From assembly GCA_017528425.1 (NCBI GenBank), contig JAFXOV010000003.1, positions 89,174-121,651 of the forward strand: 32,478 bases of DNA. Reading direction: 5' to 3'. The position numbers and the translations under genes were made by a program. Origin of the DNA: Elusimicrobiota bacterium (GTDB lineage Bacteria; Elusimicrobiota; Endomicrobiia; Endomicrobiales; Endomicrobiaceae). This document shows, one piece after another, positions 1-32,478 of the stretch. The first letter of the stretch is position 1, and each line of letters opens with the position of its first letter. The notes under the pieces are model-generated. The model worked only from the letters and a program-made list of their open reading frames with translations, searched no databases and was not told the DNA's origin.

Positions 1-1888
1 ACATCAACTTAGTCACAAAATCTTTAGATAAAATAAGTTGTGCGAAATCAAACATCGACATAAATTCTTCCGGAATATTATCTTTCATTGCTTGCGGAGA
101 AAACTCAACTTTATCTTCACTTACAAAAACAGATCCGCCCTGGAAAGACAACTTTGGAGGAAAATCAAAATTCATTCCCATCATTCTTGCAAAAGAAATT
201 GTTGTATAAGACGATACGGAAGCAGCACTCATTTTTATATTTATTTTATACCCTGCTTTTAAAGTGGCTATTCTGTGATAATTCAATATTGCTCTTTCCG
301 CAACAACTTTGAATTTTTCCTGTTGCAAATCTTTTTCTTGTGCAAACTTTTTATCCAAAAGATTTATTTTTTTCTTTGCGGTTGTAGAACCTAAATCGCA
401 TGCAACGGCATAAGCCAACCAAGATTGTGACAACTTTTTCAGTTCTATACTTATATCACCCAAATGTTCGTATAAATCTTTATCAAAATCTTTAGGTGTT
501 GTATTTATTGCAGCAAATATATATCTTTCCGCCAAAGCATAATTTCTTTTTTTATAATGCAACCAACCCATAGAATCTAAATACGCAGGAACATTAGGTT
601 GCAATTTTAAAACAATTGTAAGCATTTTTTCAGCTTGATCCAAATGTATCATTTTTTCCGTATAACTGTAGGCCAAATAATTTAATGCTTTTACGTTATT
701 CGGATCTGCCTCTATTATTTCTTTTAGAAGTTGCTCCGTCTTATTGAAATTTTTCAATTTATCGTAACAAAGAGCTAAATAAAATTTTGAATCCAAGTAA
801 TCAGGTCTTAAATATAACGACTGTTCCAAAACTTCTCTGGCTTTTTCATATTTTTTTGAATCTATATAATTTAATCCCGCCAAATACAATATCTCGGAAT
901 TTAAAGGTTCTTTTTCCAATGCTTTATCAAACTGTTTTTCTGCTGATTTATAATTTTGTTTTAATGCATAATAGTAACCTAATCTGGTATAGTTTGCAGC
1001 GGTAGGTTCCAACTTTATTATATATTCAAAAACATCTATAGCATCATCTATCTTACCTTGCTTCTCATAAATCATTCCCAAAAGATAATTTACTATAACA
1101 TTGTTCGGCGCTGTTTCTTTTGCTTTCAGAACAACTTCTTCGGCTTCATCGTATTTTTTTTCTTCAAAATAACATTTACCGAGATATGTTAATATTGCAA
1201 CATTGCCGGAAAAATGTTTCGCATATTCTTTGTATTCTTCTATTGCCAGTTTATATTCTTTTTTATTTTCATAAATTCTTGCTCTTGCCAAATATCCTTC
1301 CTGAGCTTCGGATTTTATTTCATTTACTTTTTTATATGATTCCAATGCTTCATCAAGCATACCTAATTTTTCCTGTGTTAAACCGAGCTGAAAATATCCT
1401 TCCGCAGATTCGGGTTGTTGTTCCAAAAATTTTGTCCAGTAGTCGATTGATTCTTTCAATTTATTATCCGAATAATAGTATGCTGCCAAATAAACCGTTG
1501 CTGTTTCGTTTGCAGGTTCAAGTTCCAAAACTCTTTCCCAACATAATTTTGCCAATAACATTTCGTTTATTGAAAGATAAAACGAACCTAAAAACATTTG
1601 TGTTTTAACATTATCTTTTTCAAGTTCTTGAAGTTTTTTTGCACTTTCTAATGCTTTTGTAACATCTCCTTGTTGCAAATAAACGAGAGCCAAATCTTTA
1701 TATACGGTTGTTGCATCCGGATCGTAAGATAAAGTTCTTTCATATTCGGAAACAGCAACATCCGTTTTACCGTTTTTTAATGCAAGCAAACCTTTTATAT
1801 AAGATTTATACCCGCTATAGTTAGCAAAAACTGCGCTTTCGAAACAAAATAAAATTGCAATTGTTAAACTTAATATTTTTTTCATCAT
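1..1888 (-). CDS. Exported TPR-repeat protein (3' end outside window)
   Basis: An open frame runs from an ATG-ATG pair at 1888/1885 to the left edge without a stop, giving about 629 residues. The N-terminus (MMKKILSLTIAILFCFESAVFA) is a classical signal peptide, so the protein is exported. Most of the rest is a tandem array of tetratricopeptide repeats, with recognisable motifs such as AEGYFQLGLTQEKLGMLDEA and ANYTRLGYYYALKQNYKSAE, which normally act as a protein-protein scaffold. After roughly residue 520 the repeats give way to a region richer in beta-strand (from AILNYHRIATLKAGYKINIK), which weakly recalls LolA/LolB-type lipoprotein-handling folds; that is only an impression. An AGAGAG purine stretch lies just upstream, and its spacing favours the second ATG (1885). 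The gene sits 52 bp downstream of dnaJ in the same direction. TPR identity is firm; cellular role is unknown. Confidence 0.85.
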   Translation of the reverse strand, partial: MMKKILSLTIAILFCFESAVFANYSGYKSYIKGLLALKNGKTDVAVSEYERTLSYDPDATTVYKDLALVYLQQGDVTKALESAKKLQELEKDNVKTQMFLGSFYLSINEMLLAKLCWERVLELEPANETATVYLAAYYYSDNKLKESIDYWTKFLEQQPESAEGYFQLGLTQEKLGMLDEALESYKKVNEIKSEAQEGYLARARIYENKKEYKLAIEEYKEYAKHFSGNVAILTYLGKCYFEEKKYDEAEEVVLKAKETAPNNVIVNYLLGMIYEKQGKIDDAIDVFEYIIKLEPTAANYTRLGYYYALKQNYKSAEKQFDKALEKEPLNSEILYLAGLNYIDSKKYEKAREVLEQSLYLRPDYLDSKFYLALCYDKLKNFNKTEQLLKEIIEADPNNVKALNYLAYSYTEKMIHLDQAEKMLTIVLKLQPNVPAYLDSMGWLHYKKRNYALAERYIFAAINTTPKDFDKDLYEHLGDISIELKKLSQSWLAYAVACDLGSTTAKKKINLLDKKFAQEKDLQQEKFKVVAERAILNYHRIATLKAGYKINIKMSAASVSSYTTISFARMMGMNFDFPPKLSFQGGSVFVSEDKVEFSPQAMKDNIPEEFMSMFDFAQLILSKDFVTKLM

Positions 1889-1940
1889 TCTCTCTTTTTA
1901 AGGTTTTGATTATTTTACCATTTTGTATAACAAAATACTA

Positions 1941-3071
1941 TTAACTGAAAAACTTTTTAAAGAAACTGTCGTTTTTCTGAACTGCATCTTTTGGAACTTC
2001 GCCCATAGTTTTCGCAAATTCAAACAATGCTTTTTTCTGTTCGGAATTTAAACTTTTCGGAACATTTATATTTACTTTAACATATAAATCTCCCCTTACA
2101 CCTCTCCTGCCGAGTTTAGGGAAACCTTGATCTCTAACTCTTAATGTTGTTCCGGGCTGTGTTCCCGGAGCTATTTTGACTTTAACTTTTCCGTCCAATA
2201 CAGGAACTTCGTATTCCATACCTAACGATGCCTGTGCAAATGTAAGTCTTATTTCTGTATGCAAATCGTCGCCCTCTCTTACAAAACCGGGTTGCTTTTT
2301 CAAATGTATAACGACATACAAATCTCCCGGTTGTGCACCTTTAGGTCCTGCATCACCTGCACCTGAAACTCTTAATGTACTTCCGTCATTAACACCCTGC
2401 GGTATTCTTACTTTTATTGTTTTGTTCGTTCTTATTGTACCTGTTCCCCTGCAAGTAGGACAAGGATTATCTATAATCTGACCTTCACCGTGACATTTGG
2501 GACATGTTTGACTGAAAGAGAAAAATCCTTGGCTTACTCTAACCTGGCCTCTGCCTTTACATTGCGGACATGTTTTTGGAGTTGTTCCTGCTTTTGCTCC
2601 CGTTCCTCCGCAAGTTTGACAAGTATCTCTTTTTGTAACATCCAATGCTACTTCTTTACCTGTCATTGCATCAAGCATTGATATATCTAAATCATATCTT
2701 AAATCTGCACCTTTTCTGTATTGTCTTTGTGCTCCGCCCGACGATCTTCCCGCTCTGCCACCGCCGAATATATCACCGAAAATATCACCGAATATGTCAC
2801 CCATATCACCCATATTGCCGAAACCGCCCGCACCGGCTCCGCCCATACCGTTCATACCTTCGTGACCGAAAGCATCATATTGTTGTTTCTTTTGCGGATT
2901 AGACAAAACATCGTAAGCTTCGTTTATTTCCTTAAATTTCTCCTCAGCTTCTTTATTTCCCGGGTTTCTGTCCGGATGATATTTTATTGCCAAATGTCTG
3001 TATGCTTTTTTTATTTCGTCGGCCGATGCTCCTCGTTGAACACCAAGCACTTCATAAAAATCTTTTTTCAT
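1941..3071 (-). CDS. dnaJ: Chaperone protein DnaJ (Hsp40)
   Basis: Cochaperone that delivers unfolded proteins to DnaK and stimulates its ATPase in the cytoplasm. The 376 residues show full type I architecture: a J domain (residues 1-70) with the HPD motif at 32-34, a Gly/Phe-rich linker (about 72-115) containing a short GDIF repeat, a zinc-binding domain with four CxxCxGxG units (Cys pairs 151/154, 168/171, 190/193 and 204/207), and the C-terminal substrate-binding domains. Length is normal. The start is supported by a GAGGG ribosome binding site just upstream. Unlike the usual adjacent dnaK-dnaJ arrangement, dnaJ is separated from dnaK by about 2.5 kb holding three unrelated genes and palindromic repeats. 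I saw no CIRCE site directly upstream of it, so it either has its own promoter or depends on read-through. Confidence 0.98.
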
Positions 3072-3098
3072 TTTTTCCCTCTTATATTTGAGCGAAGC

Positions 3099-3217
3099 GA
3101 CTTCATCTTTTTAATTTTAACTTCGTATTTACCTCAATCGAGTACCAACCGCTATCGCTTTCTTTTTGTACACTTCATTCGGTAAATACTTCGTTAAAAT
3201 TTAAAATCTAAGAAGTC
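3099..3217. repeat. 119-bp imperfect palindrome upstream of dnaJ
   Basis: The outer ends are GACTTC (3099-3104) and GAAGTC (3212-3217). The main arms, 3113-3133 and 3181-3201, match in 18 of 21 positions when one is reverse-complemented; the only mismatches are a central TTC opposite TTC. The interval between the arms holds further short inverted words (AAGCGA/TCGCTT). It occupies most of the gap between dnaJ and the accessory block, so it may be a small non-autonomous palindromic element, a site used for insertion, or an extended leader structure of dnaJ. Seen directly; function inferred. Confidence 0.6.
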
Positions 3218-3264
3218 TTTAAAAGCAAAGAACAACATATTTTACTTCGCAATTTTTTTATATT

Positions 3265-4110
3265 TTATACTTTATTTTCTAATTCTTGTTTTATGTCTTC
3301 GTATTTATTACCATAAGCATTATTTTTATAAAAAGCCAAAATATCTTTCTTTAAGAATTCAGATCTTATGTTTTGTAAAAGACAATATTCTTCAATTAAA
3401 GGTCTAAACTTATTTTCTTCATTTAAACAATTATAAAATAATAAAACCAATTCGTAAGGAGATAATGTTGCCCTTAAAATAGAAGTATATTGATATTTTT
3501 CATGTTTTATTTTTTTTATCTTTTCCTCTTTAATTTTATTTTTATCTTCTTCATCATCTAAACAAAAAGAGAAATCTGTTTCATTAACAAACTTTACAAT
3601 TCTATACATATGTCTAAAATAATGATCTAATATCTTTAATTCTGTACAACTAGCATATGCAGATACTATATTTTCTTTTGTAAAAGGTGGATAAAGAAAA
3701 AAAGGAACTAAAGCCTTTGTTAAAATATCATACAATTCTTTAAAAACTCTTATGCCTGCTCTATAACTATCACATCCTTCCATACCAATTTCAAGATTAT
3801 AAATTATTTTATCTTGAGTTCTTAACATATTAAAAAAAGTATTTTCAAACCTTTGTTTTGAAAGTTCTTTTCTTGTAGATTTTAGTTCTTCTTGTTGTAA
3901 ATTAAGGTCTTTTTTCTGTATAAATATAGTAATAATAACCAATATCAATGCTATTCCTGAAAAAAACGAATTTAACAAACCGGCACTATCATCTATTTCA
4001 TTTGGGCGATATGGAAGATTATAAGCATGATATATATTGCCAAAGCCAAAAATTACTAAAAATACAACAACAATAGCTAATAATAAGTATATTAATATCT
4101 TTTTTAACAT
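3265..4110 (-). CDS. Membrane-anchored putative phage abortive-infection protein (AbiC-like)
   Basis: The 281 residues begin with two membrane helices (about 4-26 and 45-65), then a charged coiled coil (66-88) leading into FENTFFNML (88-96). Downstream are LDHYFRHMYRIVKFV (161-175) and ILRATLSPYELVLLFYNCLN (211-230). This arrangement (two helices, a QxxEL coiled coil, FENTFF, then a late LS..EL.LLFYN block) is what I know of the putative phage abortive-infection family (putAbiC, Pfam PF16872). Members are thought to trigger dormancy or death of infected cells, with a mechanism largely unknown. It is the last gene of a three-gene block, 9 bp after the zinc-motif protein gene. Base composition is visibly AT-richer than the chaperone genes around it: in two sampled 60-base lines, 14 G+C at 3541-3600 against 22 at 6301-6360. 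The family call rests on remembered motifs, not a search. Confidence 0.72.
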   Translation of the reverse strand: MLKKILIYLLLAIVVVFLVIFGFGNIYHAYNLPYRPNEIDDSAGLLNSFFSGIALILVIITIFIQKKDLNLQQEELKSTRKELSKQRFENTFFNMLRTQDKIIYNLEIGMEGCDSYRAGIRVFKELYDILTKALVPFFLYPPFTKENIVSAYASCTELKILDHYFRHMYRIVKFVNETDFSFCLDDEEDKNKIKEEKIKKIKHEKYQYTSILRATLSPYELVLLFYNCLNEENKFRPLIEEYCLLQNIRSEFLKKDILAFYKNNAYGNKYEDIKQELENKV

Positions 4111-4119
4111 AAACTTAAT

Positions 4120-4821
4120 TTAAAAAATATCCAATTGCTGAACACGATAGGCACAAACTTTAATTTCCATTTCTTTTATATTGTTTGTATTTCTTTTAAA
4201 TTTCAAAGTAAACCAATCGTAAATTTTTTTATCTAATTCAAATTCTTCAATAATACAACCACGATCTTTTGGATTTTCAACTAATGCCAAATGAGTGAAT
4301 TCTAGTCTCTTGTAATCTATTCTTTTACATATACTTCCACAATAAAGATTTTCTTCTATATGTTCACAATTATTGAAATCCCTACCACAAATTGAACATT
4401 TTCCGCCTTCAATTATACTTCCTGATGATACAAATTTAAATTTAGGAAAAATTACTTGTTCTCTTTCCTTTAATTTGTATAAATACAACTTAGACTTTTC
4501 TATATCTTTTCCAGCTTTTAATGAATAATACATATATTCTTGTGCATCAACTAAACTATGCCAAGCGTCAACATATTTCTGTTCTTTTAAATAAATCCAC
4601 ATTTTTAAAGAACATCTTATTGCATTAATAAAACATTGCATATAAAACAAATTATTGGCAGTCTTTTCATCTTGTTTTTGTTTAGCTTTATTTTTTTCTG
4701 TCTTTATTGTCTTTAAAAAAAGCACTAAATCATCTATTACCTTTTTTTGTAATTGCGAGTCAACAGTAAAGACATCATAAGCACTAATATTCCTGACTTT
4801 TTCTTCAAATTTATTTCTCAT
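4120..4821 (-). CDS. Conserved hypothetical protein with Cys/His zinc-type cluster
   Basis: A 233-residue soluble protein of no named function. The N-terminal half (about 1-125) is predominantly helical and charged. A compact putative metal site follows: Cys142, Cys145, Cys152, His154, Cys161 and Cys165 (KCSICGRDF, then NCEHIEENLYCGSIC). The spacing suggests one structural zinc, as in zinc ribbons. The part after residue 170 looks like mixed alpha/beta. I have a general memory of hypothetical proteins with this CSICG...C-H...C arrangement but cannot name a family. The gene starts 3 bp after the stop of the 143-residue gene upstream and ends 9 bp before the AbiC-like gene, so the three are almost certainly co-transcribed and probably act together. 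A sensing or adaptor role is inference only. Confidence 0.7.
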   Translation of the reverse strand: MRNKFEEKVRNISAYDVFTVDSQLQKKVIDDLVLFLKTIKTEKNKAKQKQDEKTANNLFYMQCFINAIRCSLKMWIYLKEQKYVDAWHSLVDAQEYMYYSLKAGKDIEKSKLYLYKLKEREQVIFPKFKFVSSGSIIEGGKCSICGRDFNNCEHIEENLYCGSICKRIDYKRLEFTHLALVENPKDRGCIIEEFELDKKIYDWFTLKFKRNTNNIKEMEIKVCAYRVQQLDIF

Positions 4822-4824
4822 ATT

Positions 4825-5256
4825 TTATTTTAATTTATCCTTTATAATATTTGTAATCTCTTTCATTCCACTTATAGGTCCTTCATATTCAATCATTTTA
4901 CTTTTTTCTTTTATTACTAAACGAAAAGATACATTATTATTTTCTCTACCTTTAAATAAATCATATAGGTAATTAGATATTAAATTTATCACTATTGGGA
5001 GTAATATCTGAACCTGAGTTGATATATACATTATCGGAATAATATACTCAATAGCTCTATTATCTTCATAACAAATACTACTTTCATCACAATTATAACC
5101 AACAGAAATTTTATTGTTTTCTAACAGTTTTTTTATGTTTGTCGTTGATATAGGAAATACATTTTTTTGTAATTCTTTATTTTCTTCACCAATTAATAAA
5201 ACTTTATTTATATTTGAAGTTGTTTCAAAATTAAAATCTTTTATTTGTATACTCAT
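4825..5256 (-). CDS. Small hypothetical protein with hydrophobic helix and beta-rich tail
   Basis: 143 residues, function not recognised. Residues 1-65 are polar. Residues 71-101 form a long hydrophobic, probably membrane-associated helix (IIPIMYISTQVQILLPIVIN and onward), followed by a basic patch (FKGRENNN), a strand pair (VSFRLVIKEK and MIEYEGPISG) and a final helix (MKEITNIIKDKL). A hydrophobic helix followed by a small beta/alpha tail ending in an E-x-I-x-x-I-I-K-type helix resembles the layout of effector-associated components found in bacterial conflict systems (EACC1-like), but that is analogy of architecture, not a demonstrated match. It is the first gene of the three-gene block; a GGAG ribosome binding site precedes the ATG. 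No clear promoter was identified upstream. Confidence 0.65.
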   Translation of the reverse strand: MSIQIKDFNFETTSNINKVLLIGEENKELQKNVFPISTTNIKKLLENNKISVGYNCDESSICYEDNRAIEYIIPIMYISTQVQILLPIVINLISNYLYDLFKGRENNNVSFRLVIKEKSKMIEYEGPISGMKEITNIIKDKLK

Positions 5257-5340
5257 TTATTTTTCTCCAGTAATATAGTTATAAAATCATTAAAAAATAT
5301 CTTTTTATACTCTTTAAAAATTTTATCTTTTAACTACGAG

Positions 5341-5361
5341 ATACCGCATCAAGTGCGGTAT
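5341..5361. repeat. Hairpin ATACCGCA-TCAAG-TGCGGTAT
   Basis: A perfect 8-bp stem with a 5-base loop, followed by GAC. Intergenic palindromes built around CCGCATCAAGTGCGG are familiar to me from many unrelated bacterial genomes, where they occur as dispersed repeats. One copy is visible here. Confidence 0.6.
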
Positions 5362-5390
5362 GACAATATACTTCTTTTTAAACTTGCGAA

Positions 5391-5421
5391 ACTACCAACA
5401 GGCATTTTGCCTGTTGATAGT
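5391..5421. repeat. 14-bp stem hairpin, loop TTT
   Basis: The arms at 5391-5404 and 5408-5421 pair at 13 of 14 positions (core CAACAGGCA / TGCCTGTTG). A short T-rich stretch follows on the plus strand. It is either a dispersed palindrome or a terminator; no plus-strand gene ends here, so the former seems likelier. Confidence 0.55.
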
Positions 5422-5451
5422 TCTAATTTTTCAAACACCTTCTATTCCAAT

Positions 5452-5474
5452 CAAAAATTGCTTTGCAATTTTTG
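5452..5474 (-). terminator. Terminator-like hairpin downstream of dnaK
   Basis: A perfect 10-bp stem (CAAAAATTGC / GCAATTTTTG) with loop TTT; the 3' arm carries a run of five T on either strand, so it could stop transcription in both directions. It lies about 110 bases after the dnaK stop and is the best candidate for ending the hrcA-grpE-dnaK transcript. The stem is AT-rich and therefore weak. Confidence 0.45.
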
Positions 5475-5475
5475 A

Positions 5476-5582
5476 GCAACTAGAAAGATTTTCTGCGAGA
5501 CGAAGAGTTTTCCAACCGAAGCATACGAAACTAGTATGTGAGATTGGAAAACTCAAAGTCGCAGCTAAAATATTTCGGTTGC
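5476..5582. repeat. 107-bp nested palindrome abutting dnaK stop
   Basis: Nested inverted pairs are GCAAC/GTTGC at the ends (5476-5480, 5578-5582), CTGCGA/TCGCAG (5493-5498, 5559-5564), GAGTTTTCCAA/TTGGAAAACTC (5505-5515, 5544-5554) and CATAC/GTATG at the centre (5522-5526, 5534-5538). Together they make a long imperfect palindrome ending exactly where the dnaK stop codon begins. Size and symmetry are similar to the element at 3099-3217 on the other side of the accessory block, although the sequences are not clearly related. Confidence 0.6.
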
Positions 5583-7457
5583 TTATTTTTTGTCATCGAC
5601 AACTTCTGCATCCACAACATTGTCGTCATTATTTCCACCGGCATTATTATTTGCCTGTGCTCCTGCATTTGCTTGAGCACCTTGTGCATTAGCTTGTTGC
5701 TGTTGTTGTGCAGCTTTATAAACTTCTTCCGCTAATTTATGTGAAGCATCCGAGAGTTTATCTTTAGCTTCTTTAATCTTTGCTATATCGCCACCTTTAA
5801 TTGCTTCTTTTGTGTCGTTGATAGCTTGTTCGATTTTCAATCTTTCATCTTGAGAAATCTTGTCGCCATGTTCTTTCAAACTCTTTTCTGTTGCATAAAC
5901 TAAATTGTCGGCTTCGTTTTTAGCTTCGATTTCTTCTTTTTTCTTTTTATCATCTGCAGCATATTGTTCTGCTTCTTTAACATATTTGTCTATATCTTCT
6001 TTAGAAAGTTTTGTTGAAGAAGTAATCTTAATTGACTGCTCTTTACCTGTTCCCAAATCTTTTGCAGATACGTGCAAAATACCGCTTGCATCTATATCGA
6101 ATGTAACTTCAATTTGAGGAACTCCTCTCGGAGCAGGTGGTATTCCGTCAAGAGTAAATCTTCCCAAAGAAACGTTATCTTTTGCCATAGGTCTTTCACC
6201 TTGCAAAATATGTATTTCCACTCCCGGCTGATTATCTTGTGCGGTAGAAAATACTTGAGATTTCTTTACAGGAATTGTTGTATTTCTGTCGATGATAGGT
6301 GTTCTGACATTTCCCAAAGTTTCAAGACCTAACGTTAAAGGTGTAACATCGAGTAAAAGAATATCTTTTACATCACCGGTTAAAACAGCTGCTTGAACTG
6401 CTGCACCGTTGGAAACACATTCCATCGGGTCAATTCCTCTTTCAACAATTTTACCTACATAGTTTTCAACAAATTTTTGAACTATAGGCATTCTTGTAGG
6501 ACCACCTACGAGAATAACTTTTGTCAAATCCGCACTTGTAAGTTTTGCATCACTTATTGCCTGGTCGATAGATGCTTTACATCTTTGAACTATAGGATCT
6601 ACCAAGTTTTCAAGTGTTGCTCTTGTAAGTTTCATTGCCAAATGTTTCGGGCCTGTAGCATCTGCTGTAATAAACGGCAAATTGATATCCGTTTCAAGAA
6701 TATTGGAAAGCTCGATTTTTGCTTTTTCTGCAGCTTCCTGTAATCTCTGAACAGCCATTTTATCGTTTCTTAAATCGATACCGTTTTCTTTCTTAAATGT
6801 TTCGGCAATATAGTCGATAACTGCTTTATCCATATCGGTTCCGCCGAGTTTTGTATCTCCGGATGTAGACAATACTTCAAATGTTCCTTCAGATCCCATT
6901 TCCATTATTGTACAATCCAAAGTTCCGCCGCCGAGATCGAATACCAATATTTTTTGTTCTTTACCTACTTTATCTATACCGTAGGCAAGAGATGCTGCCG
7001 TAGGTTCGTTAACAAGTCTTACAACTTCCAAACCTGCAATTGCACCTGCATCTTTTGTTGCTTGTCTTTGGTGATCGTTAAAGTATGCAGGAACAGTAAT
7101 AACAGCTTTATCTACTGTTGTTCCCAAATATGCTTCCGCATCTTTTTTTATCTTCTGTAAAATAAAACCTGAAAGTTGTTGAGGAGTAAACTCTTTACCG
7201 TTAATTTTGTATTTGTAGTCTTCTCCCATCCTTCTTTTAAATGCGGAAACTGTTCCTTCAGGATTTGTTACAGCCTGTCTTCTTGCAGGTTCACCAACCA
7301 GCAATTGACCGTCTTTTGTAAATGCTACATAAGAAGGAAATGCTTTTCCTCCCAAAGTTGTTCCTTCCGCTGAAGGGATAAGTGTTACTTTACCACCTTC
7401 CATAACCGCCGCTGCCGAGTTCGATGTACCTAAATCAATTCCAATAATCTTAGACAT
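5583..7457 (-). CDS. dnaK: Chaperone protein DnaK (Hsp70)
   Basis: ATP-dependent Hsp70 chaperone of the cytoplasm, working with DnaJ and GrpE. The 624 residues contain the nucleotide-binding domain (IDLGTSNS near the start, [13 protein letters not shown], and [13 protein letters not shown]), the conserved linker region ([14 protein letters not shown]), the substrate-binding domain and a helical lid. The tail is rich in Gln, Asn and Ala (a QQQQQ run) and ends EVVDDKK, as expected for bacterial DnaK. Length is normal. A strong AGGAGG ribosome binding site precedes the ATG. It is the third gene of the hrcA-grpE-dnaK operon, 34 bp after grpE, and so comes under HrcA/CIRCE control. The usual downstream partner dnaJ is displaced by an accessory block. 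Confidence 0.99.
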
Positions 7458-7491
7458 TTTCTTGTCCTCCTAATTTATATTTTTTTACTTT

Positions 7492-8133
7492 TTATTTTTC
7501 TTCTTGTACTTCTTCTTTATTTTCTTCTTCTTTTTGCTTTGCTTTTGCTACTTTAACTCTTGCAGGTCTCATAAGTTTACCGTTTAATTTGTATCCGTTC
7601 TGATAAACAGCAAGAACTGTTCCTTCTTCTGCTTCGTCTGTTTCAACCTGATCCAATGCTTCGCAAACATTATGATCAAACTTTTTATTCAAACACTCTA
7701 TTTTTTCCACACCTTCTTCTTTTAACATCTTACTGAATTCGTTGTATATCATTTCAAGACCGACTTTAATACTTTTTAAATCTTGTCCTGCTCTGACACT
7801 AATCATTGCCTGTTCAAACACATCGTATATACTTATATTTCTTTCCAATATTTTTGCTTTACCGAAATTTATATATTCACCTTTTTCTTTTTCCGTTCTG
7901 TTTCTTAAAGTTTGATATTCGGCAACACTTCTTAAATATTCCGCTTTATATTCATCTGCTTGTTTTTGCTTTTCTTCCAAAGACTGTTTCAAAATATCAA
8001 GTTCAGAAAGTTTTTCTTCTCTTGCTATATCTTCAACTTTTTCTTCGGCTTTTTCGATTTTTTCTTCTGCAATTTTTTCTGCTTTCGCTTCTATCTTTTG
8101 TTCTTCTTTTTCTTTACTCTTCATCTTCTTCAT
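7492..8133 (-). CDS. grpE: Nucleotide exchange factor GrpE
   Basis: Releases ADP from DnaK. The 213 residues have the usual layout: a highly charged Lys/Glu N-terminal stretch (1-50), a long dimerisation helix (about 50-110, EYQTLRNRTEKEKGEY), then the four-helix and beta-domain region ending near GYKLNGKLMRPARVKVAK, the GrpE signature end. The longest frame begins at 8133, but a GGAG sequence lies directly against that ATG and 9 bases before a second ATG at 8124, so 8124 is the likelier start. Either way the gene overlaps the 3' end of hrcA, indicating translational coupling in the hrcA-grpE-dnaK operon. Confidence 0.97.
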   Translation of the reverse strand: MKKMKSKEKEEQKIEAKAEKIAEEKIEKAEEKVEDIAREEKLSELDILKQSLEEKQKQADEYKAEYLRSVAEYQTLRNRTEKEKGEYINFGKAKILERNISIYDVFEQAMISVRAGQDLKSIKVGLEMIYNEFSKMLKEEGVEKIECLNKKFDHNVCEALDQVETDEAEEGTVLAVYQNGYKLNGKLMRPARVKVAKAKQKEEENKEEVQEEK

Positions 8134-9166
8134 CTCCCATTTTTAACAAAAATCCGTTAACTATATTTGAAACAGAATTTACCAATGCCATCATTTTGTC
8201 ATAATCCATTCTTTTAGGCCCTATTATTCCCAAAACACCTACAATTTTATCTCCGTACGAATAAGATGTTTTTACTACACTTAAATTTTTTAATTCGGTT
8301 AAATCCTGACCGCCTATTTTTACATTTACCGTTGCTTCGTCCAAATCTTTACCTATAATTTCTATTAATCTGTCTTTATCTTCGTTTAGTTTCATTAAAC
8401 TTTTTGCCGACTCAAAATCCGTAAAATCCGGAACCGATAACACGTTTGAAGTTCCGTCGACATAAATATCTTCCTGAATACTGTCTATAACATTACATAT
8501 TTGTTCCGCTATTTGTAACATATCGTTTTGTTTATTTTGATATTTCTCAACTTCAACGATTAATCTCTTGGAAGCTTCTTCAACGGTTAAACCTCTTAAC
8601 TTATTATTTAAGAATTTTTTCAATTCATATAATTCTTCACTATCGACACTTAAATTTATCATCTTATGTTTAACCATACCGGTTTTAGTTAAAAGTATAA
8701 CCATAACCTGACTTTTTGAAACCTGCATAAGTTCTATATTTCTTATCTCGTTAACTTTAGCTTTAGGTGCCGTAATAAAACCCGTATAATTAGAAAGTCC
8801 CGACAATATTTTAGAAGTTTGAGCCAAAAGACTATCTATTTCTTTTGTCTTTTTTTCATACTCTTTTTTAATTCTTTCTTCTTCTTCAACAGCCAATCTT
8901 TGTAATTCAACCAACGAATTAACATAAGCTTTGTAACCTGCATCCGTAGGTATCCTTCCCGCAGATGTGTGAGGATGCGTTAAAAAGCCGTCTTTTTCAA
9001 GTTCTGCCATCAAATTTCTTAATGTCGCAGGAGATAAATTAAATTTGTATTTTTGTTCCAAAACGCTTGAACCGACAGGTTTACCCGTTTTTATATACTC
9101 GTGAATAACGGCATATAAAACTCTGGCCTTTCTTTCCTGTAAAATACTTTCGGATATTTGTCTCAT
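8114..9166 (-). CDS. hrcA: Heat-inducible transcription repressor HrcA
   Basis: Repressor of class I heat-shock genes that binds CIRCE and depends on GroEL for folding. The 350 residues carry an N-terminal winged helix (1-75, including SPATLRNLMAELEKDGFL) followed by the HrcA signature SAGRIPTDAGYKAYV (68-82), and then the GAF-like and dimerisation domains. A CIRCE inverted repeat lies at 9240-9266 in its own promoter, showing autoregulation. An AGAGGT ribosome binding site sits 4 bases before the ATG. First gene of the operon with grpE and dnaK. Confidence 0.98.
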   Translation of the reverse strand: MRQISESILQERKARVLYAVIHEYIKTGKPVGSSVLEQKYKFNLSPATLRNLMAELEKDGFLTHPHTSAGRIPTDAGYKAYVNSLVELQRLAVEEEERIKKEYEKKTKEIDSLLAQTSKILSGLSNYTGFITAPKAKVNEIRNIELMQVSKSQVMVILLTKTGMVKHKMINLSVDSEELYELKKFLNNKLRGLTVEEASKRLIVEVEKYQNKQNDMLQIAEQICNVIDSIQEDIYVDGTSNVLSVPDFTDFESAKSLMKLNEDKDRLIEIIGKDLDEATVNVKIGGQDLTELKNLSVVKTSYSYGDKIVGVLGIIGPKRMDYDKMMALVNSVSNIVNGFLLKMGDEEDEE

Positions 9167-9176
9167 ACAGACCTCT

Positions 9177-9197
9177 AAAAATTACTTCGTAATTTTT
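9177..9197. repeat. Hairpin in hrcA leader
   Basis: A perfect 9-bp AT-rich stem (AAAAATTAC / GTAATTTTT) with a 3-base loop lies in the untranslated leader between the CIRCE site and the hrcA ribosome binding site. It could be a leader stem-loop or one of the small palindromes scattered in this region; a related ACTTCGCAATTTTTTT string occurs at 3244. Confidence 0.45.
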
Positions 9198-9239
9198 TAT
9201 TATTTTTTTAAGGTTTTCTAAATTAGCACTTTGTTAATA

Positions 9240-9266
9240 TTAGCGCTCAAATCTTACAAGTGCTAA
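9240..9266 (-). promoter_or_regulatory. CIRCE operator (HrcA binding site)
   Basis: TTAGCGCTC and AAGTGCTAA separated by 9 bases. The known consensus is TTAGCACTC-N9-GAGTGCTAA, so each half differs at one position. It overlaps the last base of the -10 box and covers the transcription start, the classic repressor position. An additional half-site, TTAGCACTT, lies at 9223-9231 in direct orientation. Confidence 0.93.
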
Positions 9267-9294
9267 TTATAACACAGTGTAAAAAAAATGTCAA
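9266..9294 (-). promoter_or_regulatory. Consensus sigma-70 promoter of hrcA-grpE-dnaK
   Basis: On the minus strand, TTGACA (9289-9294) and TATAAT (9266-9271) are separated by exactly 17 bases, a perfect match to the housekeeping consensus. The CIRCE operator begins at the end of the -10 box. Confidence 0.93.
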
Positions 9295-9328
9295 GCTTTT
9301 ATTTTTTATCGACGATAAATATAGAATT

Positions 9329-9366
9329 AAAAAAATCTGCACCGGTCAAACATAACCGATGCAGAT
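9329..9366 (-). terminator. Rho-independent terminator of the pilus operon
   Basis: A 12-bp stem (9335-9346 with 9355-9366, one mismatch) with an 8-base loop is followed on the minus strand by seven T (complement of 9329-9335). It lies about 30 bases after the last gene of the pilus operon and upstream of the hrcA promoter, separating the two transcription units. Confidence 0.9.
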
Positions 9367-9398
9367 AATATTGATTTGTTTTTAACAATATGTATTTA

Positions 9399-10172
9399 TT
9401 ACAAAATATCCATGTTAATCTGTTCCAACAAAACTCTTAACTTAAGATTATTAGGATCCAAATTATAAGCTAATTCAGCATAATCCTTTGCTTCACCTAA
9501 CCTTGTTGCTTTAAAACTTTTAACTGCTTTATTAAAAAAGTCTTTTACTCTTTTTTTGTTCGTTTCCTGTAAAACATAGTATCTGTTCATACCAACATAA
9601 TTAACAAACTTAGGATATTTTTGGTAAAGCTTATATATACACTCTGATGATTTTTCAAATTTTTCATTAACAAAGTAATCTATAGAATCTAAAAAGAGAT
9701 GCTTATCACTAACATCTTCTATGGAATATAAAAGTAAATCTTTTTCATTTTCTAATCTCTGACGAAAACTGGATATGGGTTCTTCCGGAGACAATTCTTC
9801 TATCTTCTTTATAAACAAAAAGCCCTCATAACAATTTCCCTCTTTAATCGTTCTTCTAAGTTCTACAACCAAATCATTAACCAATGTTTTTTTATAGTAA
9901 GATTCCTTTTCTTTCAACAACAAGATTTTATTTCTTAATTCGGTAGCTTTTTCGTTATCAATAGAAACTTCAAAAATTTTATCCAAAGTTTTTTCTGCTT
10001 CAGCGAAATCTCCCTCACAATAATAACTTCTTGCTTTTTGCAAATCTCTGTAGTAAGCAGTTTTTTCTACTTTCTTATTTTCTTTGCTATTCGAACTACT
10101 CTTCGTTATGGCAGTACAAAAAGACGACAAAAAAACAATTAAAGAAAAACAAATCAATACTTTTTTTATCAT
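9399..10172 (-). CDS. Exported TPR-like protein, last gene of pilus operon
   Basis: 257 residues; no family recognised. The N-terminus MIKKVLICFSLIVFLSSFCT is a signal peptide; a Cys at 19 exists but the surrounding bases do not make a convincing lipobox. The mature part is helical and charged with TPR-like units, for example DFAEAEKTLDKIFEVSIDNE (about 55-75) and LGEAKDYAELAYNLDPNNLK near the C-terminus. It starts 1 bp after the response-regulator stop and closes the operon, so it probably assists pilus or secretin assembly, in the manner of PilF/PilW-type TPR pilotins; that is inference from position and fold only. Confidence 0.75.
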   Translation of the reverse strand: MIKKVLICFSLIVFLSSFCTAITKSSSNSKENKKVEKTAYYRDLQKARSYYCEGDFAEAEKTLDKIFEVSIDNEKATELRNKILLLKEKESYYKKTLVNDLVVELRRTIKEGNCYEGFLFIKKIEELSPEEPISSFRQRLENEKDLLLYSIEDVSDKHLFLDSIDYFVNEKFEKSSECIYKLYQKYPKFVNYVGMNRYYVLQETNKKRVKDFFNKAVKSFKATRLGEAKDYAELAYNLDPNNLKLRVLLEQINMDIL

Positions 10173-10173
10173 T

Positions 10174-11142
10174 TTATGATCCCCAATAAAAATTTTTAAC
10201 AGCTTCTACTGCTCTTTTTATTTTTTTCCCAAGTCCGACTTTAGCTTCTCCGGTAACCAACATATCGGGATTCGGCGTTGTTATTACCGAAACAAGTTCA
10301 TCATTATACTTATAGGTTATTCCGCCCTTTGACTGCAACTCTATCAACTTTTTTCTGCTTGCAACAGCAATATCTCTTTCTTCAATCATTGTTGAAATTG
10401 TCTTCGCCAAGGCAGGAATATTTAACGGTTTGGTAATATAATCGTAAGCACCCATTCTTAGTGCCTCAACTGCTATTTCAACAGAACTGTGGGCAGTTAC
10501 AACCAAAGACATCAATTCCGGTATAGATATCTTTAATTTTTTTATCAAATTAAGTCCGTCTATATCCGGCAACCTGTAATCAACTATCGCAACATCAAAT
10601 ATTGAAACACGAACAAGATTTTCCGCATCAAATCCGCTTTCCACAGCCTCAACAACAAAAGATTCAGCTTCCAATGCTGCTCTTAAAGAATTCCTTTCCG
10701 CTTCATTGTCTTCAATTATCAATACTTTATGAACAACATTTTGCGGCTCTTCCGGGATATTTTCCTCTTGCTTTTCTTCTTGTTCTTTCTCTTTTTCCGC
10801 ATTATTAACGGCATCCAGTGCGCTTGCAAAAACTCCCTTTTTATTTGCACTTGCATTACCGCTATCAGCGCTACCGTTAACATCAGCAGTTTTTTCGGTG
10901 ACAGCAGTTTCGTTGTTGTTTGCAGCGATATTATTATCGATATTTATTTCCGTAACTTTTTCGGAATCATTATCGACATTAAAATTATTTTCTATAACGG
11001 CAGAATTTTGGTTTTCGGTACTTAAATTAACATTTTCGTCAGTGCCGATATTACCTGCATCAGTACTTTCCGGATTAACTATGGTCGTTTCCGGGCCTTT
11101 ATTTTCTATATTCTCACCGTTATTTAAATTTTCGTTATCCAT
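10174..11142 (-). CDS. Orphan response regulator receiver protein with long acidic N-terminal tail
   Basis: 322 residues. Residues 1-135 are low-complexity, rich in Asn, Glu, Asp and Thr, and presumably disordered. Residues 138-255 form a CheY-like receiver with all key positions: acidic pair Glu144-Asp145, phospho-acceptor Asp188 (VDYRLPD), Thr216 and Lys238 (YITKPL). The final 65 residues are a short basic tail ending VKNFYWGS with no recognised output domain. No histidine kinase gene is in the window. It follows the secretin by 25 bp and precedes a TPR-like gene by 1 bp, so it is expressed with the pilus machine and may transmit a phosphorylation signal to it by protein contact rather than DNA binding. 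That role is inferred. Confidence 0.88.
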   Translation of the reverse strand: MDNENLNNGENIENKGPETTIVNPESTDAGNIGTDENVNLSTENQNSAVIENNFNVDNDSEKVTEINIDNNIAANNNETAVTEKTADVNGSADSGNASANKKGVFASALDAVNNAEKEKEQEEKQEENIPEEPQNVVHKVLIIEDNEAERNSLRAALEAESFVVEAVESGFDAENLVRVSIFDVAIVDYRLPDIDGLNLIKKLKISIPELMSLVVTAHSSVEIAVEALRMGAYDYITKPLNIPALAKTISTMIEERDIAVASRKKLIELQSKGGITYKYNDELVSVITTPNPDMLVTGEAKVGLGKKIKRAVEAVKNFYWGS

Positions 11143-11167
11143 TATATTATATTTCCCTCAACAAACA

Positions 11168-12445
11168 TTAGTTAACAATTTTTGCCGTTATGAATATTGT
11201 AAGTTCATATCTTGTTTTATTCTTTGTTTCGCTCTTAAACAAATATCCCAATATAGGAATATCTCCCAATAACGGAACTTTATTTACCGTTGTATCTTCG
11301 GTTTCTCTTATTAAACCGCCGATAGCCGCCGTTTCACCGCTTCTTAACATCAAAGTGGTTGTTGACTTGCTGGTATTGATAACAGGAGTATTTTCTTCTC
11401 CTATTGTTTCACCGGTTCTGTAACTTTGCTCCGGCGATATTGATAACACTATTGAACCGTCTCTGTTTATCTGAGGTTTTACTTTCAATTTTATACCGGC
11501 ATCTTTAAATGCCATTGTTCCTGTTGTATATCCTTCAGGAGAAGTTGTTTTACTTTCCAAATAAGGAATTTCTTCAACAATATCAATTGAAGCTTCTTGG
11601 TTATTCAAAACAAGAAGTTTAGGATTTGATAACACTTTTGCATCTTTATCTTCAATACCGGCTTCAAATGTTGCATTAATACTCCAATCATCGCCTTCAA
11701 GAATAGAAACACCTACTCTTGCAAATGATTTTGTTAAACCTAATCCCATAACCGAACCAACCGGAGTATCATAAACAAAATTTTTGTTATTCATAACGGA
11801 CGGATCAACCGTAGGATTAACCAAACCGTCTCTGTAAGTTTCATTCCATCTCGTACCTATTGCTGTTCCGTGAGATAAGTTTATATCAACGATTTTAGCT
11901 TCAAGCAAAACTTGTTGTGTAGGAACATCCAACGATCTTATAAGACCTTCCATTTTATCCAAACTATCTGCCAAATCGGTTATAATCAAAGAGTTTGTTC
12001 TTTCATCGGAAACAATTTTTCCGCCTTTAGACAATCTGGTAGACAAAATCTTTTCCAAATCCGCCGCCTTTGCATAATTACAGAAAACTACTCTGGAAAC
12101 CGTAATATGGCTTCCGTCGGCTTTACTTTTGATAACGTAGATATTCGCATCACCCTGTTTAACATAATACAAATCGTAAGTATCAAGCAAAGCGTTAAGT
12201 GCTTCTTCCGCGGTAACATCCTGCAACGACAACATTATCTTTTTTTGATACAACGTCGTGTCGGATATCAATTTCATACCGGTTTTCATACTTAAAACAT
12301 TCAAAACCGTATACAAAGATGTTCCCTGAAAGTCGATAGAAATTAAATTTGTAGAATGTAATCCGCCACCTTCTCCTTCAGGCGCCGAATAAGAAGTCGT
12401 AAACAATAAAGAAACAGCAAGGACTGTCAATAAAATTTTTTTCAT
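11168..12445 (-). CDS. Secretin (PilQ/GspD-like outer-membrane channel)
   Basis: Forms the outer-membrane ring through which a pilus or substrates pass. The 425 residues comprise a signal peptide (1-20), an STN-type domain (about 30-105, starting LISIDFQGTSLYTVLNVLS), an N1-type ring domain (about 115-175, with DERTNSLIITD), and the C-terminal secretin domain (about 175-425: VLLEAKIVDI, VLSNPKLLVLNNQEASI, and GGLIRETEDTTVNKVPLLGD followed by IPILGYLF). It is short for a secretin, having one N1 repeat only and no AMIN domain. Neighbours PilM/N/O point to the PilQ type. It is the only secretin seen here, with two different pilus systems nearby. Confidence 0.93.
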   Translation of the reverse strand: MKKILLTVLAVSLLFTTSYSAPEGEGGGLHSTNLISIDFQGTSLYTVLNVLSMKTGMKLISDTTLYQKKIMLSLQDVTAEEALNALLDTYDLYYVKQGDANIYVIKSKADGSHITVSRVVFCNYAKAADLEKILSTRLSKGGKIVSDERTNSLIITDLADSLDKMEGLIRSLDVPTQQVLLEAKIVDINLSHGTAIGTRWNETYRDGLVNPTVDPSVMNNKNFVYDTPVGSVMGLGLTKSFARVGVSILEGDDWSINATFEAGIEDKDAKVLSNPKLLVLNNQEASIDIVEEIPYLESKTTSPEGYTTGTMAFKDAGIKLKVKPQINRDGSIVLSISPEQSYRTGETIGEENTPVINTSKSTTTLMLRSGETAAIGGLIRETEDTTVNKVPLLGDIPILGYLFKSETKNKTRYELTIFITAKIVN

Positions 12446-12457
12446 TTTTTCTCCTTT

Positions 12458-13363
12458 TTAATTCTCCATTTTTATTGTAAATATAGTACCACTTGTATTA
12501 ACTTTTATGTTGTTTACATTTATTTGCACAATCTTGGAACCGTTGTAAACATCACCGACATAATAAAACTTACCTTCTATAATAACCATAGGTTTTTGTT
12601 TTTCATACATTATACCGTCTATAACGATTGTCGGTTTCGTAACTGCTACAGGAGCCGTACTTCTAACTTTTTTCTCTTGAACATAGAAATAAAAAGGTGT
12701 TTCGGGTATCGGTTCAAAATCTCTCCAAGTCTGTATATAACCTACTTCTTTCACTTTACCGAATATTTTATCGGAAATTTCTTTAAAATATCCGGCTTTT
12801 CTAACATCATCATCTATAAAATCAATAGTATTTCTTCCGCTAAAGCTGTCATTTACTTCGGTAGAAAATAATATCGGTGTTATTTTCATCTCAATCTTGT
12901 TTTCATAATCCATTGTAAAAGATAAAACTTTTGAATATCTTTCCAACTCAAACAAAAACTTACAAATTTTTTGATAAGTCGTCTTTAATTTTAATGTTAT
13001 TTCCACGGTATTATCTTTGTTTTCCTGAACAACATCATCTTCTTTTACCGAAATTTCCGTTTCTTTCAAAAGATCTAAAATTCTTACTTTATATGCATTA
13101 ACATTTTGTTCGTTGGAATAAAAAGTATCTTTATAAATAGCAAACATTTCCGACAAAGAATCTTTTAACTCATCCATCTTAATTTGTATACTGCCAAAAT
13201 CATCTATTTGTGTGCTTATGTTATTAAATCTTTCATAAACAGCTTTTCTGTCGTTACATTCCTTTTTGGCCTTAACATAAACAAAATCATATACAAAATA
13301 TGCAACTACTAATGAAACTACCAAATTTAATATAAAAATCAAAGCTCTCTTATTCTGGTTCAT
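12458..13363 (-). CDS. pilO: PilO-like inner-membrane protein with PilP-like C-terminal domain
   Basis: Part of the alignment subcomplex joining the inner-membrane platform to the secretin. The 301 residues show a single N-terminal membrane helix (about 7-27), a coiled coil (30-75), a ferredoxin-like periplasmic domain typical of PilO (about 75-185, VEITLKLKTTYQKICKFLFE), a linker (about 205-235) and a C-terminal beta-rich stretch (IVIDGIMYEKQKPMVIIEGK, then FYYVGDVYNGSKIVQINVNN) resembling the homology region of PilP/GspC that docks on the secretin. No separate pilP gene is present, so the two functions appear merged. The gene lies 12 bp before the secretin. PilO is probable by position and topology; the PilP part is inferred from pattern. 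Confidence 0.75.
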   Translation of the reverse strand: MNQNKRALIFILNLVVSLVVAYFVYDFVYVKAKKECNDRKAVYERFNNISTQIDDFGSIQIKMDELKDSLSEMFAIYKDTFYSNEQNVNAYKVRILDLLKETEISVKEDDVVQENKDNTVEITLKLKTTYQKICKFLFELERYSKVLSFTMDYENKIEMKITPILFSTEVNDSFSGRNTIDFIDDDVRKAGYFKEISDKIFGKVKEVGYIQTWRDFEPIPETPFYFYVQEKKVRSTAPVAVTKPTIVIDGIMYEKQKPMVIIEGKFYYVGDVYNGSKIVQINVNNIKVNTSGTIFTIKMEN

Positions 13364-13384
13364 AAATTATATCCTAATAATGCC

Positions 13385-13963
13385 CTATTTCTTTTCCTTT
13401 ATTTCCGCTTTTATCTTCATGATGCCCAATTCTTTGCTATGTATTTTCTGTCTTTCCATTGTTTCTATCAACATTTTATTTTTAATATATTCGCTCTTTT
13501 CAAAAGAAGAACTTAAAACAGGGGCATAATCATAAAAACTTGTCATTTTTTTCAATTTATCCCTATTTACAAACAACTCTAAATTAGCGGTATTCGCTTC
13601 CATTGAAAGTTTGGTTATAGCATCATAGTCCGGCAAATATGTGCCGAAATCTTTTAATACGGAACCGTAAGTCGTACTTTCTTTCAATTGTTCCTTAACA
13701 GCCATTATCTTATAATAGCAATTTTCCCACTCTTTTTCTATTTCTACAATTTGACTTGCAGACCTTTTGTTCTCAATATTATTTTTTGCCTGTGCTATTT
13801 TTGAGTTATAAGTACCTGTTTCAACACCCTTCAATATAGCAAACAAAATAATTAAAACTATAAGTACATGTACCAAAAAGTTTGCAAGCTTTATTACTCT
13901 TACAAGAACATTACTATATTTCTCTTTTGTAATAACACCTTCAATATAATTAAAACTATACAT
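13385..13963 (-). CDS. pilN: PilN-like pilus assembly protein
   Basis: A 192-residue single-pass protein: a short cytoplasmic N-terminus starting MYSFNYIEGVI (in known PilN proteins this end binds PilM), a membrane helix (about 25-48, VLVRVIKLANFLVHVLIVLI), then a periplasmic coiled coil and small domain. The longest frame starts with TTG at 13984, but AGGAG lies 10 bases before the ATG at 13963, so I chose that. It then overlaps the pilM stop by 8 bases, as expected for coupled expression. Sequence similarity to PilN is weak and the call leans on the PilM-N-O-Q order. Confidence 0.78.
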   Translation of the reverse strand: MYSFNYIEGVITKEKYSNVLVRVIKLANFLVHVLIVLIILFAILKGVETGTYNSKIAQAKNNIENKRSASQIVEIEKEWENCYYKIMAVKEQLKESTTYGSVLKDFGTYLPDYDAITKLSMEANTANLELFVNRDKLKKMTSFYDYAPVLSSSFEKSEYIKNKMLIETMERQKIHSKELGIMKIKAEIKEKK

Positions 13964-14963
13964 TTGCTTTTTTCTCCTTTTCAAGAGCTAAGCCGAGAGC
14001 AACAGGTAAAAAAAAGCCTTGCGGTTTATTGATATAACCGACAAATTTATTATTATCCAACGGGTTCCATTTTTCCGTAGGTATTCCCAATGTATCTTGA
14101 ATAAAGTTATCTATTCCTTCCGTCATAGCCCCTCCGCCTGTAAGAACAATTCTGTCAACGGAAACAATAAATTGTCTTGTTATACAATGTTCTATGGTTC
14201 TAAATAAAGTTTCTATTAAAACAGCAACATTTTTTTTCAAAACATTTTTCATATTGAAATTAATGTTTTGTCTTAAATCGTCCCTTCTTTTCAGTTCTTC
14301 CGACAATCTTTCCGGAATTGAAAAGAAAGCTGAAATATCTCTGGTTATATCCTGCCCGCCGAAATCTATATCTTTAATAAAAACCAAATCTTTACTGTTT
14401 AAAACTATAACATTGGAAACGCTATATCCTATATTTATTAAAATTATATTTTCATTATTTTTGTATTTAGGACCAAATTCAATAAAAGCATTCGCAAGTG
14501 CAAAATCTTCCAATGTAACACCGGCAACGGAAAGCGTCTCCACCGTATTTATAAAAGAAAATTTTGCATTAACCTTTTCCATCGGTGCTGCGGAAAAAAT
14601 GACGTTGTATTCTTTATCGGAATCATTTTTCATTATTGCAAAAGAAGTGTACATTTTACCCAAATCTTCAGGAATACTGTTTAAAGCCTCATTGTTAATC
14701 TGTTCCTTCAGGCTGATAGCATTATTTCTTTTCAAAGTCAAATCTCTGTTGATTATATCTTTACCGCCAACAGCCAAATAAGCCGAATCATTCAAACAAG
14801 CCATTTTTTTTAGTACGGCTGAAAGTTTATCGGCTCTTTCTATTTCTGTAGATTTTGATATATCTATTACCGCAGAAATTATCGAATATTCATTTGTTTT
14901 CTTTTCTAAATTTAAAATTTTACAAATCTTTACAAACTTGCCACCCAAATCTATGCCTATCAA
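13956..14963 (-). CDS. pilM: PilM-like actin-fold pilus assembly ATPase
   Basis: Cytoplasmic actin-like ATPase that binds the PilN N-terminus and couples the assembly ATPase to the inner-membrane complex. The N-terminus IGIDLGGKFVKICKI is the phosphate-1 motif of the PilM/FtsA fold; later motifs are IILINIGYSVSNVIVL (phosphate 2) and VDRIVLTGGGAMTEGIDNFI (adenosine motif). The longest frame would start with GTG at 14975, but GGAGGAG precedes a TTG at 14963 that overlaps the previous gene's TGA as TTGA, so 14963 (335 residues) is the better start. It keeps all three nucleotide motifs. Confidence 0.92.
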   Translation of the reverse strand: MIGIDLGGKFVKICKILNLEKKTNEYSIISAVIDISKSTEIERADKLSAVLKKMACLNDSAYLAVGGKDIINRDLTLKRNNAISLKEQINNEALNSIPEDLGKMYTSFAIMKNDSDKEYNVIFSAAPMEKVNAKFSFINTVETLSVAGVTLEDFALANAFIEFGPKYKNNENIILINIGYSVSNVIVLNSKDLVFIKDIDFGGQDITRDISAFFSIPERLSEELKRRDDLRQNINFNMKNVLKKNVAVLIETLFRTIEHCITRQFIVSVDRIVLTGGGAMTEGIDNFIQDTLGIPTEKWNPLDNNKFVGYINKPQGFFLPVALGLALEKEKKANV

Positions 14964-15784
14964 GATCTCCTCCACCCGATTAAGTATCTTTTGTTTGTAT
15001 AATAAGTTCCGGAAGATCCCGACGTTTCTCCCGATGTAGCTCCTTTTCCTAAAGATGGCACAAATAAAAATTTATCAGATACAGACTTATCAAGTTTTTT
15101 TGCTGCATATCCGTAAGGATCAGCAGCACCTCCCGATGCGGTTCTCCTGGTTTCAAAGTAATATGTTACCGTTGAAATCACTAAAGTACCGCCTGCAACA
15201 CCTATGGTTGTGGAAGCAACACCAACAAGTTTATATGTTTGAACTTCACTACCGGCCACAGGATCAAATTTTTTAGGCCAAACATCACCATCATCATCAT
15301 AATCTTCTAAAAATTCACAATAAACATTAGCGTACACTCTGGGATAACTATTATCAACCGGAGTATGTTTATTAACAGCACCATATTCGGCATCTACACG
15401 ATAATTTGGATCTGTTGGCTGACTTGCCGCAGTTTCATTAAAAAGTTCCCAATGATTATCGGGACTTTTAGAAACCGCTGTATATAAATATCCTGCATAA
15501 TGTCCTGCATATTTATCACCTAAATCACCATAAGCATCATCACCATTTGGACTCGGCTCCATATTCTTCTCCACAACATAATCGATATAACCTCTTGCTC
15601 GTTCTACTATTCCTTCAGCATAATAATCCGTTTTCATTTTTGCCTGATCATAAGCATCTATAACATTTTGTTTAGACAACATCTTTAATGTTACATACCC
15701 GATAATGGTTAGTATCATCATCGATACAATAGTAATGACAAGAATTCCGCCTTTATTGTTTTTTATAATAGGATTAGAAATCAT
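14960..15784 (-). CDS. GspK/PilX-like minor pseudopilin
   Basis: 274 residues, with a prepilin-type N-terminus: a short basic leader (MISNPIIKNNKG) followed by a hydrophobic helix (GILVITIVSMMILTIIGYVT). The residue at +5 is not Glu, which is characteristic of GspK-class tip pseudopilins and PilX and distinguishes it from the three preceding genes. The large C-terminal domain is rich in Tyr, Asp, Gly and Ser, with an acidic YDDDGD patch, and is likely extracytoplasmic. It overlaps the preceding pseudopilin gene by 11 bases and pilM by 4. Together with the GspI- and GspJ-like neighbours it would form the tip complex that primes fibre assembly. Confidence 0.8.
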   Translation of the reverse strand: MISNPIIKNNKGGILVITIVSMMILTIIGYVTLKMLSKQNVIDAYDQAKMKTDYYAEGIVERARGYIDYVVEKNMEPSPNGDDAYGDLGDKYAGHYAGYLYTAVSKSPDNHWELFNETAASQPTDPNYRVDAEYGAVNKHTPVDNSYPRVYANVYCEFLEDYDDDGDVWPKKFDPVAGSEVQTYKLVGVASTTIGVAGGTLVISTVTYYFETRRTASGGAADPYGYAAKKLDKSVSDKFLFVPSLGKGATSGETSGSSGTYYTNKRYLIGWRRS

Positions 15785-16418
15785 CTTTACCTATACTCCT
15801 TATCGTAAAACAGAACGATTTGTTTTTTCTTTTCATAACTTTAGACGAATCGTCGTCATAAACGATACCGAATGTTATATTCATTAAGTTATCTTCCGTA
15901 CCTGTACCTGTGATTCTGTTTTTTCTATAATAACAAGCTCTAACATTTCTTAACAACAATATATCTGTTCCCTCACCGGTTCCTTCTTTTTCCACATTCA
16001 ACATTAAATTGGTACCAGGTGACAAAGTTTTTATATTTTCGGGACGAGTATCATAATTATTACTTACATCCTTTTTAAACTGGGCATTATTTGAAAAATA
16101 ATAAGTATCTTTAACCCAACCCTTAACCGAATCAAATCTTCTAACTACAAGACGTCTGTCGCTACTAATAAACTCAATAGGTTTATTATAGCTGGTATGA
16201 TTATAAACATCGTTCCAACGAGCACTGGCTATGGATCTTCTCATTGCTTCTTCAAAAAATCTTGTATTATTAAGATTATATGAAGTTCTATGTAATCCCG
16301 AAAACATTTTATATGAGGTCGTCATCATTGTGTATGAAAAAAACACAATAATGGCTGACAACATTAATGACACCACCAATTCTATTAAAGTAAAGGCTTT
16401 TTCATTGTTAAAAATCAT
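15774..16418 (-). CDS. GspJ/PilW-like minor pseudopilin
   Basis: 214 residues starting MIFNNEKAFTLIELVVSLML: a class III leader ending in Ala rather than the usual Gly before Phe, with the Glu at +5 retained, then a membrane helix and a beta-rich globular domain. Ala at -1 is tolerated by some prepilin peptidases. The longest frame begins with TTG at 16439, but the ATG at 16418 falls 2 bases after the previous stop and leaves a normal short leader, so I use it. Size fits GspJ/PilW. It is part of the minor pseudopilin run between the major-type pilin and pilM. Confidence 0.82.
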   Translation of the reverse strand: MIFNNEKAFTLIELVVSLMLSAIIVFFSYTMMTTSYKMFSGLHRTSYNLNNTRFFEEAMRRSIASARWNDVYNHTSYNKPIEFISSDRRLVVRRFDSVKGWVKDTYYFSNNAQFKKDVSNNYDTRPENIKTLSPGTNLMLNVEKEGTGEGTDILLLRNVRACYYRKNRITGTGTEDNLMNITFGIVYDDDSSKVMKRKNKSFCFTIRSIGKDDF

Positions 16419-16420
16419 TG

Positions 16421-16930
16421 TTATGACGCCCTCTCCCAAACATTAGCAACATAAGTTACCACTTCTATTTTATTTTTAAAACCGGATCCTTTCGGCCACT
16501 CCGCCTTAAATACCATTTTTGTACTGCCGTAAAACCTTTCTGTGATGGCGCCGGTATTAGGATAAGCATTCTCGTATGCCGTATAAGAATAAACTACCGT
16601 ACAACCTGTTCTAAGTTGCTCTTCTTTTTTAAAACCAAAATTTGCAGCATTCGTACCGTTGATTCCGTAAGGATAATCATATTTTTTTCTCGTTCTATAT
16701 CTTGTGTCAAAATTAGTATTATCCGTTTGATAAACGGAAGCTTTAGCTATTTCTATTCTGTTTATCAAGCCTTGCAGAATTGAATTATATTCTTCACTAT
16801 CCGTAGCAAATCTGTAGGAAGAAGAAAAAAACGACAATCCGTACATACTTACAATGCCGATAATTATAACGGAGACCAAAACTTCCACTATGGTCGTCCC
16901 CTTACTTTTTTTGAACTTAAAAAATTTCAT
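16421..16930 (-). CDS. GspI/PilV-like minor pseudopilin
   Basis: 169 residues; leader MKFFKFKKSKG, then TTIVEVLVSVIIIGIVSMYG with Glu at +5, the type IV prepilin pattern, followed by a globular domain of unrecognised detail. In-frame alternatives lie upstream (TTG 16954, ATG 16948), but the ATG at 16930 follows the upstream stop by 1 base and gives a leader of normal length. Ribosome binding sites here are weak, so the start is not certain. Size and position suit GspI/PilV, which pairs with GspJ and GspK in the tip complex. Confidence 0.8.
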   Translation of the reverse strand: MKFFKFKKSKGTTIVEVLVSVIIIGIVSMYGLSFFSSSYRFATDSEEYNSILQGLINRIEIAKASVYQTDNTNFDTRYRTRKKYDYPYGINGTNAANFGFKKEEQLRTGCTVVYSYTAYENAYPNTGAITERFYGSTKMVFKAEWPKGSGFKNKIEVVTYVANVWERAS

Positions 16931-16931
16931 A

Positions 16932-17363
16932 CTAAAAAATTTCTTCATATTCAAGGTTTCCGGTCTCCAAATTATATTTTCCTACAACACTAACTCCAGA
17001 TAAATCTTCAATATCTTTTACAGCAAAAGTTCTTACCGTCAAAGCAACAGCAGATGAACCTGTCGCAGCCGCGCCTGAAACAACCGTAAAAAACTTAAAA
17101 TATTTATTTTGAGAAGAATCAATTTGCAATTCCTTAGCAGAAGACACTTTGTTATATTCTCCCGTCAAATAAAAATCCGAGTTTCTAACAAAATGCATTT
17201 TCTCTTGTGCAACAATTTTTTCGATAAATGCTCTTGCTTCGGTAGCCATCGCAATTTTAACATGTCCTTTACCGGAATAAAAACCTACCACAGCCAAAAT
17301 GGCAATTATAACAACAACAATCATAACTTCTATAAAAGTAAAGCCTTTTATGTTTGATTTCAT
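16932..17363 (-). CDS. Type IV prepilin / GspG-like major pseudopilin
   Basis: Structural subunit of the pilus or pseudopilus. The 143 residues begin MKSNIKG, then FTFIEVMIVVVIIAILAVVG: a 7-residue leader with Gly-Phe cleavage site, Glu at +5 and the long hydrophobic helix typical of type IV pilins. The globular part is small (about 110 residues). The longest frame starts at 17387 inside the preceding gene, but AAGGTGA at proper spacing supports the ATG at 17363. First pilin after the platform gene, hence most likely the major subunit. Confidence 0.9.
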   Translation of the reverse strand: MKSNIKGFTFIEVMIVVVIIAILAVVGFYSGKGHVKIAMATEARAFIEKIVAQEKMHFVRNSDFYLTGEYNKVSSAKELQIDSSQNKYFKFFTVVSGAAATGSSAVALTVRTFAVKDIEDLSGVSVVGKYNLETGNLEYEEIF

Positions 17364-17379
17364 AAAAATTTCACCTTTT

Positions 17380-18615
17380 TTAAACATTTTGGTTCACCAT
17401 AGCATTAGCCATATTAAATATCGGCAGATATAATGCTATAACACATATACCCACCATAAAACCCAAACCTACAATAAGTACCGGCTCAATAATAGCGCTT
17501 ATACTAGCAACTGCAGCATCCACTTCGTCTTGATAATAGTCGGTAATTTTCAAGAACATATCTTCCATTTGACCGGTTTTTTCACCTACTGCCGTCATTC
17601 TTACAACCATCTTAGGAAAAAGTTCAAACTTATCCATTTCGGTAGAAAAGAAACTTCCTCCTACAATAGCGGTTCTTATCTTTTCTAAAATCGATCTCAA
17701 GTATGTATTGTTTACCGTATTTGATGCTATTTGTATGGAAGAAACAATATCAACACCGCTCTTTATAAGTGTAGATAATGTCTGGAAAAAATTGGCAAAA
17801 ACCATTTTTGTATATATAGGAGAAAACCTTGGAACTTTAAAATACAACTTATGCCATTGCCTTAAGCCTTCCGGATTTTTGGTCCATATTCTAAACGCTA
17901 TATAAAGCAATATACAAAAGCCAATGATATATGGCATTCTTCCAATTATAAAATGGCTAACATCTATAACTACCTGTGTCGGCCAAGGCAATGCCGCACC
18001 AAATGACGCAAACATATCTTCGAACTTAGGTATAAGTATAAAAACTATACCGCAAAAAACAATTACAAAGAAAATACCTACGAACATAGGATACGATGCA
18101 GCCGCTTTAATTTTTCTTCTTAACTTTACCGAATTTTCAATATGGGTAGCCAAATCCGCCAAAACTTTAGCCAATTTACCGGATTTTTCACCTACCGCAA
18201 TCATGGATACAAAAGTGTTATCGAATATTTTCGGATATTTGGCAAGAGAATCGGAAAAGTTTGCGCCGCCTCTAACATCTTCGGCAATTTTTAACAATAC
18301 ACTGCTGAAATATGCATTTTGAACCATAACAGCAACATCGGATACTGCTTCCAAGACATTAACACCTGCATTAACCAACGTAGATAATTGTCTTGAAACT
18401 ATAGCCAACTCAGATAAAGAAACTTTTGTTTTTGAGGTACCCTTTCTTAACTTTGCATCCAAATCGGCAAAAAAACCGCCGCCTTGAGATAACGATATTT
18501 GAGTAAAACCTTTCATCCTTAATTCTGCCATGGCAGCATTTTCCGAAGGTGCATTAACAGAACCGGAAACTTTCATTCCTATAGAATTATGAGCACTATA
18601 CTTAAAACTTGGCAT
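17380..18615 (-). CDS. pilC: Inner-membrane platform protein PilC/GspF
   Basis: Polytopic inner-membrane platform that works with the assembly ATPase to extrude pilins. The 411 residues contain two T2SSF domains (about 75-200 and 277-400), each with the conserved pattern seen as MIAVGEKSGKLAKVLADLA and MTAVGEKTGQMEDMFLKI, and membrane helices around 172-195, 220-245 and 375-400. Length is standard. It starts 21 bp after pilB. Confidence 0.96.
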   Translation of the reverse strand: MPSFKYSAHNSIGMKVSGSVNAPSENAAMAELRMKGFTQISLSQGGGFFADLDAKLRKGTSKTKVSLSELAIVSRQLSTLVNAGVNVLEAVSDVAVMVQNAYFSSVLLKIAEDVRGGANFSDSLAKYPKIFDNTFVSMIAVGEKSGKLAKVLADLATHIENSVKLRRKIKAAASYPMFVGIFFVIVFCGIVFILIPKFEDMFASFGAALPWPTQVVIDVSHFIIGRMPYIIGFCILLYIAFRIWTKNPEGLRQWHKLYFKVPRFSPIYTKMVFANFFQTLSTLIKSGVDIVSSIQIASNTVNNTYLRSILEKIRTAIVGGSFFSTEMDKFELFPKMVVRMTAVGEKTGQMEDMFLKITDYYQDEVDAAVASISAIIEPVLIVGLGFMVGICVIALYLPIFNMANAMVNQNV

Positions 18616-18636
18616 ACTCTTTATTATACCTCACTA

Positions 18637-20322
18637 TTATTTATCGGCCATACTTACATTAAATACTTCTTCTACCGTTGTTCTTCCTTCCAACAACTTT
18701 GCAATAGCGGCTTTTCTCAATGAAACGATACCCTGTTTTGCCGCCAATTCTCTCAGCTCAACATCGGTAGCGCCTCTTGCTATTGCATCTTTCAAATCTT
18801 TTGTAATTCTTAACATTTCAAAAATAGCTGTTCTGCCTTTATATCCCGTATTATCGCAAAATTTACAACCTTGTCCTTCATAAACTTTATTGGACTTATC
18901 AAGTCCTAACTTATTATATATTTCATCCGAAAGAGTAATTTCTTTTTTACAATTCGGGCAAATCGTTCTAACCAATCTTTGTGCTATAATCAAATTCAAA
19001 GCATCTGCCATAAGGTAAGATTCTACACCCATAAACGCCATTCTCGAGATAGTACTTACGGTATCGTTAGTATGCAAAGTCGAAAACACAAGATGTCCCG
19101 TCAATGCAGCCTGAATTGCTATTTGGGCTGTTTCGGTATCTCTGATTTCTCCTACGAGTATAACATCAGGGTCTTGTCTCATGAATGTTCTTAAAATTCT
19201 TGCAAAGTCCAAACCGATATCCGTTCTGACATGACACTGGTTAATACCCTTCAATTCGTATTCAACAGGGTCTTCCGCGGTCATAATATTTATATCCGCA
19301 GTATTAATATGCCCCAAAGCCGAATAAAGAGTGGTCGTTTTACCGCTTGATGTAGGTCCCGTAACAAGTATCATTCCGTAAGGAGCGGTAATTGCTTCTT
19401 TAAAGAACGTTAATTCCTGAGGGCTGAAACCGACTCTTTCTATATCCAAGCCGAAAACATTTTTTGCAAGAACTCTCAGTACTATCTTTTCGCCCCATAT
19501 AGTCGGTATTATCGAGACTCTTATATCAATCTTCTGATCGGAAATTTTTATTCTGCATTTACCGTCTTGCGGCAATCTTCTTTCCGATATATCAAGGTCT
19601 GACATAATTTTAATTCTGGAAACGATAGCGGGATAATATTTTTTGGAAGGAGCCGGCATTTGTTGTAAAATACCATCGATTCTCATTCTCAAATAAATTT
19701 CTTTTTCAAAAGGCTCCAAATGAATATCACTGGCTTTCTTTGTTATAGCATCAAAAAATATTGAATTCACATACTTGATAACAGGAGCAGATTCCGTATC
19801 ATCGATATCATCCGTCAATTCTTCTTCTTCATCTTCCGCTTCCTGAACATCATGTTCACCTATTTCCTTGCTCAAAGAACTTCTGACATAAAACTTTTCT
19901 ATGTAATACAAAATATCTTTTTCCGAAGCTAAAACTACAGAGAGTCTTTTTCCCGTAATTCTTGAAAGTTCATCTTTATAAACAACATTTGCGGGATCCG
20001 ACATTGCAATAACAAGAAGTTCTCCGTTAATTTCCAAAGGAACCGCCATATATTTTCTTGCTATTTTTTCTTGAATTATATCAACAATTTTTTGCTCTAC
20101 TTCAATTCCGGACAAGTCGCGATATTCGACTCCCAAAGTTATGGACAGACATTCAAACAATTGAGCTTCGGTAACATAATTTTTTTCTAAAAGAACAGCT
20201 CCTATCTTTTTTTTCTTTTCCAAAGACTCTTTTAAACATTCGGCCAGCTGATCTTTTGTTACATATTGCTTACTTAAAAGGACTTCCCCCAGATACTTTT
20301 TCTTTAAAACTTCCAATACCAT
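18637..20322 (-). CDS. pilB: Pilus/secretion assembly ATPase PilB/GspE
   Basis: Hexameric cytoplasmic ATPase powering fibre assembly. The 561 residues show an N-terminal MshEN-type domain (about 8-145), a linker rich in Glu/Asp (155-178), the second N-domain (180-290), then the motor: Walker A GPTSSGKT (322-329), an Asp box (TAEDPVEYEL), Walker B DPDVILVGEIRD (384-395) and a His box (LVFSTLHTND). A tetracysteine zinc motif (Cys455, 458, 486, 489) is intact. AAGGAG precedes the ATG. The MshEN domain commonly binds cyclic di-GMP, so second-messenger control is possible. First gene of the operon. Confidence 0.97.
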   Translation of the reverse strand: MVLEVLKKKYLGEVLLSKQYVTKDQLAECLKESLEKKKKIGAVLLEKNYVTEAQLFECLSITLGVEYRDLSGIEVEQKIVDIIQEKIARKYMAVPLEINGELLVIAMSDPANVVYKDELSRITGKRLSVVLASEKDILYYIEKFYVRSSLSKEIGEHDVQEAEDEEEELTDDIDDTESAPVIKYVNSIFFDAITKKASDIHLEPFEKEIYLRMRIDGILQQMPAPSKKYYPAIVSRIKIMSDLDISERRLPQDGKCRIKISDQKIDIRVSIIPTIWGEKIVLRVLAKNVFGLDIERVGFSPQELTFFKEAITAPYGMILVTGPTSSGKTTTLYSALGHINTADINIMTAEDPVEYELKGINQCHVRTDIGLDFARILRTFMRQDPDVILVGEIRDTETAQIAIQAALTGHLVFSTLHTNDTVSTISRMAFMGVESYLMADALNLIIAQRLVRTICPNCKKEITLSDEIYNKLGLDKSNKVYEGQGCKFCDNTGYKGRTAIFEMLRITKDLKDAIARGATDVELRELAAKQGIVSLRKAAIAKLLEGRTTVEEVFNVSMADK

Positions 20323-20396
20323 CCGAAACTCCTTTTATTATCTTAAAAAAAACAAACGAAAAACAACAAATTTTCACATTTTTTTCACACTTATAA

Positions 20397-20425
20397 ATTA
20401 TAGAAGAATAAGTGCTTTTTGTCAA
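20397..20425 (-). promoter_or_regulatory. Consensus sigma-70 promoter of the pilB operon
   Basis: On the minus strand, TTGACA (20420-20425) and TATAAT (20397-20402) are separated by 17 bases, a perfect housekeeping promoter. The start would fall about 70 bases before the pilB ATG, leaving an A/T-rich leader. No strong terminator is visible between the preceding ugd gene and this site. Confidence 0.9.
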
Positions 20426-20452
20426 CAATTTTTTCTCTATATAAAGTATATA

Positions 20453-21640
20453 TTAATCTCTAAAGAACAAATCTCGTGTATATACCTTCTCTTTAACATC
20501 GGCAAGACATCCATCATAACGGTTAGCAATTATAACATCGGATACTTGTTTAAAGGTATTTATATTTTTTATTATTACACTATCCAAAAACATTTTTTCC
20601 GCTATAGTAGGTTCATATATAACAACTTCAATATCTTTGGCTTTCAGCCTCTTAATTATTCCTTGTATCGAACTTTGCCTGAAATTATCGGAACCGGTTT
20701 TCATTGTCAAACGATAAATTCCTACGGTTTTTGGCTGTTTGGAAATAATTTGTTTGGCAACAAAATCTTTTCTGGTTTTATTGGCGGCAACCACGGCAGA
20801 AATTATATTTTGAGGAACACCTTTGTAATTCGCAAGTAATTGTTTTGTATCTTTCGGCAAACAATATCCGCCATATCCGAAAGACGGATTATTATAATAA
20901 TCCCCTATTCTGGGATCAGTACAAACACCTTTGATAATATCTTTTGTATTTAAACCGTAAAAAGAAGAAAACGTATCTAATTCATTAAAAAAAGAAACTC
21001 TCAATGCCAAATAGGCATTAGCAAAAAGCTTTACCGTCTCGGCTTCGGTTGTATTCATTATTCGTAACTCAATATTTTCCTTAATAGCGGCACTTTTCAA
21101 CAAATCGGCAAAAACTTTTGCCTTGTCTACAAGTTGCTCATTATTCAAATCCGTTCCCACTATAATACGACTGGGATATAAATTATCGTACAAGGCTTTT
21201 CCTTCTCTTAAGAACTCAGGGCTGAACAAAATATTCTCGGTAGAATATTTTTCTTTCATTTTCTTTGAAAAACCAATAGGAATTGTGGATTTTATAACGA
21301 TAACGGCATTCGGGTTTATTTCAACAACTTTTTTTATTACGGATTCTACGGATGTTGTATCAAAGTAGTTTTTCTTCTCATCATAGTTTGTCGGGGTTGA
21401 GACTACAACGAAATCTGCATCTTTGTACGCTGAAACATCATCGGTTGTAGCCTTAAGATTTAAATTTTTCTCTGAAAGATAAGATTGTATTTCTTTGTCA
21501 GCTATAGGAGATATTTTATTGTTTATTTTTTTTACTTTATCCGAAATGATATCAACAGCAAAAACTTCATTTTGTTGTGACAACAACACCGCCATAGACA
21601 ACCCAACATATCCTGTTCCCGCAACAGCAATTTTCATCAT
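20453..21640 (-). CDS. ugd: UDP-glucose 6-dehydrogenase
   Basis: Oxidises UDP-glucose to UDP-glucuronate with two NAD+, feeding capsule, O-antigen or other acidic glycans. The 395 residues carry an N-terminal Rossmann fold ([13 protein letters not shown], 8-20), the central dimerisation helix region, [14 protein letters not shown] (139-152), the catalytic Cys260 in [14 protein letters not shown], and a C-terminal UDP-binding domain. A related nucleotide-sugar dehydrogenase substrate cannot be excluded. AAGGAG lies 2 bases before the first and 5 before the second of two ATG codons, so the start may be 21637. It follows tadC by about 56 bases and may be the last gene of the Tad transcript; its work belongs to the glycan genes at 28-32 kb. 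Confidence 0.92.
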
Positions 21641-21696
21641 AACTCCTTATACTGTAATTGTTAAATTATATATAAAATTTAGCAATATAACAAGCA

Positions 21697-22581
21697 CTAG
21701 AAAAGTGTTCCCGATTTAAAAAATGATATAACAAACGGTGCAAACAACAAAATAAAAATGGTCGGCAATATCAAAATTGTCATAGGTAGCAACATTTTTA
21801 CCGGCGCTTCATGTGCTTTTTTTTCGGCTATTGCAACATTATCATCGGAAATTTGTTTGGATATTTTATTTAAACTGTCGGCAAACCCTGTTCCCGTTTC
21901 CAAAGACATCGTTATTGTTTTAACAAAAGTATCCAACTGAACTATGTTATACTTTTCAGCCATTTCTTCAAAAGCTGTTTTTATATTAACACCTAATGAC
22001 ATTTTTTTTATGATATTTTTCAGTTCTTTTATCAAACAACCATCCAAAATCGTTATTATTTTATTTAACGAACCGTTAAAGTCAATTCCGGATGAAAGCA
22101 TTACAGCCAGCAGACTTGAAACGTCCGGTATTTGTTTTACTATTTCGTTAATTGTTTTGTTGTATTGTTCGTATATTTTCAAATACGGCAATATCAAAAA
22201 CAAAAGGCCGAAACAAAACATAAATAAAATATCAAAACCGAAAATAAATATTGATATAAAACACCCTACAAGCATAGACAGTATCTGTATAAAAACAAAC
22301 GTGTACGGATTTATTTTTATATCACTTAAATCAAAAACATTTAACATTTTATCTGTTTTATCAATATAATCAATAAAAATTTTTAATCTGATAAATTTTA
22401 ATACATGTGAAAACGTATTCAAAAACTTTACTAAATAGAAAAAGAATATATTTCTTCTCGTATCAATGCTTCCGTAAAAATTACGCTTCGCATAAAAACT
22501 CGACATAACGGTACTAATCAGCATATACAGTATGAAGAATAAAAGTGATAATAAAATAAAAGTCAGTATTAAATATATCAT
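21697..22581 (-). CDS. tadC: Tad platform protein TadC (T2SSF family)
   Basis: 294 residues, one of two inner-membrane platform proteins of the Tad/Flp pilus. Membrane helices lie at the N-terminus (IYLILTFILLSLLFFILYML), mid-protein and C-terminus, surrounding a T2SSF domain with VSSLLAVMLSSGIDFNGSL and TFVKTITMSLETGTGFADSL. A longer frame begins at 22641, but the ATG at 22581 overlaps the tadB stop as ATGA, the same coupling seen between other genes here, so I take it as the start. Confidence 0.9.
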   Translation of the reverse strand: MIYLILTFILLSLLFFILYMLISTVMSSFYAKRNFYGSIDTRRNIFFFYLVKFLNTFSHVLKFIRLKIFIDYIDKTDKMLNVFDLSDIKINPYTFVFIQILSMLVGCFISIFIFGFDILFMFCFGLLFLILPYLKIYEQYNKTINEIVKQIPDVSSLLAVMLSSGIDFNGSLNKIITILDGCLIKELKNIIKKMSLGVNIKTAFEEMAEKYNIVQLDTFVKTITMSLETGTGFADSLNKISKQISDDNVAIAEKKAHEAPVKMLLPMTILILPTIFILLFAPFVISFFKSGTLF

Positions 22582-23375
22582 AATTTTATGTCCGCAATTT
22601 TTTTCATAATAAACGATCCGGAAAGTATCATAATCACACAAACAAGTAATATCACATTACCGAACAAAGATGTAAATAAAACAGATACTGTTTCAGGTTC
22701 AACTAAATAAATCAAAAAGACTATCAAAAACGGAATTATGCTTATAACCATTCCGGAAAAACGAACTTGTGAAGTAAGAACATCCACTTTCGTTGTTAAA
22801 GAAAGTTTTTGTGCAACCATAACTTCTATTTTTGAAAGGAGATCCGATATTTTTATTCCGGTGGAATACGATAATCGTAACGAATCCATAAAAAATTTAT
22901 ACTGTTCGTTTTGAACCTTTAATACGGAATCTTTTAAAGCTTCATCTAAACTTATACCCAACTTAATTTTATCGGATACTTCTTTAAACTCCGAAGCTAA
23001 CGGCTCTTTTATTTGTTCGGATATTGAATCTATAGCTTGAACAATATTTTCTCCCGAAGAAACCGAACTTCTAAACAACCTTATTATTTCCAAGATTTGT
23101 TTGTCTATCTCTTTTTTATATTTTTGTTTTTTGTTTTCCAAAAACAACCATAAATAATATATCAATACAATTGTTACTATTATTGCATATATTACATTGA
23201 AAACTATTGATATCAAAAGAAATAAAATTACAACAAACAAAAAATTTATTTTGTTCTTATTGCGTTTCTTGTTTTTTATATTTGTCTTTTGTTCTTTAAA
23301 AACAAAACAGGCATAAAAAACAAGCAAAAAAAATGATATCAAAAAAAGTAATAACCAAACATTATTTAATGTCAT
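22578..23375 (-). CDS. tadB: Tad platform protein TadB (T2SSF family)
   Basis: 265 residues; pairs with TadC in the inner membrane to receive the CpaF/TadA ATPase. Two N-terminal membrane segments (about 5-25 and 44-80), a T2SSF domain (FRSSVSSGENIVQAIDSISE, then LRLSYSTGIKISDLLSKIE) and C-terminal helices (PFLIVFLIYLVEP, VILLVCVIMILSGSFI). It overlaps both the upstream ATPase gene and tadC by 4 bases (ATGA). Confidence 0.9.
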   Translation of the reverse strand: MTLNNVWLLLFLISFFLLVFYACFVFKEQKTNIKNKKRNKNKINFLFVVILFLLISIVFNVIYAIIVTIVLIYYLWLFLENKKQKYKKEIDKQILEIIRLFRSSVSSGENIVQAIDSISEQIKEPLASEFKEVSDKIKLGISLDEALKDSVLKVQNEQYKFFMDSLRLSYSTGIKISDLLSKIEVMVAQKLSLTTKVDVLTSQVRFSGMVISIIPFLIVFLIYLVEPETVSVLFTSLFGNVILLVCVIMILSGSFIMKKIADIKL

Positions 23376-25264
23376 ATTTTTTTCACAAAGTTTTTCCGTG
23401 TTTGGTCATATACAAACACGGGAACCAAGTTATATTTACTGTTTTCGGATTTTTGTAAAAAAGAAATTTCCGATATTTTTCTTGAACCGTCGGAAAATCT
23501 TTTTATTTGAATTATAATATCTATTGCGGATACTATCATTGAAATTATTGATTTTTCGGGCAACTCAAAACCTGCCATTAAACACATAACAACAAGTCTT
23601 GATATTGCATCCGAACAAGAATTGGAATGAACGGTAGTCATCGAACCGCTATGACCGGTATTCATTGCCTGTAACATATCCAAGGTTTCCCCCGCCCTGC
23701 ATTCCCCCACTATAATTCTGTCCGGTCTCATTCTAAGAGAATTTATAACAAGTTGTCTTATTGTAATTTCCGAAGATCCTTCCAAAGATTTAGGTCTTGA
23801 TTCCAGTCTTACAACATGTTCTTGTTGCAACTGAAGTTCGGCGGAATCTTCTATTGTCACGATTCTTTCTTGTGATCCGATAAAAGAAGAAATAATATTC
23901 AGCAATGTTGTTTTACCCGAACCTGTTCCTCCGGAAATCAAGATATTTTTCTTGCTTGAAACGGCAGTTTCCAAAAAGTTCAACATTTCCTCATTCAATG
24001 AACCGTAATTAATAAGTTCCCGACCGGAAAGTTTATGTTTTGCAAACTTTCTTATTGTTAATACAGGTCCTTCCAATGATATAGGCGAAATAACAACATT
24101 TACTCTTGAACCGTCTTTTAATCTTGCATCAACTATCGGCGAAGATTCGTCAATATGTCTGCCTATCGGAGCAACTATTCTGTTAATAACGGTTTTTAAT
24201 TTTTCAACGTTTGTAAACTTTATATCCGTTTTTTCCACTTTACCGTTTTTTTCAATATAAATATTGTTGCAACCGTTTACCATTATTTCCGTAACGCTTT
24301 CATCCGACAACAAATCTTCAAGTATACCAAGCCCGACTATATCATCAATCAGTTCTTTAGAAATTTTATCTTGTATAGATACACCGACTTTTATTCCGTA
24401 CACAGAAAGAAGCTCTTGAATTTTAACTTTAATTATATTCGATAACACGTTTTTATCTTGTTCATTCGAATACTCTTTCATTTTCTCAACTAAATCTTTA
24501 TGCAACCTTTCTTTCAACAAGATATATTTGTTTGAATCCGGCAATATTTCATCCATAACAACATTATTTACTCTGCCACAAGAAATCTCGTCTGCAATCT
24601 TTTTTATTCCTGTAACAAAATCGTTATTGGCATCGTTAAACATAAAATTTTTACTTATGACTGCCTCTTCAATTTTAGAATCAAAATTTATAATTATTGA
24701 ATTCTTCGGAATAAAATTTTCTTCCTGTTCGTCTATGTTAAAATCAATATCTCTCTTAAATATTACAGGCAAAACAATTACATCTTTAATTTTATTAATT
24801 ATAATGTTCGAATATATTTTTTGATAATTTGATAATGCTACAGGTTCTTTCTCAAAAGGACACAATATTATATCCGATACATGCATAAAATCGAAAATAT
24901 ACTTACTTTTATCACAAACAATAAAAACATTATCGTAAATTTCCGATAAAGAATTTATTATAAAATTGAAATTTTCTTCCGATATCTTTGTTATATCTTT
25001 TACACATATAACATCATTGTTCGTATCGAAATAAGATTTCAACATTGACATATTAACATTTACTACAACATTTAAAATATCGTCCAAATATTTTATGTTC
25101 TTCTTACCGTAATAAGACCAAATTATATTACTGTTTTGTCTTACATCTATGGTTATATTTTTCTTGCCGGCATAAGAATTTACTGTCAATAAACCTCTTA
25201 TTAAAGAATTTGTATACAAAGAATTATCTGTTTGTAAAATTGATATTATTTTGGATTTTTTCAT
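23372..25264 (-). CDS. Tad ATPase CpaF/TadA with CpaE/TadZ-like N-terminal domain
   Basis: Motor ATPase of the Tad pilus, 630 residues, well over the 400-500 usual for CpaF. Residues about 235-630 are a complete CpaF: N-terminal bundle, LGILEDLLSDESVTEIMVNG (312-331), Walker A GGTGSGKT (445-452), IEDSAELQLQ, RPDRIIVGECRAGE (513-526) and GHSGSMTTVHS. Residues 1-230 have alternating hydrophobic strands and helices in the manner of the MinD/CpaE fold (DNVFIVCDKS at 111-120 where MinD-type proteins have the second nucleotide motif; KKIADEI near 221-227), but no Walker A lysine motif. I read this as a degenerate CpaE/TadZ localisation domain fused to the ATPase. It overlaps cpaB and tadB by 4 bases each. 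CpaF is certain; the fused domain is an inference. Confidence 0.93.
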   Translation of the reverse strand: MKKSKIISILQTDNSLYTNSLIRGLLTVNSYAGKKNITIDVRQNSNIIWSYYGKKNIKYLDDILNVVVNVNMSMLKSYFDTNNDVICVKDITKISEENFNFIINSLSEIYDNVFIVCDKSKYIFDFMHVSDIILCPFEKEPVALSNYQKIYSNIIINKIKDVIVLPVIFKRDIDFNIDEQEENFIPKNSIIINFDSKIEEAVISKNFMFNDANNDFVTGIKKIADEISCGRVNNVVMDEILPDSNKYILLKERLHKDLVEKMKEYSNEQDKNVLSNIIKVKIQELLSVYGIKVGVSIQDKISKELIDDIVGLGILEDLLSDESVTEIMVNGCNNIYIEKNGKVEKTDIKFTNVEKLKTVINRIVAPIGRHIDESSPIVDARLKDGSRVNVVISPISLEGPVLTIRKFAKHKLSGRELINYGSLNEEMLNFLETAVSSKKNILISGGTGSGKTTLLNIISSFIGSQERIVTIEDSAELQLQQEHVVRLESRPKSLEGSSEITIRQLVINSLRMRPDRIIVGECRAGETLDMLQAMNTGHSGSMTTVHSNSCSDAISRLVVMCLMAGFELPEKSIISMIVSAIDIIIQIKRFSDGSRKISEISFLQKSENSKYNLVPVFVYDQTRKNFVKKI

Positions 25265-26097
25265 TGTTTTTGAGAATATTTATTTATTATTTCGTTTAAT
25301 TCTTTTTGCCTTTTTTGAAATTCGGAATTTGTTTGTTTTACGGATTGTGCTTTTGTATTTGCAACTGCATTTTCACAAATATCGTTTATTTTAATTATTT
25401 TATTTTGCTGAATTTTATCGTCGGATGCAGCTCTCAAAACAATTTTCAATATTCCTTTCTCTTGTGCTAAAACTATTTTTTGCGCTTCTTCCATGGAAAC
25501 AGCCACCGTTACGGGAATATTAACGGAAACAGTCATTTCATCCTCGGTTTTTTTCGCGGAACCTATAATATCGTTACCGACCGCCAACACCAAAAGATTT
25601 TGTGCGACAACACAAGCTGCTTCTTCTAATCTTTGATTCTTATTTTCATATTCTATAATAGATATCAAATCAACTTTGCTTCCGGAAGTAATTATTCCGT
25701 TTACTTCCTGATTGTTAAAAAGTATGGTTATTGCTTTTTTGTTATCCGGTATTGTGTTTGCCAAACCGAATCCGGATATTACGGAAGACATTTTGGATGA
25801 AGTTATTTGCTCCCCTTCTTCAAAAGGAACTATGGATATATATGCAGGATTTCCGTCAATATAAAAATCTTTTATTTCCGATATGTAGTTAGGTTGAGCA
25901 TACTGTTTCGGAACTATTTTTTGTTTTATCATCGAATCCGTTATAATTTGTCCCTGTTCTATTCTTTGATTTGCAACAACAACCGCTACTTTTTCGGACA
26001 TACTTTTATTTTGCTGTCCGACATCGTATAAATATAAAGTCGCAAACATTGCGGAAAACAATGCCAATACGACTATCAATATAATATTCTTTTTCAT
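25261..26097 (-). CDS. cpaB: Pilus assembly protein CpaB/RcpC
   Basis: 278 residues. Signal-anchor helix (4-26), then an SAF domain (about 38-105, VAVVVANQRIEQGQIITDSM) and an RcpC-type domain (about 120-220, KAITILFNNQEVNGIITSGS; VNIPVTVAVSMEEAQKIVLA). In other Tad systems CpaB/RcpC sits in the periplasm next to the secretin and may bind peptidoglycan. The C-terminus is Lys/Gln-rich. The stop overlaps the next ATG as ATGA; the gene starts 1 bp after the Flp pilin stop. Confidence 0.92.
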   Translation of the reverse strand: MKKNIILIVVLALFSAMFATLYLYDVGQQNKSMSEKVAVVVANQRIEQGQIITDSMIKQKIVPKQYAQPNYISEIKDFYIDGNPAYISIVPFEEGEQITSSKMSSVISGFGLANTIPDNKKAITILFNNQEVNGIITSGSKVDLISIIEYENKNQRLEEAACVVAQNLLVLAVGNDIIGSAKKTEDEMTVSVNIPVTVAVSMEEAQKIVLAQEKGILKIVLRAASDDKIQQNKIIKINDICENAVANTKAQSVKQTNSEFQKRQKELNEIINKYSQKQ

Positions 26098-26098
26098 T

Positions 26099-26260
26099 TT
26101 ATTTTACGTTAGCTTCGGTGGATATTTTTTGTGTTGAATCTTGGAACATATTGTTTACTTTACCGCCGAACATTTTTACACCTGCAATCACAACAATAAC
26201 AACCAAAACAATTATAAGAATATACTCTACCATTCCCTGACCTTTATTGTTTCTTAACAT
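26099..26260 (-). CDS. flp: Flp-type pilin
   Basis: Major subunit of the Tad pilus. 53 residues: leader MLRNNKG, then QGMVEYILIIVLVVIVVIAG with Glu at +5 and Tyr at +6, the Flp signature, and a short polar tail (mature length about 46). A frame extends upstream to 26323, but GGGGGA before the ATG at 26260 and the short leader decide the start. Only one flp gene is present. Confidence 0.92.
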   Translation of the reverse strand: MLRNNKGQGMVEYILIIVLVVIVVIAGVKMFGGKVNNMFQDSTQKISTEANVK

Positions 26261-26279
26261 TTTTTCCCCCAATATTAAA

Positions 26280-26780
26280 TTATTTTCTTTTATGTATTTT
26301 ATTTTTACAACCGCTGCCCGCAAGAACAGACAACTTTGTTTTTATTATAAATTCTTCCATACCTACAACATTCATTATTTTCGGCAAGTCATAAGAATAT
26401 GATATCGACACCGTAGACAACTCATTTGAAGGTATAAACAACCCCTGAACAAAATTTGAAATATTCGATAAATCCGTTATATTGTAGTCAATACCTTTAT
26501 AATCTTTAATATCTACCGTTATATCTTTTATTTTATCGACATCCAATCTTCTGCCTTCTATCATTTTGTTGGTCAAATAATTTTTGATGTCTTTTTCTAT
26601 ATCATCGCGAGATAAATTAGTATTTGCTATCATATCTGTCCCATATCTTGTTGCGGAAACTAATTGTTGCCATGTTAAAAGAACTCTTCCAAACCAAACA
26701 ACAGAAAAAATTAAGACAATTATTACGGGAAATATAAAAATGGCTTCCGTAAAAGCTTGCCCTTTTTTATTCTTAAACAT
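26280..26780 (-). CDS. tadE: TadE-like pseudopilin
   Basis: 166 residues. Leader MFKNKKG, then QAFTEAIFIFPVIIVLIFSV with Glu at +5, the TadE family N-terminus; the remainder is a small periplasmic domain ending in Lys/Arg-rich residues. TadE is a minor pilin-like protein needed for Flp pilus formation in other bacteria. It begins 5 bases after the serS stop and no good ribosome binding site is visible, so it is probably translated by coupling to serS. Confidence 0.86.
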   Translation of the reverse strand: MFKNKKGQAFTEAIFIFPVIIVLIFSVVWFGRVLLTWQQLVSATRYGTDMIANTNLSRDDIEKDIKNYLTNKMIEGRRLDVDKIKDITVDIKDYKGIDYNITDLSNISNFVQGLFIPSNELSTVSISYSYDLPKIMNVVGMEEFIIKTKLSVLAGSGCKNKIHKRK

Positions 26781-26785
26781 ATGTG

Positions 26786-28063
26786 TTATTTTTTGGGTTT
26801 TATAATATCAAAACCGGTGTACTTTCTTAAAACTTCAGGAATTACAACAGAACCGTCTTCCTGTTGATAGTTTTCAAGAATTGTTGCAAATGTTCTGCCG
26901 ACCGCCACACCGGATCCGTTCAACGTATGAACAAATTCTCTCTTTTTGGTTGCAGCATTTTTATATTTGCAATTCATTCTTCTTGCCTGAAAATCTTTAA
27001 AGTTCGAACAAGAAGAAATTTCTCTGTACATATTTTCACCGGCCATCCAAGCTTCCAAATCGTAAGTTTTTGTAGAGCTGAAACCGATGTCTCCGCTGCA
27101 CAAAGCCATAACTCTGTAAGGAATACCCAACAGTTGTAAAACCTTTTCCGCATCGTTAGTTAAAAGTTCCAACTCTTTTGCGGAATCTTCCGGTTTAACA
27201 AATTTTACCAACTCAACTTTATTGAACTGATGATTTCTTATCAAACCTTTTGTGTCTTTACCGTATGAACCGGCCTCTCTTCTAAAACATGCAGAATAAG
27301 AAGCATATTTTATCGGAAGTTGTTTATCATCCAACACTTCATCTCTGTGTAAATTTGTAACAGAAACTTCCGCTGTAGGTATCAAATATAATTCATCATC
27401 CGGACATCTAAACAAATCTTCTTCGAATTTCGGTAATTGTCCCGTTCCTCTCATAGATGCTCTGTTTACCAAATACGGAGTCATTACTTCCTGATACCCG
27501 TTTTGTTTATGAGTATCCAAGAAAAATGTAATTATTGCTCTTTCCAAAGCACAACCTTCATTCTTTAACAATGAAAATCTCGAACCCGAAATTTTTGAAG
27601 CTCTTTCAAAATCCAATATTCCGAGCTTTTCACCTATTTCCCAATGATGTTTCGGTTTGAACGAAAACTTCGGAGGTTCACCTACTACTCTAACAACAAC
27701 ATTATCTTTATCACTTTTTCCAATCGGAGTTGTTTCGTCGGGAATATTCGGTATTCTCATTAAAAAATCTTCTATTTGGTTTTCTATATTAAGCAAGAAT
27801 TTTTCTTTTTCCTGTATTCTTGTTCTCAATTGTTCCAATTCTTCCAACAATGCCTTTTCTGGCTCTTTTCCTTCTCTTTTTAACTTTCCCACTGTTTCGG
27901 AATCTGTATTTCTTTTTAATCTGAACTGTTCTATCTCGGTAATTACCGCTCTTCTTGTATTATCCCAATCCATCAATTGATCTAAATTAATATCCTGATT
28001 TCTTTTCTTTAAACCTTCTTTTACAACATCGATATTGTCTCTGAATAATTTAATATCTAACAT
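26786..28063 (-). CDS. serS: Seryl-tRNA synthetase
   Basis: Charges tRNA-Ser (and tRNA-Sec where present) in the cytoplasm. The 425 residues show an N-terminal antiparallel coiled-coil arm (about 30-100, with [12 protein letters not shown]) that grips the tRNA, and the class II catalytic core: [13 protein letters not shown], motif 2 around [20 protein letters not shown], and motif 3 around [18 protein letters not shown] followed by [18 protein letters not shown] precedes the ATG. It lies 24 bp after tRNA-Glu and 5 bp before tadE, so an essential housekeeping gene heads the Tad operon. Confidence 0.98.
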
Positions 28064-28087
28064 TTTTCCCTCTACAAAAAATTAGAA

Positions 28088-28161
28088 CGCTGCCAACGAG
28101 ATTCGAACTCGTGATCCCCGCCTTGAGAGGGCGATGTCCTAAACCGCTAGACGATGGCAGC
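28088..28161 (-). tRNA. tRNA-Glu (anticodon CUC)
   Basis: A full cloverleaf reads on the minus strand: acceptor GCTGCCA/TGGCAGC, D arm GTCTAGCGGTTTAGGAC, anticodon stem TCGCC/GGCGG with loop CTCTCAA (anticodon CTC), and T arm around GTTCGAATC. The 3' CCA is not encoded. The D-arm sequence is typical of tRNA-Glu. Confidence 0.95.
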
Positions 28162-28188
28162 AGTTCTTACTTTTAAAATATTTATGGT

Positions 28189-28197
28189 ATTATACCA
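28189..28197 (-). promoter_or_regulatory. Extended -10 promoter for tRNA-Glu and probably serS-tad
   Basis: TGGTATAAT on the minus strand is an extended -10 element (TGN-TATAAT) placed so that transcription would start about 20 bases before the tRNA. No good -35 is present, consistent with an extended -10 promoter. The same bases form a 13-mer palindrome, TGGTATTATACCA. Confidence 0.65.
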
Positions 28198-28226
28198 AAA
28201 AGTCAATTAAAAAGCTATGAATATTG

Positions 28227-29795
28227 TTATTTCCTTGCCAAATATTTGAAGAAGATTTTTTCTTTCGGAAATTCGGCAACGAAATTACCGTTTACAATAT
28301 GTCCGTAACTGTTATATTCCAAACAATTATCCAATCCTTTAAAATAATCCGCACTTTCAAACAGTCTGTGCTTTGTAATAACAAAATCTAAACCTCTTGC
28401 AAATTCAAATGCCGGAGTTATACTGCCCAATGCCAAGCAAAAACACAGAACCAAATATTTTATTTTGTTTCGTTTAAAATTATAACTTCTGACTAAAAAG
28501 CATATTATCATTAAAGCTAATATTGATATTATCGGGATTGTTGTTCTCATACAATAATCAACTTTCATATTCCTCGTCAGTATCGGGCATAGTGTCAAAA
28601 TAACGAATATGAGATAATACAAAAATGTTTTTTTGTACTGTTTATAAATAAGCATTAAATATATTAAAGCTTCCAACAATACAAAATATACGAACATAGC
28701 AAATAACACCCAACCCTTAAATACAGGACCATTACTTAAGTGCGCACCTCCGCTTGTTATACCTGCTCCGTTTGTTCCGGAAGCCACCACATTTGAAGTT
28801 AAATATAAGAAAATGATGGGAGTAATAAATATTATTGTTATAATATTTTGAACCGAAAAAGTTCTCTTTATATAATCAAGAATTTTCTTTCTTCTGTATT
28901 CCGTAAAAAGATTTTTCATAAAGAACATTATTAAAAGTACGGACAACCCCATAAACGGTAACGGTGCACAGAAAAAGCATAAAAGAGCAATTATCCCGTA
29001 ATTTTCAATGTTTTTTCTGTTATTGTAAAACATAAGTGTTAACAACCACGCCGGCAATCCCTGATTATATACCCAAAATAAAACTGTTGTGTTTGAACTG
29101 TATTGCCCTATAAAAGGAGACCACCATTCCAAATGTAAATCGTTAAAAATAAACGTCGCATCATAAAAGAACGCATACATTGTTCCAACTATATCCATAC
29201 CGGAAAAGAAAACAAAAACAAGAACCGCCAACAAAACTTTACTGTATTTTCTTACTTTTGCAGCAACCAATATATGCATAAAAGTTAAAAAAATGCCCAA
29301 AGCACTATATACCAACATTAACTCGTTCCCTATAAAAAAATAAAAGTGTTGCGGAAATTTCGGGAAAGAAGACAAAAAGAAAGACAATATTTTTACAACT
29401 ATTGCCGATGGCAACCAAATACCTATGTAATATACCAATGCAACATCTATACTCCTGTAATAAACCGGCCAACTGTAACTTAGTAAATCTCTAAAAATAG
29501 CATTTCTCCAATGATGATCATTACTTTGATACCAAAGCCCGCCTATACCGGCAAAATAGCACCAAACAAAAGATATTATTAAAAGTGTTATAAGCACATT
29601 CTTGCTGTTCAACAAACTTCTTAAATTGAAAGTTTTATTTTTGAAGTATCCGCAATATATTGCATACAAAAACAAAACAAACGATATTACGGCAATATAA
29701 GTTTTTAACCAAGTCAACAAAAATACCAACAGAGGAAGAGCAATATAAACTATTGATACTTGATTTAATGTTTTTAAATTTATTTTTAAATCCAT
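28227..29795 (-). CDS. Multi-spanning membrane protein of unknown function in glycan locus
   Basis: 522 residues, with ten or more hydrophobic helices along the whole length and only short polar loops, ending in a charged cytoplasmic or periplasmic tail (KEKIFFKYLARK). No catalytic motif was recognised. The long loop after the first helices (SNDHHWRNAIFRDLLSYSWP) with paired His and acidic/basic residues recalls the first loop of membrane glycosyltransferases of the GT-C fold, which would suit its place beside glycosyltransferase genes, but this is inference. The longest frame starts at 29810 without a ribosome binding site; the ATG at 29795 has AGG 8 bases upstream and was chosen. Divergent from the next glycosyltransferase. 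Confidence 0.75.
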   Translation of the reverse strand: MDLKINLKTLNQVSIVYIALPLLVFLLTWLKTYIAVISFVLFLYAIYCGYFKNKTFNLRSLLNSKNVLITLLIISFVWCYFAGIGGLWYQSNDHHWRNAIFRDLLSYSWPVYYRSIDVALVYYIGIWLPSAIVVKILSFFLSSFPKFPQHFYFFIGNELMLVYSALGIFLTFMHILVAAKVRKYSKVLLAVLVFVFFSGMDIVGTMYAFFYDATFIFNDLHLEWWSPFIGQYSSNTTVLFWVYNQGLPAWLLTLMFYNNRKNIENYGIIALLCFFCAPLPFMGLSVLLIMFFMKNLFTEYRRKKILDYIKRTFSVQNIITIIFITPIIFLYLTSNVVASGTNGAGITSGGAHLSNGPVFKGWVLFAMFVYFVLLEALIYLMLIYKQYKKTFLYYLIFVILTLCPILTRNMKVDYCMRTTIPIISILALMIICFLVRSYNFKRNKIKYLVLCFCLALGSITPAFEFARGLDFVITKHRLFESADYFKGLDNCLEYNSYGHIVNGNFVAEFPKEKIFFKYLARK

Positions 29796-29833
29796 TTTTA
29801 TACCTGTCATAATAAAAATTTATATTTTCGTAA

Positions 29834-29842
29834 ATTATAGCA
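29834..29842 (-). promoter_or_regulatory. Extended -10 promoter for the membrane protein gene
   Basis: TGCTATAAT on the minus strand matches TGN-TATAAT, about 40 bases before the chosen ATG at 29795. No convincing -35. Confidence 0.55.
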
Positions 29843-29863
29843 TTTTAATTATTTATAAAAAAG

Positions 29864-29893
29864 TTGAAAGTTATATTAATTTAATGATAAAAT
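29864..29893 (+). promoter_or_regulatory. Probable promoter for the glycosyltransferase pair
   Basis: TTGAAA (29864-29869) and TAAAAT (29888-29893) with an 18-base spacer, just upstream of the plus-strand glycosyltransferase start. In such AT-rich DNA this is plausible rather than certain. Confidence 0.45.
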
Positions 29894-29918
29894 AATACAA
29901 AATTTCGTGGAGCAAACA

Positions 29919-30860
29919 ATGAAAAAACTAATATCTGTTGTTGCCAGTACATTTAACGAACAAGATAATATTGAAAATCTTTGCACACAAATAAAACAAA
30001 CTTGTGAAAAAATTCAGGAAAAATATGATTATGAATTGATAATAATAGATAATGCTTCCACCGATAACACCACACAGGCACTAAGAGATCTTGCAGCAAT
30101 AGACAATCATATAAAAGTTATAATAAACACAAGAAATTTCGGGCATATTCGTTCACCTTATTATGCTATGTTACAAGCAAAAGGAGATATTGTCATATCT
30201 ATAGCTTCCGACTTACAGGATCCGCCCGAATTGATAATCGATTTTATAAAACAGTGGGAGCAGGGTTATAAGGTTGTTTTAGGACAAAAGACTTCCAGTA
30301 AAGAAAACAAATTAATGTTTTTCATAAGAACTCTTTATTACAGATTGTTAAATTTATTTAACGATTCCGGAGCAAAATTATTGGAACATTGCACGGGGTT
30401 CGGTTTGTATGATAAGGAAGTTATCGACAAGCTAAGAAACTTAAACGAACCTTATCCTTACCTTAGAGGTCTTGTTTGTGAATTGGGATATGAGTTAGCG
30501 TGCGTTCAATATTGTCAAAATAAAAGAGAAAAAGGAAAAACAAAAAATACTTTTTATACACTTTACGATATGGCAATGTTAGCATTTACAAACTATTCGA
30601 AAGTTCCTTTAAGAGTTGCAACTATGTTCGGTTTTATTTTATCTATATTAAGTTTTTGTTTGGCAATATTTTATTTAATATTTAAATTGTTGTTTTGGTA
30701 TCATCTTCCTGTAGGTATAGCACCTATTCTAATATCGGTATTTTTCTTTTTTTCCGTACAACTGTTTTTTATAGGTGTTTTAGGAGAATACTTGAATGCG
30801 ATACTTACACAAGTTCAAAACAGGCCTCTCGTTGTTGAAAAAGAAAGGATTAATTTTTAG
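29919..30860 (+). CDS. Family 2 glycosyltransferase, GtrB/DPM1-like
   Basis: 313 residues. The N-terminal GT-A domain carries VVASTFNEQDNI, DNASTDNT and the metal-binding DLQD of SDLQDPPELI; two C-terminal membrane helices (about 228-258 and 264-292) follow. This layout is that of enzymes that move a sugar from a nucleotide donor to undecaprenyl phosphate on the cytoplasmic face (GtrB, ArnC, DPM1). The frame opens at a GTG (29907), but that codon lies inside the ribosome binding site (GTGGAG) of an ATG at 29919, 6 bases after GGAG, so 29919 is the start. The donor sugar cannot be read from the sequence. Pairs with the next glycosyltransferase, 12 bp downstream. Confidence 0.92.
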   Translation: MKKLISVVASTFNEQDNIENLCTQIKQTCEKIQEKYDYELIIIDNASTDNTTQALRDLAAIDNHIKVIINTRNFGHIRSPYYAMLQAKGDIVISIASDLQDPPELIIDFIKQWEQGYKVVLGQKTSSKENKLMFFIRTLYYRLLNLFNDSGAKLLEHCTGFGLYDKEVIDKLRNLNEPYPYLRGLVCELGYELACVQYCQNKREKGKTKNTFYTLYDMAMLAFTNYSKVPLRVATMFGFILSILSFCLAIFYLIFKLLFWYHLPVGIAPILISVFFFFSVQLFFIGVLGEYLNAILTQVQNRPLVVEKERINF

Positions 30861-30872
30861 GTAAAAAGTTAT

Positions 30873-31868
30873 ATGGCTCAAGTTTCAATAATATTACCCG
30901 TATATAAGGTAGAAAAATATCTTAGACAATGTCTTGATAGTATTGTAAACCAAACATTCAAAGATATCGAAATAATAATTATCAATGATTGTTCCCCCGA
31001 TAATTCTTTACAAATTATCAAAGAATATCAGAAAAAAGATTCAAGAATTATTTTACTAAACTTACCTGAAAATAAAGGTTTAAGTAATGCAAGAAACGAG
31101 GGAATGAAAATTGCAAAAAGCAAATACATAGTTTTTGTGGATTCCGATGACTGGGTTAGAGAAGATTATGTAGAACTTTTATTCAATAACATAGAAAAAT
31201 ATAATTGTGACGTTTTTTCCGAAGGTTTTGTATCTTATCATAACAAAACTTCAAAATATACCCGTGAAAAATACTCTTTTCTCACAACAAAAAGCACAAA
31301 TAACAAGTCTTTAATTTTGTTTCCGAGCATAAATTGCGGTCCGTGGAGCAAAATATACAAAAAAGATTTTTTATTAAATAACAACTTGTTCTTTACTTTA
31401 AAAAGTTGTGAAGATTGTTTCTTCTTTTACAGACTCGTACTTTTAAAACCTAAGATAATATTTAAAGAAGAACCTATTTATTTTTACAGAATAGGAAGAG
31501 AAACATCTTTAACCGCTTCTTTATATTTCAGAACATACCACATAATTAATTTGATAAAAGGAATTTACAAGACATTGAATGAAAAAAAACTTTATAACGA
31601 ATATTGTACAATATTTCATATATATGCTTTTACATATATTGCATACTGTTTGACATTCAGCTCATTCTCGACGAAAAAAATGAAAAATCTTCTGTTTTCC
31701 GTAAAAAGATTTTTGTTTTCCGAAAAGCACTATGGACTTGGCATATCGGATAAGTTTGTAATATTGATTTTTAAATTTTTCTTAAATCATATCAGGTTAT
31801 ACAAGATAACCGCATTTGTTTTGAAAACATTTCGAAGATCTTATACGAAAATATTTTATTCTTTCTAA
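30873..31868 (+). CDS. Family 2 glycosyltransferase
   Basis: 331 residues. GT-A domain with SIILPVYKVEKYLRQCLDSI, NDCSPDNS and the DxD motif VDSDDW (about 90-95), followed by a helical, basic C-terminal part without clear membrane spans. Typical of enzymes adding sugars to capsule, O-antigen or exopolysaccharide. Acceptor and donor unknown. Its stop lies 3 bp from the stop of the convergent GT32-like gene, with no terminator between them. Confidence 0.93.
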   Translation: MAQVSIILPVYKVEKYLRQCLDSIVNQTFKDIEIIIINDCSPDNSLQIIKEYQKKDSRIILLNLPENKGLSNARNEGMKIAKSKYIVFVDSDDWVREDYVELLFNNIEKYNCDVFSEGFVSYHNKTSKYTREKYSFLTTKSTNNKSLILFPSINCGPWSKIYKKDFLLNNNLFFTLKSCEDCFFFYRLVLLKPKIIFKEEPIYFYRIGRETSLTASLYFRTYHIINLIKGIYKTLNEKKLYNEYCTIFHIYAFTYIAYCLTFSSFSTKKMKNLLFSVKRFLFSEKHYGLGISDKFVILIFKFFLNHIRLYKITAFVLKTFRRSYTKIFYSF

Positions 31869-31871
31869 ATT

Positions 31872-32478
31872 TCATCCTATAATTTTCTTCTTCAATTTTA
31901 CTATTTTATCGGTAATATTTCTTCCGAAAACTTTTAATAAAAAGTTTTGAATTCTTACTTTTGGAGTGTTCCAAGAACCGTAACAATGATGTATGGAGTA
32001 TGTGTTTTTGGTTATTTTTGTTTTTTGTGTCCTAAAACTCTTAGCATAAAAGTATTCCGACGGAAAAACAGACAAACTGCCGATTTTTTGAAAGGTATTA
32101 TTATTAACAAAACCGTATTTTTCACAAAACGCCTGAAATCTGACATTGACGATAGTAATATCGTTTTTACCGTCTTGTTTTACAAAATGTATATTATTAT
32201 AAACAGATAAAAACTCCTTAAATATTTCAGCATTTTTGGTGCAACCCAAAATACCAAAACCTATATCTTCTTCCGTAGCAAAACCGCAAAAAGCCTCGTA
32301 TTCCAAAAAAGAATCTATCGGTTTCAGTATTTCATGGTCGATATCCATATAGATTCCGCCATAATTTATTAAAGCATGCAACCTTGCAACATCAGACACA
32401 AACGCATACTGTTTTGCTTGATATGCCTCTCTTGTATAATCGCAACAATTAACATCAAAATTGTTTTCATTCCATTCC
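31872..32478 (-). CDS. GT32-type glycosyltransferase with DXD motif (5' end outside window)
   Basis: The frame is open from the right edge, entering as EWNENNFDVNCCDYTREAYQ, and ends at a TGA at 31872, leaving about 201 residues. FVSDVARLHALINYGGIYMD followed by IDHEIL contains the DXD motif and is the hallmark of the OCH1/GT32 sugar-binding region, which in bacteria is found in capsule and LPS enzymes. The start codon lies outside the window; the internal GTG at 32399 falls within the conserved core and is not the true start. The C-terminal end is basic (KIVKLKKKIIG). Confidence 0.9.
   Translation of the reverse strand, partial: EWNENNFDVNCCDYTREAYQAKQYAFVSDVARLHALINYGGIYMDIDHEILKPIDSFLEYEAFCGFATEEDIGFGILGCTKNAEIFKEFLSVYNNIHFVKQDGKNDITIVNVRFQAFCEKYGFVNNNTFQKIGSLSVFPSEYFYAKSFRTQKTKITKNTYSIHHCYGSWNTPKVRIQNFLLKVFGRNITDKIVKLKKKIIG

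Follow-up and report, generated by a model that had tools for sequence, protein, structure and literature searches.

We propose that the Tad pilus motor of this Elusimicrobiota genome is probably a CpaE-CpaF fusion, in which a CpaE-derived pseudo-ATPase has been built into the CpaF motor as a collar. In these gut bacteria, the part concerned with placing the pilus has lost its ATP-binding site and seems to have become a fixed structural element of the motor, where it no longer resembles an independent ATP switch.

The fused gene and its Tad cluster

The fused gene lies in the window, that is, the whole stretch of 32,478 nucleotides analysed here. We regard it as the motor gene of a Tad pilus since its neighbours encode CpaB, a Flp-type pilin, a TadE-like protein, TadB and TadC (Table 1).

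Table 1. Features of the fused gene and of its Tad cluster, in window coordinates
Feature	Position	Strand	Basis
CpaE-CpaF fused gene, 630 aa, ATG start	23372-25264	(-)	ORF listing
CpaE-derived (MinD/ParA-fold) N-terminal domain (predicted), residues 1-230	24575..25264	(-)	hhalign, AF2 model
Position of former P-loop (Walker A), residues 11-19, QTDNSLYTN	25208..25234	(-)	column alignment with SKGGVGQT / PKEGVGKT relatives
Conserved family-specific stretch, residues 49-64 (W49, Y52, K58, Y59), directly past D40, former switch I	25073..25120	(-)	column conservation
Domain-to-motor linker, residues 231-251	24512..24574	(-)	column-based lengths
CpaF/TadA motor, residues 252-630	23375..24511; stop codon 23372-23374	(-)	PF00437, TIGR03819
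Motor Walker A, intact (GGTGSGKT), residues 445-452	23909..23932	(-)	sequence
CpaB/RcpC, 4-base overlap with fused gene	25261..26097	(-)	TIGR03177, 121 bits, cut-off 71
Flp-type pilin, 53 aa from internal ATG, GQGMVEYILIIVLVVIVVI	26099..26260	(-)	ORF listing; family assigned by eye
TadE-like pseudopilin	26280..26780	(-)	PF07811, 36.2 bits, cut-off 22.9
TadB (T2SSF), 4-base overlap with fused gene	22578..23375	(-)	PF00482, E 2.7e-15
TadC (T2SSF)	21697..22641	(-)	PF00482, E 8.4e-14

Like CpaF/TadA, the protein combines a T2SSE core (residues 312-588; PF00437, E 6.5e-62) and an intact Walker A, a motif seen in all CpaF rows displayed, with a position between CpaB and TadB/TadC. It differs from CpaF/TadA in having about 230 extra N-terminal residues of apparent CpaE origin, and in its match to TIGR03819 (TadA), the nearest NCBIfam model to the motor, which falls below the curated cut-off of 373.15 (E 3.6e-92, 309.2 bits); the remaining curated NCBIfam models shown for the motor are likewise below their cut-offs. 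By the measure used to compare CpaF rows, the CpaF core begins at residue 291 here, against residues 56-119 in most of the compared relatives that have a standalone CpaE. The N-terminus is therefore some 170-235 residues longer, in agreement with the preliminary description, which had put the ATPase about 200 residues over its usual length.

The same description had noted the absence of a separate cpaE/tadZ gene, and indeed there is none among the ORFs of the cluster. Extending the search to the whole source genome (a draft of 64 contigs and 2.08 Mb, rated 100% complete) with AAA_31 returned no cpaE. The matches over the cut-off are Mrp, a Wzc-like kinase, and a Soj that lies next to ParB. We also searched 76 genomes of the family with a profile specific to CpaE; in this genome it again gave these three proteins and nothing CpaE-like. 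TadZ_N (PF16968) is also absent from the genome, a result that carries no weight because this model misses its cut-off even in Caulobacter. In the Elusimicrobiota loci examined, all ORFs that match the N-terminal domain (51/51) are CpaF ORFs too.

The main Tad cluster of the window lacks a secretin. Elsewhere in the same genome (contig C58, 838-2223, locus L191), a very short secretin of 242 aa is followed by a pseudopilin-like ORF. The Tad system may be divided between these two loci and use a minimal secretin.

Descent and distribution of the N-terminal domain

Residues 1-230 have no credible match in Pfam or NCBIfam, so it took family profiles to bring out their likeness to MinD. We built a profile of 31 N-terminal domains from the family of the window's protein (f1) and compared it with the ATPase domains of 35 standalone CpaE proteins of other phyla; hhalign aligned the two over 235 columns with a probability of 95.6 and E 1.1e-8. 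The f1 profile matched the order-level fused domains with E 1e-15 and the Walker-retaining fused domains with E 1.3e-10, compared with E 0.25-0.34 for the reversed f1 profile and E 0.093-0.85 for 20 column-shuffled profiles. Pfam places four distant members among the intermediates over its cut-offs for ParA, AAA_31 and CbiA, and a fifth for CbiA alone; it matched neither the two f1 rows nor the one order-level row that were scanned. A profile of 12 intermediates matches 37 PDB sequences, the best being 3ea0, a ParA family ATPase (E 5e-32), followed by MinD. These comparisons trace the N-terminal domain back to the CpaE/TadZ ATPase domain.

The structural prediction matches a MinD/ParA (SIMIBI) fold. 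An AF2 model of the domain reached a pLDDT of 83.9 with a 40-row alignment (the window's protein, its relative L033, 12 fused and 26 standalone CpaE domains), and so leans on the CpaE rows. Structural comparison of this model with VIA gave MinD 1hyq (Z 20.4), 3ea0 (Z 20.1) and Soj (Z 19.8), and Foldseek also lists 3fkq (E 4.4e-6), a two-domain protein of E. rectale that we take to be TadZ. The MinD/CpaE-like fold that had been suggested for the first 230 residues is accordingly what both hhalign and the alignment-dependent model return; the predicted fold is of MinD type, and an intact cpaE was found nowhere else in the genome. With MinD, Soj/ParA and FlhG/FleN, which are active deviant Walker A ATPases, the domain shares the predicted fold (Z 18-20), but these proteins are not fused to a secretion motor. 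CpaE/TadZ itself is closer, with the MinD/ParA fold, homology across the whole ATPase domain and a neighbourhood beside CpaF in common; the fused domain differs in lacking the receiver and the P-loop and in being covalently joined to CpaF.

The preliminary description had suggested a fusion in this one gene, and our survey of domain architectures found the CpaE-CpaF fusion phylum-wide in Elusimicrobiota and recurring in further phyla, often with an intact Walker A. Among the matches listed for 294 Elusimicrobiota genomes, all but two (506 and 337 aa) lie in frames of at least 590 aa. We rejected a tally of 238/294 genomes as carriers of the fusion, since its weak hits, in f1 and f8 among other groups, are probably ParA. 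Outside Elusimicrobiota, we analysed 83 CpaF rows from 80 loci, the best 80 of at least 587, three of which gave two CpaF rows each. The domain is in-frame in 19 rows and a separate ORF of the locus in 39 (that of L072 being ParA); the other 25 have neither, although one of them, L033, is truly a fused relative of f1, scored in this way because the profiles used there miss its eroded domain. Thirteen of the 19 in-frame rows score above 60 bits and come from Bdellovibrionota, Omnitrophota, a delta-proteobacterial bin, Acidobacteriota and WOR-3. The remaining six (L053, L087, L090, L096, L100 and L104; 10.8-44.4 bits) were not accepted as firm fusions on account of their weak scores. Five of these, L096 and L100 from Bacillota and L087, L090 and L104 from Eremiobacterota, are possible independent and shorter CpaE-CpaF fusions, in some of which the P-loop lysine is lost.

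Many of the 25 CpaF rows with neither arrangement (for example L037, L043, L047 and L048) carry, by eye, an N-terminal FHA-like stretch, with no CpaE ORF in the locus. From their sequences, this looks like a second way for CpaF to carry an accessory domain. KilF of Myxococcus xanthus, as described in the available part of its report, is likewise a CpaF with an N-terminal accessory domain, which is FHA and not MinD-type (PMC8460266). In some reduced genomes of genus g8, within the family to which the window belongs, the fused gene was not found or was present only as stop-containing fragments (G032, G056), which suggests that these bacteria have lost the Tad pilus.

ATP site, linker and selection

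The N-terminal domain had been described as having lost Walker A, and the alignment bears this out. The former P-loop of the window's protein reads QTDNSLYTN, and both Walker lysines are missing from all 31 f1 rows, in which the three glycine positions of the loop retain a single glycine in a single row. Neither the deviant Walker A KGGxGK[ST] nor its lysine-poor form KGGxGx[ST], seen in many TadZ proteins, is present in f1 (0/31 rows), and the entropy of the former P-loop columns is at the domain average. We infer that the N-terminal domain is a pseudo-ATPase; nucleotide binding without a P-loop could still be conceivable.

The fused relatives, counted after excluding eleven loci from genomes already represented, occupy intermediate states. 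Both lysines and the key glycines are kept in 39/41 deep Elusimicrobiota fused rows (PKEGVGKT type). Families f10, f12 and f15 (KGG[VC]GQT) retain the signature lysine in 5/5 rows and the P-loop lysine in 0/5, while f7, f9 and a relative retain them in 2/5 and 1/5, respectively; the order-level families f2-f6 have remnants such as TKEGLSR, IKEGINQ and VKEGLYQ, with the P-loop lysine in 0/7. The loss of a single lysine is ordinary, as standalone CpaE proteins of other taxa keep the P-loop lysine in only 13/35 cases and the signature lysine in 28/35. What is distinctive in f1, judging from these alignments, is that the loop eroded in its entirety once the fusion had taken place.

In a CpaF-core tree, built without L005 (identical to L033), the groups branch towards f1 in the order of Walker loss, with modest support for several forks. 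Four deep Elusimicrobiota rows stand apart in the free tree, grouped with a WOR-3 row. A single clade of all 50 Elusimicrobiota fused cores is compatible with the data in an AU test run after the removal of seven long-branch rows, a result that is not proof of such a clade (p 0.686). On sequence grounds, the fusion predates the loss of the ATP site, and the loss was stepwise. The preliminary description had also held that a fusion would make ATP-dependent positioning impossible. This part is not supported: fused proteins of Bdellovibrionota, Omnitrophota and deep Elusimicrobiota retain both Walker lysines, so fusion alone is compatible with the use of ATP. These proteins resemble that of the window in domain order and in the absent receiver; they differ in keeping Walker A (KGGVGKS/T or PKEGVGKT) and, where measured in deep Elusimicrobiota, in having a longer linker.

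The linker, too, changes along the Walker-loss series. It measures 54-64 residues in the Walker-retaining families f13 and f16 (n=4), 54-61 in the GQT group (n=4), 47-53 in f7, f9 and a relative (n=4), 28-45 in f2-f6 (n=7), and 22-27 in 30/31 rows of f1, with 43 in the remaining row. By these aligned lengths, the linker shortened as the Walker motif was lost, both trends belonging to one lineage and not being independent events. The receiver is missing from the clear fusions. In the window's protein the domain match takes in the chain from its first residue, leaving no receiver-like N-terminal domain, and in fused forms with a clear match it begins within the first 19 residues, where there is no room for a receiver; three weak rows begin later. 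Pfam Response_reg was found in 6/7 standalone CpaE proteins scanned and in 0/3 fused ones.

The N-terminal domain is under purifying selection in all nine pairs compared. Its dN/dS lies at 0.08-0.27 and that of the motor at 0.03-0.16, synonymous change being near saturation in some pairs. The ratio of the two values ranges from 0.8 to 2.6, and the domain has the higher one in 8/9 pairs, so its constraint is weaker than that on the motor. Within f1, D40, W49 and K58 are invariant (31/31), and Y52 and Y59 are kept in 30/31 rows. Alignment to MinD-type proteins places residues 49-64 at the former switch I, following what we take to be the switch I numbering of those proteins.

A different reading of these data is that the domain was left without a role after the fusion and now does no more than provide the motor with a folded spacer or a stabilising domain. 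Its faster evolution, the average conservation of the P-loop columns and the absent or broken genes in some reduced genomes of one genus would suit such a remnant. We consider it unlikely, however, given the low dN/dS, the near absence of length change in these pairs, and three columns that do not vary in any row.

Proposed role of the N-terminal domain in the motor

In the available portion of the Tad literature, CpaE/TadZ is described as a protein in its own right, one whose Walker A is atypical (PMC6668835, PMC13170226, PMC11300603). Tad systems have already been noted in Elusimicrobia, and the accessible text of that study does not mention the fusion architecture (PMC6668835). We found no report of a CpaE-CpaF fusion in the literature searched, a partial set with most subscription papers outside it. 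According to the part of the report available, an in situ model from Caulobacter (2026) surrounds a single CpaF hexamer with six CpaE dimers, a 2:1 ratio, with receiver domains that likely link the CpaE dimers and with predicted CpaE-CpaF contacts (PMC13170226). A hexameric CpaF motor serves both extension and retraction, as far as the available text describes it (PMC11300603).

With both domains on one chain, the ratio of localisation factor to motor is 1:1, as the preliminary description had anticipated. By homology, a CpaF hexamer would deliver six fused N-terminal domains as a ring on the motor, with no need for ATP-driven dimerisation or receiver-mediated ring building. The removal of both needs would explain the absence of the receiver from the fusions and, in one lineage, the erosion of the ATP site. 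The domain would then form a permanent collar by which the motor docks onto the membrane platform or onto a partner protein, with the contact made by the W49-K58 surface where switch I used to be; pilus positioning, if retained, would depend on contact with the collar and not on an ATP cycle of the N-terminal domain. Ring and docking role are both carried over from the Caulobacter model, which belongs to another phylum, and we infer them by analogy. More tentatively, and with slightly less than even confidence, we suggest that Elusimicrobiota made the Tad localisation ATPase a built-in part of the motor: the fusion came first and the receiver disappeared, and the ATP site was then dismantled stepwise as the tether became shorter. 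The outcome would be a rigid pseudo-ATPase collar that has gained a new binding surface, and pilus placement without the MinD-type CpaE cycle.

The role of ATP in CpaE/TadZ function during Tad pilus assembly is unsettled. A series within one phylum and one gene, from an ATP-competent fused CpaE to a P-loop-free form, separates the structural role of CpaE from the nucleotide switch; if a collar without an ATP site suffices here, it is the structural role that has been conserved. That evolution joined the two chains also lends independent support to CpaE sitting on CpaF.

Rather improbably, in our estimate, the N-terminal domain might still act as a switch. It would then bind nucleotide by some unusual means, or else pair with an intact cellular ATPase of the ParA/MinD type, such as Soj, that supplies the ATP step. 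MinD-type proteins dimerise via the face that bears switch I, the genome encodes a canonical Soj, and the fold is kept in the alignment-dependent model. Such a switch would nonetheless have to work without either Walker lysine in 31/31 rows, and with one glycine in one row across three P-loop positions.

We give very little credence to the view that the N-terminal domain is unrelated to CpaE and merely shares a general alpha/beta pattern. An HMM of f1 alone matched no chain among PDB sequences at E values up to 10, in line with the empty family-only searches of Pfam and NCBIfam, and AF2 given two rows (the window's protein and one close relative) failed, with a pLDDT of 36.5. Against this, the profile matches to CpaE and to the order-level domains, the latter at the equivalent gene position, far exceed controls of 0.09 or worse, and the intermediates match ParA/MinD models and structures. 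An assembly or gene-calling artefact, imaginable in a draft of 64 contigs, is next to impossible with a corresponding full-length frame in dozens of separate genomes. A CpaE-derived collar in the motor is the reading that we prefer.

Near the Tad cluster, the window contains genes for either a type IVa-like pilus or a type II secretion system (11168-20322; secretin, PilM, pseudopilins and PilC-/PilB-like proteins), and a UDP-sugar dehydrogenase gene sits between the two clusters. An ORF at 3265-4110, flanked by dnaK and dnaJ, matches PF16872 (E 2.4e-17), a domain putatively involved in abortive infection by phage.
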